64,000 nt of DNA from an uncultured Saprospiraceae bacterium. GTDB taxonomy: Bacteria > Bacteroidota > Bacteroidia > Chitinophagales > Saprospiraceae. The stretch spans positions 1 through 64,000 of the forward strand of contig CALFBH010000024.1 of assembly GCA_937951615.1 (NCBI GenBank). The letters are read 5' to 3'. Shown piece by piece: positions 1 to 64,000 of this stretch. Position numbers and translations under genes: made by a program. Numbering within the stretch: position 1 is the first letter of the stretch; every line of letters starts with the position of its first letter. Under the pieces are notes generated by a model that ran no database searches, was not told where the DNA came from, and saw nothing but the letters and a program-made list of their open reading frames with translations.

Positions 1-165
1 GAGAAAATAGCTTGACATTCTTTGCGCCTTCGCGTCTTTGCGAGAAAATAGCTTGACATTCTTTGCGCCTTCGCGTCTTTGCGAGAAAATAGCTTGACAT
101 TCTTTGCGCCTTCGCGTCTTTGCGAGAAAACAACTTGACGTTCTTCTCGTCTTTGCGAGAAAACA
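1..165. repeat. 41-bp tandem repeat array
   Basis: Three identical 41-bp units (1-41, 42-82, 83-123) containing the core ttcgcgtctttgcgagaaaa are followed by a shortened, diverged fourth unit to about 165. The array probably continues left of the window. A related single copy lies at 53881-53909 in front of the fdhD stop. It lies downstream of the minus-strand gene that ends at 193. Confidence 0.9.
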
Positions 166-192
166 ACTTTTGATTTGAATTTGTATCCCCAC

Positions 193-1320
193 TTACTTCA
201 TCACCCAGGCACTAGGACTACTAAATTTTCGGCGCACCTCAGCCAGTTTGCCCTGCAATTCATCAGGATGACAATTGACCGAAACACCTACGCGACGCAA
301 CTCACCCCGCCAGCCTAAATCAGACTGATAACCAGCACGGTCAATTTTGTTGGCTAATTTTTGTGCATTGGTGCTGTTACCAAAACAACCGACAACAATA
401 AGATAATCGCGATTGCCTGTGCGACGGACAACCGGATCAATAATTTCCTTATTATTTTCTATTTCTTCTTTGGAGACTACGCTAACTTCTACCTCGTCGG
501 CGTCAAGTACTTCGTCTTCTTCTGCATAAGTGTTGGTTGCTGAAACAGTCTCCATCGTTTCTACAACTACAGGTTCGTTCTCTTCTACCATATAATCTGC
601 ATCAGATTCGCTGTCCACTACATCACTGAGCATGCCCGTATGCGTTTCGTCGTTTTGCAATTCGTCTTCATCATCATGACGCTGAAGTCCTTCTTTTACT
701 CGTTGCTCTTCTGCAAGATCAACTTCTGTCCCAGTGTTGGTATTGTTCCATCTTTGATAAAAGAAATAAACAACAAAAATACATGCTGCCAGCAGCGCTA
801 TGCGCGTAAAGTTAAATCCTTTCTTTGCCATAATTGGTCGATTGGGTTCTAATTGAATAATAGGTGTGTCCTGCTGAGGCAGGGGTGTGTGCTTAACTAA
901 CTCTGCTTCTACAGGATGGAAATACACATTGGGTAAACCAAATGCATCCGTTAAAAAATTGGTATGTTCAGCCTGAAATTGAAGATTATTCTCCAAGTCC
1001 AGATAAAATTTTCCAACATTAGGAATGTAAACAACTTCTCTGCGATTGAGTGCTTCCATACAAGTCTTTGCAAATGCATGGACTTCCTGTTGTGCCTGCT
1101 GATAAGTCAATCCGCTCTCTTTAGCGATAAAATTGACCAGCAAACCATCATTCAGCCTAAGCTCCTCATTAAAAGCAATGTCTTTGGTCGGTGGTCGCAA
1201 CAAGCCCTGATCGTCATCTGATGCCGGACGATAATTGGTGATAAACCCACCAAAATCCGGTATGATGACACAGTCGTACTGATACAGTAAACTGGCAATA
1301 TTGGAAACCACTTGCTTCAT
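193..1320 (-). CDS. HU-CCDC81-like and SPOR domain membrane protein
   Basis: A 375-residue protein. Residues about 1-140 resemble the bacterial HU-CCDC81 pair of domains found in Bacteroidota (opening with a DCVIIPDFGGFI segment). A single membrane helix follows at about 171-189, then an acidic low-complexity linker (about 200-300) and a C-terminal SPOR-like domain (about 305-375, NRDYLIVVGCFGN). SPOR domains bind peptidoglycan stripped of stem peptides. The topology suggests an N-terminal cytoplasmic, possibly nucleoid-binding part tied through the inner membrane to the cell wall at division sites. The role is inferred from domains only. A TAnnTTTG element sits 29 bp upstream. Confidence 0.85.
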   Translation of the reverse strand: MKQVVSNIASLLYQYDCVIIPDFGGFITNYRPASDDDQGLLRPPTKDIAFNEELRLNDGLLVNFIAKESGLTYQQAQQEVHAFAKTCMEALNRREVVYIPNVGKFYLDLENNLQFQAEHTNFLTDAFGLPNVYFHPVEAELVKHTPLPQQDTPIIQLEPNRPIMAKKGFNFTRIALLAACIFVVYFFYQRWNNTNTGTEVDLAEEQRVKEGLQRHDDEDELQNDETHTGMLSDVVDSESDADYMVEENEPVVVETMETVSATNTYAEEDEVLDADEVEVSVVSKEEIENNKEIIDPVVRRTGNRDYLIVVGCFGNSTNAQKLANKIDRAGYQSDLGWRGELRRVGVSVNCHPDELQGKLAEVRRKFSSPSAWVMK

Positions 1321-1348
1321 TTATTTATCTTTTTTGAAATTTTACCAA

Positions 1349-1356
1349 CAAATGTA
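1349..1356 (-). promoter_or_regulatory. Bacteroidota -7 promoter element
   Basis: TACATTTG on the minus strand matches the TAnnTTTG -7 box of the Bacteroidota housekeeping sigma factor and lies 29 bp upstream of the ATG at 1320. The -33 box is weak. Confidence 0.45.
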
Positions 1357-1407
1357 CATTTATCTGTTCAATTATTTTAAATCTGACCTTTGTATTTGCA
1401 TTTCTAT

Positions 1408-3141
1408 TTATTGTTCTACGCCAGAAAAGATGCCATTATTGCTAGACCAAAGCCCTTTATCATTTCCATTCACATCACTATCCATATTATAATCTGTCTG
1501 AAAATAACCTTCAAAAAGACCATTTGCTGTTACCCAGGGCACTTTATCACTACCTATTATTTCTTGATAGGGTACAGTTTGGACGCCATTTCCGGCAAAG
1601 AGACACCAATGACCATTTAACAATTTTTGCCCGTATTCAGTTCCGGGAATATAGCTGTTCATAGTTGAAAAATCATAAGTCAAAGTATTATTGACAATAT
1701 CTAGCGGCATTGGAGACATAGCAGGAAGATGATTTCGATGTTCAACGACGATGTATAATGAATTGGTGGTCGAGCTAACGGGTATTTGTACCGGAACAAT
1801 ATTACCATCTGTCAAAAGAATAGTTGCTACTTTTGCAATTTCGCTACTTGGTAGCGGAGATTTTCTAAAAGAAACCAAAACCCAATCTACAGTATTTGCA
1901 GGATAGTCATTGCCCTGCCAGCCTGCACCTTCTGTACCCTGATGATTCCAGGGAACTATAGTATAAGGCTGCCCGGAAGGAAGTGATTCGTACTGCTGCA
2001 ATTTATTGTGCATAGTTCCAGTCGTTGCATCCAAAGCACCTTCCAGCAAAACCTTTAAATTACAACTTACAGTAATCGTGGGTGGCGGCGGCATAAATGC
2101 AACATAGGAGTTGATTTCAGACGATGCATCACCCATCCAGTCACTACGAAAAATAACCTTAGTGCCATCTCTGTTTGAGGTACCAAAGGGACTCCGCTCG
2201 TAATTTACATTGGGGGAATGATGCACATGCGCAAAGGTTTCCGTCAAGGCATTATTATTAGCATTCGGATTAAGTTGCACTGCAAACATCTTTTGGTAAT
2301 TAGGTTTAAAGGTCTGTGTATTTGGGTCTGCAAATTCAGTCAGATAAGCCCAGCCCGGACGATCAATATTTCGGCAAGAAACATGGATGTACCAGGACAT
2401 CTTGTCGTCGCCCAGTAAATTGGTAATGACACCATTGTCTATACGCCTCATAGTAAGCCGTCTGTCAAGGGAAGAAGGCCCTACAATAACTTCATTGCCC
2501 TGCGTATCATAACCATAATCAAAATGAGAGCCGCCCAAATTTGATAGATTACGAACGGGACTCATATCGTTCCGATTGTAGGCCCATACGCCTTGGTATT
2601 GGTTTGTGCCTGAAACACCCCATTGAACGATGACATAATCACCACTTTGTGTCATCGTCACGTTATTGGGCCAGATAGGTGCATTCAGCGTAGAAACAAT
2701 TTCATCATTTTCAAAATCATAACAAGCAATAACGACATCATTGGAAGGTAACCTACACTGCAAAGCCATATAACGATCATCATTGGACATATTGCCTTCC
2801 CATTCTCCATGAGAGACAAAAGTATATTCATTAAAACACCTGACAGGCGTTACAGTATTTGTATTAACATCTAATTGTGCGATACAGTTACCGTCATAAT
2901 TTGGATTATTCGTACCATATATAATGTTAGGTTGTGTATGAGACCAAGTATGATGTCCGCCTGGCGGATTAACTGTTTTGATAAATTCAAAAGTTTCTCC
3001 ATCCAGGATGGCAGAAGGCCAGCCTGTGCATTTAATTAAAGTGCCATCGCTATTCCATGCCCCGTTTTTTGCATATTGATGATAAGTACTCATGTTTGAG
3101 GAGTAGGTGTTAAACACGGACTGGTCAGTTACCCGAACCAC
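1408..3141 (-). CDS. beta-propeller-like secreted protein with C-terminal dockerin-like module, 5'-truncated
   Basis: A 577-residue reading frame. Residues about 1-350 have repeated short beta-strand motifs resembling TolB/WD40-type propellers (assignment tentative). Residues 358-577 form a module shared with the proteins at 28790-33403 and 43171-45393: KVLLEGA, VDWVLVSFR and VVEHRNHL motifs, ending in a 12-residue EF-hand-like loop at 550-561 (DYNMDSDVNGND). There is no signal peptide. The frame stays open upstream of the nominal GTG start through plausible protein (APITDPTFNSTVVRVTD) until a stop inside a 54-bp perfect palindrome. The true 5' end therefore seems to be lost, and the gene may be a pseudogene or need another start. 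No promoter is visible in front of it. Confidence 0.6.
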   Translation of the reverse strand: MVRVTDQSVFNTYSSNMSTYHQYAKNGAWNSDGTLIKCTGWPSAILDGETFEFIKTVNPPGGHHTWSHTQPNIIYGTNNPNYDGNCIAQLDVNTNTVTPVRCFNEYTFVSHGEWEGNMSNDDRYMALQCRLPSNDVVIACYDFENDEIVSTLNAPIWPNNVTMTQSGDYVIVQWGVSGTNQYQGVWAYNRNDMSPVRNLSNLGGSHFDYGYDTQGNEVIVGPSSLDRRLTMRRIDNGVITNLLGDDKMSWYIHVSCRNIDRPGWAYLTEFADPNTQTFKPNYQKMFAVQLNPNANNNALTETFAHVHHSPNVNYERSPFGTSNRDGTKVIFRSDWMGDASSEINSYVAFMPPPPTITVSCNLKVLLEGALDATTGTMHNKLQQYESLPSGQPYTIVPWNHQGTEGAGWQGNDYPANTVDWVLVSFRKSPLPSSEIAKVATILLTDGNIVPVQIPVSSTTNSLYIVVEHRNHLPAMSPMPLDIVNNTLTYDFSTMNSYIPGTEYGQKLLNGHWCLFAGNGVQTVPYQEIIGSDKVPWVTANGLFEGYFQTDYNMDSDVNGNDKGLWSSNNGIFSGVEQ

Positions 3142-3194
3142 AGTAGAATTAAAAGTAGGGTCAGTAATAGGTGCTAAAAAATGAGCTTTCCATT

Positions 3195-3248
3195 CGCCTA
3201 TTTCGCAAAAGCGGTGGGTTTAAACCCACCGCTTTTGCGAAATAGGCG
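3195..3248. repeat. perfect 54-bp palindrome
   Basis: The two 27-base arms are exact reverse complements with no loop (centre GGGTTTAAACCC; outer ends CGCCTATTTCGC / GCGAAATAGGCG). It lies immediately upstream of the truncated propeller gene and 150 bp beyond the stop of the DUF2339 gene, so it could fold as a bidirectional terminator or be a palindromic mobile remnant. Confidence 0.9.
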
Positions 3249-3396
3249 TGCAAATCAATTAATGGACAATTCCGAAGGTATTTATAGTTTTCAACTTGTT
3301 GAAAATAAACCCTCTTTTCTAGTTAAAAATCTTCTCACCGCTCTCTTCCCTCAATCCTGATAATTGTCGGAATGGTCTCGCCTCTCTCTTCTGAAT

Positions 3397-5751
3397 TCAC
3401 TCATCAAAAACAGTATATTTATTATACAAAAACGAACTAATCAACAACAAAACACCCAGCGAAACCAGCACAATAGTCTTAGAAATGGTATTCAGATGTG
3501 CAATGTCGTAAAAGAATAATTTCAGCAAAGTCAGCCCAAACAAAAACATTGCAGCAATGCGCAAATGCGCCTTACGCTTCCAAATACCATAACCAATCAA
3601 CAACAAAGCATAAACACCCCAAAGAATACTCAAAGCCAGTTTGTAAGCCTGCGACTGTGCCGCGCCACTCACATCCATCCAATGCAACAACTCACTACTA
3701 ATCACCCACAACAAAGCCGTAAAACACACCAATTCAAAAACAAGTCGAAGATGAAGCCCTACAAATTCCTGCTGCACATAACGATAAGTCGCGTACAGCA
3801 ACAAGCCGAAAAATCCAATCGAAATATAACGAATAATGATGTGAAAAGTACCTTTCCCAAAATAAGGATTCAGATTGCCGGCAAGATAAGACTCGCGCAG
3901 TTCGCTCAATTCATACAAGCCAACAGACAGGAAAATAAAGAGAAGCAAGGCATTGAAACCTAGACTGAACCAAGAGAATATTTTGTTTTTTATAAATTGA
4001 ATATTGATAAAAGACAAAGCCGCAAAAAACAGCAAAGCAAAATTAATCAACCAAACTTGTTTATAATGTAAAAAGTCATTGACGGGTAGGCGGTACGCAA
4101 TTTCAGGGTTTGTTTTATTTTTAAAAAATGCCAAATCCCAGTAAATAGAAATTTCATTGAACATGACACCAAACAGCACAAAAAGCAAAGCCAGAGGAAG
4201 GGCATAAGTCGAAATTTTAGGAATAGATAAACCAAATTTACCAGAATCACCAGCATAGCTGTGCTGCCGACTGATCCAGAAAATACCCCCAAAAACAAGC
4301 GCGACCAATAAGGAAGTCAGCAAGCCAATATTCAGAAATGGAGTCAATTGTACATCCGTCCTCCACAGCCCACTCGCATGGCTTTCCCAGTCCTGCACCA
4401 GACTCATAATCGTAAGCACCATCAGCGGATAAGACAGGTATTCATAGATATGCGCCTGCTTGCTCCGCCCAATCCAAAACAACAAAACAGCCAGCAAAGC
4501 CCAAGTCAAAGTCACCCAGTTACCATCCAACTGAACAGGCACAGCAATCGTCAGAAACACCAGCACCAAACCCGTTACAAAATAAAACAAATTCCGATCC
4601 CCCAGCTTCTTCTGATAAATAACCAGACTGATCACAAAATGAATCACCGCATTACCCAAAGTAAACAAACCTAATAAATGTTCCCCAGTAGGATGCTCGC
4701 TGAAAGTCGTATATCCAAAGCCATAAAAAATAAAGGAATTGAGCAGCAAATAAAGAATGTCTTTGATTTTAAATTGCTCATTATGAACCACTTTATAAGC
4801 CAGAAAAGTCAGGTAGAAAATGGTGAAAAACAAAAATGAAAAGAATAAAGCCAGTCCAAAATCCTCCGGCAAATCACAGTCCACAAAATACCAAAACGAA
4901 TAAATAAACCAAGTCATCCCAAAGGCAGAGCGATACAAAGCCTTCCAATATTTCTTGACAGCAATAAACAAAATGCCAATATTGATAATTGCCATATAGC
5001 TAAACAAAACCCCATAAGCACCCGATCCACTACTCAGCAAAAACGGTACTGCATAAGCACCCACCAGCCCGAGCAAAGCAATAATCTGTCGGTCATAATT
5101 GATCGCAGCCACCACCGCAAAAACAGTAAAGACCACCATCAAAGCAAAAGCCAGCCCAGACGGATACAGCCCATAAAAAGCATAACCCGCATAAGTGATA
5201 AAGTACAAAATAGCCAAAGCACCACTCAGCAAAACCGCACTGAAATCTTCATATTTAGCTTTCAGTTTTATCGCAAAACCCAATAAGCCCAAACCAACCA
5301 AATAGCCCAACACAATCCGCATCAGCGGACCAATATAATTATTCTCAATCGCAAACTTTGCCCCAATCGCCACACCCAAAACCGTAATAATAATCCCGAC
5401 TTTATTGATCAGGTTTTCCCCAATAAAACGTTCCAGATTACTTTTTGACGGATGGACAACCTTTTGCTTTTGAGCAGTCGCAGGCGGAGCTTGGACTTCT
5501 GCTACTTCAGGACTTTGAGGCTCTATTGCCTCTACCAAGACAGGCGACTCCTCGATTACTATTACTTCTTCAGCTATCGACGCTTCAACTATTGCTGCTT
5601 CAGATACAGCAGGATCACTTGTATCCAAGTTTGCTTTGAGCAGCCGCAATTCAGAACGAATGGCATCCATTTCCTTCCAAAAAGTGCTTTGCTTTTTTTG
5701 AAGCTCCTTCAGCCTCTTCAGCAGCTCCTCTATTTTTTGTTGGTCATTCAT
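3397..5751 (-). CDS. DUF2339 family multispanning membrane protein
   Basis: A 784-residue protein. The N-terminus is a short coiled coil (about 1-45), followed by a Glu/Pro/Ala-rich linker to about 100. The signature FIGENLINKVGIIITVLGV of DUF2339 proteins comes next, then some 18-20 hydrophobic helices to the C-terminus. Size and order fit the family. No enzymatic residues are recognised, and the function of DUF2339 proteins is unknown. It is transcribed alone, with the 54-bp palindrome about 150 bp past its stop. Confidence 0.85.
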   Translation of the reverse strand: MNDQQKIEELLKRLKELQKKQSTFWKEMDAIRSELRLLKANLDTSDPAVSEAAIVEASIAEEVIVIEESPVLVEAIEPQSPEVAEVQAPPATAQKQKVVHPSKSNLERFIGENLINKVGIIITVLGVAIGAKFAIENNYIGPLMRIVLGYLVGLGLLGFAIKLKAKYEDFSAVLLSGALAILYFITYAGYAFYGLYPSGLAFALMVVFTVFAVVAAINYDRQIIALLGLVGAYAVPFLLSSGSGAYGVLFSYMAIINIGILFIAVKKYWKALYRSAFGMTWFIYSFWYFVDCDLPEDFGLALFFSFLFFTIFYLTFLAYKVVHNEQFKIKDILYLLLNSFIFYGFGYTTFSEHPTGEHLLGLFTLGNAVIHFVISLVIYQKKLGDRNLFYFVTGLVLVFLTIAVPVQLDGNWVTLTWALLAVLLFWIGRSKQAHIYEYLSYPLMVLTIMSLVQDWESHASGLWRTDVQLTPFLNIGLLTSLLVALVFGGIFWISRQHSYAGDSGKFGLSIPKISTYALPLALLFVLFGVMFNEISIYWDLAFFKNKTNPEIAYRLPVNDFLHYKQVWLINFALLFFAALSFINIQFIKNKIFSWFSLGFNALLLFIFLSVGLYELSELRESYLAGNLNPYFGKGTFHIIIRYISIGFFGLLLYATYRYVQQEFVGLHLRLVFELVCFTALLWVISSELLHWMDVSGAAQSQAYKLALSILWGVYALLLIGYGIWKRKAHLRIAAMFLFGLTLLKLFFYDIAHLNTISKTIVLVSLGVLLLISSFLYNKYTVFDE

Positions 5752-5969
5752 AATGTGTAATTTGGTTCGTGTGTTCCCTTACATAATACAAACTTAATCT
5801 TTACAAATGAGCATAGAAAACCATATTTTGTGTAAAACGTATTTTTAAACAGGAATTTGTGCCATATAAATCGTTGATTGTTAATGCAGTGAAGTTATTT
5901 TTGCGTATTTTTTGCTACAAAATGTAGAAATCGCCTTCGTACCAGCGACTTTACAAGCCGACTAGAAAC

Positions 5970-6075
5970 ACCGTACTGACGACTTTAGCCGTCAAGTGAA
6001 TTTTATTCAAATAAAAAATCAAGCACTTATAAATTTGACTTTAGGCGCTGCGACGGCTAAAGTCGTCGTTACGGT
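5970..6075. repeat. 106-bp foldback repeat, copy 1
   Basis: Arms 5970-5992 and 6053-6075 are inverted copies (2 mismatches in 23) around gacgactttagccgt, separated by about 60 AT-rich bases. A second element with the same arms and nearly the same length lies at 53349-53455. The interiors are not clearly alike, so the arms are the conserved part. It occupies most of the useful sequence in the 388-bp gap before the next gene; the rest shows nothing recognisable. Confidence 0.85.
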
Positions 6076-6139
6076 ATTCACAATCAACTTAATTCCCAAA
6101 TAAACTTAATAAACTAATCCCTTTTTCATATTTTTGAGG

Positions 6140-6772
6140 ATGCAGAAAAAATTCTCCTATATTTTACTCATTACTGTATTACTCGCGGGCGTATGGGCAT
6201 GCGGAGGTGGAGAGCAAAGCGTAGCACCGCCACCGCCCAAAAAAGTGGACAAATCGCTACCGATAGCCGTAGCCGATTCTGTCCAGTTGAAAAACAAAGG
6301 GGCGGATATGATTCGTATCTTGAAGGCTGCCGACTGGAAAACGCTGGCAGAATATGTCCACCCAGAAGAAGGGCTGCGCATCTCGCCTCATGCAGATGTG
6401 AACGTCAATAATGTCATACTGGAATTTGAAGACTTGCAAAACATTGACGAAGCCAAACTCTACGACTGGGGCTATTATGATGGCAGCGGTTCACCTATAC
6501 GCATGAATTTGTCAGATTACCATAAAAAGTTTATGTTTGATCTCGATTTTACCAATGCGGATAAAGTTATTTATAATAAATTTGCACAATACGGCAATAC
6601 TCGAAATACGATTCCCAAAATGTACCCCGAAGGCAGGTGTGTGGAATATTATTTTTCGGGTAAAGGCTCAGAGTTTGAAGGCTTCAACTGGCGGGCTTTA
6701 CGACTAATCTTTACGCAGTTCAACGATGAATGGTACCTGACGGCAGTGATACATAGCCAATGGACGATATAG
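6140..6772 (+). CDS. lipoprotein of unknown function
   Basis: About 210 residues from the ATG at 6140 (an in-frame TTG lies two codons upstream). The N-terminus is a type II signal peptide with lipobox GVWAC, followed by a Pro-rich spacer (APPPPKK). The mature part starts with an amphipathic segment (MIRILKAADWKTLAEYVHP) and ends in beta-rich sequence with conserved-looking WYLTAVIHSQW, resembling small NTF2-like or DUF-type periplasmic lipoproteins. The family is not identified with confidence. It stands 175 bp before the amidase gene on the same strand. Confidence 0.75.
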   Translation: MQKKFSYILLITVLLAGVWACGGGEQSVAPPPPKKVDKSLPIAVADSVQLKNKGADMIRILKAADWKTLAEYVHPEEGLRISPHADVNVNNVILEFEDLQNIDEAKLYDWGYYDGSGSPIRMNLSDYHKKFMFDLDFTNADKVIYNKFAQYGNTRNTIPKMYPEGRCVEYYFSGKGSEFEGFNWRALRLIFTQFNDEWYLTAVIHSQWTI

Positions 6773-6837
6773 GAATTAATTACGAATTACGAATTAGACA
6801 ATTACGAATTTAAATTGCGATACACTTTTAAATTTAA

Positions 6838-6876
6838 ATGACAATCTCCCCCTTTGGAGGGGGCGTAGGGGGAGGA
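6838..6876. repeat. C-rich/G-rich imperfect palindrome
   Basis: A ctccccctttggagggggcg segment followed by tagggggagg forms an imperfect hairpin. G/C-rich motifs of this type are commonly dispersed in Bacteroidota genomes. It lies between two codirectional genes and has no T-tract, so it is not a clear terminator. Confidence 0.5.
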
Positions 6877-6947
6877 AAATCGGGCAAATTGTTTCAATAT
6901 TCCACTCCCGCTAATGTGTTTGGCAGTTTATTACGAATCAAGAAATT

Positions 6948-8051
6948 ATGATAAATGTAAAAAATGGTTTGCTGACCAATAGAAGAAACCGTCCTTTTTT
7001 GCGGAATGCAGAACGTTATACGATTTATGACCTCAAAGGCGTGGTGGTACACTGGACAGCCAATACGATGAATGGCGCGAACAGTTGGGCAAATCGTAAT
7101 TACTTCAATACGACCAACCGCTTTGCATCCGCACATTATTTGGTGGATGATGAAACCGTCTTGCAATGCCTGCCCGAAAACGAAGTGGCTTTTCATGTCG
7201 GTGCGAGAACATACAAGCCGATAGGTTTGAACATTGGGGAAGGCGACAAGAATCCAAATTATTTTCTGATTGGCATCGAAATGTGTGTCAATGAAGATTC
7301 AAAATGGGAGAAAACCTACCAAAATACCGTAGAACTGGCGCGGCATTTATTGAATAAATACAATTTTACCATTTTTCAATTATACCGTCATTTTGATATT
7401 ACTGGCAAGGATTGTCCACGTATGATGATTGATGAAGAAGCTTGGCAGGCTTTCCGCAAAGACGTGAATGAAGGCGTCAATCTACCCGTCGCAGAAGTCG
7501 TGAAGCGAGGCGTAGTGAATGTAGATGACCTGAATGTCCGCGCTGGCGACAGCTCAGATTTTCCAACAGTCGGCAAACTCAATCAAGGCGACGAAGTGAA
7601 TGTTTACGACCGCATAGGCAACTGGTATCGGGTAGGAGAGGAGCGTTGGGTGCATAGCGATTATATCAAAATGCGTTTCCAAAACAAAAGCGGCGTAGTG
7701 GATGTGGACAGCAGTGATCTGAACATCAGAAATAAACCATCTTCTAGTGGAGAGATTGTCGGGAAACTGGACAATGGAGCGCAGGTACAAGTTGTAGACT
7801 CGGCAGGAAGCTGGTTAAAAATTGGCGCAGACCGCTGGGTACACGAAAAATACATCAAGTTCACAGACGAAAAACACGGCTACGTCAGTTCCAATCGACT
7901 GGTCGTCCGTTCTGGTCCAGGCACCAATTTTGCAAAAGTCAAACGCCTGACGAAAGGCGACATTGTACGGGTATTCGACGAAGATGGCACCTGGCTGAAA
8001 ATTGGCGATGGAGAATGGGCGCATGCGAATTATGTGGAAGTGGTGGCTTAA
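6948..8051 (+). CDS. N-acetylmuramoyl-L-alanine amidase with three SH3 domains
   Basis: A 367-residue protein. Residues about 25-165 are an Amidase_2/PGRP-like zinc amidase fold: VVHWTAN supplies one His ligand, and YRHFDITGKDCP supplies a His and a Cys ligand, as in T7-lysozyme-type enzymes. Three bacterial SH3 repeats follow (about 186-235, 243-295, 305-365), each with LNVRAG or LVVRSGPG motifs and ending WVHxxYIK. The expected reaction is cleavage of the lactyl-alanine bond in peptidoglycan, with the SH3 repeats binding the wall. There is no signal peptide, so export would need another route or the protein acts after lysis. No phage genes lie next to it. Confidence 0.88.
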   Translation: MINVKNGLLTNRRNRPFLRNAERYTIYDLKGVVVHWTANTMNGANSWANRNYFNTTNRFASAHYLVDDETVLQCLPENEVAFHVGARTYKPIGLNIGEGDKNPNYFLIGIEMCVNEDSKWEKTYQNTVELARHLLNKYNFTIFQLYRHFDITGKDCPRMMIDEEAWQAFRKDVNEGVNLPVAEVVKRGVVNVDDLNVRAGDSSDFPTVGKLNQGDEVNVYDRIGNWYRVGEERWVHSDYIKMRFQNKSGVVDVDSSDLNIRNKPSSSGEIVGKLDNGAQVQVVDSAGSWLKIGADRWVHEKYIKFTDEKHGYVSSNRLVVRSGPGTNFAKVKRLTKGDIVRVFDEDGTWLKIGDGEWAHANYVEVVA

Positions 8052-8249
8052 GGGGTGAGTTGCGGGTTGGCGAGTTGCGAGTTATTAAAGTAGCCCAGAC
8101 ATTCCTGTCTGTATTCTGTTGCGAGTTATTATAAGATGAGCTTAGGAACAGCAAATTGCTATTACAACAGAAAAATCGTAACTTTAGACATACAATTCAA
8201 CCATCACGCAATTTTACAATTACAAATCATTCATCAAAAAACAATATCC

Positions 8250-8930
8250 ATGAAAAAAATACTAATGTTCCCCCTGCTGGCAAGTGCCTGCTTACTCACT
8301 TTCACAGCTTGTGAAAAAACAACTGACCTGCCCGAAATTCAAATAGAAAGTGCCTTAGAATATGCACAGAAATACGCAGCGACTTTGAATGCTGAACGCC
8401 GTGCAGACCATATTTCGACCTATATCACAAATTGCACAGATGCTGATTTTGTGAATACCTTACAGGAGACCAATGACTATATGATGGCAGTTGGATTCAA
8501 TCATTTTGAGGAGTCAGAAGTTTTTGCTAGTCGCAATGAAAATATCCTGTTCTATCCTCTTTTGCGGGGCAATGAACAGAACAGTGGCTTCCTCAACCTT
8601 TGCATGCCTTTTTTCCGTGAAAACGAATCGGAGCAACCAATTTTGCTATTAGAAGGACCAGGAGCAGTTGGCATTTCACTAGTTGCGGATGTGCTGATAA
8701 GCAAAGGCGAAGATGTAGAAGATAATGCTGTGCCACTGACCGTAGATAGCCCTGGTTCAGGTTCTTTTGATATGGGCTATGCAACGTCTTTTTTCACAAA
8801 AAATGGACGAGTTGAAATTGATTTCGATGTAGAAAATCCTTATAATGACGACAAAGGCACATTAAATGTGTGCGTAACTTCCAGTGAAGCAGCAGCCAAT
8901 TTTGAAAAAAGCTGGCTGATAAGATTTTAA
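8250..8930 (+). CDS. lipoprotein of unknown function
   Basis: The ATG at 8250 gives a clean lipoprotein signal peptide (MKKILMFPLLASA...TFTAC). A longer frame upstream from 8136 would bury it, so the shorter start is preferred (226 residues). The mature sequence is acidic, has two Cys late in the chain (NLCMPFF, NVCVTS) and no recognised domain. The following lipoprotein-hydrolase gene is separated by a hairpin terminator, so the two are probably transcribed independently. Confidence 0.75.
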   Translation: MKKILMFPLLASACLLTFTACEKTTDLPEIQIESALEYAQKYAATLNAERRADHISTYITNCTDADFVNTLQETNDYMMAVGFNHFEESEVFASRNENILFYPLLRGNEQNSGFLNLCMPFFRENESEQPILLLEGPGAVGISLVADVLISKGEDVEDNAVPLTVDSPGSGSFDMGYATSFFTKNGRVEIDFDVENPYNDDKGTLNVCVTSSEAAANFEKSWLIRF

Positions 8931-8956
8931 GTTTGGAGGATTGAGTAAATCAATCG

Positions 8957-8989
8957 AAGGGGCTGTCTGAGGAGTCAGTCCCTTTTTTT
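8957..8989 (+). terminator. intrinsic terminator
   Basis: GGGGCTGTCT and AGTCAGTCCC pair with a short GAGG loop and are followed by seven T, 30 bp past the lipoprotein stop. Confidence 0.75.
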
Positions 8990-9060
8990 ATGAATAAAGT
9001 CTATTCAGGTTTATAAAAATATTTATACATTAGCAGATTAAATACATTTCAAACCAAACG

Positions 9061-10296
9061 ATGCTAACCGATATGATGAAACTATTCAAAATTACTTGTG
9101 CATTTCTTGCTATTATTTTAATTTTTTCTGCCTGTGAACAGGAAAACGCCCTTACAAATTTAATAGAAGACCCTCGTGGAAAAATTGTTTCTTACGAACT
9201 AACAGGAACTTATACACCTGATGGTATAGATTCCCTATTGATAGAACAAAATGCACCAGCACTCTCTGTACTGTCTGCTCAATATACTGTGGATGTGTAC
9301 ACCATTATTTATGAAACTATTGATGCCAAAGGAAATCCGACAACAGCTTCTGGTGGATTAGTAGTACCAAATATGGACAATCCAAGAGGCTTTATGTCGT
9401 ATCAGCACGGCACGTCCGTGAGGAGAGTAGATGTGCCTTCACAAGGTTCTTCAGAGTCTCTGATTGGACTGATTTACAGTTCTTATGCTGGTGTAATATC
9501 AGCTATGCCGGATTATTTGGGTATGGGATTATCAACGGAAAGGCATCCCTACATGCACGCCAAATCGCAGGCAACTGCTTCCGTTGATATGATTCGTGCT
9601 GGTAAACGTTTGGCTACTAATACACTGAATAAGACCCTAAACGATAAACTAATGATATTGGGTTACTCACAAGGTGGACATGCGACTATGGCATTGCATA
9701 AAGAAATCGAGGAAAACCATTCCGGTGAGTTTACCATCACTGCTGCTGCACCTATGGCGGGACCTTATGATGTATCAGGCTATCAAATGCAGCCTTTTAT
9801 AAATCCTACAGAATATCCTGCGCCTTACTATCTACCGTATTTGTTGTTCTCTTATAATGAGGTATATGATCTTTATAACAGTCCTTCCGATTTTTTGAAA
9901 TCGCCTTTTGATGTCACACTGCCACCACTATTTGACGGGACTTATGGCGGCGGACAAGTTAATGATGCGATGATGACAAACATTCCAAATGAAATATTAT
10001 TGGATGAAGTTTTGGAAGAGTTTAGATATAATTATAACCATCCATTCAGAATGGCCCTAGCTGATAATGACCTGTATGACTGGAAGCCAGAGGCACCTAT
10101 GCACATCTGTCATTGTAAAGGCGACCAGTCTGTTTTGTATGAAAACGCCTTAGTTGCCTATAACTCTTTTGTCGAGAAAGGTAAAGACGATGTTACATTG
10201 GTTACACCAGATGATGCAACAGGCACTAGCGATCATGGAGATTGTGTACTGCCCTGTTTATTGGATGCGATTATCTGGTTTGATGGGTTTTATTAA
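9061..10296 (+). CDS. secreted alpha/beta-hydrolase lipoprotein (secretory lipase-like)
   Basis: A 411-residue protein with a lipobox at LIFSAC25 and an alpha/beta-hydrolase body. Nucleophile Ser203 lies in GYSQGGH; the probable acid is Asp355 (CKGDQSV) and the probable His is His392 (SDHGDC). The YQHGTS segment near 115 fits an oxyanion-hole region. Overall it resembles secretory lipase/esterase (LIP-type) or prolyl-aminopeptidase-like hydrolases of Bacteroidota, with ester or lipid substrates most likely. Starts at 9061 or the ATG pair at 9073/9076 are possible; the later ones shorten the signal peptide n-region. A terminator follows at 10327. Confidence 0.82.
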   Translation: MLTDMMKLFKITCAFLAIILIFSACEQENALTNLIEDPRGKIVSYELTGTYTPDGIDSLLIEQNAPALSVLSAQYTVDVYTIIYETIDAKGNPTTASGGLVVPNMDNPRGFMSYQHGTSVRRVDVPSQGSSESLIGLIYSSYAGVISAMPDYLGMGLSTERHPYMHAKSQATASVDMIRAGKRLATNTLNKTLNDKLMILGYSQGGHATMALHKEIEENHSGEFTITAAAPMAGPYDVSGYQMQPFINPTEYPAPYYLPYLLFSYNEVYDLYNSPSDFLKSPFDVTLPPLFDGTYGGGQVNDAMMTNIPNEILLDEVLEEFRYNYNHPFRMALADNDLYDWKPEAPMHICHCKGDQSVLYENALVAYNSFVEKGKDDVTLVTPDDATGTSDHGDCVLPCLLDAIIWFDGFY

Positions 10297-10326
10297 TAAC
10301 ATTGTATCGTTCTAATCTTCAAAATA

Positions 10327-10373
10327 AAGGGGAATACAAAAGCTTGTTTCAGCATCTTTTGTATTCCTTTTTT
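10327..10373 (+). terminator. intrinsic terminator
   Basis: GGAATACAAAAG pairs exactly with CTTTTGTATTCC across a 13-base loop, followed by a T-rich run, 31 bp past the hydrolase stop. Confidence 0.85.
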
Positions 10374-10420
10374 GTTTATCTTGGCGGTATTAAAAATGGA
10401 CGACTATTTTTTGACCATTA

Positions 10421-10525
10421 CTAAGTGTCTGAACTCAACTAAACGCCACTTTCAATTAGACTAATTGGCTTATTGTCAATGGTTTTTTGAATTTGAATTT
10501 GAAGTTTGGATTTGTATTTCCACTT
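10421..10525 (+). repeat. 105-bp dispersed repeat, copy 1
   Basis: This stretch (ctaagtgtctgaactcaact ... ggatttgtatttccactt) has a near-identical reverse-complement copy of the same length at 28118-28222, with roughly 90 percent agreement by eye. Both contain the gaatttgaatttga motif that recurs alone in other gaps of the window. It ends 26 bp before the next start codon. Confidence 0.85.
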
Positions 10526-10551
10526 AATAATTAATCAACCAATCACTAAAA

Positions 10552-10920
10552 ATGCCAATAAGAGATGATTTTCCGCCGGCGGGCAATCCATCTTACATGG
10601 ATGGAACATGTGACGGTTGGGAATACCGCAGCGAATTTCAGGGAACAACGCTGGAAAACACCTATAATATGGTCTTGCAATTTCTGGAAGAAGAAGGCTA
10701 TGGCGACCTGCCTGTTCCTTATGATGTAGAAGAATTACTCTTGTTCAGGCTAAAAACCCGTAATAAACAAATCCTGATGTTCGACGACAATGGTTATGTC
10801 CACAATCCTATCAAAATACTCTTCGATAAATTTACACCGAAACGCCCAAAGTTGATTCTATGCTTGTATAATGAAGAAGCAGAAAACCATCTGGTGCGCT
10901 TTCATAAGGTGAAGAATTGA
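10552..10920 (+). CDS. hypothetical protein, 122 residues
   Basis: A small soluble protein with no signal peptide or membrane helix. It has an acidic middle (FLEEEGYGDLPVPYDVEELL) and a basic C-terminal stretch (KRPKLILCLYNEEAENHLVRFHK). No family is recognised. The composition is that of a real coding region, and it stands alone between the dispersed repeat and a convergent membrane protein gene. Confidence 0.65.
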   Translation: MPIRDDFPPAGNPSYMDGTCDGWEYRSEFQGTTLENTYNMVLQFLEEEGYGDLPVPYDVEELLLFRLKTRNKQILMFDDNGYVHNPIKILFDKFTPKRPKLILCLYNEEAENHLVRFHKVKN

Positions 10921-11060
10921 ATTGAGTTGATTAAGTAATTATGTTATTGAGTTGATTGTATAAGTCGTAGAAGTTTATTTTGTGTAGCAAAATAAACTCA
11001 ATAAACTCAAACCAAACGGAATAACGAATAACGAAGGACTCAACCCACAACTCAATCAAC

Positions 11061-11660
11061 TCAAATCAATCCCACAAAAATAGACGTAGCACCTAGCACA
11101 GCATGAGAAAAAGCAGTCCCCCAGAAATTAGGATATTTATAATAAATAACTCCCCAAAGCAAGCCCATCATCAATGTCACCAGAAGTGTAAGTACATCAT
11201 TATAGAAAATATGCAAATAGGAATAATTGACTGCTGACAAACTGATTAAACCCAAAGCAGAAGCGACTTTGTTTTGTTTCAATACCGCAAAAGTCACACT
11301 CCGATACAAAAACTCCTGAGCAGGACTCGACACAAAGACATAAAAAGCATAAAACAAAGCCCATTCAGGAGCTTTCAAAGTTCGCATCAAATCGAAATAA
11401 CTGCACAAAACCAAAGACAATACAACGACACCAGCCAATAAGCCATTCCAAAACAAAGCAGGTTTCAAATTATCCTTCCGAAAACCCAATTCTCTCCAGC
11501 TAAATTGCTGTATATAACAGTAAAAAAGCATTAATAAGGCAAGCAATAAAATCAGCGGAACTCTATATTCATAAGAAAAAAAATCTAGCCACAAGAGCGT
11601 GACAGGGAGAGCATATAAAGCAAAAAATACACTTAACCGAATCCAATTCTTTCTTTCCAT
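11061..11660 (-). CDS. CPBP-like intramembrane protein (possible metalloprotease)
   Basis: The ATG at 11660 is chosen because the preceding 29 residues of the longer frame are polar and unlike the family. The product is about 199 residues with six or seven hydrophobic helices. It carries a CPBP/Abi-type motif QEFLYR (Gln115, Glu116, Arg120), then NYSYLH and FSHAVLG as second and third putative metal-binding motifs. The usual first Glu of the EExxxR motif is Gln here, so protease activity is uncertain. Family members process prenylated or peptide substrates or act in bacteriocin immunity. Transcribed alone. Confidence 0.7.
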   Translation of the reverse strand: MERKNWIRLSVFFALYALPVTLLWLDFFSYEYRVPLILLLALLMLFYCYIQQFSWRELGFRKDNLKPALFWNGLLAGVVVLSLVLCSYFDLMRTLKAPEWALFYAFYVFVSSPAQEFLYRSVTFAVLKQNKVASALGLISLSAVNYSYLHIFYNDVLTLLVTLMMGLLWGVIYYKYPNFWGTAFSHAVLGATSIFVGLI

Positions 11661-11838
11661 AATGGCAAAGATACAAATCACATCCGATAGGTGTTCAAAA
11701 GCTGCCAGGTGTGATTTATATTTTTTAGACCAAAAAATGACTGTCACAAAACGTAAAAAATAAATATATTACCGTATATTTCGGCGCAAAAATTACTTAA
11801 TAACAAACTGATTCACAAGGATTCAAATATTTTTTAGC

Positions 11839-13677
11839 ATGAAAAGAATAAAAATAATTAGCCTCCTTACTGCTCTATGGCTTCTAAGTGGAATGCAGGC
11901 AATAGCCCAGGACTGCCAATCTGATCGCTATCAAAAACAAGTTTTTCCAAATATCAAAGTCACCACTAATCTGGTCTATGGACAGGCAGAAAGCGTCAAT
12001 GACCTATTTGGTGCATCTGACCTCGAACTGAATTTCTACGAGCCTGCACCCAATGACGAATACCTGGACAAACGTCCCCTCGTCGTCATGTTTTTCGGTG
12101 GAGCTTATTTGCTCGGCAGCAAAGATGATGCGGATGTGACCGCTTGGTGCGACAGCCTGGCTCATTATGGTTATGCCTGTGCGACGGTCGATTACCGATT
12201 AGATAATTTTGCAAATATTGCCCTGACGACAGCCAATACAATCCGAGCTGCCTATCGTCCGATACAGGATGGGCGGGCTGCCATTCGTTATATGTTGGAA
12301 GACCCAGATAATTTTGGTTTTAATATCGACCCGAATTATATCTACACAGGCGGAGAAAGTGCAGGGGGAATTACAGCCATCCATGTCGCTTATCTCGATC
12401 CTTCCGAACGACCGGCTGCAACTTATGGCAATTTTCTACAAGATGATCTTGGCTGTCTCGACTGCTCTGGGAATAGTTTTGTACAACCATTTTCTATCAA
12501 GGGAATCATCGACTTGTGGGGAGCGACACTTGATCCTGAATACATAGATGCCGACGAAAATGTACCGATGGTCATCATTCATGGAACCGATGATGGCGTT
12601 GTTTTATACGATACCGGACAGCCTTTTACCATTCCGTTTTTGGGCTTTTCGCCAATACTGACTTTCCCGACGATGTATGGTGCAGTGCCACTGGAAGCCA
12701 CATTGACCGCTAAGGGAATTTATAATGAATTTTATCCTTACGAAGGAGAAGGACACGTCTTTTATGGATTGCCAACAGGTATTGTTACTTTTCCAAATGA
12801 ATTCTGGAATCCTGTCTGGAATCAGGGACACAACTTCCTCTACACTACGATGCAATATGACTCACCAATACCAGCAGGCTCGACTGCTGTCTGCATTGGA
12901 GATACAGAAACCTATACCATTCCAACTAATCCATCTTCCCATTTTTGCTGGGAGGTAACAGGTGGCGATATACTGGAAATGAATGACAGCCTAATCACGA
13001 TACAGTGGAATACGGCAACGACTGGACAAGTCATGCTGACGGAAGAAAACTGTATTGATGTCATTGGTGAAACAACTATAATAGATGTCATCGTCAATGC
13101 CCTGCCTGTTGCCGATTTTACCTATACGCCTGTCACGAGTACCGATGTCAGCTTTGTCGCGCCTACTGCGAGTAATATCGTCGGCTGGGACTGGAATTTT
13201 GGAGATGGCATGACCTCCACCACACAAAACCCAATGCATACTTATCCGACCACAGGCGCATATATTGTCACGCTGACCGTCACAGATGCAAATGGCTGTA
13301 AAAGCACCCACACAATACAAGAATGTCTATTTGCTGGCGTCACTTGTAGCGATAGCGACCCTGCGACTTTTGATGATGTGTATGACAATACCTGTAAATG
13401 CCTCGGTACACCCGTCGCACAGAATGATTGCACTGACATCACACTCAACATCACTGCCAATCCAGTAACCGATGGTATTTATGATGCTACGCAAACCGTC
13501 ACTTCTACCGGAACGGTCGTGAATGGCTCCACCGTCAGTCATATTGCTGGTAATGAAGTCATCATGAACGCTGGCTTCTCTGTAGAATCCGATGTGTATT
13601 TTGTAGCAGATATTATTCCTTGTCCTACACCACTTATCTTTCCCATTCAAGGGGACAGTATAAGTGTTCAAAAATAA
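11839..13677 (+). CDS. secreted carboxylesterase-like hydrolase with PKD and 3-coathanger-stack domains
   Basis: A 612-residue protein with signal peptide to about residue 24 (AIAQ). Residues about 40-340 are an alpha/beta-hydrolase of the BD-FAE/esterase type: oxyanion motif FFGGAY, nucleophile Ser174 in GGESAGG, acid Asp251 or Asp252 in HGTDDG, and His306 in GEGHVF. A PKD domain (about 420-500, WDWNFGDG and TVTDANGC) follows, then a Cys-containing linker and a C-terminal 3-coathanger-stack-like segment (ANPVTDGIYDA, AGNEVIMNAGF). The last part is typical of Bacteroidota secreted proteins. The substrate is unknown; an ester on a polysaccharide or lipid is likely. A strong terminator follows. 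Confidence 0.85.
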   Translation: MKRIKIISLLTALWLLSGMQAIAQDCQSDRYQKQVFPNIKVTTNLVYGQAESVNDLFGASDLELNFYEPAPNDEYLDKRPLVVMFFGGAYLLGSKDDADVTAWCDSLAHYGYACATVDYRLDNFANIALTTANTIRAAYRPIQDGRAAIRYMLEDPDNFGFNIDPNYIYTGGESAGGITAIHVAYLDPSERPAATYGNFLQDDLGCLDCSGNSFVQPFSIKGIIDLWGATLDPEYIDADENVPMVIIHGTDDGVVLYDTGQPFTIPFLGFSPILTFPTMYGAVPLEATLTAKGIYNEFYPYEGEGHVFYGLPTGIVTFPNEFWNPVWNQGHNFLYTTMQYDSPIPAGSTAVCIGDTETYTIPTNPSSHFCWEVTGGDILEMNDSLITIQWNTATTGQVMLTEENCIDVIGETTIIDVIVNALPVADFTYTPVTSTDVSFVAPTASNIVGWDWNFGDGMTSTTQNPMHTYPTTGAYIVTLTVTDANGCKSTHTIQECLFAGVTCSDSDPATFDDVYDNTCKCLGTPVAQNDCTDITLNITANPVTDGIYDATQTVTSTGTVVNGSTVSHIAGNEVIMNAGFSVESDVYFVADIIPCPTPLIFPIQGDSISVQK

Positions 13678-13706
13678 AACGTACCGGCAACTTCAGTCGC
13701 CGCAAG

Positions 13707-13758
13707 AAAAAAGCCGTCCTTTTTCCAAATGTGTTTTGGAAAAAAGACGGCTTTTTTT
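13707..13758 (+). terminator. strong intrinsic terminator
   Basis: A long stem pairs AAAAAGCCGTCCTTTTTCCAAA with its nearly exact complement across a four-base loop and ends in seven T. Confidence 0.9.
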
Positions 13759-13871
13759 GTCAACAATTTCAACCCCAAGTACATCAGGCTTCCAGCCTGT
13801 TCACTGTCATTACCCTTCCACTCAAGAGCATACTCGCTTCCTGCCTCTCGCTTCTTTCGTCCAAAGTCTAG

Positions 13872-14786
13872 TTATCTTATTTGCTCCGCATAATTAGCCT
13901 GTTTCATCTTCTGAAAAACAAGTTCCGGCTCGTCAGGCTGATAGCCCAATGCAAAAGCTTTTGTGCTATCCATAGAAACATCAGGAGGCCGGGGAGCTGA
14001 CATCTTGAGTTGATTTTGCGTGAGCGGGTGGATGTGCTGAGTCGATAAGCCAAATATCTCAGCCATTTTCAAGGCAAAATTATACCTGGACAAAGACTGC
14101 TGTCCGCCTAAATTCCATATACCGGTTTTTTCTTTATTTAATAATAAAAATAAACCACGAGCGGCATCTGCGGCATATACTGGTGTGCGAAATTCATCCG
14201 TAAAAGCATTCAGGCGCAGACCATCTTTCATAGACTTTAACCAGCTAGGAAAAAAATTGGACGTATTTTCCAGTAAACCATACATCAGGGGCATCCGGCA
14301 AATAGTGGCATTAGGATACACTTTAAGGATGGCTTGTTCTGCCAGCACTTTTTGTTCGCCATATTTGCTGAGTGGACAAGGTTTTGCATCCTCAGTATAA
14401 GGTGCATGCTGACCATCAAAAATTAAATTTGTAGACGTAAATAAAAAAGGAATACTTATTTTGGCGCAAAGCTGGGCAAGATGCCGGGAAGCCTCTACAT
14501 TGATTTGGTAGGATTGCTGAGGCTCTTGTTCGCAGATGCCAGCTTTAGAAATAGCTGCGGTGTGTATAACAGCGTCCGGCCGAACCTCATGGAAAAGTTT
14601 ATCTATTTGAACGTTTGGTGAGCTTGCCGAAATGTCCTCCAAATTTATTGAATGATGCTCGCCTTTAAAGTTTTGAGGAACAGGCGTTTTATGATAAATG
14701 CCTGTAATGTCCCAGTTTTCTTGTTGATGTAAGAGCGTGTACCGACCGAGAAAACCAGACGCTCCTGTCAGCAATAATTTTTTCAT
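13872..14786 (-). CDS. NAD(P)-dependent sugar-nucleotide reductase-like SDR (RmlD-type)
   Basis: A 304-residue extended short-chain dehydrogenase. The Rossmann motif TGASGFLG is at 7-14, and the active-site pair Tyr142 and Lys146 lies in SKYGEQK. Sequences such as TSTNLIFDG and a C-terminal PRPPDVSMDS match the dTDP-4-dehydrorhamnose reductase (RmlD) family. The start overlaps the accD stop by four bases (ATGA), so the two are translated from one mRNA. The exact substrate is not settled: no rml genes lie nearby, and the accD linkage points to a general role. Confidence 0.8.
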   Translation of the reverse strand: MKKLLLTGASGFLGRYTLLHQQENWDITGIYHKTPVPQNFKGEHHSINLEDISASSPNVQIDKLFHEVRPDAVIHTAAISKAGICEQEPQQSYQINVEASRHLAQLCAKISIPFLFTSTNLIFDGQHAPYTEDAKPCPLSKYGEQKVLAEQAILKVYPNATICRMPLMYGLLENTSNFFPSWLKSMKDGLRLNAFTDEFRTPVYAADAARGLFLLLNKEKTGIWNLGGQQSLSRYNFALKMAEIFGLSTQHIHPLTQNQLKMSAPRPPDVSMDSTKAFALGYQPDEPELVFQKMKQANYAEQIR

Positions 14787-15652
14787 GCCTCCGACACTTC
14801 TGCTTTATCTTTCATGCGAAACAGGTGCAATAAATCGCCAATCCGCTCTTTCAAATTTTGTCGGTCTACAATAAAATCCAGAAAACCATGATCGAGTAAA
14901 AATTCAGAAGTCTGAAAACCTTCGGGCAAATCTTTTTTAATGGTTTCTTTAATGACACGAGGACCAGCAAAGCCAATCAAAGCACCAGGTTCGGCAAAAT
15001 TAATGTCGCCCAACATAGCAAAAGATGCGGTAACGCCACCAGTTGTCGGATCGGTCATGAAAGAAAAATAAGGCACACCTGCCTTAGCCAGCCGCGTTAG
15101 TCGCGCAGACGTTTTTGCCATTTGCATCAAGGAAAAAGCAGCCTCCATCATCCGCGCACCGCCTGATTTAGAGATAATCATCAAGGGGATTTTATGTTCT
15201 ACACAATAGTCAATAGCCAGTGCAATTTTTTCGCCCATCACAGAACCCATAGAGCCTCCGATGAACTTAAAATCCATTGCAGCAATAACTAAATCAAGTC
15301 GATTCACTTTGCCATGCGCAACCTCCATAGCCGTCATACGACCTGCCTTTTGCTTGGCAGCAATGATACGTTCGGGATAAGATTTGACATCTGTGAAATT
15401 CAGGAAATCCTTAGAATGCAAGTCAGCAAATAATTCCGTGTAGCGCCCATCAAAAATGATGTTGAAATAATCATCAGGCGTAATGCGGTCATGATAATTG
15501 CATTCGGGGCATATATATAGGTTCGCAATGTGATCTTTACTAGTGATCGTATTGCTACATTTTTTGCATTTGTACCAGACGCCTTCAGGAATTTCCTTTT
15601 TCTGCTTGGTCTTGGTCGTAATGCCTTCGCGTAATCTTTTAAACCAACTCAT
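14783..15652 (-). CDS. accD: acetyl-CoA carboxylase carboxyltransferase subunit beta
   Basis: A 289-residue protein with the N-terminal zinc ribbon typical of AccD (Cys29, Cys32, Cys48, Cys51) and a crotonase-fold carboxyltransferase body (GGSMGSVMGEKI, SGGARMMEA, DPTTGGVTASFA, GFAGPRVI). It transfers the carboxyl group from carboxybiotin to acetyl-CoA with AccA, which is not in this window. It is the first gene of a two-gene unit with the SDR gene. Confidence 0.95.
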   Translation of the reverse strand: MSWFKRLREGITTKTKQKKEIPEGVWYKCKKCSNTITSKDHIANLYICPECNYHDRITPDDYFNIIFDGRYTELFADLHSKDFLNFTDVKSYPERIIAAKQKAGRMTAMEVAHGKVNRLDLVIAAMDFKFIGGSMGSVMGEKIALAIDYCVEHKIPLMIISKSGGARMMEAAFSLMQMAKTSARLTRLAKAGVPYFSFMTDPTTGGVTASFAMLGDINFAEPGALIGFAGPRVIKETIKKDLPEGFQTSEFLLDHGFLDFIVDRQNLKERIGDLLHLFRMKDKAEVSEA

Positions 15653-15730
15653 GGTGCTTGTATAAGTGACTAAAGTGGTGCTTTGTGAAATCCGACGTCT
15701 AAGATAGGGGTTTAAGCTTAAGTTTAAGAA

Positions 15731-15762
15731 TAAGTCGAAGCTTAAGTTTAAACTTCGACTTA
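15731..15762 (-). terminator. AT-rich stem-loop between aldolase and accD
   Basis: TAAGTCGAAG and CTTCGACTTA are exact inverted repeats around a 12-base AT loop, just past the aldolase stop at 15777. There is no long T run, so termination is only likely. Confidence 0.45.
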
Positions 15763-15776
15763 ATCTTAAAACTTAT

Positions 15777-16841
15777 TCAGCTCAAATCAATGTCTTCACA
15801 CAAATAAACATCTTGCACTGAATTCAAGATTTCTACGCCTTCTTTGAATGGACGTTGGAAAGCCTTACGCCCAAGAATCAATCCGGTACCGCCTGCGCGT
15901 TTATTGATAACGGCAGTCTCTATGGACTGTTCTAAATCGGAATCACCTTCTGATGCGCCACCTGAATTAATGAGTCCGGCTCTACCCATATAACAATTTG
16001 CTACCTGGTAACGACAGAGGTCAATGGGGTGTTCGCTAGTCAGTTCACTATATACTTTCGGATGAGTTTTGCTGAAATTAACAGCATCAAATCCGCTACC
16101 ATAAACCGTTGGCAGTTTTTGCTTGATGATATCTGCCTGAATCGTTGAGCCAATATGCGTAGCCTGTGAAGTAAGGTCGGCAGCCGTATGATAATCTGTT
16201 CCGTCTTTTTTGAAAGCTGAATTACGCGTATAACACCATAATATCGTAGCCATACCCAACTGATGCGCCAGCTCAAAAGCCTCTGACACTTCAATGATTT
16301 GTCGGGAAGACTCTTCCGAACCAAAGTAAATGGTCGCGCCAACTGCCACTGCGCCCATATTCCAGGCATCTTCCACTGTACCAAACATAATCTGATTGTG
16401 TTTGGTCGGATAAGTCAGCAATTCATTATGATTAATTTTGACGACATAAGGAATTTTGTGGGCGTATTTTCTGGCAGTCATCGCCAAAACACCATACGTA
16501 CTGGCAACAGCATTACAGCCGCCTTCAATAGCGAGTTTGATGATGTTTTCAGGATCAAAATAATCAGGATTAGGCGCGAAAGAAGATCCCGCAGTATGCT
16601 CAATTCCCTGATCGACAGGTAGAATTGAAAGATAACCTGTATTAGCTAATCGCCCATGCCCGTATAAGGCGGCAAGGCTACGAAGGGTTTGTATATTTCG
16701 ATTCGAGTCCACAAATACCCGATCTATAAAATCTGGACCAGGCTGATGAATACGAGACTTGGCAATCGTTTTACTTTTATGATTCAGCAGGTAATCTGAT
16801 TTTTTCTTGCCTAATTTTTTCTTAATGTTGCTTAATGACAT
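15777..16841 (-). CDS. fbaB: class I fructose-bisphosphate aldolase (DhnA/FbaB type)
   Basis: The ATG at 16841 ([13 protein letters not shown]) is preferred over the longer frame because a TAnnTTTG element lies 33 bp upstream of it and the extra N-terminus is unlike the family. The product is 354 residues. Motifs include [31 protein letters not shown] and [13 protein letters not shown], as in the archaeal-type class I aldolases of many Bacteroidota. It catalyses reversible cleavage of fructose 1,6-bisphosphate through a Schiff-base lysine. Confidence 0.9.
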
Positions 16842-16873
16842 GACTATGTTTTGTGATTCTGTAATGTAATTTG

Positions 16874-16881
16874 CAAAAATA
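16874..16881 (-). promoter_or_regulatory. -7 promoter element of the aldolase gene
   Basis: TATTTTTG on the minus strand fits TAnnTTTG and lies 33 bp upstream of the aldolase ATG at 16841. Confidence 0.45.
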
Positions 16882-16997
16882 GAAACAAAAAGCGTAATGA
16901 GTACATTTTTAGCCACGAATGCACAAATATTCCAAGAGTTGGTTTCGACTCCGCTCAACCAACTGACATTTCGACTTCGCTCAATGCAAGTATAGTT

Positions 16998-17222
16998 GTC
17001 CGAGCGGAGTCGAGGACAAGACTGTCAGTTGGTTTCGTAAACTTGCGGGCAGCTTTGTGTGAAGGAAGTTTGCTAAACCTAGCACAGGAGGCGGGAGAAG
17101 GTTTAGCAAACTCCCCTTTCTTAAAGCCTTGCGCAAGTTTACGAAACCGTAAAATCAGGTCGTTTCGGCTCTGCTCAACGACCTGCAATGATTTTGTCCG
17201 AGCGGAGTCGAGGACAAGACTG
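16998..17222. repeat. composite repeat region with nested inverted repeats
   Basis: Two direct copies of gtccgagcggagtcgaggac (16998-17017, 17196-17215) flank a nested foldback. The outer arms are 17031-17047 and 17132-17148 (ggtttcgtaaacttgcg and its exact complement). The inner arms are 17067-17080 and 17099-17112 (agtttgctaaacct and its exact complement). An inverted relative of the direct repeat lies near 48363. This fills most of the 430-bp gap between the aldolase and ABC1 kinase genes; apparent reading frames here are repeat translations. Confidence 0.85.
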
Positions 17223-17270
17223 CGCAACCAATACCCCAATATTCCCAATACCCTAAATAACCCCAACACC

Positions 17271-18938
17271 CTACCGCCCCAACTTCCTATGCTTCCACTT
17301 AGAACGAATCAAGAGAAAAGCAAACAAGCCGCTGCTCCACATCGAATAAGATTGCATAGCAGCTGCGCCATTTTGATCGAATAAATACACAAATGCCAGC
17401 GAAGCAATGAGCAATAAAGTATAAATTAATTGCTGTCCTAATACATAAAACAGGCGATTACGATCTGCAATACCTTCTATTTTTAATTCCAGCTCTCCTT
17501 TTTGAGCCATCTTTAAAGTCTTATTAAACTCACCAGGCAAAGAAATCACATTTGTCAGATTGCCTTTTATCAGGTCGGTCATAAACTGCACGGTGCTGCC
17601 TTGTTCGCCCAGCATATATTTTTGCAAATAAGGCTGCAAGACCTTTATCGGATTCATATTGGAATCCAGCGTATTGCATATACCGAGGAGGAGCGTGACC
17701 ATGCGATTCAGCAAGACAAATTCTTTGGGCACCTGTACGGTATTGGCAATACCCCGAATGCCCAGTTCCTTGGTCAAATTATACAAGCTCGTTTCAAATG
17801 GATTGACTTTGATGTCCTTAAAATTCAGTCCTTCTATTTGCACTTCATTTTGAATAAATTGCCGCAAGGCATCAATAATTTGTGCGGCAGCTTTCTGGGC
17901 ATCTTTGCCTTGCGCCAGAAAACCCATAGACCGAAGTGCGGCTACGATTTTATCATCATCATTTTTAACGGCAGCATCAATCAAGGCCAGAAAACCAGTA
18001 CGCATAGAAGGCTGTAAGTGCGCTACCGCGCCAAAGTCGAGAAAAATAATCGTCCCATCCTGCTGCACCATAATATTGCCAGGATGTGGATCGGCATGAT
18101 AAAAACCGTCTTCAAAAACCATTTTACAATAAGCATGAACCAGTCGATTGGCTAAGTCAGTCCGATCAATATTCCAAGCTTCGAGTTGTTGAATATCGTT
18201 GATTTTTACCCCTTCGCAATACTTAGTGGTGAGTATGTGATGTGTAGAATATTCGGAAAATACGATAGGAATAAACAAGTTTGGTTCGTCCTTGAGGTTG
18301 GTCGCAATCAACTGCATCGAATTGGCTTCTTGCTCAAAATCCAGCTCTTCTTCTATCATCTTTTTGACCTGCGTATAAGCGTGTTCAATGCCTTTTATAT
18401 CAAAAAAATAAGCCGTGATTTTTACGAGTCGTTGCATGACGGTCAAGTCCACATCAGAAATGCTTTTGATATTGAGGTGTTGTACTTTTACGACGACTTT
18501 TTCTCCAGTTTTCAAAGTTGCCCGATGTACCTGTCCGATAGAAGCAGATGCCAGTGGACTTCGGTCAAACTCCGCAAACACTTGTTCAGGATGTTCGCCA
18601 AGTTCAACTGTGATTTGTTGTTCAATTTCGGCAAAAGGTCGGGCAGGAATTTGATTTTGAAGGGCTTCCAAGGGTTCTTGAAAGGCTTTAGGCAGGAAAT
18701 TGGTCAGGATAGACAGCAATTGCCCCACCTTTATAAACAAACCTTGCAAATGGAGAATGGCTTTTTTGACTCGTTCAGCATTGCGGAGATGTAAGTCGAT
18801 AATTTTACTTTCGTAATATTTTTTACCGAAAATTCTTCCTTTCAAATAGAGCCAGAAATAGCTCATCAATACTATAAAAGCCGTCCAGTATGCCTTGCGC
18901 ATTCGATAGCCAGGCTGAAATATTTTCTGTTTATTCAT
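17271..18938 (-). CDS. ABC1/UbiB family atypical kinase
   Basis: A 555-residue protein of the AarF/UbiB/ABC1 family. It shows the KxGQ motif (IKVGQLLS, about 71-78), an Ala-rich ATP loop (ASASIGQVHRA), catalytic HADPHPGN and metal-binding DFG (FLDFGAVAHL), and two hydrophobic segments at the C-terminus. Homologues support ubiquinone or other isoprenoid lipid biosynthesis through an ATPase activity. Bacteroidota make menaquinone, so the exact lipid is unknown. It is transcribed alone. Confidence 0.9.
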   Translation of the reverse strand: MNKQKIFQPGYRMRKAYWTAFIVLMSYFWLYLKGRIFGKKYYESKIIDLHLRNAERVKKAILHLQGLFIKVGQLLSILTNFLPKAFQEPLEALQNQIPARPFAEIEQQITVELGEHPEQVFAEFDRSPLASASIGQVHRATLKTGEKVVVKVQHLNIKSISDVDLTVMQRLVKITAYFFDIKGIEHAYTQVKKMIEEELDFEQEANSMQLIATNLKDEPNLFIPIVFSEYSTHHILTTKYCEGVKINDIQQLEAWNIDRTDLANRLVHAYCKMVFEDGFYHADPHPGNIMVQQDGTIIFLDFGAVAHLQPSMRTGFLALIDAAVKNDDDKIVAALRSMGFLAQGKDAQKAAAQIIDALRQFIQNEVQIEGLNFKDIKVNPFETSLYNLTKELGIRGIANTVQVPKEFVLLNRMVTLLLGICNTLDSNMNPIKVLQPYLQKYMLGEQGSTVQFMTDLIKGNLTNVISLPGEFNKTLKMAQKGELELKIEGIADRNRLFYVLGQQLIYTLLLIASLAFVYLFDQNGAAAMQSYSMWSSGLFAFLLIRSKWKHRKLGR

Positions 18939-19021
18939 CGGGGTGAAATTACTAGATTTTTAAGTGTTTTTTGCCACGAATGCACACTTGAATTTGAATT
19001 TGACGTTTGAATTTGAATTTA

Positions 19022-20311
19022 TTATTGCCCTCCCTCGGCATGTTTCACATTCATCTCCCGTCGTGATTCAGAATCTTTAAAAACCAGCAACTTCATCATT
19101 TCCTGAGCGGATACTTTGCCTTTCAGCTTGATAAAATCTCTGTCTGTTTCATCGCCGATTTCATAGGTAATGCCCTCTGCATTAAACTGCGCATAAAACC
19201 AACCTTTCGACACCGGCGTACGCAGTCCAGATGGTTTTTCATTGACTTCATAGCCCTCAATTCTATGTTCAATTCCATCCAGCCAGTAATCCTTAAATTT
19301 TGGAATATCAGAACGCAGACTATCTACCATCGTATAATACACATCATGCCAAGTGGAGTGAAAATCTATGCCCAGAATGACGTTGATGTTATGTGCCTTT
19401 GTTGTCCCCAGTATATCATCCGCAACAGCCCGTGTTTCAGGTTGGTGGTAGAATGCCCAATCTCTATTCAAATCAATCCCACCAGCAGAATGTCGCCAAT
19501 GTCCCAAATCCACACCATCAGGATTGATCAGTGGATAGACCAGAATGACATATTTTTCCCGAAACGCTTTACTCAGCGGCGTATCCGCCATAATTTCTTC
19601 TACAAAAGCCTGCATTGCAAAAAAACCGGACACCTCCGGCGGATGTTGGCGACTCATAATGACAATCGCATCTTTCAGTTTGCCAAAATCACCAAGTTGC
19701 AAGGCATCAATATCCCGACCTAATTTACTTTTTCCTATGGTGTAAATATCATCTTTTGCAAGGGCTTCACACCATGCTTTTACATCAGTCGAAGTGACCA
19801 ATTCCTGCGCAGCAAGATAGGTCTTAGTTGGGCTGACTGGCAGTGTAACGGTACATTGTTTTTCATCTGGCGACACCACAAACTGAGTAGAATCTACCCA
19901 AGTCCAATCTTTACGGTTGGTGCTTGTTTTTGGCAAATAACGATGTTTATGTTCCGTATAATTCAAAATGACCTGAATAGTTTTTGCTTCATCCGACCAT
20001 ATCTGCATGGCGTAATAGGCACTAGCGTTAATCGGCGTATTTTCAGGTGACATGGTCGCTATAATGGTATGCTCATCAACCATCTTGCAGTCATTCAGCC
20101 GCGCACCATCAAATTCATTGCTGACATATACGCCCATTTCCGAAAAGGAATACGTCTTTTTTGTTTGATAATTGATTGCTTTCTCTTTTGTATCAATCGG
20201 TTTTGGGAATTCATAATAAGTCAATTTTTTGCTAGTTGAACAGGCATAGCAGAAGCAAAGTAGCAAGGCACAGCAAGAAAAGCGAAAGGTCTTGGACAGG
20301 ATATTTTTCAT
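19022..20311 (-). CDS. M14 family zinc carboxypeptidase lipoprotein
   Basis: A 429-residue protein with lipobox CYAC24. An N-terminal beta domain (about 40-165) precedes the M14 catalytic domain. Zinc ligands His223 and Glu226 (RQHPPE) and His318 (GIDFHS), Arg283 (LNRDW) and catalytic Glu384 (TYEIGD) are all present. The arrangement resembles cytosolic-carboxypeptidase-like M14 enzymes with an N-terminal domain. It would remove C-terminal residues from peptides at the cell envelope. It is divergent from the SusC gene 200 bp away, suggesting a shared peptide-uptake role (inference). Confidence 0.87.
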   Translation of the reverse strand: MKNILSKTFRFSCCALLLCFCYACSTSKKLTYYEFPKPIDTKEKAINYQTKKTYSFSEMGVYVSNEFDGARLNDCKMVDEHTIIATMSPENTPINASAYYAMQIWSDEAKTIQVILNYTEHKHRYLPKTSTNRKDWTWVDSTQFVVSPDEKQCTVTLPVSPTKTYLAAQELVTSTDVKAWCEALAKDDIYTIGKSKLGRDIDALQLGDFGKLKDAIVIMSRQHPPEVSGFFAMQAFVEEIMADTPLSKAFREKYVILVYPLINPDGVDLGHWRHSAGGIDLNRDWAFYHQPETRAVADDILGTTKAHNINVILGIDFHSTWHDVYYTMVDSLRSDIPKFKDYWLDGIEHRIEGYEVNEKPSGLRTPVSKGWFYAQFNAEGITYEIGDETDRDFIKLKGKVSAQEMMKLLVFKDSESRREMNVKHAEGGQ

Positions 20312-20440
20312 ACTGAAAATATGAGTTTATGTTTTTGTATAAAAAAAATTATGAATCTGCAATTGTCGCAAATTACAAGATAAGATTTGTAGAAAAAATT
20401 ATTTTGCAGAATAAAAATAATGTATTGTAGTTTTTCCGTG

Positions 20441-20448
20441 TATATTTG
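20441..20448 (+). promoter_or_regulatory. -7 promoter element of the susC-like gene
   Basis: TATATTTG matches TAnnTTTG and lies 63 bp upstream of the start codon at 20511. The -33 box is not clear. Confidence 0.5.
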
Positions 20449-20510
20449 GGGTGTACATAAAACATGAAAAATGCAACACAGAATTAACTAACATTTTAAT
20501 TTAAAAATCA

Positions 20511-23500
20511 ATGAGAAAACCATTACTGATTATGAATTTCCTGCTCCTGACCTTTTGGGCTTCTGCCCAGGTTACGGTGACAGGCACAATAACGGATCAA
20601 AGTGGCGAAACGCTTATCGGCGTCAGCGTACTGGAGTCCGGGACATCCAACGGAACGACAACGGATTTGGATGGAAAATACAGCCTAAAAGTCCAAGATC
20701 AAAACAGCACACTGGTATTTAGTTATGCTGGTATGAAAACCCAAAATGTTGAAATAGGCGGACGTTCTGCCATCAATATAATAATGGGTGAAAACACAGA
20801 AATACTGGGTGAAATTGTCGTGACAGCACTCGGCTTTAAAGAGAAAAAAGACGAAATGGGCGCCAGCTCGACTTCCATTAATACCGATGCAGTTGTGCGG
20901 TCTGGTGAGGCAGGTGTTATCACAGCACTAGCAGGCAAAGCATCCAATGTAAGAATCAGTCAGTCCAATGGCGATCCGGGCGCAGGTAGCACCATTCGCA
21001 TACGGGGTGCGAACACGATTAGCGGAGATGGTTCGCCACTGATTATTGTGGATGGCGTACCACTCAACAACTCTTCCGACTATGGCGGCGGAAATGGCAT
21101 CACTGGAGGCAGAACGGGCGGCGTATCGCAGCAATCCAGATTAAATGACATCAACCCAAATGATATCGCTTCCGTGCAGGTATTGAAAGGCGCATCTGCG
21201 GCAGCCTTATGGGGTTCGCGTGCTGCAAATGGGGTGATTGTTATCACGACTAAAGACGGTCAATTGGGTAAACCAAAAATCACCTACAAAGCCACCATGT
21301 CTTTCGATCAGGTCTCTGAAAGAATACCTATGCAATCAGTCTGGGGACAAGGAAGAGATGAATCATATAGTCCAACGAGTGCAGAAGCTTGGGGCGATTA
21401 TATTCCGGAAAGGACAGGCGGAGATGATGTAGTGGATACCAGCGCAGAGTTTTTTACTGCCGAAGATGGTACTGTATATTACCCTGTGGATGAAAAGAAC
21501 TCAAAGGAAACTTTTGTGGATTCCAACTGGGATCATATTTTTCAGACAGGCGGATTTTTGCAACACGATTTATCTATTTCTGGTGGAAATGAAAAGTCTT
21601 CCTATTATTTTGGCTTAGGCAGAATTGACCAGGAAGGTATTGTCAGAAACTCTTATTATGACAGAACAAATGTTCGTTTTAATAATAAAATGTACCTCAA
21701 TGATTGGCTAACACTGAGCACAAAATCAGCTTATACGCTGACAGGCTCTAATCGGATTCAGCAAAACTCCAATACGGCAGGTTTAATGCTTGGTTTTCTA
21801 AGAACACCACCTGATTTTGATATGGGAGATTATAAAGGCTCTTTCACAGATGATAATGGAGAAGTCTTTGACAGCAGACATCGTTCTTACCGAAAATATC
21901 TGGGCAATTCAGTTAATCCGACCTATAATAATCCAAGATGGACGATAGAAGAACAAAGAGCAACAAGTGATGTCAATCGTTATGTCGTGAATCCGCAATT
22001 TGATATTACACCTTTAGAATGGTTGCGGGTTATCCTGCGCGGAAGTGCAGATATTTCTGATGACAAGCGGGTTTATTTCTTTCCTATAGGCTCTGGCGGA
22101 GATAGAAGTCCTGGTATTTTTGCGGAGGACATTATCGGAAGAAAGGAAATGAATTTTGATGCTATCGCAAAAGGAACATTTGGGCTAACTAATGATATAG
22201 ACTTGACGACTACAGTAGGCTGGAGTGTAAATGATAGAAAGTATCGAAGAAATTCAGGTCAGATAACGGGTTTCCTGGTGAATACAGACAAAGAAACCAC
22301 TTCTCTCAACACTGCAGCAGAAAGTTCTGAATTTACAAATTTTAAAAGCCACAGAAGATCAAACAGAGGTTATGGTGTATTGAGTTTTGATCTGTACGAC
22401 CAATTGTTTATCAACCTGTCTGGCGGACTAGAAGCCTCTTCCACAGTGAGTGGGCAATTCTTTTATCCAGCCGCAGATCTTGCCTGGAAATTTATTGAAA
22501 ACAAAGGACCTTTATCTTTTGGTAAATTGAGAGCTGCCTGGGGACGGGTAGGTGTACAACCTGCTCCGCATAGATTCCAGACCTTGGCTGAAGGTGGATT
22601 TACCTACAGTACCTATAGCGACCCAGTCAGTGTTGCCTTGTTTGGCGGCGGTTTCAGGCTGGATGACGATAAAGGCAATCCAGCCCTCAAGCCAGAAATC
22701 AAAACAGAATGGGAAATTGGTACAGATCTTAGGTTTTTGAAAAATAAATTGGGACTTGGTATTACTTATTATAATAATAGAATTGACGATGTATTAATTA
22801 ATGTCAGCCTGACACCAACAGCCGGTTATGATACACAATATGGAAATTTTGGTGGCATGAAAAATAATGGTATTGAAATGGATTTAACCTGGAATGCACT
22901 TGCTAAAAAGGATTTCACTTTAGATGTCAGCGCTAATTTTTCTAAAAACACCAATGAAGTAACCGACCTATATGGAACGGAAACGATTAATCTGACTCCC
23001 GGAGCTTCTGTAAGCAGTAGAGCGATAGTCGGTTATCCGCTTGGCGTATTATATGGTACAAGCTCGCAGAAAGATGAAGCAGGTAATTTTATCCTGGATG
23101 AAAATGGCTTCCCACAAACAACAGCCAGTCCAGAAGTACTTGGTGATCCGAATCCAGACTGGCGAGGTGGACTTGGATTTGATTTCTCTTGGAAAAACCT
23201 GAACCTTAATGTACTACTTGAGCATTCACAAGGTGGTGTCTTTTCACCGCGTTCGCTTTGGGTACTTCGCAGGTTTGGCACAACAGAAGAAACGGCTGGG
23301 CGTGTAACACTCGACCAGGATTTACTAAATTATGATGGCGACATCATTGCGGCAGGTACAACGGTACGTGGCAACATTGAAGACTTTGGCGGAGGATCGG
23401 TATTGCTGGATGAAACCTGGTATCGTCATGGTATTGGTGGAGGTTTTGGAGACAATCAGGCTTATAATTTCTCCATAGCTGATGCGACCTTTACCAAATT

Positions 23501-23720
23501 GCGGGAAGTGACTTTGAGTTACACCATTAAGAGTCCGGCCTTTAAGGATGTGATCAATGGAATTACCATTGGAGCAACAGCAAGAAACCTCTTCAACTGG
23601 AATAGGATTGAAGGAATCGACCCCGAAGTGAGCCAGACAGGTGTAGGGACGCAGGGGCTGGAATATTTTACAAATCCGATGACTAAGTCGTTTTTATTTT
23701 CAGCTGCTGTTGAATTTTAA
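20511..23720 (+). CDS. SusC/RagA family TonB-linked outer membrane protein
   Basis: A 1069-residue protein with signal peptide (to about residue 20, FWASAQ). A CarboxypepD_reg-like domain follows (about 22-100, VTGTITDQSGETLIGVSV), then a TonB plug (about 110-235, including the GASAAALWGSRAANGVI signature) and a large 22-strand beta-barrel ending in Phe (SFLFSAAVEF). It forms the barrel of a SusCD import complex, energised by TonB-ExbBD. Its lipoprotein lid is encoded 103 bp downstream. No polysaccharide-degrading enzyme or sigma/anti-sigma pair lies beside it, so the ligand is unknown. Confidence 0.95.
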   Translation: MRKPLLIMNFLLLTFWASAQVTVTGTITDQSGETLIGVSVLESGTSNGTTTDLDGKYSLKVQDQNSTLVFSYAGMKTQNVEIGGRSAINIIMGENTEILGEIVVTALGFKEKKDEMGASSTSINTDAVVRSGEAGVITALAGKASNVRISQSNGDPGAGSTIRIRGANTISGDGSPLIIVDGVPLNNSSDYGGGNGITGGRTGGVSQQSRLNDINPNDIASVQVLKGASAAALWGSRAANGVIVITTKDGQLGKPKITYKATMSFDQVSERIPMQSVWGQGRDESYSPTSAEAWGDYIPERTGGDDVVDTSAEFFTAEDGTVYYPVDEKNSKETFVDSNWDHIFQTGGFLQHDLSISGGNEKSSYYFGLGRIDQEGIVRNSYYDRTNVRFNNKMYLNDWLTLSTKSAYTLTGSNRIQQNSNTAGLMLGFLRTPPDFDMGDYKGSFTDDNGEVFDSRHRSYRKYLGNSVNPTYNNPRWTIEEQRATSDVNRYVVNPQFDITPLEWLRVILRGSADISDDKRVYFFPIGSGGDRSPGIFAEDIIGRKEMNFDAIAKGTFGLTNDIDLTTTVGWSVNDRKYRRNSGQITGFLVNTDKETTSLNTAAESSEFTNFKSHRRSNRGYGVLSFDLYDQLFINLSGGLEASSTVSGQFFYPAADLAWKFIENKGPLSFGKLRAAWGRVGVQPAPHRFQTLAEGGFTYSTYSDPVSVALFGGGFRLDDDKGNPALKPEIKTEWEIGTDLRFLKNKLGLGITYYNNRIDDVLINVSLTPTAGYDTQYGNFGGMKNNGIEMDLTWNALAKKDFTLDVSANFSKNTNEVTDLYGTETINLTPGASVSSRAIVGYPLGVLYGTSSQKDEAGNFILDENGFPQTTASPEVLGDPNPDWRGGLGFDFSWKNLNLNVLLEHSQGGVFSPRSLWVLRRFGTTEETAGRVTLDQDLLNYDGDIIAAGTTVRGNIEDFGGGSVLLDETWYRHGIGGGFGDNQAYNFSIADATFTKLREVTLSYTIKSPAFKDVINGITIGATARNLFNWNRIEGIDPEVSQTGVGTQGLEYFTNPMTKSFLFSAAVEF

Positions 23721-23823
23721 GTGTGTGGACATCATCAGACGTCACTTTAAATTCTGCAAGCCAATTGTTGAGTTTGAGTTTGACATTTGAATTTGTATTT
23801 GAACTTAATTAAATTAAAAAGAA

Positions 23824-25242
23824 ATGAAAAATTATATAAAATTACTTTCCCTCACGCTGGTCGTCATGCTGGCTTCCTGCACGGGCTTAGTAGATGGAAT
23901 TAACGATAACCCCAATGACATTGCCATAGAAGATGTGGATGCTAAACTATTCCTCACAGGCGCGCAACTTGCGAATATAGTAGCGCAGGGCGGACACCTC
24001 AACAGGGTGGCAGGCATGTACACCGGGCAACTAGTTGGGATTACTTCTTTGTATTCCAATATATATGGCTACTCTTTATCCACTGCAGAATCTATTGGAA
24101 CATGGAGCAGAATTTATATTGGTGCGGTGACCAATTTGCGACACATCAGAAATGAAGCACCCGACGACAAACTGTTGGTTGGAATGTCCAAAGTCTTAGA
24201 AGCCCATGCTGTTGGCACAGCCGCTTCTATTTTTGGTGATGTACCTTATTCGGAAATCAATGATGAAGCCATAGAAGATCCGAAATTTGATGACCAGATT
24301 TCTGTATTTAATGCTATGCTTGAATTATTAGATTCGGGAATTGCTGACCTGACTGCGGCAAGTACTCGACCTCTATCTGTTGATATTCACTTTGGTGGCG
24401 ATGTAGATGCCTGGACAGAAGTAGCGCATACGCTCAAGGCGAGGTATTATTTACAAATGAAAAACTATGATGCTGCCTACGCTGCCGCGCTCAATGGGAT
24501 TAGTGCTGATGCCAATTCCATGAAGTATATTCCAAGAGGCGATCCACTCAATTCAGAGGGAGATAAAAACCTGTTTTGGGAAATATTGGAAGGGTCAAGA
24601 GCAGGCGATATTGGCACAGTAGATAGTTATTTGATGCAAATGTTAGATCCCGCAAGTAGCATCAATAGAAATAATGCAAAGACGGATGAAACGGCAAGAT
24701 TCGGATATTATACCATAGATGAAAATAGCGGTTCTGCCAACACAGGTATCATTCAGCAATTCGAGCCACAGGACTTGGTTTCCTTTGCGGAAAATCAGCT
24801 TATCCTCGCAGAAGCAGGCGCGAGAACACAAAGCCTCGCGACAGGACTGACTGCCCTCAATGGACTAAGAGACTGGCTTAGTGCCGGCGGCAAACTGAAT
24901 GCCAATTTTATCAATGAACCTTATACTTACGTGTCTTATGAAGCTTCAGATTTTGATAATGGCGGAATGGAAAATCTTGACGGGATAGATCCGACAAGAG
25001 CATTTTTACGGGAAGTCATTGAAGAAAGATATGTTTCGGGTTTTGGAATGTATATGCCTTATAATGACGCAAGAAGACTAAGGAAAGAGGACAGCGATAT
25101 TGCTGTTCCTTACTTTCTGGTCGATGGGCCTGGAGCACCTTATCCAGAAAGAATGCCTTATTCGGATGATGAACTGAATTCAAATGAAAATGCACCCGCA
25201 GAAGATCCAGGCATCTTTGTGAAGACGGCTGTGAATTTGTAA
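23824..25242 (+). CDS. SusD/RagB family lipoprotein
   Basis: A 472-residue protein with signal peptide and lipobox MLASC at Cys19. The mature protein has the helical TPR-like organisation of SusD proteins (AVTNLRHIRNEA, KVLEAHAVGTAASIFGDVPY, AEAGARTQSLATGLTALNGLR, EVIEERYVSGFGMYMPYNDARRL), closest in style to the SusD-like_2 branch. It is the surface lid that captures ligand for the upstream SusC barrel. An intrinsic terminator follows within 30 bp, ending the two-gene operon. Confidence 0.92.
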   Translation: MKNYIKLLSLTLVVMLASCTGLVDGINDNPNDIAIEDVDAKLFLTGAQLANIVAQGGHLNRVAGMYTGQLVGITSLYSNIYGYSLSTAESIGTWSRIYIGAVTNLRHIRNEAPDDKLLVGMSKVLEAHAVGTAASIFGDVPYSEINDEAIEDPKFDDQISVFNAMLELLDSGIADLTAASTRPLSVDIHFGGDVDAWTEVAHTLKARYYLQMKNYDAAYAAALNGISADANSMKYIPRGDPLNSEGDKNLFWEILEGSRAGDIGTVDSYLMQMLDPASSINRNNAKTDETARFGYYTIDENSGSANTGIIQQFEPQDLVSFAENQLILAEAGARTQSLATGLTALNGLRDWLSAGGKLNANFINEPYTYVSYEASDFDNGGMENLDGIDPTRAFLREVIEERYVSGFGMYMPYNDARRLRKEDSDIAVPYFLVDGPGAPYPERMPYSDDELNSNENAPAEDPGIFVKTAVNL

Positions 25243-25268
25243 AAACATAAAGACAGGAATGTCTGTAA

Positions 25269-25313
25269 AAAAGGTCGTAAAAGCTTGTTTCATGGAAGCT
25301 TTTACGACCTTTT
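25269..25313 (+). terminator. intrinsic terminator of the susCD operon
   Basis: AAAAGGTCGTAAAAGCTT pairs exactly with AAGCTTTTACGACCTTTT across a nine-base loop, 26 bp beyond the SusD stop, followed by TATTTT. Confidence 0.9.
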
Positions 25314-25340
25314 ATTTTGACACGCTTGCGTGAAAGGGAT

Positions 25341-25917
25341 TTAGTAGGTACCTGAACCACTTATGCTTAACCCAAGTTGAATATGTAGCCTCCAAATCTT
25401 ATCAACGCTGGTCAAAGTGTATTACAAATTGCACTTTCTCTCTCGCCCATGGTTAAAACCATTGGCTACCAGATAGATCGTGTCTACGACACTTTGTAAA
25501 GTTATCAAATTGGAAGGCTATTCAAGTCGCATCGCGACGAATTATTTGGTAGCCAATGAATTTCATGGGTACTTAATTCAATCGCACAGGTCGGTTAAAA
25601 CCGTGGGCGAATGGAACGGCAAAATTGTGCAATTTGCTATACACACGATCAAACGTCATAAACCCTATAAACTACAGACTGTGAAAATGTAAATTGGGGG
25701 CTACTATTTCAACTTGGGTTAAGTCGAGACTGTTCAAATCAGCGTTACAAGTTACTTTACCACTTCCGCTTATTTTAACAGAAAAATCTTCTGCGCCATC
25801 AAATGCATTCAAATCAATATTTCCCGAACCACTTACTTTAAGAGACAAATCAGATTGTTCTATTTACAGTTTTCTTAGGCGGGCTTTGTTACATCAATTC
25901 CGTACCTCTACACTTAC
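25341..25917 (-). pseudogene. DUF2807 (head-GIN/adhesin-like) gene remnant interrupted by an insertion
   Basis: On the minus strand, 25723-25863 encodes typical DUF2807 repeats (KVSGSGNIDL, VKISGSGKVTC). The domain end (SISGSGTY, stop at 25341) lies on the far side of the element at 25371-25718. Removing that element and one TTAA copy joins the two parts in frame through a GAC TTA AGC junction. Further upstream in the same frame are VSVEVRN and NKARLRKL with in-frame stops at 25894 and 25864, so the 5' part has decayed. DUF2807 proteins are beta-helical envelope proteins with no known enzymatic role. Confidence 0.8.
25371..25718. mobile_element. 348-bp non-autonomous foldback element in TTAA
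   Basis: The ends are imperfect terminal inverted repeats of about 25 bp (outermost CCCAAGTTGAA on the left, TTCAACTTGGG on the right), flanked by TTAA at 25367-25370 and 25719-25722, the expected target duplication. The interior has further inverted arms: cgcccatggttaaaacc near 25444, ggttaaaaccgtgggcg near 25593, and ggctacca / tggtagcc. No transposase is encoded. CCC ends and TTAA targets are features of the piggyBac and IS1380-related groups, but that assignment is an inference. Its central 130 bp resembles the sequence at 55084-55211. Confidence 0.8.
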
Positions 25918-26071
25918 TTATTGGCACGAATAAGATATTTGTATTTTTTAAATGTTATAATAAAATATTATTTATAAATTATGTCATTTGTGAACAAATA
26001 CCTATATTTACGATTATAACAAAATCACAAAAAAGTTTAGAACTGCATTTTTAATTCTAAACTCCTCCCTG

Positions 26072-26079
26072 TACTTTTG
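26072..26079 (+). promoter_or_regulatory. candidate -7 promoter element
   Basis: TACTTTTG fits TAnnTTTG and lies 105 bp before the small frame at 26185. The surrounding stretch 25918-26184 shows nothing else recognisable. Confidence 0.3.
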
Positions 26080-26184
26080 TGACATACTATTTAAAGTGAC
26101 GAGCTTCCCAAAACTTCGTCTTAATGCTGTGTTCTTAATCAAGTATTTATCATCTAATTCCTATACCTTAAAACCTGTGTCAAA

Positions 26185-26292
26185 ATGTTAATTTTATTTA
26201 TCGCATTGGGAGCTTTTATTACGGGAGGCGGATTCATTTTAGCGACTAACCTTTACACTCAGAAAAGTAAAAAGAATCACGCAAGATATTAA
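26185..26292 (+). CDS. possible 35-residue single-pass membrane peptide
   Basis: ATG at 26185 opens a 35-codon frame. It starts with one hydrophobic Gly-containing helix (LILFIALGAFITGGGFILA) and ends in a basic tail (KSKKNHARY), the layout of small membrane peptides. A perfect 16-bp hairpin terminator lies 90 bp downstream and a -7-like box 105 bp upstream, suggesting a small independent transcript. No homologue is recognised. Confidence 0.4.
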   Translation: MLILFIALGAFITGGGFILATNLYTQKSKKNHARY

Positions 26293-26382
26293 GTATCTTC
26301 TGTGTTTTCGGAAAGAACTCTTTTCAAAAGGCTGGTCAATTACTGTGAATTCCACTCAATTTTGCCTAATAATTGGCTTTAG

Positions 26383-26423
26383 AAACATCCTTTAGTAGTA
26401 TCTACTAAAGGATGTTTGCTTTT
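26383..26423 (+). terminator. very strong intrinsic terminator
   Basis: AAACATCCTTTAGTAG and CTACTAAAGGATGTTT form an exact 16-bp stem with a three-base loop, followed by GCTTTTT. It lies between the small peptide frame and fabD. Confidence 0.9.
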
Positions 26424-26480
26424 TAAGGCATAATGAGTCAATTGTTGAATGAATAAATGAGTAAATAAATACTTTTATCT

Positions 26481-26488
26481 TATTTTTG
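26481..26488 (+). promoter_or_regulatory. -7 promoter element of fabD
   Basis: TATTTTTG fits TAnnTTTG and lies 41 bp upstream of the fabD start. Confidence 0.5.
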
Positions 26489-26528
26489 CGGCATAAACCA
26501 ATCACTAATAACCAATTCACCACACAAA

Positions 26529-27428
26529 ATGAAAGCATATCTTTTTCCAGGACAAGGAGCGCAGTTTGAAGGCATGGGCATGGACTTATATGAAGCCTCC
26601 GATTTGGCCAGCAATTTATTTGAGCAGGCAAACGGTATTCTCGGCTTTTGTATTACTGATGTTATGTTTGCTGGCACAGCAGAAGATTTGAAGCAGACCA
26701 AAGTGACACAGCCGGCTATTTTTCTCCATTCTATTATTACTGCACGTCTGCGGGCTTCCGTTTTTGCGCCGGATATGGTGGCAGGACATTCATTGGGTGA
26801 GTTTTCTGCTTTGGCGGCAGTTGGTGCATTGAGTTTTGAAGATGGACTGAAACTGGTTTATAAACGCGCGTTGGCAATGCAGAAAGCCTGTGAAGCGCAG
26901 GAAAGCACAATGGCAGCGATACTAGGTTTAGAAGATGCAGTGGTCGAAAAAATATGTGCAGGAATTGAGGAAGTCGTCGTGCCAGCCAATTATAACTGCC
27001 CTGGTCAATTGGTGATTTCAGGTTCTATCGCAGGCATCAATGTAGCTGTGGAACAACTGAAAGAAGCTGGTGCAAGAAGAGCATTGGTTTTGCCTGTAGG
27101 CGGTGCATTTCACTCGCCTTTGATGGAGTCTGCCAGAGAAGAATTGCGGCAGGCGATACAGGAAACCAATTTCAGCAAACCTAGTTGCCCAGTTTACCAA
27201 AACGTGAATGCCAAGCCAGAAACCGAACCAGAAAAAATACGCGAAAACCTTATCGAACAGCTCACAGCCCCAGTCCGCTGGACACAAACGCTTCAAAATA
27301 TGATCACCGATGGTGCAGCTGAATTTATTGAAGTGGGCGGTAAAGGAAAAGTGTTGCAAGGCATGGTAAGAAAAGTAGATCGACAATTGCCGACTAGTAC
27401 TTTGCAGGGGATTGAGGAAAGTGCTTGA
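26529..27428 (+). CDS. fabD: malonyl-CoA:ACP S-malonyltransferase
   Basis: A 299-residue FabD. The PGQGAQ motif is at the N-terminus, nucleophile Ser88 lies in GHSLGEFSAL, substrate-binding Arg113 in YKRALAMQ and catalytic His195 in GGAFHSPLM. It loads malonyl groups onto acyl carrier protein for fatty-acid elongation. It is transcribed alone here, separated from other fab genes, with its own promoter element 41 bp upstream. Confidence 0.95.
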   Translation: MKAYLFPGQGAQFEGMGMDLYEASDLASNLFEQANGILGFCITDVMFAGTAEDLKQTKVTQPAIFLHSIITARLRASVFAPDMVAGHSLGEFSALAAVGALSFEDGLKLVYKRALAMQKACEAQESTMAAILGLEDAVVEKICAGIEEVVVPANYNCPGQLVISGSIAGINVAVEQLKEAGARRALVLPVGGAFHSPLMESAREELRQAIQETNFSKPSCPVYQNVNAKPETEPEKIRENLIEQLTAPVRWTQTLQNMITDGAAEFIEVGGKGKVLQGMVRKVDRQLPTSTLQGIEESA

Positions 27429-27492
27429 TTTACTGGACTTTGGACGAAAAGGAAATAGGGTATTGGGATATTAGGTTAAAAGTCGTAAACAT

Positions 27493-28071
27493 CTATTTTA
27501 GATCATAATGCACGATTATCCTTTCCGCAACTTCTTTTGCAGAGAGATCGGTATTCTCAATTTTGAAGATTGATTTATTGCTAAGGTCTCCTTCCTGAGA
27601 ATTCATTCTATATTTTTTGTCGTGGAAGAGCAATCGTTTATCGGAAGCTTCTACATCTCTTTTAGAAGGTTTATGCTTCAGCCGATTTTCATGCCTGTTC
27701 CGTGTTAAGCGTTCCGCTACATCGCAGACCAATTCTACCAGACAAACTTTGGGATTTCTAGCCTGAAAAACGTCGATAATTTCATCAATATACGCTTCAT
27801 CTTCTTTTTCATTGAATGCCCAGACGATGGTAAATATTAATCCATCAATATCACTATTCGCGATTTCTTCAAAGATGTCAAATCTGATCTTTTTATCTAA
27901 ATTTCTAAAATTTGGCGTCCCGAAATCAAAGAACTGATTGACCAATTCAAGCGACATGTGATTATGGAAAAGCTTATAGCCGCTTAATTGCTGCAATTCC
28001 TGACCAACGGTCATTTTACCTGATGCGGGTGGGCCGCAGATGATTACCAGGTTCATTTCTTTGCTCATCAT
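27493..28071 (-). CDS. P-loop nucleoside/shikimate-kinase-like protein
   Basis: A 192-residue protein with Walker A-like GPPASGKMT at 13-21. The residue after the Lys is Met rather than Ser/Thr, followed by Thr, a variant seen in a subgroup of AAA_33/shikimate-kinase-like proteins. FHNHMSLELVN follows, and basic lid-like NRHENRLKHKPSKRD is near 125. It probably phosphorylates a small molecule; the substrate is unknown. An ATG pair allows starts at 28071 or 28068. It is convergent with fabD, 64 bp apart. Confidence 0.75.
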   Translation of the reverse strand: MMSKEMNLVIICGPPASGKMTVGQELQQLSGYKLFHNHMSLELVNQFFDFGTPNFRNLDKKIRFDIFEEIANSDIDGLIFTIVWAFNEKEDEAYIDEIIDVFQARNPKVCLVELVCDVAERLTRNRHENRLKHKPSKRDVEASDKRLLFHDKKYRMNSQEGDLSNKSIFKIENTDLSAKEVAERIIVHYDLK

Positions 28072-28117
28072 CTAATTTTTTTTGCTTCTATTGAAGTCAT
28101 TTTCTCGACATACAAAT

Positions 28118-28222
28118 AAGTGGAAATACAAATCCAAACGTCAAATTCAAATTCAAAAAACTATTGACAATAAGTCAATTACATAAATTGAAAGTAGCGT
28201 TTAGTTGAGTCCAGGCACTTAG
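28118..28222 (-). repeat. 105-bp dispersed repeat, copy 2 (inverted)
   Basis: This is the reverse-complement partner of 10421-10525. It is followed by a short extra copy of the caaatccaaacgtcaaattc part and a cgtgcattcgtggctaac motif near 28320. The remaining gap to 28789 is AT-rich with no gene or clear signal. Confidence 0.85.
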
Positions 28223-28789
28223 AAATGCAAATCCAAACGTCAAATTCAAAAATTATTGAATTACTTTTGAATCTACGTAAATCTGTGCCTATCCGTAGTG
28301 AATAATTCGTCCTTAATTCGTGCATTCGTGGCTAACTTTTAAAAGAACACTCAAAAACTAACATTAGTTCCATTTTAAATGTCACAAAAATCACTATCTT
28401 TTTAAATGAAAGAGCGGCTTTTTTGCATAAAAACTTTAACACATTTATTATTTTTGCAAAAGACAGGAAAAAAAGGTGTCTCCCTTTTAAAAACCTGACG
28501 TCAAAACGGATAGATATGATAAAAATGTTTTTTTTGTTATATTATCTACACTTTTGACACACCACAAACTCTCCGTATAACCAATTCATGTTTATCTTTT
28601 TACATATTGATATTTAATAATATTATGTAATTTGCCCTGTAATGAAAAGTAGATTTTTTCATTCGTTTGTACAAAAGGCATTGGTGAAGTTGCGAGAGAA
28701 CAAAATTTTTATACAAAACAAACTGTACATTAATCAATTAAAGGGCATTTGATGAAATTGATAATCTTTTAATTGAGTAAAAATATTTT

Positions 28790-31700
28790 ATGAAAAGGCT
28801 ACTATTATCACTGCAATTTTTATGTTTGTTAGGGACAACTCATGCCCAAATGCAGACAGATGGGAATATTCTCTATGGAAATGAATGGATTGACTATAGT
28901 CAGTCTTATTACAAAATGTATGTCGAGGAAGACGGTGTTTACCGCATTCCTTATCAGACTTTAGTGAATGCTGGTGTGCCATTAAGCAGCATTACCGCAG
29001 ATGGTTTTCAACTCTATGCAATGGGAGAAGAAATCCCGCTCTATACTTCTGCGCAGGGAACTTTAAGCAATAGCGATTACATTGAGTTTTACGGCAGGAA
29101 AAATATGGGAGAACTGGATGCGCATTTCCATGAAAACTCCGAAGGATTTTTCAATCCGTATTATAGCATGTACACGGACACTTCAGCATACTTCCTTACC
29201 TGGAATACAACATCAAACAATAATAGACTGCAGGAAATACCCAACGATTTGAATAATCTACCAGCTCCCGAGTCTTATTTTATGCACGAGAGTTATAAGG
29301 TTTCATCGCTTTTTTATAATAAAGGTGAAGCTTTTGAGGAATTGTATGAATCTCGTTTTTCGGACGGAGAAGGATATGGTAGTTATTTTATTCAAACAGG
29401 AGATTACGCAGTACCAACACCAAACGTATATAACGGGGGAGGAGATGCGCAGTATTGGATACGTTTTGCTTCTTCCAATTCAGCCAATCACCAGATTCAG
29501 CTTAAGGTCGGAAATGTACAGCAACCAATAGACTCGGCTAATTTTTCTGGCTATCAAATGCGCCAGATAACGGGCAATGTACCGAATAATTTACTAGGAA
29601 CTACTTCGACAACCGTAAGGCTAAAAGGAATGCTCAATGCAGCAGACAGGCATTCCACTTCTTTTGCAAAAATAGAATACCCACGCGAATTTGTTTTTGG
29701 AAATGAAAATTCCTTTTCCTTTAAGGTATCCGGGGATGCTGCGAATCGGAAATATCTGGAAATTGAAGATTTTGATCACGGCGGTGTAGCACCTATATTA
29801 TTTGACTTAACTAATGGCTTGTGTATCAATACAACCCTGAATGGTTCAACAGTTCAGGTAGCCTTGCCGATATCGACTGAAGAACGAAAACTGATTTTAT
29901 TTAATCGCGGAAATAGCGTCACGACAATTGATGAGATATTTGAGTCCAATTTTGTAAACTATGATGTAGAACAGGGCGATTACATTATAGTCAGCCACGA
30001 TAAGTTTATCAGCGACCCAGGCAATCAGGTTCAAAACTATGCCGCTTATCGCGCAAGTACAGGCTATAATCCCATCATTGTGGATGTAGAAGAACTGTAC
30101 GACCAGTTTGCTTATGGTGTAAATAAACACGCACAGGCAATCCGTAATTTTACGGGCTTTTCATTGGCAAATTGGGCAACACCGCCGAAGTATATGTTTA
30201 TGATTGGCAAAGCACGTCCATATTTTTCAATTAGAAATAATCAAATTGGACAGCCTTCTTATACGCCGACTTTCGGTCATTCTACTTCTGATGTATTACT
30301 GACGGCAACTCCACAATCTGATGTGCCAAGAATTGCTTTTGGAAGAATCCCCGTGTTGCAGGCTAATGAGGTCGGTATTTATCTAAATAAAGTCATCTCT
30401 TATGAAAACAATCAGAATAATTTACCACAAACAATTGAAGATCGTGCGTGGATGAAGCGTGTTGTACATCTTGGCGGGGGCGACCCTTTTATCCAAGAAA
30501 CAATAAAAGACAATTTTAATAATTATAGTGGAGTGGTAGAGAACGATCATTTTGGCGCAGATGTTAGTTCTTTTTTCAAAAGCAATGATGCGCCAGTAGA
30601 AATTATTACCTCTGAATTATTGGATTCTTTTATTAATGAAGGCACAAAAATGGTGACCTTTTATGGACATTCCTCACCCGAAGCACTGGATTTTAATATA
30701 GATGGTCCGGAAAATTACACCAACTTGGATCGCTATTTCATCATGTTTTCTCTAGGTTGTTATAGCGGACAAATTCACCAAAAAGAACCCAATATTAGTG
30801 AATGGTTTGTTTTTGCAGAAGAAAAAGGGGCAGTTGCTTTTCTGGCAACCGTCGATTTGTCAGAAATAGAATCCTTAGACGCTTTTGCAGATGCATTTTA
30901 TGAAAAGATGACAGGCGATAATTATGGAGAAGGACTGGGCGATATTGTACGTGCTGCAATAGAAAGTCAGCAGTCAGCAGGTGCATTGGAAGATGACAGA
31001 ATCGTTTATCAGCAAATGACATTGAATGGCGATCCGGCAATCAGAATTAATGCAACAGAAGCACCCGACTATATTGTGAATGAACAGACGATTCAGTTTG
31101 GTCCAGCGATGCTGACCAATGAGGATGACATTGAACTTAGTTTTTCAATCATGAATATTGGTAAAGCTATTTCCGATTCATTCAACATACAAATAGACAG
31201 AATATTGCCGAATGGCACAGAAATCACCGTCATAGAAGCAGCAGAAAACACCCCAAAATTTGAGCAATCTTATCGTTTTACCATTCCGTCTATTTCCACG
31301 GCTTCAGGACTCAATCAGTTTAGAATCACAATAGATGTAGATGACGATATTGCAGAAATGCCCAACCCCGACGCTGAAGACAATAATGTAGCTTATGGAG
31401 AAGCCACGATTCTCACGAATGTTATAGAACCGCTGACGCCACGCGATTTTAGTATTCTGCCAGACTTGTCGGGCATTATTTTGAAAGCAGCGATAGAAAC
31501 GCCGTATATCAATACGAGCTTGAACTATTTGATGGAAATAGACACAACAGAATTGTTTGATAGTCCTTTAAAAGAAAGTACAAACATCACATCTACAATA
31601 GGAGATATGGAGCTAAAATGGGCGCCTTCGATCTCTTATACCGACAGCACCGTTTATTATTGGCGAGTTCGTGCGGACGACCCACAAGTACCTACTGCTG

Positions 31701-33403
31701 CCGACTGGCGAGGATATTCTTTTGTAACCATCAATAATGAATATCCAGGCTGGAATCAGTCGCATTATTATCAGTTCAAAAAGGATCGGTTTGAAAATAT
31801 GAATTATGGTGAAGATCGACGCTTTGATTTTGTTTCTACTTATAATGAAATCGCAGTTACCAGTGCACATTACCCGATACTACCTCCTAATCAGTTGGAT
31901 TATTCGGTCAATGGCTCACGTATATACGATGCCATTCCATGCGAAGTAGAAGAGCAAGGCATGTATTTCGCGTTTTTTGATGAAGACTTTAATGTCTATG
32001 GAAATGTACAACTCAATTCCGCTACCAATCAGGGCTTGTATGGAACTTACCTATGTAATAATCAGACTTTTGCGTTTTTGTTTAGAACAAATACCTTAGC
32101 CGGACAAAATAATTTACGCAACGTACTCAATAATACGATTCCTAATTTTCCTTACGTAAAATATATTCTAATCTATAGCCTGAATGACTATGAACCAGAA
32201 ACCTGGAATGCGGATTTATTTGATGCTTTCGCAAATTATGGTTTAACAGATATTCAGAATACAGTAACGCTGGGCGGTGTGCCTTACGCTGGGCTTATCG
32301 AAATAGATTCGGGCAACGCTTATGAACAGATGGCTGCTACTGAAAATGACATTCTTGAAGCTGCATTTGCTTTGGAAGAAAGCTGGATGGAAGGAAAAGT
32401 AAAATCTACACTCATCGGACCAGCTACAGAATGGGTGTCGCTACATTGGCAAACCAGCGAGCAAGAAGCAGACGATGAAGTGCAAGTTAATGTATATGGT
32501 GTAAATACGAATAATGAAGAAGTCTTCCTGGAAACAGTAACAGATTCAGACCATGTTTTCGATGCAGCAATCTACGATATAACGGTATATCCACAGCTTC
32601 GCTTAGAATATGAAGCAGTAGATGAAGTTAATCGAACAGCTACTCAACTCGATTACTGGCGCGTATTATACGATGATTGTTTTAAAATTAATGTAAAAGT
32701 GAATCTGGAAGGCCCTTATGATGTGGGAAGCGGACTGATGAACACCAACCTCAATACAGAAAGAAAGCTATTGCCTGGACAAATACCAACTGCACCAACA
32801 GCCATCGCAACACCTGCCGGACAACCTTATAATTTGCCGCCCTGGAATTATACAGGCATAGAAGGAAGTGATTTTACAGATGAAAGTTATGCAGAAAGTG
32901 TGGTGGACTGGGTGATGGTTTCGCTACGCACAGAAATTGACCCGGCAACTGAAGTACTGCGCACAACGGGTTTATTATTGAAAAATGGAATTATAGATAT
33001 TGTCGAACCCTGTGTTGCTGACCCAGCACTTATTGGCGATTTTTATATTGTCATTGAGCACCGCAACCACCTCGGCATGATGTCGCCGCAAAAAGTAGCG
33101 GTAGTGAATAACCAAATCACCTACGATTTCAGAGCAGCAAATTCTTATATCAATAATGGCATCGGCTTCGGACAAAAAGAACTCACGCCCGGCGTATGGG
33201 GCATGTATGGTGCCGACATCGACCAAGCAGCCGACCCAAATAGCTATGATATCAATAGTATAGATAAAGTTCAATGGGTTGAAGAAAATGGGATATTTGA
33301 TGTCTATCTACACGGCGACCTGAATTTGGATGGAGATGTCAATGCGCTGGATAAGATATTTTGGGAAAGTAATAATGGTACATTTTCTAGTGTTCCTAAA
33401 TAA
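28790..33403 (+). CDS. gingipain-type (C25) PorU-like secreted cysteine protease with C-terminal dockerin-like module
   Basis: A 1537-residue protein with signal peptide (to about residue 20, GTTHAQ). An N-terminal PorU-like region is followed by a C25 caspase-fold peptidase (about 395-760). Catalytic His627 lies in TFYGHSSPE and Cys657 in SLGCYSG, with DVEELYDQFAYG upstream as in gingipains. A CARDB-like domain (about 775-880), fibronectin-like strands with YYWRVRADD, and a 240-residue module (1297-1537) follow. That module matches the proteins at 1408 and 43171 and ends in the calcium-type loop DLNLDGDVNALD. PorU is the sortase of type IX secretion; this protein is larger and carries an extra C-terminus, so it could be a PorU variant or a secreted protease. 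A terminator follows. Confidence 0.85.
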   Translation: MKRLLLSLQFLCLLGTTHAQMQTDGNILYGNEWIDYSQSYYKMYVEEDGVYRIPYQTLVNAGVPLSSITADGFQLYAMGEEIPLYTSAQGTLSNSDYIEFYGRKNMGELDAHFHENSEGFFNPYYSMYTDTSAYFLTWNTTSNNNRLQEIPNDLNNLPAPESYFMHESYKVSSLFYNKGEAFEELYESRFSDGEGYGSYFIQTGDYAVPTPNVYNGGGDAQYWIRFASSNSANHQIQLKVGNVQQPIDSANFSGYQMRQITGNVPNNLLGTTSTTVRLKGMLNAADRHSTSFAKIEYPREFVFGNENSFSFKVSGDAANRKYLEIEDFDHGGVAPILFDLTNGLCINTTLNGSTVQVALPISTEERKLILFNRGNSVTTIDEIFESNFVNYDVEQGDYIIVSHDKFISDPGNQVQNYAAYRASTGYNPIIVDVEELYDQFAYGVNKHAQAIRNFTGFSLANWATPPKYMFMIGKARPYFSIRNNQIGQPSYTPTFGHSTSDVLLTATPQSDVPRIAFGRIPVLQANEVGIYLNKVISYENNQNNLPQTIEDRAWMKRVVHLGGGDPFIQETIKDNFNNYSGVVENDHFGADVSSFFKSNDAPVEIITSELLDSFINEGTKMVTFYGHSSPEALDFNIDGPENYTNLDRYFIMFSLGCYSGQIHQKEPNISEWFVFAEEKGAVAFLATVDLSEIESLDAFADAFYEKMTGDNYGEGLGDIVRAAIESQQSAGALEDDRIVYQQMTLNGDPAIRINATEAPDYIVNEQTIQFGPAMLTNEDDIELSFSIMNIGKAISDSFNIQIDRILPNGTEITVIEAAENTPKFEQSYRFTIPSISTASGLNQFRITIDVDDDIAEMPNPDAEDNNVAYGEATILTNVIEPLTPRDFSILPDLSGIILKAAIETPYINTSLNYLMEIDTTELFDSPLKESTNITSTIGDMELKWAPSISYTDSTVYYWRVRADDPQVPTAADWRGYSFVTINNEYPGWNQSHYYQFKKDRFENMNYGEDRRFDFVSTYNEIAVTSAHYPILPPNQLDYSVNGSRIYDAIPCEVEEQGMYFAFFDEDFNVYGNVQLNSATNQGLYGTYLCNNQTFAFLFRTNTLAGQNNLRNVLNNTIPNFPYVKYILIYSLNDYEPETWNADLFDAFANYGLTDIQNTVTLGGVPYAGLIEIDSGNAYEQMAATENDILEAAFALEESWMEGKVKSTLIGPATEWVSLHWQTSEQEADDEVQVNVYGVNTNNEEVFLETVTDSDHVFDAAIYDITVYPQLRLEYEAVDEVNRTATQLDYWRVLYDDCFKINVKVNLEGPYDVGSGLMNTNLNTERKLLPGQIPTAPTAIATPAGQPYNLPPWNYTGIEGSDFTDESYAESVVDWVMVSLRTEIDPATEVLRTTGLLLKNGIIDIVEPCVADPALIGDFYIVIEHRNHLGMMSPQKVAVVNNQITYDFRAANSYINNGIGFGQKELTPGVWGMYGADIDQAADPNSYDINSIDKVQWVEENGIFDVYLHGDLNLDGDVNALDKIFWESNNGTFSSVPK

Positions 33404-33434
33404 TTAATTCCGAATTACGAAGTGTTTAATTACG

Positions 33435-33472
33435 AATGCCGAAGTGGGTTGAAGCTCGCTTCGGCATTTTTG
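33435..33472 (+). terminator. intrinsic terminator
   Basis: AATGCCGAAG pairs with CTTCGGCATT across a 14-base loop, followed by TTTTG, 32 bp past the C25 protease stop. Confidence 0.8.
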
Positions 33473-33573
33473 TTGTTATATCAAAATGTCCATAGTTTAT
33501 GTACCTCATTGCGAATTCTTGCGTATAAAGGGTGTACGATATTGAAAAATTCACATTTAAAAAATTAAAAAAT

Positions 33574-34149
33574 ATGTTAGACAAAATTATGGAAGCTGTT
33601 GGCGGAGATGCCTTGAGTCAAATCACTAGCCAGGCAGGAGTTACTCCTGAACAAGCAAAAGAGATGCTGCCTATGGCGCAAGAAAGTCTTCAAGAAGGCT
33701 TGACCTCTCAACTGACCAGTGGAAATACAGAAGGTCTTTTGGGCATGTTCAACAGTGCTGGTAGCGATGGATTGGCAGGCAATGGTATCTTTGGCACGAT
33801 CAAGGGCTTGTTTATGCAAAAAATCATGGGTAAAATGGGCTTGCCAGAATCTGTAGCAGGACTTGCTGCGGGTGCAGGCATGGGCAGCATGATCAGCGGT
33901 GTCTCCAATATGTTGAAATCTGATGGCGACAATGAAGACATTAGCACAGACAATATCATGAATGTACTTGGCGGCGGCGGTGCTGCGGGTATGTTGGGCA
34001 ATTTGCTCGGCGGTGCAGGTGGTGCTTTGGGCGGCTTGAAAGACGCAGCTTCCGGTTTGGCAGGTGGTGCAACTGAAGGTGCAGGCGGTATAGCCGACAG
34101 CCTTAAAGATGCTGCTGCTGATAAATTGGGCAGTCTGTTCGGTAAGTAA
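33574..34149 (+). CDS. Gly/Ala-rich DUF937-like protein
   Basis: The ATG at 33574 (MLDKIMEAVGGD) is preferred over an upstream GTG. The product is about 191 residues. The N-terminal 70 residues are helical (VTPEQAKEMLPMAQESLQEGL). The rest is Gly/Ala/Met/Leu-rich with GLFMQKIMGKMGLPES and GGGGAAGMLGNLLGGAGG stretches, like DUF937/YidB-type proteins. There is no signal peptide. Function is unknown. A terminator formed by the cacgaat repeat motif lies just downstream. Confidence 0.7.
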   Translation: MLDKIMEAVGGDALSQITSQAGVTPEQAKEMLPMAQESLQEGLTSQLTSGNTEGLLGMFNSAGSDGLAGNGIFGTIKGLFMQKIMGKMGLPESVAGLAAGAGMGSMISGVSNMLKSDGDNEDISTDNIMNVLGGGGAAGMLGNLLGGAGGALGGLKDAASGLAGGATEGAGGIADSLKDAAADKLGSLFGK

Positions 34150-34175
34150 TCTCTGCCCCGACGGATAGAAATTAT

Positions 34176-34220
34176 TAAGCCACGAATGCACCAACTTTGT
34201 GTATTCGTGGCTTATTTATT
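34176..34220 (+). terminator. intrinsic terminator built from a dispersed motif
   Basis: TAAGCCACGAAT pairs exactly with ATTCGTGGCTTA across a loop, followed by TTTATT. The gccacgaatgcac half also occurs near 16912, 18972 and (inverted) 28320. Confidence 0.75.
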
Positions 34221-34286
34221 TTACATCGTCTAGTTGTAAAAAGTTAGATAAATACATATAATATTTTAATTGTATTGATTTTTTAT

Positions 34287-34294
34287 TATATTTG
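34287..34294 (+). promoter_or_regulatory. -7 promoter element of the desaturase gene
   Basis: TATATTTG fits TAnnTTTG and lies 48 bp upstream of the ATG at 34342. Confidence 0.5.
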
Positions 34295-34341
34295 TAATAA
34301 AGCGACTTAAGTTTCGCTATTTCCAAACATAATAAAAAACT

Positions 34342-35394
34342 ATGAACGCCATCAATTCAGAACTGTTTGCTGTAACACTTCGCGAAAGGATTAATAATTA
34401 TTTCAAATCGACGAATACATCTGTTAAGTCTGACCGGATGATGGTGTCGAAAATAATTATAGGCACATCCTGGTGGTTATTATCCTATCTCGCTATTTTC
34501 CTATGCTCATCAAATCCCCTGACTTTCCTGATTTTATATCTTTTTCATGGGCTGGGGCACATCTATTTTTCATTTAATGTCGGGCATGATGCCTTGCATA
34601 ATGCCATTTCAAAAAAGAAGAAGGTCAATAAATTTTGGGCTTATAGTTATGATTTGTTGGGCGTGAACACTTATATGTGGCGATTCATGCATCATCAGGG
34701 ACATCATGCTTGTCTGAATATTCAGGGCGAAGACATGTCATTGGAAACGGCAGGTGTCATGAGGCTGTCGAATAAAGAAAGCAGAAGAAAATTTCATAAA
34801 TATCAACATTATTATGCTTTTGTTATCTATGGAATTTATTTGATATATTATGTCTTTATAAAGGATTTTAAATATTTTCTAGCTAAAAATAATGTTCATT
34901 TAAAAGGAGTAAAACATCCTGTAGGCGAGTATATTAAATTGTTTCTCGGGAAGGCTTTTTATCTGTTCTACATGTTGTTTTTGCCGATTTATTTATTGCC
35001 TTTTGAATGGCATTTTATCGTGCTGACCTTTTTTGTCACCTTGTTTATGATTGGTATTGTTATGTCATTCACATTTCAGGTAACTCATATTATAGATACA
35101 ACGCATTACCCAGAACACCGGAAAGCGTACAAGAATTATGTATTCCATGTCTTTGAAACCACTGCTGATTTTGCAACAACAAACCCACTTGCCAATTGGT
35201 TTTTTGGCGGCTTAAATGTACATGTTGTGCATCATTTGCGTTCTGATGTCTGCCATACCCATTATCCTGCATTGACAAAAATCGTGAAAACAACTGCTGC
35301 TGAATTTGGCGTGAATTATAGAGAGAATAATAGTATTTACAAGGCCGTGAAGGCGCATCTGAGGCAATTGAAAAAACTTGGTAATGAAGATTGA
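34342..35394 (+). CDS. membrane fatty-acid desaturase
   Basis: A 350-residue membrane protein with the three histidine boxes of acyl-lipid/acyl-CoA desaturases: GHDALH at 81-86, HHQGHH at 117-122 and HVVHH at 294-298. Hydrophobic helix pairs lie at about 40-75 and 200-260. It is of the front-end/linoleoyl-CoA desaturase type and would introduce a double bond in membrane acyl chains using a di-iron centre. No cytochrome b5 domain is fused. Transcribed alone. Confidence 0.9.
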   Translation: MNAINSELFAVTLRERINNYFKSTNTSVKSDRMMVSKIIIGTSWWLLSYLAIFLCSSNPLTFLILYLFHGLGHIYFSFNVGHDALHNAISKKKKVNKFWAYSYDLLGVNTYMWRFMHHQGHHACLNIQGEDMSLETAGVMRLSNKESRRKFHKYQHYYAFVIYGIYLIYYVFIKDFKYFLAKNNVHLKGVKHPVGEYIKLFLGKAFYLFYMLFLPIYLLPFEWHFIVLTFFVTLFMIGIVMSFTFQVTHIIDTTHYPEHRKAYKNYVFHVFETTADFATTNPLANWFFGGLNVHVVHHLRSDVCHTHYPALTKIVKTTAAEFGVNYRENNSIYKAVKAHLRQLKKLGNED

Positions 35395-35410
35395 TATTGT
35401 GGAACACAAT

Positions 35411-36082
35411 TTATGAAGCAGCATGAAGTCGTTCTGCGAAATCGTAAATATACCTGTATTTCCAAAGTTTTCGTTCTCTGCTGTCGGTTGGATTATAAGG
35501 GTTTTGGAAATAATTTTTCACATCATTAAAAAGCCCTTTTCTGATTTCTTTTCGCTTAGGGCTATTAATGCCGTATCGCTTCAAAAAACTATTCGCTCGC
35601 TTATATTCTTCAGGTTTATCTCTTTCAAGATGTTCATAAACAAGCAATTCGCCAGATTCTAAGTCAAAGTAAAAATAGGATTTAAATTCGTAGTCTGCCT
35701 CGTCCGGTTTTAAGGTAAATTCAAAAACCTTATGTCTATTCGCTTCTGAATTACAGTCGGTACAGCAATAAAACAAGTTTTCCCATTGATATGCTTGTAA
35801 CGGAAAATCTCCTTTGGGATGATAATGTTCTATGGGTGGCTCAACTGTTTCACCAATGGGAAAACCATCACAAAAAGAGCAATGACCATCTGTTAGATTT
35901 TCTAATGCTGGTCTCAAATCTTTAGCAATACCTTCGCGCCATGAAAATTGCTGCCCTGCTCTTTCCTTTTTGCCTTTTGAATCTTGATATTCTTTGAGTT
36001 CTTGACCCCATTGTTCCCAATTATCCTCCAGTTTTTTCAAAGTAGGAATATCAGAAAGTGGAGGACGATTAATTTTTTCCAT
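35411..36082 (-). CDS. ptuB: HNH nuclease, PtuB-like (TIGR02646-type)
   Basis: A 223-residue protein with an HNH fold: zinc-binding Cys68/Cys71 (CSFCDG), catalytic-region Glu85-His86-Tyr-His88 (EHYHPKG), Asn102 and a second Cys pair at Cys107/Cys110 (CCTDCN). The layout matches TIGR02646-type nucleases that partner AAA ATPases in Septu anti-phage systems. Its start overlaps the end of the ATPase gene by 14 bp, so both are made from one mRNA. In Septu, PtuB cleaves nucleic acid when released or activated by PtuA. The gene symbol is by analogy. Confidence 0.78.
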   Translation of the reverse strand: MEKINRPPLSDIPTLKKLEDNWEQWGQELKEYQDSKGKKERAGQQFSWREGIAKDLRPALENLTDGHCSFCDGFPIGETVEPPIEHYHPKGDFPLQAYQWENLFYCCTDCNSEANRHKVFEFTLKPDEADYEFKSYFYFDLESGELLVYEHLERDKPEEYKRANSFLKRYGINSPKRKEIRKGLFNDVKNYFQNPYNPTDSRERKLWKYRYIYDFAERLHAAS

Positions 36083-37493
36083 TTAAATAGTCTTTTCCGG
36101 TTACGTCTTTTAGCCTGAATAGTTTGGAACTGATGATGGCAGTAACTTCTTCGCCTTCTGTCCGCAGTTTACTCACAATGCCCTTAAATTCTTCTTCATG
36201 CGTGAAATCACTATTGATTAACTCTTTGTCGATTTCATTGAACCGCTTTAAATCTTTCGTAGTATCAGGCCCGAATTTATGGAAAGTTTCCAGAATATTT
36301 TCATACACATAACTGTACGAATCGCCTGTATTGGATAAAATGACATCATCTAATACAGATTCTCCATTTTCAACTTTCAACTTATAAATCTTCGCATTGT
36401 CTATCGAATTTAAAATAAAAGGAGAATGGGTAGAAATGAAAATCTGAGCATTAGGGAATATTTTTTTTGTTAGTGGCAAAATTTTATATTGCCACTTTGG
36501 GTGAAGATGTACTTCGATTTCGTCTAATAACAAAATAATATCCTGCTCATTGACAGGGATTTCTTTATTTTCCCATGAAATTTTATCTAAGCGCATCAGT
36601 AGGTCACCCATCCAACTGAGTATAGAACGCAGCCCATCAGGCAAAACATCAAATTCAACTTCTTTGTCGTAGTATTTGGTGACAACTTGAAAGGGATTGG
36701 TCTTGATTTTAAAAGAGAATTTATTGTCTGTTAGTTCGGCAATACTGTCAATGAGACAGTTTAAACCTTCACGATACTTACTAGCAACTTCTTTATTGCC
36801 ATGTGTTTCTTCTATGGCAGCTTTAGAATATCGCGAAACAATCCAATTAGAAATATTAGAATTTTCATCATTTTTCTTATTAAATTCTAATGCGAGATCA
36901 AATGGATTAAAGTTTCTATGTTGGTTTGTTTCAATTTGAGCAGAATTTATAAATCGATAACCAGAATACCCAAATACAGCAAATTTAAACTTACGACGTT
37001 TGGTATAGTCATCAGTAGTGTCTATTAGGTAGTTATTTATCGCTTCATTTAAGTGAACTGAATCGCTATATAATTGTCGAATTTCTGAGACATTTTCATT
37101 GTTGATTGCTATGAGTTTATTTCTACGATGAAGCCCATCACATGTGGAACAACCGAATAGTAAAGTTTCGTGAATTATGTTTTTACTATTTCTGTCTTCA
37201 ATTGAGGAAAAAATGAAGCTTTTGGGAGTTGTTTCATCTATTTCATCCTCAAATAAATGATATCTTTTATGAAATGAATTACTGATGTATTTCTTGTGAT
37301 CTTCTCCTATTTCGGTAAATACAGGTAATGCGTTAAAATTACCAGCTAGTCCGTGCAAAATAGTCGTCTTCCCACTCCCATTAGGTCCCACAAAAATATG
37401 AATATCAGGATGCCCATCCTCAACAGAAAAATCAAATTTCTGCCCTTTAAACGGGCCAACATTCTGAATATATAACTGACTAACTCTTATCAT
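36069..37493 (-). CDS. ptuA: AAA ATPase, PtuA-like (Septu defence)
   Basis: A 474-residue SMC/ABC-type ATPase of the AAA_21 style. Walker A GPNGSGKT is at 36-43, a signature-like LPDGLRS at 283-289, Walker B LLLDEIEVHLHP at 320-331 and H-loop THSP at 354-357. A Cys pair, CSTC, lies near 114. It is the first gene of a two-gene operon with the HNH nuclease, the order and overlap seen in Septu PtuAB. The expected role is sensing phage infection and holding or activating the nuclease. A TAnnTTTG box lies 22 bp upstream. Confidence 0.8.
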   Translation of the reverse strand: MIRVSQLYIQNVGPFKGQKFDFSVEDGHPDIHIFVGPNGSGKTTILHGLAGNFNALPVFTEIGEDHKKYISNSFHKRYHLFEDEIDETTPKSFIFSSIEDRNSKNIIHETLLFGCSTCDGLHRRNKLIAINNENVSEIRQLYSDSVHLNEAINNYLIDTTDDYTKRRKFKFAVFGYSGYRFINSAQIETNQHRNFNPFDLALEFNKKNDENSNISNWIVSRYSKAAIEETHGNKEVASKYREGLNCLIDSIAELTDNKFSFKIKTNPFQVVTKYYDKEVEFDVLPDGLRSILSWMGDLLMRLDKISWENKEIPVNEQDIILLLDEIEVHLHPKWQYKILPLTKKIFPNAQIFISTHSPFILNSIDNAKIYKLKVENGESVLDDVILSNTGDSYSYVYENILETFHKFGPDTTKDLKRFNEIDKELINSDFTHEEEFKGIVSKLRTEGEEVTAIISSKLFRLKDVTGKDYLNGKN

Positions 37494-37514
37494 ACTATAA
37501 AATTATGTTCTCCA

Positions 37515-37522
37515 CAAAAATA
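37515..37522 (-). promoter_or_regulatory. -7 promoter element of the Septu-like operon
   Basis: TATTTTTG on the minus strand fits TAnnTTTG and lies 22 bp upstream of the ATPase ATG at 37493. Confidence 0.45.
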
Positions 37523-37540
37523 TAAATTAAATCCCAGAAA

Positions 37541-38319
<779 letters not shown>

Positions 38320-38380
38320 AAGGATGATAAAAACAAATTCAAAAAACAAATTCAAATTCAATTTGAACTTGTCGAATTTG

Positions 38381-40693
38381 ATGCGGTTTGAAGGTGTGCC
38401 AATATACATCTTTTTTGCAGGTATTTTGCTGCTATTTGGGAGTAGTTGTAATACGACCCGCCATCTGGCAGATGATGAGGTATTGCTGAACAAAAACATC
38501 ATAGAATTTGACGATGATTTGGACGTAGAAAAACGTCGAAAACTTCGGTATCAATTGTCGACCATCACCAAGCAAAAACCGAATACCAAATTTGTCGGAT
38601 TGATTCGCACCCGACTTTGGCTCTTCAATCGAACAAAAGATGCCAAATCCAGATTTAGAAAATGGCTGAGAAAACGGGTCGCAGAACCGCCCTCACTATA
38701 CAATGAAAAACTAGCAGAGGAAACTGCGGAGTCCATGCAATATTACCTCAATAACAAAGGCTATTTTAATGCCGTCGTCACACATAAAGACAACCTGCCT
38801 GATATAGATACCTTAGAAGGCAAAAAACGACAAAAAATTACAGAAGTCACTTATGTCGTGCGCCCCAATCGGGTCTACAGCATAGACAGCCTTTACTTCA
38901 ATACCGGACAAGCAGAAGTGCAGACTGTTTTTGAAACCGTGAAGGACAAAACGCTCCTTAAGCCAGGTAAACCAATTGACAGCCGCTTATTTGATGAAGA
39001 AAAAAATCGACTGGTCAGAGAGATGCGTAATTGGGGATATGCCTTCTTTTATCCCAATTATATCAAATTCCGTTCTTACGACAGCCTCGACTATAAAGCA
39101 GATGTAACCATAGAAGTGCTGCCACCGACAGACAGCACAAAACACGAATCTTATACGATTGACAAGGTATATATTTACCCCGATTATTATCCAGCGATTA
39201 CAGGCGCACGCAGCTATGATACCACGAATATTGATGGGTATGAATTTGTAATCGCAGAGAAAATTGGAGTAAGAACCAAGCCGATTCTAAATGGTGTTTT
39301 TCTAAAAAAAGGACAAATTTACACTCAGGAAGACTATGAGGATACCACACGTAAGCTGGATGACTTAGGAATTTATAAATTTGTCTCCGTCAGGTTGTCC
39401 AATCCTAAAGCGGACAATAAAGTAGATGTTTTTATTTTGCTGACGCCCAATAAAAAAATGGAACTTGGTTATGATGTGGAAGTGAATACAGATAATGAAG
39501 CCATCATGGGAACGGCATTTAGCACCAGCTATCGAAACCTTAATATCTTCAAAGGTGCTGAAGTCTTCCGAATCAATGGCAATTTCGGACTGGATTTTTC
39601 CTTGAAACAAGAGGACGCCGGCGGAAGATTTAGAGGGGTAGACGTAGGACTGGAAACTGAAATTTACCTGCCCAAGTTCCTGGTGCCTTTTGACTTGCCC
39701 GGTATCTCGCGCCGAAATGACCCAAAGACTCGCTTCGCACTCAATTATAATTACTTTGACCGGATAGAATATTTTAGAAGCAATTTATTTTCACTATCCT
39801 TTGGTTATGAATGGAACGAAACTTTTACCAAAAGCCACCGACTCAATCCTATTAATCTCAATTATTTTGATTTACAAAAAGTAAGAGGTCAGTTTCAGGC
39901 TATCCTGGACGGCAATACTTATCTGCAAAATAGTTTTACAGATCAATTGTTTCCTGGTATTAGTTATACCTATACTTACACCGGACAACCCAGAACAGAC
40001 GGAAGTTCCTGGTATTTCAGAGGAACTGCTGAAACAGCCGGCAATTCAATGGCTTTGGTGGATAATCTGATACAACCGGATAATACTTTTGAGCCAGGCG
40101 GGATTCCTTATTCGCAATTTGCTCGCCTCGATACAGATGTGCGTTATTATAAAAAAATAACCAGAAAAAGTGCGATTGCTGCAAGACTAGCAAGTGGTGT
40201 AGGAACAGCTTATGGACAATCAGAAGCCCTTCCTTATGTAAAACAATTTTTTGTCGGCGGACCATCAAGTATCCGCGCATGGCGTATCCGCGACTTAGGT
40301 CCAGGAGAATACCAGGATACCGATACATTAAGTCAGGCTTATCAGGCAGGTGATTTTAAGTTAGAAGCAAATTTAGAATATCGTTTTGATATTTTCAGTG
40401 TAGTAGAAGGTGCTTTGTTTGCAGATGCCGGAAACATCTGGTTGCTCAAAGACGATGGCGTAAGAACGAATGGCGTACTCACTTCCGATTTTTATCGTGG
40501 TATTGCAGTAGGCGTAGGTTATGGTATCCGACTAGATTATTCGTATTTCATTATTCGTTTTGACATGGCATATAAAGTGAAAAACCCTTTCCCGAATGAC
40601 CAAGGCAATTACCGCTTTTATCCAAATGGTTTCTTTCAGGACTTTAGTTTTAAAGATACTGTATTCAACCTGGCAATCGGATATCCTTTTTAA
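38381..40693 (+). CDS. BamA/TamA-family outer membrane lipoprotein
   Basis: The ATG at 38381 is chosen because it gives a lipoprotein signal (FFAGILLLFGSSC). Upstream in-frame ATGs at 38300 and 38324 add a Lys/Asn/Phe stretch encoded by the gaatttgaattt repeat and overlap the divergent gene. The product is about 770 residues. POTRA-like domains precede a 16-strand surface-antigen barrel; KQFFVGGPSSIRAWRIRDLGPG holds the conserved substrate-barrel loop motif, and the end FNLAIGYPF is typical. It probably inserts or exports outer-membrane proteins, like TamA or a BamA paralogue. Confidence 0.88.
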   Translation: MRFEGVPIYIFFAGILLLFGSSCNTTRHLADDEVLLNKNIIEFDDDLDVEKRRKLRYQLSTITKQKPNTKFVGLIRTRLWLFNRTKDAKSRFRKWLRKRVAEPPSLYNEKLAEETAESMQYYLNNKGYFNAVVTHKDNLPDIDTLEGKKRQKITEVTYVVRPNRVYSIDSLYFNTGQAEVQTVFETVKDKTLLKPGKPIDSRLFDEEKNRLVREMRNWGYAFFYPNYIKFRSYDSLDYKADVTIEVLPPTDSTKHESYTIDKVYIYPDYYPAITGARSYDTTNIDGYEFVIAEKIGVRTKPILNGVFLKKGQIYTQEDYEDTTRKLDDLGIYKFVSVRLSNPKADNKVDVFILLTPNKKMELGYDVEVNTDNEAIMGTAFSTSYRNLNIFKGAEVFRINGNFGLDFSLKQEDAGGRFRGVDVGLETEIYLPKFLVPFDLPGISRRNDPKTRFALNYNYFDRIEYFRSNLFSLSFGYEWNETFTKSHRLNPINLNYFDLQKVRGQFQAILDGNTYLQNSFTDQLFPGISYTYTYTGQPRTDGSSWYFRGTAETAGNSMALVDNLIQPDNTFEPGGIPYSQFARLDTDVRYYKKITRKSAIAARLASGVGTAYGQSEALPYVKQFFVGGPSSIRAWRIRDLGPGEYQDTDTLSQAYQAGDFKLEANLEYRFDIFSVVEGALFADAGNIWLLKDDGVRTNGVLTSDFYRGIAVGVGYGIRLDYSYFIIRFDMAYKVKNPFPNDQGNYRFYPNGFFQDFSFKDTVFNLAIGYPF

Positions 40694-40709
40694 ACTTAAT
40701 ACAAAAAAA

Positions 40710-41222
40710 TTGAACACCTTAAATAAAGAAACAATCCACCCCGTTTACCTCCACTTAGGCAGCAACCTAGGCGACCGCCTACGCTATCTGCTAAAAGCCA
40801 AATTCCTCATCAACAAACACATCGGACATATTAAAACCCTCTCAGAAGTATATGAAACGGCAGCATGGGGCAAAACCGATCAGCCCGACTTCTATAATCA
40901 AGCAATTCTGGTCATCACACAACTCACGCCAGCAGAAGTATTAACAGAAATCCATCAAATAGAAAATATACTGGGACGCAACCGCAAACCCGAAAACCAT
41001 TGGGGGGAGAGAACAATAGACATCGATATCCTTTTTTATAATAATCAAATCATAAACAGCCCTTCCTTAACGATTCCACATCGACATTTACAGGATCGCA
41101 ATTTTGTCCTGATTCCACTTTGTGAGATTGCACCCAATTTTATCCATCCTGTTTTGGGGAAAAGCATACAAGAACTTCGTAAATTGTGCGCTGATGATTC
41201 TGAGGTTAAAAAATGTGAATAG
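40710..41222 (+). CDS. folK: 2-amino-4-hydroxy-6-hydroxymethyldihydropteridine pyrophosphokinase
   Basis: HPPK motifs are clear: VYLHLGSNLGDR at the N-terminus and GRNRKPENHWGERTIDIDIL, with conserved His/Trp/Arg/Asp residues for pterin, ATP and magnesium. TTG at 40710 starts the protein at the usual length (170 residues). The ATG candidates at 40596 and 40626 lie inside the preceding barrel gene and would add an unrelated N-terminus. It transfers pyrophosphate from ATP to the pterin in folate synthesis. The deoxynucleoside kinase gene follows with 3 bp spacing. Confidence 0.9.
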   Translation: MNTLNKETIHPVYLHLGSNLGDRLRYLLKAKFLINKHIGHIKTLSEVYETAAWGKTDQPDFYNQAILVITQLTPAEVLTEIHQIENILGRNRKPENHWGERTIDIDILFYNNQIINSPSLTIPHRHLQDRNFVLIPLCEIAPNFIHPVLGKSIQELRKLCADDSEVKKCE

Positions 41223-41225
41223 TTG

Positions 41226-41882
41226 ATGGAACCGCTGTCCCTACATTATAATTTTATCGCCATTGAAGGCAATATTGGCGCAGGCAAAACAACCCTTAGC
41301 CAAATGTTGTCCCAAGACTTTAATTCCCGGCTGATATTAGAAGAGTTTTCTGATAATCCTTTTCTACCTTTATTTTACAAAGACCCCGACAGGCATGCTT
41401 TTTCAGTCGAGTTATTTTTTATGTCAGAACGCTATCAACAAATTCAGAAAACGATGTTGGAGCAGGATTTATTCCAACAAAAAACCATTGCAGATTATTA
41501 TTTTATCAAGACCTTGCTCTTTGCAAATAATACGCTGACAGGAGAAGAATATCGACTTTTTCAACGCTTTTTCAATATTCTGAACGCCAATTTTCCCAAA
41601 CCTCAACTACTCGTTTATTTGCATCGTTCCGTACCTAAGATCATAGAAAATATCCGTAAAAGAGGACGGGACTACGAGCAGGAAATCAGTGCGGATTATC
41701 TTGCTAAAATACAAACAGCTTATCTGGAATACTTTAAAATAGAAAACGACATTCCTATTCTTATTATGGATGTTGAAAATGTAGATTTTGTTGAAAATGA
41801 GCAGCATTATCAGATTATTCGAGATTGTATCAACCGTCCTTATAATGTCGGAATTCATCGAATTAGTTTGAGTGACTGGTAA
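41226..41882 (+). CDS. deoxynucleoside kinase
   Basis: About 218 residues from ATG 41226 (a TTG lies directly before it). The P-loop GNIGAGKTT begins at residue 15; EEFSDNPFLPLFYKDP and SERYQQIQ match dNK substrate-binding segments, and a lid region RKRGRDYEQ follows. It phosphorylates deoxynucleosides for salvage. The folK-dNK order is common in Bacteroidota, where the two are sometimes fused. The stop is only three bases from the convergent phosphodiesterase gene. Confidence 0.9.
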   Translation: MEPLSLHYNFIAIEGNIGAGKTTLSQMLSQDFNSRLILEEFSDNPFLPLFYKDPDRHAFSVELFFMSERYQQIQKTMLEQDLFQQKTIADYYFIKTLLFANNTLTGEEYRLFQRFFNILNANFPKPQLLVYLHRSVPKIIENIRKRGRDYEQEISADYLAKIQTAYLEYFKIENDIPILIMDVENVDFVENEQHYQIIRDCINRPYNVGIHRISLSDW

Positions 41883-41885
41883 ATT

Positions 41886-42398
41886 CTAAGAAGGCTGCAA
41901 AACACCCCGATTCCCCAACTCAATAACTTCAAGGTTGAAAATCCGACTCCCTTCTATAGAAAAGCGTACCAGTGTTTTGACTTGATGAAATCCCTGAATG
42001 CCGCAGGCGCCTGGGTTGATGTGAAGTAAACTAAGTTTTTTGTCTGGCATGACTTTCAGAATATGTGAATGCCCGGTAATAAATAATTTGGGTGGCTTGG
42101 CTCGAATCAATTCGCGCACACGCTTATTATACCGACCAGGATAGCCGCCAATATGTGTCATCCAAACTTCTACGCCTTCACAATAAAACCGTAAGTCTAA
42201 AGGATAACGCTGACGCAATTTTGCACCATCAATATTTCCATAAACAGCCCGAAAAGGTCTGAAATCTTCTAATTGGTCGGCTAATTTGACTGTGCCAATA
42301 TCGCCTGCATGCCAAATCTCATCACAGTCATCAAAATACTTAAATACTTTCTTGTCCAGATAACCATGTGTATCGGAAAGCAGCCCGATTTTTTTCAT
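41886..42398 (-). CDS. YfcE/MJ0936-type metallophosphodiesterase
   Basis: A 170-residue calcineurin-like phosphoesterase with all metal-binding motifs: LSDTHG (8-13), HAGDIG, GNIDG, a His in THIGGYP, and GHSHI. The size fits the MJ0936/YfcE single-domain family, which hydrolyses phosphodiesters in vitro. The physiological substrate is unknown. It is convergent with the deoxynucleoside kinase gene. Confidence 0.9.
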   Translation of the reverse strand: MKKIGLLSDTHGYLDKKVFKYFDDCDEIWHAGDIGTVKLADQLEDFRPFRAVYGNIDGAKLRQRYPLDLRFYCEGVEVWMTHIGGYPGRYNKRVRELIRAKPPKLFITGHSHILKVMPDKKLSLLHINPGACGIQGFHQVKTLVRFSIEGSRIFNLEVIELGNRGVLQPS

Positions 42399-42462
42399 TA
42401 TGCGTATTTGTTACAAGTCATCTATGATAATTTTTGGAATTTGGAATGTCCCATTTTGAAGT

Positions 42463-42930
42463 TTAATTATGCACCCGATTTGCATCAGTTTCAGGAGTTT
42501 CAAGGACTTCGCCTGTTATAGTGAGTATTTCCGGTTTTCTCACATCATGGATAAAAACCTTGACTAGTTTGACAAACTCGCCTGGTTTGGCAGCATTAAA
42601 TTCAATTTCTATAATACTGGTTTCGCCTGGTGGAATTGCATCGTAAGTCCAGCTTGGCGCAGCACAGCCGCAAGTCGTGCGTACATTATCGAGTGTAATC
42701 GGCTTATCAGACTTGTTCGTAAATTCAAATTCATGAATAACAGGTGCATCCTGCGGAATTTGACCAAAATCGTGCTTCATCGAAGATGACCAGGCAATAT
42801 CTGCTTTTTCGATACGAGGCTTGGCTTTCATGACCATCTGGTCAAAAATATCCTGTGCAGTACTTTCTATAGAAGAAAGAAGAAAGAACATAGCGAAGAG
42901 CATGGTGATGTACTTTGTCATCTTAATCAT
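42463..42930 (-). CDS. DUF1573 domain exported protein
   Basis: A 155-residue protein with signal peptide (MLFAMFFLLSSIESTAQ) and one DUF1573 immunoglobulin-like domain: HDFGQIPQDAPVIHEFEFTN, then the characteristic TTCGCAAPSW and an IPPGE turn. Such proteins are common in Bacteroidota envelopes, and their function is unknown. ATGs at 42930 and 42921 are both possible. Confidence 0.88.
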   Translation of the reverse strand: MIKMTKYITMLFAMFFLLSSIESTAQDIFDQMVMKAKPRIEKADIAWSSSMKHDFGQIPQDAPVIHEFEFTNKSDKPITLDNVRTTCGCAAPSWTYDAIPPGETSIIEIEFNAAKPGEFVKLVKVFIHDVRKPEILTITGEVLETPETDANRVHN

Positions 42931-43106
42931 TTTTAACCTTTAACGAATAGGGGCGTTCTTTTGTTCGCGGATAGGAACGATATTTATTTTATCATTATTG
43001 CGATTTCTGTGCCGAATTTTAAAAAATGGAAATAAAAATGCTTTTTTTACGATAAAGTTTACACGCACAGATTACTGATTTATTTCATTTTTCTATTGGT
43101 TTAGAG

Positions 43107-43114
43107 TATATTTG
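43107..43114 (+). promoter_or_regulatory. -7 promoter element
   Basis: TATATTTG fits TAnnTTTG and lies 57 bp upstream of the start at 43171. The rest of the 240-bp gap holds nothing recognisable. Confidence 0.5.
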
Positions 43115-43170
43115 AAATGTTCTTCCCAAAAGATTTCCCCCTATTTTACTCGACCTAAAAGCTATTAATA

Positions 43171-45393
43171 ATGAAGTGTGTGATAATGCGCAGTTTCTGC
43201 GTGTCCTTATTTCTTATATGTTTATTTTTCAATGCGAAAGCAACCCATATTGTCGGCGGAGATTTGTCATACCAATGTATTGGCAATGACCAATATATAG
43301 TGACCGTAAAAATATATCGGGATTGTTATTTCGGACAAGCAGAATTTGACAATCCTATTCGAGTAACGGTATTTAATGGTGTAAATGGAGACAATCAATA
43401 CGACATTTTATTTTTGACACTCGATGAAGTAAACAACATTCCATTCAACTCGAACAATCCCTGCCTAAGTCCACCACCCAACGTATGTGTAGAGGAAGGT
43501 ATCTATGAACAGGTGATTACTTTACCTTATGATCCAAATGGTTATCACCTCGCCACGCAGCGTTGTTGTAGAAATAATACCATCAACAATATTTACAATC
43601 CCTCAACGACTGGTGTGACTTATACTATTTATATTTCAGATTTGGCGCAGAGTACTTGCAATGCTAGTCCGGTATTCAATGACTTTCCACCATTAATCAT
43701 CTGTGGCAATGAGGAATTGCTTTTTGATCATTCTGCCAGCGATGCCGAAGGTGACCAGGTCGTCTATAGCTTTTGCTCGCCACTTATAGGGGGTTCATTG
43801 AGCGATCCGGTGCCTTTTGCAGCCACACCGCCACCATTTACCCCGGTTACTTTTATCAGCCCACCTTATGCTCCGACCAATCCACTCAATGGTTCTCCAC
43901 AGGTTACCATTGATGCCAATACCGGACTCATAACAGGTACGCCGAACACCTTTGGACAATTTGTCGTAGGCGTATGTGTAGAAGAATATAGAAATGGCGC
44001 ATTGCTAAGTGTGACTAAGCGAGATTTTCAGTTTAATGTCGTGCAGTGCCTTCCGCCTATAGTAACGGCAACACCTTCTGTACCAGATTGCCCTAGTGGG
44101 GCACAAGGTAGCATCGAATTGAACATTACAGGCGGTACGCCGGATTATCAACATTCATGGAATAATGGAACAACGGGTGCAGATGGAACTGGAACAAGCA
44201 TCAATAATTTATGGGGCGGAACTTATGATATTACCATAACAGATGATTTGGGCTGCATAGCCACTACAAGTACAATTGTGGAAGACATCAACCCGATAGA
44301 TATTAATGTATTAGTAGACTCTTTAGATTGCGGTATAGGCTTTATTGATTTTCTTGCGCAAGGCTTGAATGGAACACCGCCTTATACCTATCAATGGACT
44401 GGATTAGGAAGCAATCCTGCGCAAACTATATTTTTTGGAAATAATGCATCCTATTATGTGTCGGCGACGGATGCAGAAGGCTGTACAGCTGGCACTTTTG
44501 TATCGGCTGCCCCTTATGGCGCAGATCCCGATGGAGACGGAAAACCCAATGCCTGCGATACCTGTCCTGACCTGGACAATCTGCTTATTGGTACGCCTTG
44601 TGATGATGGCGACTCGCTGACAACCAATGATGTTTATAGACTAGATTGCATCTGCGCTGGCATCCCTTCCTGCGTTTCAATCGATATTAAGGTTTTGCTG
44701 GAAGGTGCTTATAATCCACTGGCGGGAGAAATGAAAACTTCGCTCAATTCACGCGGACTGCTCCCTGGACAAACACCTACAAATCCTTATGCTACACCAT
44801 ATCCTGCCGGACAACCTTATGACAGAATCCCCTGGGATTATCTAGGAGCAGAAGGTCTGGGCTGGACTAGTAGTAATTACACCCCCGAAGTTGTAGACTG
44901 GGTGCTGGTTTCTTTCCGAACAGGAACGGCTAAAAACACAGAAACTGCGATAGGCGCAGGTTTGCTACTCAAGGACGGCAAGGTTGCTTTTACCGAACAG
45001 TGCATATTGCCGTACAAGCAGGGCGCAGACTCCGCCTATGTGGTAATCGAACATCGAAATCACCTCGGTATCATGTCGCCAGAACCAGTGTATATACAGG
45101 ATTATACTTTAGTTTATGATTTCAAATACGCAGACTCTTACAGAGATCCCACCAGTTTTGGACAAAAACAATTGCCTTCCGGGGAATGGGTCATGTACGC
45201 AGGAGATGGTGACCAGACTCAGGACTTCCCAAGTTTTGATATTAGCGGACTGGATAAAAATAAATGGCAAGAAGAAAATGGTACTTTTGATTTCTATATA
45301 GAATCTGATTATAATTTTGACGGCGAAGTCAATGGTGGCGATAAGGTCTTGTGGATGTTGAATAATGGGGTCAGCTCGCGCGTGCCGAGGTAA
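43171..45393 (+). CDS. secreted SprB-repeat protein with C-terminal dockerin-like module
   Basis: A 740-residue protein with signal peptide ending near KATHIVGG; the ATG at 43186 is an alternative start. Residues about 25-295 are the Cys-rich N-terminal module of many Bacteroidota surface proteins (THIVGGDLSYQC, VKIYRDCYFG, TQRCCRNNT). A SprB repeat (about 305-370, LNITGGTPDYQHSWNNGTT) and a second related repeat follow, then a short acidic calcium-loop stretch (DPDGDGKPNACDTC). Residues 501-740 are the module shared with 1408-3141 and 28790-33403, ending in DYNFDGEVNGGD. It is probably an adhesin or gliding-type surface protein. A canonical type IX sorting domain is not seen. Confidence 0.82.
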   Translation: MKCVIMRSFCVSLFLICLFFNAKATHIVGGDLSYQCIGNDQYIVTVKIYRDCYFGQAEFDNPIRVTVFNGVNGDNQYDILFLTLDEVNNIPFNSNNPCLSPPPNVCVEEGIYEQVITLPYDPNGYHLATQRCCRNNTINNIYNPSTTGVTYTIYISDLAQSTCNASPVFNDFPPLIICGNEELLFDHSASDAEGDQVVYSFCSPLIGGSLSDPVPFAATPPPFTPVTFISPPYAPTNPLNGSPQVTIDANTGLITGTPNTFGQFVVGVCVEEYRNGALLSVTKRDFQFNVVQCLPPIVTATPSVPDCPSGAQGSIELNITGGTPDYQHSWNNGTTGADGTGTSINNLWGGTYDITITDDLGCIATTSTIVEDINPIDINVLVDSLDCGIGFIDFLAQGLNGTPPYTYQWTGLGSNPAQTIFFGNNASYYVSATDAEGCTAGTFVSAAPYGADPDGDGKPNACDTCPDLDNLLIGTPCDDGDSLTTNDVYRLDCICAGIPSCVSIDIKVLLEGAYNPLAGEMKTSLNSRGLLPGQTPTNPYATPYPAGQPYDRIPWDYLGAEGLGWTSSNYTPEVVDWVLVSFRTGTAKNTETAIGAGLLLKDGKVAFTEQCILPYKQGADSAYVVIEHRNHLGIMSPEPVYIQDYTLVYDFKYADSYRDPTSFGQKQLPSGEWVMYAGDGDQTQDFPSFDISGLDKNKWQEENGTFDFYIESDYNFDGEVNGGDKVLWMLNNGVSSRVPR

Positions 45394-45566
45394 TTGTGAT
45401 TCGTTGGTTTCGTATCTTCTCTCTTCTGACAGTGAAGCAGTCTCGCCTCTAAGTGGCCTGCTTTGCCACGACATCAAAAAATAGAACCGGATGTTATCCC
45501 TTTGGATTACACCCGGCTACTCACACTAAAACTGCGTCTTTGGAAAGCGATATACTTTCCTATATT

Positions 45567-46691
45567 TTAGGTTAGCGATTCATCGCTAATAATTGGAAGC
45601 GTAAAATAGAAGGTTGAACCCTCTCCTTGTTTGGATTCGACCCAGATATTTCCTTTGTGTTTATCTATGATTTTTTTACAAATAATGAGGCCCATTCCTG
45701 AAGCATAAGGATTATTTTTATGCTTTTTTGGGCCGGAAGCTATATCGAATAAGGTTTCTGCTTGACTTGAGTTAATACCTGTTCCTGTGTCTTGGATAGA
45801 AAATTGAAAGTGTCGGTTGTGCTTAGTTGTAGTTATGTTAATCTGCGGGACCTGATCTACTTTTTTATAGATAAGGGCATTTGCGATAAGCGCCTCAAAT
45901 ACCTGAGCCATCAACTCAAAATCTGCCTGTACAGTAGTTAGGGAGTCGGCTTTGATTATAGCTTTTGTGTTTTTTATCATGGTGTCCAGGTTATTCCTGG
46001 CTAATTCCAATACTTCATTGAGATCAACGGCGTCAAATTGGGGTTGCTTTACGTCTATCGCTATATAATTACTGAAACTTTTAACGAGCGCATTGATACG
46101 TTTGATGGCACCTTCTGTATAATTGAGGTAATCAAGCGTAGCTTCATTTTTGACTTCTTTAATGCTTTTTTTGAGCAATTGATTATAATTGCTGATGATT
46201 CTGATAGGTGCTTTTATATCGTGGACAACATGCCTCAGAAAAACTCTGGTTTCATGTTTTAAAGTGATGATCGCATTATTTGCTGAAACGCTTGGAGGCT
46301 GTTTTTTATATCGGGCTTCATGGTATTTTAAGGCATTTTTATAATCTTTTTGTGCCTTATAAGTTTCGTAGAGCAGGTACAAAATATCAGATTGTTCGAG
46401 TCCACAGGTTTTAGCTACTGCAAGGGCATTATGATACTGTGTCAGTGCTTCTGACAACCTTTTGAGCTGACTGTATGCCTTTCCTAAGGAACAATAACTT
46501 TTGATGATAAGCTCAGGCTGCTGCAATCGCAGACTGATTTCGACGGCCTGCGATAAACTACCGAGGGCGTTTTGTGGATGTGTGGATAACTGCTCTTCAC
46601 CCAAACGGATGAAATAAGTCGATTGATTTTTGTCTCCTGCTGCCTGGGAACGAGCCTGGGAAACTTCTGAATTCGAAGGTGTTTTTTGCAT
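45567..46691 (-). CDS. soluble TPR-containing sensor histidine kinase
   Basis: A 374-residue protein with no signal peptide or membrane helix. Residues about 25-130 form TPR-like helix pairs. A HisKA domain with phospho-acceptor His157 (HVVHDIKAPIR) follows, then an HATPase domain with N-box region EALIANALIYKK, G1 DTGTGI and G2 GMGLIICKKII. It probably senses a cytoplasmic or protein signal through the TPRs. No response regulator gene is adjacent. It lies beside the polysaccharide genes, but its stop/start spacing of 160 bp argues for separate transcription. Confidence 0.88.
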   Translation of the reverse strand: MQKTPSNSEVSQARSQAAGDKNQSTYFIRLGEEQLSTHPQNALGSLSQAVEISLRLQQPELIIKSYCSLGKAYSQLKRLSEALTQYHNALAVAKTCGLEQSDILYLLYETYKAQKDYKNALKYHEARYKKQPPSVSANNAIITLKHETRVFLRHVVHDIKAPIRIISNYNQLLKKSIKEVKNEATLDYLNYTEGAIKRINALVKSFSNYIAIDVKQPQFDAVDLNEVLELARNNLDTMIKNTKAIIKADSLTTVQADFELMAQVFEALIANALIYKKVDQVPQINITTTKHNRHFQFSIQDTGTGINSSQAETLFDIASGPKKHKNNPYASGMGLIICKKIIDKHKGNIWVESKQGEGSTFYFTLPIISDESLT

Positions 46692-46854
46692 TTCTCAAAA
46701 ACTTGATCTGTGATGGTGTACTATGATAATCAATGAAGAATTATAGTTGTATAAACCTATACGTAGTTTGTTGCTATATGTTTCATTATTATTTACTTTT
46801 TTTAATTTTTTCGCGAAGAAAAAAACTAGTGGAAATTTAAGACAGGGAGCAAAA

Positions 46855-48294
46855 TTATCCCAATTCACGCCGATTGGCCAAATCCATGTTGATGAGAATA
46901 GCGAGGTTAATAAAAAAGAGTGTACCGACCTTATCCGTTTCAATTAAATCATTAATGATAAGAAAAGCATCAATGATAATGATGGAAAGCAAGACCATCA
47001 TCACGATTTCTTTGCGAACAGAAGATTTGCTTTCGTGGTAGATTTGTTCTCCTTTTATCACAATAGCGACAGTAAAAATAAGGAAAATGATAAGCCCAGG
47101 AATCCCCTGATCTGCCAACATCATCAGATAATAATTGTGAATGCCGGATTGTTCAGGGTTATCACTTACGTAAGTGCGGAAACTACTGACAGAATAATCT
47201 TGATAGAAATTCTTAAAATTGCCAGGACCAAAACCTGTAGCTAAGTCTTCTTTTGCCATCTGAACGGCAGCTACCCAGCGATACAGACGTTCCATTGTAG
47301 AAATGTCTTCCATTTTATAAGTCGCTTCGAGGAGGCTGTTAAATTCATAATGAGAAATGGTGGTCTCATAATTGGGCGCGTAGTCCAGATAGTTATTATT
47401 ATTACTCAGATGTATCAATAAGCCCAAAACCGCCACCAAGGCCAGCCCAACCGCAATTTTAGTCAACCTCAGTCGGATGACAAAATATGCGCCCAAAGCA
47501 ATAATCAAAGCAATATAAGCCGTGCGGGTAAAAGAAAGTTGAATGCCAAGTAGAAGAATAAAAATACTGATGATAATAATCCACCAGGGCATAGACCATC
47601 GTTGATACCAGTTTTTTACAAAAAGAGCATAGGGTAAAAACAAAGAAAGCAAAGCGGCATAGACGACATGATTGCGATAAAAAGGCTGCATCGCACGATG
47701 ACTGTCCTTTAGGGCAAATCCAGTCGCATTCTGCTGATACAACACATAAATAACAGTGAGTACCAAGGGAATGAACATCCACCAGAAAATCTGTCGGACG
47801 TCTTCTTCTTTTTTAATGAGTAAACCTGTCAGCAGCACAAAAACCAGCACGTACCAGAGTTTTGCAATAAAAAATTTGACAGAAACAAACAGCAATTGGG
47901 AATTGATGACACTCACCAGCATCCAGCCAAGATGCAGAAAAAGCAGCAACATCAAAGGATGTTTGAAAAAATGACCATCCAGTTCAGGAAAATGCCGGAA
48001 CAGGTAATAGATATACACCATCGTCAAGCCAATAATCAACGGCTCGGTCGGCAAATCCGTTGAAAAACCACCCGGCAGATAAAATTCTGTCGACAATGGA
48101 ATACACATCAAGAGCAAAATATAAACTTTCCGAAAATCAACAATCGCAACAAAGCCGAGCAGCAAAGCCACGGGTAAGCCCATGATTAAAGGGAAATCCA
48201 GTACCAAAGCCAGTACAACAGAGCCAATAATGACCAGCGCGTACACCAGAAACATATATTGTCTCAAATCCCAACTTTGTACATGTCGTTTCAC
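46855..48294 (-). CDS. O-antigen ligase/polymerase family protein (Wzy-like)
   Basis: A 479-residue membrane protein with about 11-12 hydrophobic helices. The Wzy_C/WaaL-type large periplasmic loop includes RAMQPFYRNHVVYAA and the conserved GFGPGNFKNF ... GIHNYYLMMLADQGIPG segment. It polymerises or ligates undecaprenol-linked glycans. The next gene upstream encodes a Wzz-like chain-length protein, so the pair is probably part of exopolysaccharide or O-antigen assembly. No glycosyltransferases are in this window. Confidence 0.85.
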   Translation of the reverse strand: MKRHVQSWDLRQYMFLVYALVIIGSVVLALVLDFPLIMGLPVALLLGFVAIVDFRKVYILLLMCIPLSTEFYLPGGFSTDLPTEPLIIGLTMVYIYYLFRHFPELDGHFFKHPLMLLLFLHLGWMLVSVINSQLLFVSVKFFIAKLWYVLVFVLLTGLLIKKEEDVRQIFWWMFIPLVLTVIYVLYQQNATGFALKDSHRAMQPFYRNHVVYAALLSLFLPYALFVKNWYQRWSMPWWIIIISIFILLLGIQLSFTRTAYIALIIALGAYFVIRLRLTKIAVGLALVAVLGLLIHLSNNNNYLDYAPNYETTISHYEFNSLLEATYKMEDISTMERLYRWVAAVQMAKEDLATGFGPGNFKNFYQDYSVSSFRTYVSDNPEQSGIHNYYLMMLADQGIPGLIIFLIFTVAIVIKGEQIYHESKSSVRKEIVMMVLLSIIIIDAFLIINDLIETDKVGTLFFINLAILINMDLANRRELG

Positions 48295-48362
48295 TTTAAT
48301 TGCAAATGGTTTAATTACGAATTACGAATCAATGACCTGACAGTTATAAAATTCAGTGTTGT

Positions 48363-48379
48363 TCTCGACTCCGCTCGGA
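48363..48379 (-). repeat. dispersed gtccgagcggagtcgag motif (inverted copy)
   Basis: ctcgactccgctcggac is the exact reverse complement of the direct repeats at 16998 and 17196. The nearby ccaataccccaatactccca run (48424-48470) resembles 17227-17270, so two gaps share a composite of the same motifs. Confidence 0.75.
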
Positions 48380-48467
48380 CAAGCGAATTTTAGCTGGTTG
48401 AGCGAAGCCAAAACCAAGCACTCAACGAATCCCCCCAATACCCCAATACTCCCAATACCCCAATAAC

Positions 48468-49586
48468 TCAATTACGAATCTCCTGCCAGTTTACATCTTT
48501 ATAATAATCCAATAATAAGACACCCAGAGAGGACAGAATGAAAGCAATCAGCCCCGCACTGAGTACAGTAATGGTACGACGTGGACGCGAGCGAACAACT
48601 GGTACAGAAGGCGGTTCAGTGATATACAAAGAGAAAACGTCAGTATCATAAACCGTTTGATACTGGAAAGAACGGTCGCGAAGGAAGTTGATCTCTTGGG
48701 AAAGATTCAGCTGCCGCATTTCCAGCAAGCCTACTTTGTCACGTCCTTCATTGAATTTTGATAAATTGAAATTACTTTCGCTATCTGCTGAAGTCAGAGA
48801 TTGAAGCTGACTTTCTAGTGCCTGGACTGAAGAACGAAGGGCGCGAATAGTATCTCGCGAGCCATTATTCTTTTGGAGGGCTTTAAGGCGGGCACGTTTG
48901 GACGTGAGTCCAGATTCTGTCTCTGTGACCAATGAAGTCAGAAATTCTTCCTGTGCTTCCAGACTGACAATGCCATATTGAGTACGTAACATGCCAATGG
49001 TGTCGGTATAAGCATTATATTCATTTTGTTTGATACCCAAACTGTTTTTAAATGAGGTAAGAATCTTCCGCTGATTTTCCTTGGTCAGCCGATTATTAAT
49101 CTCATTGATTTTCCCCACAATTGCCCACAACATATCGGCTGCCTGCTCTCGATCTGTATCTTCTATAGACAGCTCAAGCGCATTCTCCGTATTCTTTTTG
49201 ATGTTGTATAATTTGTAAAAATCCTTCGTTACATAATGTGGGGCTTCCAAGTCAGTCGAGTCAATATCATAATGAGCATACAAGTCAAACTTCTTAACAA
49301 CATAGCTCACCAATTCAGACGACTGTGCAATGTTCAGAATACGATTGGTTTCTGCTGAGCCACCAAAAAAGTCCATATTTTCATCAGCTCCACCAAACAA
49401 AGCACCCCGACTGGCAATTTGTGGATTGGAAGGATAAAAAACAGTGGTGGATTTATAATAATTGGGAATGACGAGACAATAGATGACCGCAATCAGTCCT
49501 GAAAGGACAGAGGTAATAATGATAGGCGTTTTCCAACGGTATAGGGTCTTTAATACATCTAATAAACTTTCCTTATGGTTCTGCAT
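48468..49586 (-). CDS. Wzz/chain-length determinant family protein
   Basis: A 372-residue protein with an N-terminal helix (ITSVLSGLIAVIYCLVI, about 19-36), a long periplasmic coiled-coil region (about 130-310) and a C-terminal helix (VLSAGLIAFILSSLGVLLL, about 340-360) preceded by a Pro-rich segment (EPPSVPVVRSRPRR). This is the polysaccharide co-polymerase topology. No C-terminal tyrosine kinase is fused. It would control glycan chain length with the Wzy-like protein downstream. Confidence 0.87.
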   Translation of the reverse strand: MQNHKESLLDVLKTLYRWKTPIIITSVLSGLIAVIYCLVIPNYYKSTTVFYPSNPQIASRGALFGGADENMDFFGGSAETNRILNIAQSSELVSYVVKKFDLYAHYDIDSTDLEAPHYVTKDFYKLYNIKKNTENALELSIEDTDREQAADMLWAIVGKINEINNRLTKENQRKILTSFKNSLGIKQNEYNAYTDTIGMLRTQYGIVSLEAQEEFLTSLVTETESGLTSKRARLKALQKNNGSRDTIRALRSSVQALESQLQSLTSADSESNFNLSKFNEGRDKVGLLEMRQLNLSQEINFLRDRSFQYQTVYDTDVFSLYITEPPSVPVVRSRPRRTITVLSAGLIAFILSSLGVLLLDYYKDVNWQEIRN

Positions 49587-49611
49587 GGTTCAGGTTTAAA
49601 TATTTGCTGGG

Positions 49612-49619
49612 CAAAGGTA
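49612..49619 (-). promoter_or_regulatory. -7 promoter element of the wzz-like gene
   Basis: TACCTTTG on the minus strand fits TAnnTTTG and lies 26 bp upstream of the ATG at 49586, with a TTG just upstream. Confidence 0.5.
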
Positions 49620-49677
49620 GAACAATCGCCGTATATATAACCTGAAATTTGGGCAAAATATTTTATCTTACATTTTG

Positions 49678-50952
49678 TCAAAAATCAATAATCTCACATT
49701 TTCCATCTAATAAATCCTGTTCGACTTTTTTGAACTTAATATCCCGTACCTGTTTTCCATTTTTATATTGGACTGAAATTTTTTCATTTCTACCTATATT
49801 GTCGAAATAAGATTTTCTAGTAGGTTCAACAACTTCATATTTTAGCCCATCAATAGCTTGGCTGGTCATGTAGCGATTGGCGGCATCTTTGTCCGTTATA
49901 TCTATGCCTGCGCTCTGTGCCCCCATTAGGAAAGATTTGGCAATGCCCCAGTTACTGGAATTAGCTGCAATTTTTGGAATTTCGTCTTTTATATCTTCAA
50001 CTGTTTTTATAAGCCTGGCAGAATTAGAAATATGTCCCTGCGCTTCCATGAATTTGAAAAATGAGACCAGAACATCTCCATAATTTTCAAACAACTCAAT
50101 TTCAGCACTTACTTTTCTTGGAACAATATCTAAGCAAATATCTCGAATGTTATAGCTGCTCCAGCTATGAGGCGATGTTATATACTCGTAATTATACATG
50201 TAGTCGAGAAAAGTACTGATGACAAATCCTGCGTGATCCTTTTGATAATCAGTAAGGAAGTCCATATAGCTGCTTTCGCAAAAATCATCTTCCCATTGTC
50301 CTGCTAATGCAAAGTATTGTTCATCTTCATCAGGACTGTCCAACTCATCAAGTCGGATGTCTATTTTTGCTTTGGCTTTTTCATACTGTTCATCTGTATC
50401 TCTGCGCTGTGTTTTTTCCAATTCGTGAAGCGAGAATACATATTGAGATGCATCTCCTCCTTCCTCTATGGCATTTAGCAAATAATTGTCATCTAATGAT
50501 AATAAAGATTTGCTATCCAGCTCTATCAGACACATCTCGTCTTCCGAATTAAGCTCAAGAATTTTCCCAGTCCAGTTTATAGTCGCTTTATTTTCTTCCA
50601 ATATAGTACCAGGTTTAGTTTTGACATATTCGCCCGGAGTATAAAGGACGTCATCGAAAATGATTGGTTTAGTGTACCTTTCTTTTTGCTCCTCATATTT
50701 TCTTTTCATTAATTTTATTTCAGCATTTATATAGGATTTCCAGAATATTAATGAAGTTAATTTGAGTAGTTTGTAAGGAATATATAAGATTAAAGTCCAC
50801 CTAAACCAATAATAATTCCAGAGCATGTAATATATAAAAAAAACAAGCAAACCTGTAATAACCCAGCGAATAGTCGCTCTTCTTCGCATTGCAGGATTGA
50901 GGACTTCTCGTATTCTTTGGTCAATTATATATTTCGATTCGTGTTGAGACAT
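49678..50952 (-). CDS. membrane-anchored protein with SecA-like C-terminal tail
   Basis: A 424-residue protein. Two hydrophobic helices lie near the N-terminus (about 28-65), followed by a basic coiled region, an acidic linker (DSPDEDEQYFAL), a helical domain (about 230-345, NYEYITSPHSWSSYNI, NSSNWGIAKSFLMGAQSAGIDI) and a C-terminal 39-residue tail (IGRNEKISVQYKNGKQ ... DLLDGKCEII). The middle resembles the helical domain accompanying SEC-C proteins, and the tail resembles the end of Bacteroidota SecA, without the usual zinc-binding Cys cluster. It may contact the translocation machinery; that is an inference. It was not recognised as a named family. Confidence 0.6.
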   Translation of the reverse strand: MSQHESKYIIDQRIREVLNPAMRRRATIRWVITGLLVFFIYYMLWNYYWFRWTLILYIPYKLLKLTSLIFWKSYINAEIKLMKRKYEEQKERYTKPIIFDDVLYTPGEYVKTKPGTILEENKATINWTGKILELNSEDEMCLIELDSKSLLSLDDNYLLNAIEEGGDASQYVFSLHELEKTQRRDTDEQYEKAKAKIDIRLDELDSPDEDEQYFALAGQWEDDFCESSYMDFLTDYQKDHAGFVISTFLDYMYNYEYITSPHSWSSYNIRDICLDIVPRKVSAEIELFENYGDVLVSFFKFMEAQGHISNSARLIKTVEDIKDEIPKIAANSSNWGIAKSFLMGAQSAGIDITDKDAANRYMTSQAIDGLKYEVVEPTRKSYFDNIGRNEKISVQYKNGKQVRDIKFKKVEQDLLDGKCEIIDF

Positions 50953-50966
50953 ATTCGATTTGTTTA

Positions 50967-50994
50967 TGGGAGAGTCGGCGGGATTCGAACCCGT
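50967..50994 (-). pseudogene. tRNA 3'-end fragment (T-arm, acceptor strand and CCA)
   Basis: Read on the minus strand, the segment contains GGGTTCGAATCCC (T stem and loop), a seven-base acceptor strand CGACTCT, a discriminator C and an encoded CCA. The 5' part of a tRNA (D-arm, anticodon arm, AGAGTCG partner) is absent; an AT-rich run and the oxidoreductase gene lie there instead. Tail-only tRNA copies of this kind are typical att-site remnants left by integrases, but no integrase is in the window. Confidence 0.65.
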
Positions 50995-51028
50995 AAATTT
51001 TTAATTTTTTTGTACGCAAAAATAAAAA

Positions 51029-53338
51029 TTATTTCACCAATTCCATACGAATAATAACAGATTTACTCGCAGGCGTCTTGCTCCCTCTTGCCTGTTGTCC
51101 CAATGGCACCAATACATTTGCCTCAGGAAAATAGGTCACCACACATTGCCGCGCCACATCATAAGGCACAATAATAAACCGCTTCGCTATCCGTGTTTTA
51201 CCTTTGAAATGGCTGGTCAGGTTCACGACATCTTTGGCTTTCAAACCAGCAGCTTTCATGTCTGCCTTGTTCATCATCACAACTCTTCTTTCATTATAAA
51301 TGCCGCGATAACGGTCGTCCAAGCCATAAATTGTTGTATTGTACTGGTCGTGACTCCGATTGGTCATCATCAGATATTCACCAGATTTTAGTTGAAGGTC
51401 AGAAGTTTGATTAATGGTAAAATGGGCTTTGCCGGAAGGCGTATTAAATTTTCCATCTCTTGCACCATTGGGCAAATAAAATCCGCCCGGCTCGCGGACT
51501 CTTTCATTATAATTGTCAAAACCTGGAATGACTTTCTCAATGCCATCGCGGATATAATCGTAATTAGCGACCATGTTCTCCCAGTCTATTTTACTGTTTT
51601 TTAGGGAGGCTTTCGCCAAATGAGCCACAATGTAGGGTTCGCTTTTTAGCTGTTTGGAAACTGGCTTGAGAATGCCTTGTGAACTATGCACCACGCCCAT
51701 AGAATTTTCTACACTGACAAATTGTTCGCCATCTGCCTGTTGGTCTACATCTGTCCGCCCCAGACAAGGAAGAATCAAGGCTTGGCGACCATGTACGAGA
51801 TGACTGCGATTCAGTTTGGTAGAAACATGTACCGTCAGCGAGCAATTGCGCAAAGCCTCTGCCGTATATTCAGTATCTGGCGTAGCAGAAATAAAATTGC
51901 CGCCCATCGCAAAAAACACAGTCGCCTTCCCTTGGTGCATCGCCTCTATCGCATCCACCACCGCATAGCCATGATGCTGAGGTGGCTTGAAGCCAAAAGT
52001 CTTTTCAATACTATCCAGCAATTTTTGAGGTGGAGCTTCCCAGATACCCATCGTTCTGTCGCCCTGCACATTGCTATGCCCGCGCACGGGACAAGTGCCT
52101 GCGCCTCGCTTGCCGATACTGCCTTTCAGTAAGAGCAAATTGACGATTTCTCGCACATTGTCCACGCCATTTTCATGCTGCGTAATACCCATTGCCCAGC
52201 AGATGATAATCTTGCTTTTGTCTTTCAGCATTTTGGCAGCTTTGCGGATTTTTTTTCCTTCAATACCGCTTTCTACTGCCAATTCATCAAAACTATACGC
52301 TTGCAAGTCTTCTAGCAATGCCTCGTAGCCCTCCGTCTTATTTTGAATAAAATCCAAATCAAAAACACTGCCCGGATTTTTATGTTCTTCTTCCAGTAAA
52401 AGCAGCATAATGGCTTTTAGCAAAGCAACATCACCATTTGCCTTGACTTGTAAATAAAGGTCAGTCAGCTTCGTGCCGCCAGTCAATATTTTGCCGGGAC
52501 GCTGTGGATTGATATAAGTCATCAAACCTGCTTCAGGAATCGGATTGATAAAAATAATTTGTCCGCCATTCTCCTTGCATCGCTCCAAGGCAGTCAACAT
52601 ACGCGGATGATTGGTGCCGGGGTTTTGTCCCATAACAATAATGACTTCCGCTTCATAGAGATCGGGCAAAGTCACCGAGCCTTTGCCGATACCAACTGTA
52701 CTGCCCAGTCCTTTTCCGCTGGATTCGTGGCACATATTGGAGCAGTCAGGTAGGTTGTTTGTGCCGTATTCTCGCACAAAAAGTTGATACAAAAAAGCAG
52801 CCTCATTGCTAGTCCGACCAGAGGTGTAAAAGATAGCTTCATCAGGCGATTTCAAAGTTTTGAGTTCTGTCCCAATCAAATCAAAAGCAGCTTCCCAGGA
52901 AATTGGTTCGTAATGTGTAGCTCCTTGGCGTAGCATCATTGGCTCTGTCAGTCGTCCCTGTTTGCCAATTTCAAAATCCGACCATTCCGACATTTCCTGC
53001 ACGCTGTGTTTTTTGAAAAACTTGGCCGTGATTCGCTTTTTAGTGGCTTCTTCTGCGATGGCTTTTATGCCATTTTCACAATACTCACCTAGCTTCGACC
53101 GCTCATCATCTGGATCAGGCCAGGCGCAACCAGGACAGTCTATGCCGCCTTTCTGATTGAGTGCCAGCGAGACTTTGAGCGCGTCGCCTGGCTTCATGTA
53201 CTGGCGCATTTGCTTCAGCGATTCGGCCACAGCTTTAGTGCCGACTGCCTTCTTTTTTGGCTTGCCGATTTTTATGCCGGTGAACGTTTCGGGCGGCTGT
53301 GCCTTGGGCTTTTTGTCGGGATGGTCGGTGTTTTTCAT
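51029..53338 (-). CDS. FdhF/YdeP family molybdopterin oxidoreductase
   Basis: A 769-residue protein of the formate-dehydrogenase-like molybdopterin family. An N-terminal CPGCAWPDPDD segment typical of YdeP-type proteins is followed by the MGD-binding body (EAAFLYQLFVREYGTNNLPDCSNMCHESSG, GQNPGTNHPRM, CPVRGHSNVQGDRTMG) and the C-terminal MGD cap (MTNRSHDQYNTTIYGLDDRYRG). The co-located fdhD supports a sulfurated molybdenum centre. The substrate is uncertain: YdeP relatives are linked to acid resistance and their formate activity is unproven. Upstream lies a 106-bp foldback repeat. Confidence 0.88.
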   Translation of the reverse strand: MKNTDHPDKKPKAQPPETFTGIKIGKPKKKAVGTKAVAESLKQMRQYMKPGDALKVSLALNQKGGIDCPGCAWPDPDDERSKLGEYCENGIKAIAEEATKKRITAKFFKKHSVQEMSEWSDFEIGKQGRLTEPMMLRQGATHYEPISWEAAFDLIGTELKTLKSPDEAIFYTSGRTSNEAAFLYQLFVREYGTNNLPDCSNMCHESSGKGLGSTVGIGKGSVTLPDLYEAEVIIVMGQNPGTNHPRMLTALERCKENGGQIIFINPIPEAGLMTYINPQRPGKILTGGTKLTDLYLQVKANGDVALLKAIMLLLLEEEHKNPGSVFDLDFIQNKTEGYEALLEDLQAYSFDELAVESGIEGKKIRKAAKMLKDKSKIIICWAMGITQHENGVDNVREIVNLLLLKGSIGKRGAGTCPVRGHSNVQGDRTMGIWEAPPQKLLDSIEKTFGFKPPQHHGYAVVDAIEAMHQGKATVFFAMGGNFISATPDTEYTAEALRNCSLTVHVSTKLNRSHLVHGRQALILPCLGRTDVDQQADGEQFVSVENSMGVVHSSQGILKPVSKQLKSEPYIVAHLAKASLKNSKIDWENMVANYDYIRDGIEKVIPGFDNYNERVREPGGFYLPNGARDGKFNTPSGKAHFTINQTSDLQLKSGEYLMMTNRSHDQYNTTIYGLDDRYRGIYNERRVVMMNKADMKAAGLKAKDVVNLTSHFKGKTRIAKRFIIVPYDVARQCVVTYFPEANVLVPLGQQARGSKTPASKSVIIRMELVK

Positions 53339-53348
53339 AATGCTAGAA

Positions 53349-53455
53349 TGTACCGACGACTTTAGCCGTCGTTAAAGTGAAAAACGCATTTATAAATAAA
53401 TGAATTGAATTGTGAAAATTAAGATTTACTTGACGGCTAAAGTCGTCAGTACGGG
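53349..53455. repeat. 106-bp foldback repeat, copy 2
   Basis: Inverted arms (about 53350-53370 and 53431-53454) share the gacgactttagccgtc core with the element at 5970-6075. It fills the whole gap between the oxidoreductase start and the stop of the next gene, ending one base before that stop codon. Confidence 0.88.
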
Positions 53456-53456
53456 G

Positions 53457-53840
53457 TCAGCAGCTCAAATCTTTTTCTTCTGCCAATTCCTGAAAGGTAT
53501 CCGATTTGTCTTCTTCCGGGCGATCCAGACAGGGCAGGTCTTTTTCTATTAAAATATGCAAAATTTCTCCATTCGGCAAATTTTGTTCGTGTTCCAGACT
53601 GAGCTCATTGCTGTCCATCCACTGGTTTGCAATTTGTAAAGGAATGAATACCTGTACCTGATTATTTTCAAAATTGGCAGTGACTTGTTCAGTGGTTTTA
53701 TCTGTTGCCAGCGCGAAGCCAAAACCATTGCCGGAAGGAAAAGAAACGCTTTCCTGAATCAATCCTTTGGCTTGCAATTGTTCCATATCCGACTTGCGGA
53801 TGCGTAGTCGAATGCTATTTTGTACACAACGTAATTTCAT
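53457..53840 (-). CDS. small conserved protein linked to formate-dehydrogenase accessory genes
   Basis: A 127-residue soluble protein opening MKLRCVQNSIRLRIRKSDME, followed by beta-rich sequence (FGFALATDKTTEQVTANF, VQVFIPLQIANQW) and a Cys-containing acidic C-terminus (DLPCLDRPEEDK). Proteins of this type (DUF7009-like) sit next to fdhD in Bacteroidota, as here between fdhF and fdhD. Function is unknown; a role in molybdoenzyme maturation is inferred from context. Confidence 0.7.
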   Translation of the reverse strand: MKLRCVQNSIRLRIRKSDMEQLQAKGLIQESVSFPSGNGFGFALATDKTTEQVTANFENNQVQVFIPLQIANQWMDSNELSLEHEQNLPNGEILHILIEKDLPCLDRPEEDKSDTFQELAEEKDLSC

Positions 53841-53880
53841 GTTAATTAATGATAAACGATGAACTATAAATGATAAATAT

Positions 53881-53909
53881 CTTTGCGACTCTGCGCCTTT
53901 GCGAGAAAA
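53881..53909 (+). repeat. single copy related to the tandem array at 1-165
   Basis: ctttgcgactctgcgcct followed by ttgcgagaaaa matches the 41-bp unit core, in the same orientation, directly after the fdhD stop. Confidence 0.65.
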
Positions 53910-53910
53910 A

Positions 53911-54759
53911 CTACTGCTTGATACGTTCTATGCCACAATAGACATTAAAACGCTTATCGCGTAAAAAGCCAACGAGTGTCATGTTGTATTCCTCGGCAAG
54001 TTCTACGGCAAGGCTAGAAGGAGAACCCACAGCAGCCAGTATCGGAATACCAGCCATCAGCGATTTTTGCACCAGCTCAAAACTTGCCCGTCCGCTGACG
54101 AGTAGAATTTGCTCATTTAAAGGTAAGTTTTTTTGCTGAAAAGCAAGCCCTATAACTTTATCTAAGGCATTATGCCGACCGACATCTTCACGAATGGATA
54201 ATAATTCTCCTTTTGGATTAAATAAACCAGCCGCATGAATGCCACCAGTATTGCCGAAAATTTCTTGTGCTTGTCGCAAAATATCGGGCAGCTGGATGAG
54301 TTGTGATGAATTGATTTTAGGCAGGGCAGGAGGGAGGTCGTATCGAATATTGGTTTGCAAGGCCTCAATAGATGTTTTACCACAAACTCCACAACTAGAA
54401 GTGGTATAAAAATGACGATCTAGTTGCGCTAAATCTGGCTCAATATCAGGATGCAAATCGACAATGACATAATTGGAGTCCTGATCTTTTGTCTTACCTG
54501 CCGCATGAATATCCACCACATCACGGGCATGAAAAATAAGTCCTTCTGTGAATAAAAAACCAAGTGCCAGTTCTTCATCATGACCAGGTGTCCGCATGGT
54601 GATGGCGATGCTTTTTCGTTGGCGGGCATCCAGCTTTCCGTAGCGAATTTGAATTTCTAAGGGCTCTTCTGTGGCGAGTTGGTCTGCGCCTGAATGGAGT
54701 TTGCCTTTCTCCATTCGGTGGATATTATAAGATATGGTTCGGCGGTCTTTCGTTTTCAT
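53911..54759 (-). CDS. fdhD: formate dehydrogenase accessory sulfurtransferase
   Basis: A 282-residue FdhD. The LALGFLFTEGLI segment, the persulfide-carrying SSCGVCGKTS loop (CxxC), AAGLFNPKGELLSIREDVGRHNALDKVIG and SGRASFELVQK are all conserved. It transfers sulfur from a cysteine desulfurase to the molybdenum cofactor of formate-dehydrogenase-type enzymes, here most likely the FdhF/YdeP protein encoded downstream on the same strand. Its start is three bases from the stop of the small gene at 54763. Confidence 0.94.
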   Translation of the reverse strand: MKTKDRRTISYNIHRMEKGKLHSGADQLATEEPLEIQIRYGKLDARQRKSIAITMRTPGHDEELALGFLFTEGLIFHARDVVDIHAAGKTKDQDSNYVIVDLHPDIEPDLAQLDRHFYTTSSCGVCGKTSIEALQTNIRYDLPPALPKINSSQLIQLPDILRQAQEIFGNTGGIHAAGLFNPKGELLSIREDVGRHNALDKVIGLAFQQKNLPLNEQILLVSGRASFELVQKSLMAGIPILAAVGSPSSLAVELAEEYNMTLVGFLRDKRFNVYCGIERIKQ

Positions 54760-54762
54760 ATA

Positions 54763-54987
54763 TTAAAGTGAATCAAAGGGATTCACTAAATCAACATCCT
54801 TAATATTGCGTAAGTCTTTAAGTTGTTTGTCAATATCTTCAATAGGTTGCTTAGACATAGCTCCCTTGTATTTAAGTGCTGAAGTTTTCGGCTCTGTGAG
54901 TTGCTGCATTTTCACATAAGGCAAATCTTTAAGAACTTCCAGCAAATGCAATGCTTTACCGTCTTGTATGTCTAGTAGAACTTTCAT
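54763..54987 (-). CDS. small protein resembling orphan antitoxin-like proteins
   Basis: A 74-residue protein starting MKVLLDIQDGKALHLLEVLKDLPYVKMQQL. This N-terminus is widespread in small Bacteroidota proteins often encoded beside RelE/ParE-type toxins. No toxin gene is adjacent: the next gene downstream, three bases away, is fdhD. It is either an orphan antitoxin-like gene or a short regulator cotranscribed with fdhD. Confidence 0.6.
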   Translation of the reverse strand: MKVLLDIQDGKALHLLEVLKDLPYVKMQQLTEPKTSALKYKGAMSKQPIEDIDKQLKDLRNIKDVDLVNPFDSL

Positions 54988-55083
54988 TTATTACGTGATT
55001 TTAAAATACTGAATATAATCAAAGATAAATGATTAAAATGTGATAAACAATAGCACGTATTTACAGATTGCACGATTTCCATT

Positions 55084-55211
55084 CGCCCATGGTTAAAACC
55101 ATTGGCTACCAAATAGGCCGTGTCGATGACACTTTGTAAAGTTATTTAATTGAAAAGCTACCCAAGATAGCGACGAACTGTCTGGTAGCCAATGAATTTA
55201 TTCATGGGTAC
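55084..55211. repeat. repeat related to the core of the TTAA element
   Basis: The stretch cgcccatggttaaaaccatt, gacactttgtaaagttat and tggtagccaatgaatt matches 25444-25572 with scattered changes. The CCCAAG ends and TTAA flanks are missing, so this is a truncated or differently bounded relative. It runs to within about 10 bp of the acyl-CoA dehydrogenase stop and fills most of the 233-bp gap. Confidence 0.8.
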
Positions 55212-55220
55212 GTGATACCA

Positions 55221-57512
55221 TCACAAAGCAATAGGCGCAACCAGCAAATGCGGCGGGATATTGAATGAAGCCACAAGGCAACTCGCATCCGACCGAATTT
55301 CTCCACATAATCTATCTACCATCTGGGTCACGGCTTCTGTTTTATCGCCTTTCATGTAACCTTTTTCCAGGTACCAGCCTTTGTGTTTCTCAATGTGCGA
55401 CAAGGCGTAGAGATCACATAATTTCTTCAAGATGCTCTGTAATTCCAAGTCGTCGCAATCTTGAATAAACTGGGCGAATTGTTCCAGCACAATCCGTTCT
55501 GCGTAAGCATGTCCGAGCGCAATCATATTGGTCTGATTCCGAATAAAAGCATCATAACCTGCCATTCCCATTTTGGTTAGTCGGCGGATATTTTGTCCTA
55601 GTTCCATGACCATCGCCCGCTCTCTGCGCTTAAAGGTTTCTAAGTGAAAACCTGTGTCCAGCAAGTGTTCTTCCTCTGTATTGCCACTGTCATTGAACGG
55701 CGAAACAGAGTCCGCAAATTGCTTGCTGAAGGTCTTGAACAAGCCCCAGAAATTGGTGTTTTCAAACTCTTCTTTCAACTCGGTCAATAGTCCCTTTGAT
55801 ACCAATTGCATCAATACGGTATTATCGCCTTCAAAAGTGGCAAAAATATCTGTGTCTGCTTTCAGGTCGGCAAACTGATTTTCGGCAAGATAACCTTTTC
55901 CACCACAGGCCTCGCGGCACTCTTGCAGTGTATGTGTCGTGTTCCAGGTACTATATGATTTGAGCGCGGCAGCCAGTGTTTCAACTTCGCGCATGTCTTC
56001 TTCTGTTCGTTTTGCAAATCGTTGAAGCAGGTATTTGTGTGCAGCATCCAATGCGTAGGCATTTGCCAGTAAAGGCATTAGTCGGCGTTGGTGCGAAGGA
56101 TAATCGAGCAGGAGTGTTTCCGCTTCGTTTTCTGGACCAAATTGTCGGCGTTTCAAACTGTGCTTGATAGCAATGGTCAATCCTTTTTTGGCGGCACTGA
56201 GTCCGGCCATCGGCACACATACACGTCCGCCGACCAGTGTTCCCAACATCGTAAAAAAGCGTCGGGAAACAGAGCCAATTGAGCTATCGTAATTGCCCTG
56301 ACCATCGACATCGCCAAAACGATTGAGTAGATTTTCGCGTGGTACACGCACCTGATTGAACCAAATCCTACCATTGTCCACGCCATTCAAGCCTAATTTA
56401 TACCCACAATCTTCCACTCGAACACCTGGCAATAAATCGCCTTTTTTATCGCGTAGCGGAACAAGAAAAGCATGGACGCCATGTTCTTCATCATTGGTGA
56501 TGAGTTGGGCAAAAACGCTCGCCATTTCACCATGCAAAGCATTTCCAATATATTCTTTCCCCGCGCCTTCGTGTGGCGTATGAATGACAAATTCATCCTG
56601 TGCGCGATCATAAGTCGCAGTGGTTTCCAACTGACGAACATTCGAGCCATGTCCAGTTTCCGTCATGGCAAAACAGCCGAGCAAGTCAGCCGAGCCAACA
56701 TCTGTCAAATATTTATCGAAGTGCTTTTGTGTACCCAATCCAAGGATACTGCCACCAAATAAGCCGAACTGCACGCCAAATTTAATCGCCAGACTAATGT
56801 CGTGATAGCCCATGATTTCAAAAACGGAGGCGTATTGAGTAATGTCGTCTTCGCCGCCATTGGCTTTTGGATAAGAAATAGCACCCAAGCCTTCGGCTGC
56901 CATCAACTTTGTCCATTTGAGGGTCTGCTCGCGATAGATTTCTTTGTTTTTTATAATACGCAATTGAAAATCCGGCTGGGCAAAAAGTTGGCGTACTCGG
57001 TTTTTGATGTCCGCATATTCGCCATCCAGCAATTTACTCATGGCAGCACTGTCGAAACAAGGTTCTTCGTCCAGTTCAGCTATGCGCTTACGCTGGTCGT
57101 CTGAAAGGATATTTCGATAGTCTTTGAGGCTCACATAACCCAATGCACTTTCTATGTCGCCCATTGCGCTACGTGCTTCTTCTGTGTCCCAATTGGCTGC
57201 ACCATTTGCGCTCTGCTCTGCCATTTTCAGGCTTAGTTCAGCTAATGATTGTCGCGATTGTGTATCCATCCGTTCAGCAGCTTCCCGAATCAATTCCACC
57301 CAACTGCCCATCAATTCGGGCGAAGGTGGATTCGCAGGATTGCTCCAGTCCAGAATCAGCTCGCGCTCATCGTCGGAGAGCCAGTCCATTTCTTTCATAC
57401 GCCTATGAATCAACTGGACTTCAGCTGGCATCATGGCATGGTCGGCCCAGCCTACATAGAGTAGCGGGAGGAAGGGGAGGACGTTGGGGCGGTCTTTTAG
57501 AATGTCTTTCAT
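55221..57512 (-). CDS. acyl-CoA dehydrogenase
   Basis: A 763-residue flavoprotein, longer than the 380-600 of simple family members. An extra N-terminal helical region (about 1-140) precedes the catalytic domains: CFAMTETGHGSNVRQLETTATYD (FAD/substrate loop), the beta domain and SLKRRQFGPENEAE, then TLQECREACGGKGYLAENQ and an extended C-terminal helical domain. It oxidises an acyl-CoA at the alpha-beta bond, passing electrons to ETF. The long form resembles acyl-CoA oxidase-like ACADs, so chain specificity is open. Transcribed alone. Confidence 0.88.
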   Translation of the reverse strand: MKDILKDRPNVLPFLPLLYVGWADHAMMPAEVQLIHRRMKEMDWLSDDERELILDWSNPANPPSPELMGSWVELIREAAERMDTQSRQSLAELSLKMAEQSANGAANWDTEEARSAMGDIESALGYVSLKDYRNILSDDQRKRIAELDEEPCFDSAAMSKLLDGEYADIKNRVRQLFAQPDFQLRIIKNKEIYREQTLKWTKLMAAEGLGAISYPKANGGEDDITQYASVFEIMGYHDISLAIKFGVQFGLFGGSILGLGTQKHFDKYLTDVGSADLLGCFAMTETGHGSNVRQLETTATYDRAQDEFVIHTPHEGAGKEYIGNALHGEMASVFAQLITNDEEHGVHAFLVPLRDKKGDLLPGVRVEDCGYKLGLNGVDNGRIWFNQVRVPRENLLNRFGDVDGQGNYDSSIGSVSRRFFTMLGTLVGGRVCVPMAGLSAAKKGLTIAIKHSLKRRQFGPENEAETLLLDYPSHQRRLMPLLANAYALDAAHKYLLQRFAKRTEEDMREVETLAAALKSYSTWNTTHTLQECREACGGKGYLAENQFADLKADTDIFATFEGDNTVLMQLVSKGLLTELKEEFENTNFWGLFKTFSKQFADSVSPFNDSGNTEEEHLLDTGFHLETFKRRERAMVMELGQNIRRLTKMGMAGYDAFIRNQTNMIALGHAYAERIVLEQFAQFIQDCDDLELQSILKKLCDLYALSHIEKHKGWYLEKGYMKGDKTEAVTQMVDRLCGEIRSDASCLVASFNIPPHLLVAPIAL

Positions 57513-57594
57513 TTTTTTTGTAATGATGAACTATTGTGGGGATTGGTAATTAGTTGATTGGTGTATTGGTTAGGAGTAGTGTATTCCTAGAAAA

Positions 57595-59292
57595 TTATGT
57601 TTCTTCTCTAATGACTAACAATTTATCAAATAGGACTTTAAAACCATCAAACTCGCTATCAGCAAATGTATCTTCTTGGCAAATTAGAGGTAGTTTACTT
57701 TTTACTCTCTGCTTAATATCCTTAGGAATTTGTTTGAAAGAGTATGTATTGTTATCGTTTATAACCTTAATAAATTCTCTCCGTAAAGTGGTCTTTGTAA
57801 AATAATCTTCCACTAAAAAATTATTCGTACTCCATGTGGTAGTTTTAGGGTAGAGCATCAGATATATATCGTTCTTTTTTTCGTAATCAAAACTCATGTC
57901 AATTGTTCTGCCTAATGCTGCTTCTACGGGCTTTTTACCTGCGCTGTCTCTATCTAAAATGGCAATTATTTTTTGTCCCTCTTTGGGGGTAAATTTGTTT
58001 AGAAAATTCACTAAACCTTCGGCCCCTCCCATTGGGAAGTATTCAAATTCAAGATCTCTATATTTTACAAATCTGGGCTTTAGCCTTTTTAAAGCTTCTG
58101 CAATATAAATTTCATCATACTTCCCTTCTACTAATAAAATGTCTTTATTGGTATTTAAGAAGATATTTTGCTCTTGATAAGACCATATCCCATTAGTCAA
58201 TTGATGGACAATTTCTTGTTTACCTTTAGGAACGACAACGGCATCATTAGCTGCGTTTTTATCCAGCATAATAATGTGATGCGGCTCAAAACAATGTGTA
58301 AGTGTAGGCGAGTGTGTCGTTATTATATTTTCTCTATTAGCGTAATTCGACAGGAGTTGTTGTAAATCTTGCTTACGTGATATGTGTATATGAGAGTCAG
58401 GTTCGTCTAAGAGTATTAGTGAATTTTCATCACCAACGACTTCTAAAATTAATTTGACTAAGATGAGTTTTTTCTCGCCTTCACTCAGACAGTCTGTGGT
58501 TAGATTTTCGTTAAAATTGAAAGTTATTTTTGTGATTAATTTATCATCCTTCGGCATGTAGGCAGCTGATAAGTAACTAAAAAAGTCCCTTTCATTCGTG
58601 ATATATTCGAGTCTGATTTTCAAATCTTCAAGAGAGATAGTCATTGACTCATCATTGCTGGGATTAAGCGTTTTTACGAAATTGGTGACCGGATTAGCTT
58701 GCCATGATTCAAGTTTATCGGTATCAAATTCAAAGTTAATTCCATTCACTTGATTAATCCTTATATCCTGCTGGCAAAAATCCCGTAGTTCCGTAAAAAT
58801 TGTAAAATCTGGAAAGTGGAAAGTTAATAAAGCAATGTCCCAATAAAATTTGTTAATGAAAATTAGTGATTGGTCGGGAATGCTTTCTCCTTTGATTGCG
58901 TTTATGTAGTTTTCGTAAAATGGTTCAAAATAGTTCTCCCATAGTCGTGATTCTTCTCCACTATAACAGGCAACTACACGACTAGGTAAGAATTGTCTTT
59001 TGATGTTATCTTCTACTCCATTTACTTTAAATAAGTAATCGGGGGTTAGGTGATAAAATTCCACCTCTATCGTTTTATCGGCAACAGTATATTTTAAAAA
59101 ATAACTGAAACTCGGATTCCGAGTGTTATCGTATAACCCCGCAAATATACTACTGACCGCCTCAAGAATATTACTTTTCCCGCTTCCGTTATTTCCAATC
59201 AAAACAGTAATTCCCGCCTTATCAGAAAAATCTATTTTTAAATCATTGAGGTTTTTCCACCTGCTTTTTATGTGTAAATATTCTAATTTCAT
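57595..59292 (-). CDS. ATPase-TOPRIM fusion (OLD- or PARIS-like effector)
   Basis: A 565-residue protein. Walker A GNNGSGKS is at 33-40, ABC-type signature LSEGEKK at 269-275, Walker B LLDEPDSH at 294-301 and the His switch at His327 (TTHSP). A C-terminal TOPRIM/DUF4435-like nuclease domain follows: Glu389 in LLVEGKYDE, Asp447/Asp449 in AILDRDSAG, and NFLVEDYF near 491-498. The ATPase + TOPRIM order is that of OLD nucleases and of fused AriA-AriB (PARIS). It is the third gene of the operon; its ATG overlaps the HsdS stop (TAATG), pointing to coupled expression with the modification enzyme. Confidence 0.8.
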   Translation of the reverse strand: MKLEYLHIKSRWKNLNDLKIDFSDKAGITVLIGNNGSGKSNILEAVSSIFAGLYDNTRNPSFSYFLKYTVADKTIEVEFYHLTPDYLFKVNGVEDNIKRQFLPSRVVACYSGEESRLWENYFEPFYENYINAIKGESIPDQSLIFINKFYWDIALLTFHFPDFTIFTELRDFCQQDIRINQVNGINFEFDTDKLESWQANPVTNFVKTLNPSNDESMTISLEDLKIRLEYITNERDFFSYLSAAYMPKDDKLITKITFNFNENLTTDCLSEGEKKLILVKLILEVVGDENSLILLDEPDSHIHISRKQDLQQLLSNYANRENIITTHSPTLTHCFEPHHIIMLDKNAANDAVVVPKGKQEIVHQLTNGIWSYQEQNIFLNTNKDILLVEGKYDEIYIAEALKRLKPRFVKYRDLEFEYFPMGGAEGLVNFLNKFTPKEGQKIIAILDRDSAGKKPVEAALGRTIDMSFDYEKKNDIYLMLYPKTTTWSTNNFLVEDYFTKTTLRREFIKVINDNNTYSFKQIPKDIKQRVKSKLPLICQEDTFADSEFDGFKVLFDKLLVIREET

Positions 59293-60653
59293 TAGGGTGT
59301 AAATATTTCTTTTTCAAACTCTATTATGGACTGCGTTCGGTTCTTTTTGGCTTGGTTTCGTAAGGATTCGATTTGTTTTTTTAATTGGGTGATGTGAGTA
59401 GCTATAACTTTTTGAGTTTTTAGTTGTGGGAATGGAAATTGTAAGTCATTAAAAATTGCCTCATTTATTCTTGGCATTCTTGCACCGCTTGTTTTATCTA
59501 AAATTTGATACTGAATAAATTGAGACGATAAAACATATTTAAAGAATGGTTTAAAGATTAACTCATTTATATCAAAAACGAAAAACTCAGATGAACATAT
59601 TGTGTTATTTTTACCACTATCGTTGAGCCAGTATTTATTTAGATATGGTCTCAATTTGCCATATATTATAAAATTTCTGGGTACTTTTAGCGTTTGACTT
59701 TTTATTTCCACCCCTGCCACACTGTTTATTTGCAATAAGTTACCTGTTTCTTTTTCGATGTCTTCCATTCCAATATAGTAGAAATTATCATTCGGAAAGT
59801 CTCCTGAGTTGATTCTTAACGATTCCCCAGCATGATTTTTGTTAAAGCATGAAATAATATCAGAAAATCTTTTTATTTCGTATTTCGTAGATACAAGTTT
59901 TGATATTTTCCCAATCAAAAATAAAGAGTCCCACCTACTGACTTTACTAAAGGATACAAAATTTAGATCAATGGATTTTTTTTTCTGTACGAATTCTTGA
60001 ATCCCCAAAACATCAAACAAGTAAGTTTCAATATCAATTTTCAGTTGCTTCGCTCGGGCTTCCTGCTCTTGCGCTAATTCAATTTTAGCATTATAATTAT
60101 CGACGATGCGATTTTGTTCCTGAAGACTTGGGAGCGGAATTTTAATATTTAAAAACAAATTGAGGTCAATTCGTTGCCGATTAGTCGTACCGCTACTACA
60201 GCTTTGAGCAAATTTTATAAACTGTTTTGTTGTAGTAACCAGAACAAGAAATTGTGGATTTATTTTCTGTGTATTTAAGTTGAAGGTGGGGAAATCATTG
60301 GTGACAATTGCCCCATCAAGGTTAGGAGGAATGAGTCCTAATGCGCCATTTCTTGCATCTATCTTTGAGAGGATAAACTGACCACTGCTAACAATATATT
60401 GTTTCTTTGTGCCAATATTTTTTCCCAATTCTGTATTCCGAAGTGTTACGCCATTATTGTTTACTTTAACAGTAACTCTTCTATATTCAACTTCATCTTG
60501 AATAGTAGTAACATTCCTGTTTTTTTCAAGAAAATCACCTATTGGAAATAAATCATAATCCTGATTATAATCAAAAGAAACATCCAGTAAGTATCGAACA
60601 CTCCAATTGATAAGGTCACTTAATGGTATTTTTTCCAAGGCTACATTATTCAT
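59292..60653 (-). CDS. hsdS: type I-like restriction-modification specificity subunit
   Basis: A 453-residue HsdS with two target-recognition domains. Each is followed by a conserved helix: IPLPSLQEQNRIVDNYNAKI (about 175-195) and FPFPQLKTQKVIATHITQL (about 410-430), with coiled coils that set spacing between half-sites. The bipartite layout predicts an asymmetric split DNA target. Its start overlaps the HsdM stop by eight bases. The upstream partner carries its own nuclease domain, as in BcgI-type systems. Confidence 0.9.
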   Translation of the reverse strand: MNNVALEKIPLSDLINWSVRYLLDVSFDYNQDYDLFPIGDFLEKNRNVTTIQDEVEYRRVTVKVNNNGVTLRNTELGKNIGTKKQYIVSSGQFILSKIDARNGALGLIPPNLDGAIVTNDFPTFNLNTQKINPQFLVLVTTTKQFIKFAQSCSSGTTNRQRIDLNLFLNIKIPLPSLQEQNRIVDNYNAKIELAQEQEARAKQLKIDIETYLFDVLGIQEFVQKKKSIDLNFVSFSKVSRWDSLFLIGKISKLVSTKYEIKRFSDIISCFNKNHAGESLRINSGDFPNDNFYYIGMEDIEKETGNLLQINSVAGVEIKSQTLKVPRNFIIYGKLRPYLNKYWLNDSGKNNTICSSEFFVFDINELIFKPFFKYVLSSQFIQYQILDKTSGARMPRINEAIFNDLQFPFPQLKTQKVIATHITQLKKQIESLRNQAKKNRTQSIIEFEKEIFTP

Positions 60654-62922
60654 AAAATACCTCCGGTTCTTTTGCTACAGCAGCATTTCCAATAAAAGCC
60701 TGACGGAATAATTTGCCGTCTTTTCCTGTCTCGTAGGTGATATAATCAAACTTCGTTGCCCACAATTCGTTTTCTTTTCTATAATCGGCAAATTCTTCTG
60801 CTAAAGGTTTAAGTTCATTTTCAATTTTAGCTCCTGTAGTGCTGATGCCTGCTTTTTGTACTTCTGCAATGGGGATTTGATAATCAAAATCTTTTTTGAT
60901 TTGTGCCTTTATTTCATTTTGCATTTTACTTTCCAGTGCTTTCAATTTTTGACGCAGTTTTTTCTTTTCCTCTTTCGATACTGCTTCTTTTCCTCTCAAT
61001 GATAACTTTGACTGAATGAGATTAATTTCAGTACTGTATTTTTCGCCAATCTGGATTTTTGCTTTACTTGCAATTTTAATCCACTGCTCACTTTCTTCGG
61101 GGGTGAATTTTTTGAAAAAGATCAAGCTTGGTTTTACTGTTGCGCCACTTGCAATAAAAACATCCTGAGGAATAGAAGTGATGAGTAGTATTTTAGCTTT
61201 ACTTTCCACAAAATCTCTTATCTTTTGGAGGTTGCTATTGTTCAGTACACCTTCTGGCAATACGATGCCCATTCTCCCGCCAGGCTTCAATAAATTGAGA
61301 CATCTCTCAATAAATAAAACTTCGGTGAGTGTACTCATTTTTCCGGTATGGTAAAGGCTTAAAATTGGTTTGCCTATATTGTCATTGACTTGTTGGAGTG
61401 CGTTTGTATATGCGAGTCCGTAGCGTTTTTTATATTTTTCAATACGATTTTCATCAGTATATTTGTCAGCTTCGGTGATTTTTAGACTTTTTTCTACACG
61501 CGACCCAAATGGCGGATTGGTAAGAATAACATCAAAACGATTGTCAAAAATTCCATTGACATTGAGTAAGCCGTCGTTATGGTGTACGCCTCCATGCCCG
61601 TCTCCGTGCATGATCATATTCATCTTGGCAGTACGACTCATACGTGGATTAGCATCTGTCCCGAAAATGCAGTCGTAAGAGAGTTCTCGGATGCGGCTTT
61701 TAGGATTATTAATGTTAAGTTCCTGATTGAATTTTTGGAATAAGTCACTGATTTTTTCATCAATGACTGCTTGCTTTTTTTCGGTTAATTCTTCGTATTT
61801 TTTTGTATAAAATTTTCTTTTGATCTTTTCTTTTTGTTCCTGTATATCTTTTTCGATTTTAGCTCGTACATGTTCGAAGGCTTTAATGAGAAAACCACCT
61901 GACCCACAGCAGGGGTCGCATATTGTTTCGCCTTCCTGCGGATCAAGCACATCAACCATAAAATCAACAATAGTACGCGGGGTGAAAAACTGCCCAAGCT
62001 CGCCTCTGAATGTTTTGCCCAAGAATTGCTCAAAGGCAATTCCTTTTACATCGTCGGAAGTGGTGGAGAGATTATATTTTTCCAGTTTTTCAACTATAGC
62101 TTCAAAACTATTTTCTCTAATTCGTATCGTTTCATTTTCTGCAAAAAGATCATCATTGATGAAGTCTTCTTTTGTACTTTCAAATAATTGCTGATAAAAT
62201 GGGCGACTATCTTTTGAGCGATGCCTGTCATAAGCCTCTTTATCAACAAGAAATTGTTTCTTGGAAAATATTTGAGCTTCTTCATTAGAACGCTCATACC
62301 TTATTTTGATAAATAATATTTTGCTAATTTCATCAAAAGCAGCTTCTGGAGAAAGCTTGTCATTATTTCTAATGATACTATGGCAAGTAAATAATAGCCT
62401 CGAAAATTCGTCTCTTGTGAAAGCTTTGGTTTGACTCAGGAGCTCTTTGATTTTCTTATCGTCGTCGATGCTTTTTGCATCTGGAATGTCTATAATCTCT
62501 TCAAGTCTATCAGGGATTTTTCCTTTCAGTACTCTAAAAATTCTGGTTTCTTTTAGATTCGTTGTAACGAAGAAATCTGCACTTGCCCAAGAAGCGTAAT
62601 TTAATCCCTGAAAACAATCTTCTTCGCGAATAGTGATATTTTCTGCTTTACATTCTACGACAATGACAGGGCTGTTTTTATTATTTTTATCTGCTTTATT
62701 TTTCCAAATTACAATATCTGCCCGAGCGCGTCCTTGGCCTCTTGAAGAATTGCTAACCGTTACTTCCTGGTCCATTTGATCGATAGAAAAACCATAATGG
62801 TTTACTAAACGATTGACGTATTGCTGACGTACTTCTTCTTCAGGCGTCTTTGCATACCACTTGTTTTTTAGAGGAGCATAGATTTTATTTTTTTGATTGT
62901 CTATTTGTAAGTTAACAGTCAT
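60646..62922 (-). CDS. hsdM: nuclease-fused N6-adenine DNA methyltransferase (BcgI-A-like HsdM)
   Basis: A 758-residue protein. The N-terminal 150 residues look like an HSDR_N_2/PD-(D/E)xK nuclease (Asp69 in ADIVIW, Glu90-x-Lys92 in VVECKAE). A gamma-class N6-adenine methyltransferase follows: GQFFTPR at 310-316, SAM motif DPCCGSGG at 336-343 and catalytic NPPF at 469-472. The C-terminus is a coiled region. The fusion of nuclease and methylase with a separate S subunit matches type IIB/BcgI organisation. No hsdR gene is present between the flanking acyl-CoA dehydrogenase and SulP genes. It is the first gene of the operon. Confidence 0.88.
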   Translation of the reverse strand: MTVNLQIDNQKNKIYAPLKNKWYAKTPEEEVRQQYVNRLVNHYGFSIDQMDQEVTVSNSSRGQGRARADIVIWKNKADKNNKNSPVIVVECKAENITIREEDCFQGLNYASWASADFFVTTNLKETRIFRVLKGKIPDRLEEIIDIPDAKSIDDDKKIKELLSQTKAFTRDEFSRLLFTCHSIIRNNDKLSPEAAFDEISKILFIKIRYERSNEEAQIFSKKQFLVDKEAYDRHRSKDSRPFYQQLFESTKEDFINDDLFAENETIRIRENSFEAIVEKLEKYNLSTTSDDVKGIAFEQFLGKTFRGELGQFFTPRTIVDFMVDVLDPQEGETICDPCCGSGGFLIKAFEHVRAKIEKDIQEQKEKIKRKFYTKKYEELTEKKQAVIDEKISDLFQKFNQELNINNPKSRIRELSYDCIFGTDANPRMSRTAKMNMIMHGDGHGGVHHNDGLLNVNGIFDNRFDVILTNPPFGSRVEKSLKITEADKYTDENRIEKYKKRYGLAYTNALQQVNDNIGKPILSLYHTGKMSTLTEVLFIERCLNLLKPGGRMGIVLPEGVLNNSNLQKIRDFVESKAKILLITSIPQDVFIASGATVKPSLIFFKKFTPEESEQWIKIASKAKIQIGEKYSTEINLIQSKLSLRGKEAVSKEEKKKLRQKLKALESKMQNEIKAQIKKDFDYQIPIAEVQKAGISTTGAKIENELKPLAEEFADYRKENELWATKFDYITYETGKDGKLFRQAFIGNAAVAKEPEVFYE

Positions 62923-63184
62923 TTATGTATCCGTTTAATTATTTCGTACTAATTACACCGTAAAATTAATAAGTTTACTTTTTGCTGCAATAGCAGTTTG
63001 ATTCGTTCTAAAATTGTCAACTTATTTAATTTCCAGTGTACTAATGCCTAAATCAAATATTTGTTCAAATATAATGATTTGGATAGAGAGTTGAAAATAT
63101 TAGGAGGTGTTTGATGTTACTTACTTGCTGTGAGTACGAAATTGAGTAAAAAATATCTACAAAGATACCTTAAATTCGCTTTTT

Positions 63185-63222
63185 AATAAAAAAAAGGAAG
63201 GCATAGCCAAGCTACACCTTCC
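63185..63222 (-). terminator. intrinsic terminator of the SulP gene
   Basis: On the minus strand GGAAGG...GTAGC pairs with GCTA...CCTTCC over about 12 positions and is followed by nine T. The remaining 62923-63184 stretch shows nothing recognisable. Confidence 0.85.
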
Positions 63223-63253
63223 GTGATTTTAGAGTAAATGGTAAAATGAATAT

Positions 63254-64000
63254 CTAATATTCATCCTTCACATGTATTTTGACCCATTCAATACACTCCG
63301 TAAAGTTTTCGAAGATGTGTTCTTTAGGCACCAAATCGGGAATAATATCTATGCGTTCTAACATATAACGTGCTTGCTCTTTGATATTGATGAACAAGAC
63401 TTTTTTGCCGTTTTTGACCAAATCGACCAGCACATCTTCCATCGCATATAGTCCAGATTGGTCGACATAAGTCATTCGACTGGCACGTATGATGACGGTG
63501 GAGGCGGTGTCTGGAATCTGCTGGGCCAGTTGTTGAAATTCACTGGTAGAACCAAAAAATAGCGGACCGTTGATATGTTTGATAAAAACTTCTTCTTTCA
63601 AATGTTGTGGAAAATCAGCTTCATCCGACCAGGCTCTTTCCTGATAGAGTGGCTGCACAAGTGACTGCTCGGCTGTCAGATCGCCAATTTTTTTCATAAA
63701 CATAAGCGAAGCAATGACGAGTCCTATTCCAACAGCATAAACCAAGTTCCAGACAGAAGACAAAATCAGTACAATGATCATGATAGTAACTTCTGGACGA
63801 GGCATGTATGGGATGGCTTTGAGTCCTTTATAATCCATCACGCCAATACCAACGGTAATCAATATACCTGCCAATACAGCAGCAGGAATTTGAGAAGCAA
63901 TAGGGCCAAGTGCTAATAAGATAATCAGTAGTAGAACACCTGCAATCATCCCGGATAAGCGGGTTTTTCCACCTGCATTGATGTTTACAACGGTTCTGAT
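63254..64000 (-). CDS. SulP family inorganic anion transporter with STAS domain (5' end outside window)
   Basis: The frame is open to the right edge (TVVNINAGGKTRLSG precedes the first Met at 63949), so the gene is partial and its start lies beyond 64000. The visible part has the last transmembrane helices of a SulP transporter (LLLIILLALGPIASQIPAAVLAGILI, VTIMIIVLILSS) and a C-terminal STAS domain with the conserved DxSG loop (TYVDQSGLYAMEDVL). SulP proteins carry sulfate, bicarbonate or other anions; the substrate cannot be told from this part. Confidence 0.9.
   Translation of the reverse strand: MRTVVNINAGGKTRLSGMIAGVLLLIILLALGPIASQIPAAVLAGILITVGIGVMDYKGLKAIPYMPRPEVTIMIIVLILSSVWNLVYAVGIGLVIASLMFMKKIGDLTAEQSLVQPLYQERAWSDEADFPQHLKEEVFIKHINGPLFFGSTSEFQQLAQQIPDTASTVIIRASRMTYVDQSGLYAMEDVLVDLVKNGKKVLFINIKEQARYMLERIDIIPDLVPKEHIFENFTECIEWVKIHVKDEY

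Follow-up and report, generated by a model that had tools for sequence, protein, structure and literature searches.

A Probable IS1634-Type MITE Family with 4-bp, Mostly TTAA, Target Duplications in Saprospiraceae Genomes

Introduction

The insertion sequences (IS) of the IS1634 family are described, in the family account of PMC2266710, as 1500-2000 bp long, with ends of the form C-----YT and target duplications of 5-6 bp, two members having long, variable ones. A survey of Thermus elements likewise reports IS1634 duplications of 5-6 bp (PMC6352166). MITEs of this family are already known: those of Methanosarcina given in Table 4 of PMC3852290 are linked to ISMba11 and ISMac10, and have duplications of 6 and 0 bp. 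TTAA-specific insertion is taken to be characteristic of piggyBac. As stated in the 2020 cryo-EM paper on that transposase, its reaction pathway is common with the IS4 family and only piggyBac precisely targets TTAA (PMC7351741). The prokaryotic IS1380 family is described as a distant relative of piggyBac (PMC10140906). We found no paper on IS1634 elements with TTAA targets, and a TTAA-using IS1634 entry may exist in ISfinder. Judged by titles and the opening of abstracts, nothing related was found on MITEs in Saprospiraceae or on TTAA MITEs or insertion sequences in bacterial genomes.

The window analysed here is a stretch of 64,000 nucleotides from an uncultured Saprospiraceae bacterium (contig CALFBH010000024.1). 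An initial annotation had described in it a TTAA-flanked foldback element, inserted into a DUF2807 frame, and had likened it to the products of piggyBac/IS1380-type transposition. We report that this element is very probably a MITE of an IS1634-type insertion sequence that duplicates exactly 4 bp, mostly TTAA.

Results

The element begins with CCCAAGTTGAATATG, ends with TTTCAACTTGGG and spans 348 bp between two TTAA copies, just as the initial annotation had it (Table 1); its termini read CCCAAGTTGAATATGTAGCC at the left and GGCTACTATTTCAACTTGGG at the right. It lies downstream of a pair of genes, for a TonB-dependent receptor and a SusD-like protein, and upstream of an acyltransferase gene. 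With 5 flanking bases counted on each side, the inverted arms measure 30 nt and are 87% complementary; the repeat inside the element is hence 25 nt long with 21/25 positions matching. As a single strand the 348 bp fold with -64 kcal/mol, against a mean of -32.7 for shuffled sequences (z -8.6; 0/100 shuffles were as good). A separate hairpin with 27-nt arms, 85% complementary, is located directly 3' of the SusD-like gene (window 25260-25322), and is possibly its transcription terminator. An Rfam scan of 24900-26400 gave no match over the element; four matches (E <= 1), far under the gathering score, fell on a neighbouring hairpin.

Table 1. Features of the element and of its insertion site (window coordinates).
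Feature	Position	Strand	Basis
DUF2807 remnant, 3' part, ending SISGSGTY-stop once rejoined	25341..25366	-	rejoined frame
Left target-duplication copy, TTAA (4 bp)	25367..25370	.	window sequence and flank comparison
Probable non-autonomous IS1634-type element (MITE), composite form, 348 bp	25371..25718	+	copies; 98.8% identity with the C7 copy (347 columns)
Left terminal inverted repeat (L end), consensus CCCAAGTTGAATATGTAGCCCCCAA, one C-to-T change here	25371..25395	+	
Nested palindromic repeat module, GTGTATTACAAATTGCAC...GTGCAATTTGCTATACACAC	25417..25646	+	dispersed in own genome
Right terminal inverted repeat (R end), CCCAAGTTGAAATAGTAGCCCCCAA on the minus strand	25694..25718	-	3/25 positions unlike the IS ends
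Right target-duplication copy, TTAA (4 bp)	25719..25722	.	window sequence and flank comparison
DUF2807 remnant, 5' part, opening after an in-frame stop	25719..25863	-	rejoined frame, homologues

When the flanks are joined with one TTAA, a single minus-strand frame is obtained that ends in NSLDLSISGSGTY and a stop. This rejoined DUF2807 frame reads IEQSDLSLKVSGSGNIDLNAFDGAEDFSVKISGSGKVTCNADLNSLDLSISGSGTY-stop, and consists of 56 codons that open after an in-frame stop. The DUF2807 homologues of relatives have open frames of mostly 238-301 aa (two are longer, 328 and 826 aa), and in 15/18 aligned homologues the protein runs 59-87 residues past the aligned part (6-24 in the other three), with a register that is uncertain because the protein is repetitive. 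Since the frame is short, opens after a stop and has longer homologues, the insertion target is a DUF2807 remnant and not a whole gene. The proposal that excision restores a DUF2807 frame up to SISGSGTY-stop thus holds as to the in-frame junction, but what is restored is merely the remnant. The ORF at 25672-25848 scored 20.2 bits against PF10988, under the cut-off of 24.2. No orthologous site without the insert was found: the rejoined peptide had no match in the five congeners analysed, and its matches in 22 other genomes are homologues with 31-50% identity.

The ends were then followed in the genome that contains the window (G000; 6.96 Mb, 142 contigs), hereafter the own genome, and in five congeners (G001-G005). 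A search of the own genome with 577 bp of the locus (25341-25917) returned 94 matching pieces of two kinds, namely the outer ends and the inner palindromic module, which also stands free elsewhere. Allowing up to 2 mismatches, the end pattern CCCAAGTTGAAWWWGTAGCC was found 45 times in the own genome, 99 times in G005, 31 in G002, 4 in G004, 2 in G001 and once in G003; the reversed pattern, used as a control, gave 0 matches in five of these genomes (the own included) and 2 in G001. The initial annotation had suggested this search with the 25-bp ends and had held that its reading would fall if no other copy shared the ends or the TTAA flanks; other copies share both. An exact scan for TTAA plus the end in 84,980 species genomes, a set from which records near the own genome may have been left out, gave 26 stretches, all of them in the Saprospiraceae MAG sets CALIZI, CALCMV and JAHDFX. 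The end pattern had 0 matches in viral contigs. Several contigs of the own assembly (C8, C29, C33, C56, C64, C90, C105, C108 and C115) break at or inside copies, so that the copies counted here are a minimum and some are not fully assembled. The MITEs read from G005 and G002 are about 160-200 bp long and have other interiors with nearly the same ends. A 1605-bp cassette in G005 (C435; L141 3080-4692) shares the terminal repeats, is flanked by TTAA at each end, and carries a gene for a 407-aa histidine kinase and no transposase ORF; in its sequence it looks like a mobile insertion cassette.

To define the duplication, the flanks of two-ended copies were compared among the matches listed. The own genome gave 12 pairs, which are all of its pairs among those matches and take up 24 of the 45 ends (the other 21 are single); L241, a repeat of L020 on the same C68 copy, is left out of this count. 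The flanking 4-mers were identical in 8/12 (7 TTAA and 1 CTAA). For the congeners, 30 pairs were taken from 41 loci (L107 and 40 regions) chosen by hand, mostly where a pair showed among the matches listed, without the 3986-bp pairing in L256 that joins two different copies. In this chosen set 22/30 were identical, 13 with TTAA and 9 with other sequences (TTAG three times, CTAA twice, and TAAA, TTAT, TTGA and CAAA). Pooled, 30/42 pairs among the matches listed were identical at 4 bp (20 TTAA, 6 TTAG or CTAA, 4 others), and 0/42 at 5 or 6 bp. The binomial probability that identical 4-mers reach these counts by chance is 2.5e-16 for the 12 own pairs and 2.9e-44 for the 30 congener pairs. Because non-palindromic flanks are repeated as well, the 4 bp lie outside the element and represent a genuine direct duplication. 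The length of the duplication is fixed at 4 bp and the TTAA sequence is a preference; the insertion with TTAA duplication that had been read from the window is thereby confirmed by copies sharing both ends and flanks. Unequal flanks (4/12 own and 8/30 congener pairs among the matches listed) may reflect mutation or recombination between copies. TTAA itself is fairly common (0.49% of window positions) and the element folds strongly, yet the reading of its flanks as chance, or as an unrelated rearrangement beside a foldback sequence, is refuted by this copy set, in which identical 4-mers recur far beyond the binomial expectation, 10 of them with sequences other than TTAA.

The 12 two-ended own copies differ in their interior. 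Three are bare, 191 bp long and lack the inner module (C104, C8, C72), seven carry it (C24, C7, C4, C82, C60, C95 and C68), C16 has a shortened module, and in C3 the insert is of another kind. The orientation of the module's 91-bp middle is the same in C24, C7 and C4, and reversed in C82, C60, C95 and C68, where this sequence is 81-85% identical to the window copy. Repeats of 7-11 bp flank the module in 4/8 copies with both module ends found (GTTTGATA in C82, then GATACGTAG, CAGCCCTATAT and TGTGTTC); in the other four no repeat exceeds 5 bp. The window and C7 copies, which stand at different sites, lack the same internal piece and are 98.8% identical (347 columns); the composite thus moved once it had formed.

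The module belongs to a separate multi-hairpin palindromic repeat family with GTGTGTATAACAAATTGCAC ends, seen in the window at 25417-25646, nested in the TTAA element, and again at 55061-55228. Free copies occur elsewhere in the genome (e.g., L028, L029 and L030), with three tandem units at C84 (L010). RAYT (Y1_Tnp) was considered as the engine of the module and rejected, as the 4 RAYT loci found contain 0 of four inner-module motifs. At G000:C4:33524-35276 (L003 1-1761), an IS110-type element with a 352-aa transposase (NF033542) splits the inner module of a TTAA element copy, apparently between GGTTAAAACC and ATTGGCTACC.

A candidate engine was found in a congener, G001 (Saprospiraceae MAG-32 RZ_2168). 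Here an IS of 1934 bp (C116:335-2268; contig JAHDFX010000015.1) has CCCAAGTTGAATATGTAGCCCCCAA at both ends (25/25) and TTAA on each side. The L-end consensus of the MITEs matches both of its ends over the 25 bp, after which TTTTA, a short match, is common to its right end and most MITE right ends. The IS encodes, on the minus strand at 365-2215 of the contig, a transposase ORF of 616 aa free of stops, which scored 219.5 bits (cut-off 100) with NF033559, the NCBIfam model of the IS1634 family, and 26.2 bits (cut-off 23) with PF01609 (DDE_Tnp_1), its sole Pfam match up to E 1. In an alignment of seven transposases D234, D309 and E499 are invariant, and from motifs they were assigned as the putative catalytic triad. 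The length of the element falls in the 1500-2000 bp range of the family and CCCAAGTT fits C-----YT. This IS provides a second in-frame case, independent of the first: its removal with one TTAA rejoins an uncharacterised interrupted ORF, which has a match in 1/100 other genomes (33% identity, two stops).

In the own genome, no IS1634 transposase was detected by protein search, family model or alignment, and the IS1380 transposase model (PF13701) had 0 matches. Its MITE copies therefore look like orphans, and the engine that moved them is inferred from the congener; as many contigs break inside copies, an unassembled autonomous copy may exist in the own genome. Two places were rejected as autonomous copies: the single ends on C10 and C85 have no transposase ORF nearby, and the 1745-bp copy on C4 contains a transposase of the IS110 type, nested in the inner module.

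Relatives of the transposase were found by protein search in 20 of 298 genomes of the order. Seven loci were read out of nine matches with a complete ORF; six, used in the alignment, have 30-33% identity, and one of their genomes contributes a second copy as the seventh. With both ends read, five have TTAA/TTAA (two in one genome), one TTAG/TTAG and one TTAG/TTAA. Their ends are of the CCCACATTGC or CCCAACTTG type (CCCA-type), with one ACC at a left end and one CCGACATTGC at one end. The viral contig IMGVR_UViG_2588253758_000003 (L287) contains a further relative of IS1634 type, which has CCCAACTTC ends and TTAG/TTAG flanks. In a wider search of the phylum, transposase matches occurred in 59/395 genomes and flanks were examined at 30 matched loci; a strict script found no TTAA pair among these 30, many of which are partial, and a relaxed look at four gave TTAA/TTAG with CCCGGAGTTCCC (L297), TGTA/TTAA (L289) and none in the other two. 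By these phylum loci, the habit does not look general to IS1634. On these comparisons of sequence it appears to belong to a clade within the IS1634-type elements.

A search of PDB sequences with the transposase alignment gave 0 matches up to E 10. The AlphaFold2 model of the 616-aa protein, built from three sequences, is weak (pLDDT 57.7, pTM 0.52). With this weak model, Foldseek placed the Tn5 transposase first (1muh_A, E 7e-6, TM 0.31/0.39) and piggyBat sixth, behind five Tn5 entries (E 1.4e-3). VIA-align gave Z 13.2 for Tn5 (4dm0_A; rmsd 6.7, 312 aligned), 8.4 for piggyBac (6x67_C; rmsd 7.8, 288) and 8.2 for ISCth4 (6xg8_B; rmsd 4.3, 199). A structural Z near 8 can come from the common RNase H core alone, hence the piggyBac match is compatible with kinship and no proof of it. 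The predicted model makes a catalytic fold shared with piggyBac possible.

Discussion

The elements described here are multi-copy, have terminal inverted repeats and a target duplication, lack a transposase and have ends in common with the autonomous element of a congener, as MITEs do. In the mechanism that we propose, an IS1634-type transposase would recognise the CCCAAGTTGAAWWWGTAGCCCCCAA ends and duplicate exactly 4 bp on insertion; TTAA would be its main target, and TTAG/CTAA and other AT-rich sites less frequent ones. The transposase, present earlier or supplied from outside, would have moved the own copies in trans, probably cutting and pasting by the IS4/Tn5 hairpin route, and the autonomous copy may later have been lost or may be missing from the own assembly. 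The window copy is a composite: a base MITE like the 191-bp copies would have taken in a separate palindromic module, and the product would then have lost an internal piece and moved as a unit.

The many copies in the own genome, where no IS1634 transposase was found, would also fit a different DDE insertion sequence that is still present there and recognises the CCCAAGTTG termini in trans, the IS1634 element of the congener merely sharing the ancestry of its ends. Given that all 25 bp of the L-end consensus recur at both ends of that element, and that the short TTTTA extends the match on the right, we consider such an arrangement very unlikely. The initial annotation had pointed to an IS1380- or piggyBac-type transposase as the mover, and the TTAA duplication and CCC/GGG termini are indeed as described for piggyBac (PMC10140906). 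The PF13701 search of the own genome (0/1), however, found no IS1380 enzyme, and the transposase that does lie between matching ends, in the congener, matches NF033559 and PF01609 only. Its third acidic residue aligns as E499, where piggyBac is reported to have D (PMC7351741). A MITE of IS1380 or piggyBac type is thus extremely improbable. The likeness to piggyBac is real as a likeness and is not membership. The initial annotation had thought such transposition unusual for a tiny foldback element; small elements like this one are commonplace MITEs.

An IS1634-type MITE agrees with the published family, as far as its descriptions go, in the NF033559 profile, the 1934-bp size and the fit to C-----YT of the related IS, and in that IS1634 MITEs are known. 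It differs in the duplication, which is exactly 4 bp and mostly TTAA (30/42 pairs at 4 bp among the matches listed), whereas 5-6 bp are published for the family, and 6 and 0 bp for the Methanosarcina MITEs. As two IS1634 members are themselves atypical (PMC2266710), we classify the element as a variant and not as a plain member.

With piggyBac, the element shares the TTAA target, the CCC...GGG termini, the 4-bp duplication and a site whose original sequence returns, on paper, once the element and one TTAA copy are taken out. It differs in the transposase family, in a DDE instead of a DDD triad, in having Tn5 as the nearest fold (with a weak model), and in that 10/30 identical duplications among the matches listed are not TTAA. 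IS1380 is set apart by PF13701, which matches neither in the own genome nor in the 616-aa transposase. Tn5/IS50, of the IS4 family, is the best structural match to the predicted transposase (again with a weak model), but the IS50 group is reported to duplicate 8-9 bp (PMC2266710) and the identity is 8-9%.

That an IS1634 clade with CCC ends duplicates exactly 4 bp, mostly TTAA, is notable, being unusual for the family and parallel to piggyBac. It is tempting to speculate, though we think it unlikely, that this bacterial clade has reached the logic of piggyBac, with CCC ends, hairpins of 4 nt, targeting of TTAA and excision that leaves no footprint, whether independently or through deep common ancestry. 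If so, the TTAA mechanism of piggyBac would not be confined to eukaryotes, and a small bacterial system could serve to dissect it and to test where it came from. A mostly-TTAA clade related to IS4 offers a point of comparison for the origin of 4-bp TTAA targeting. In the Saprospiraceae themselves, MITE families persist in a genome where no transposase for them was found; across one genus their interiors are particular to each species and their ends hardly vary.
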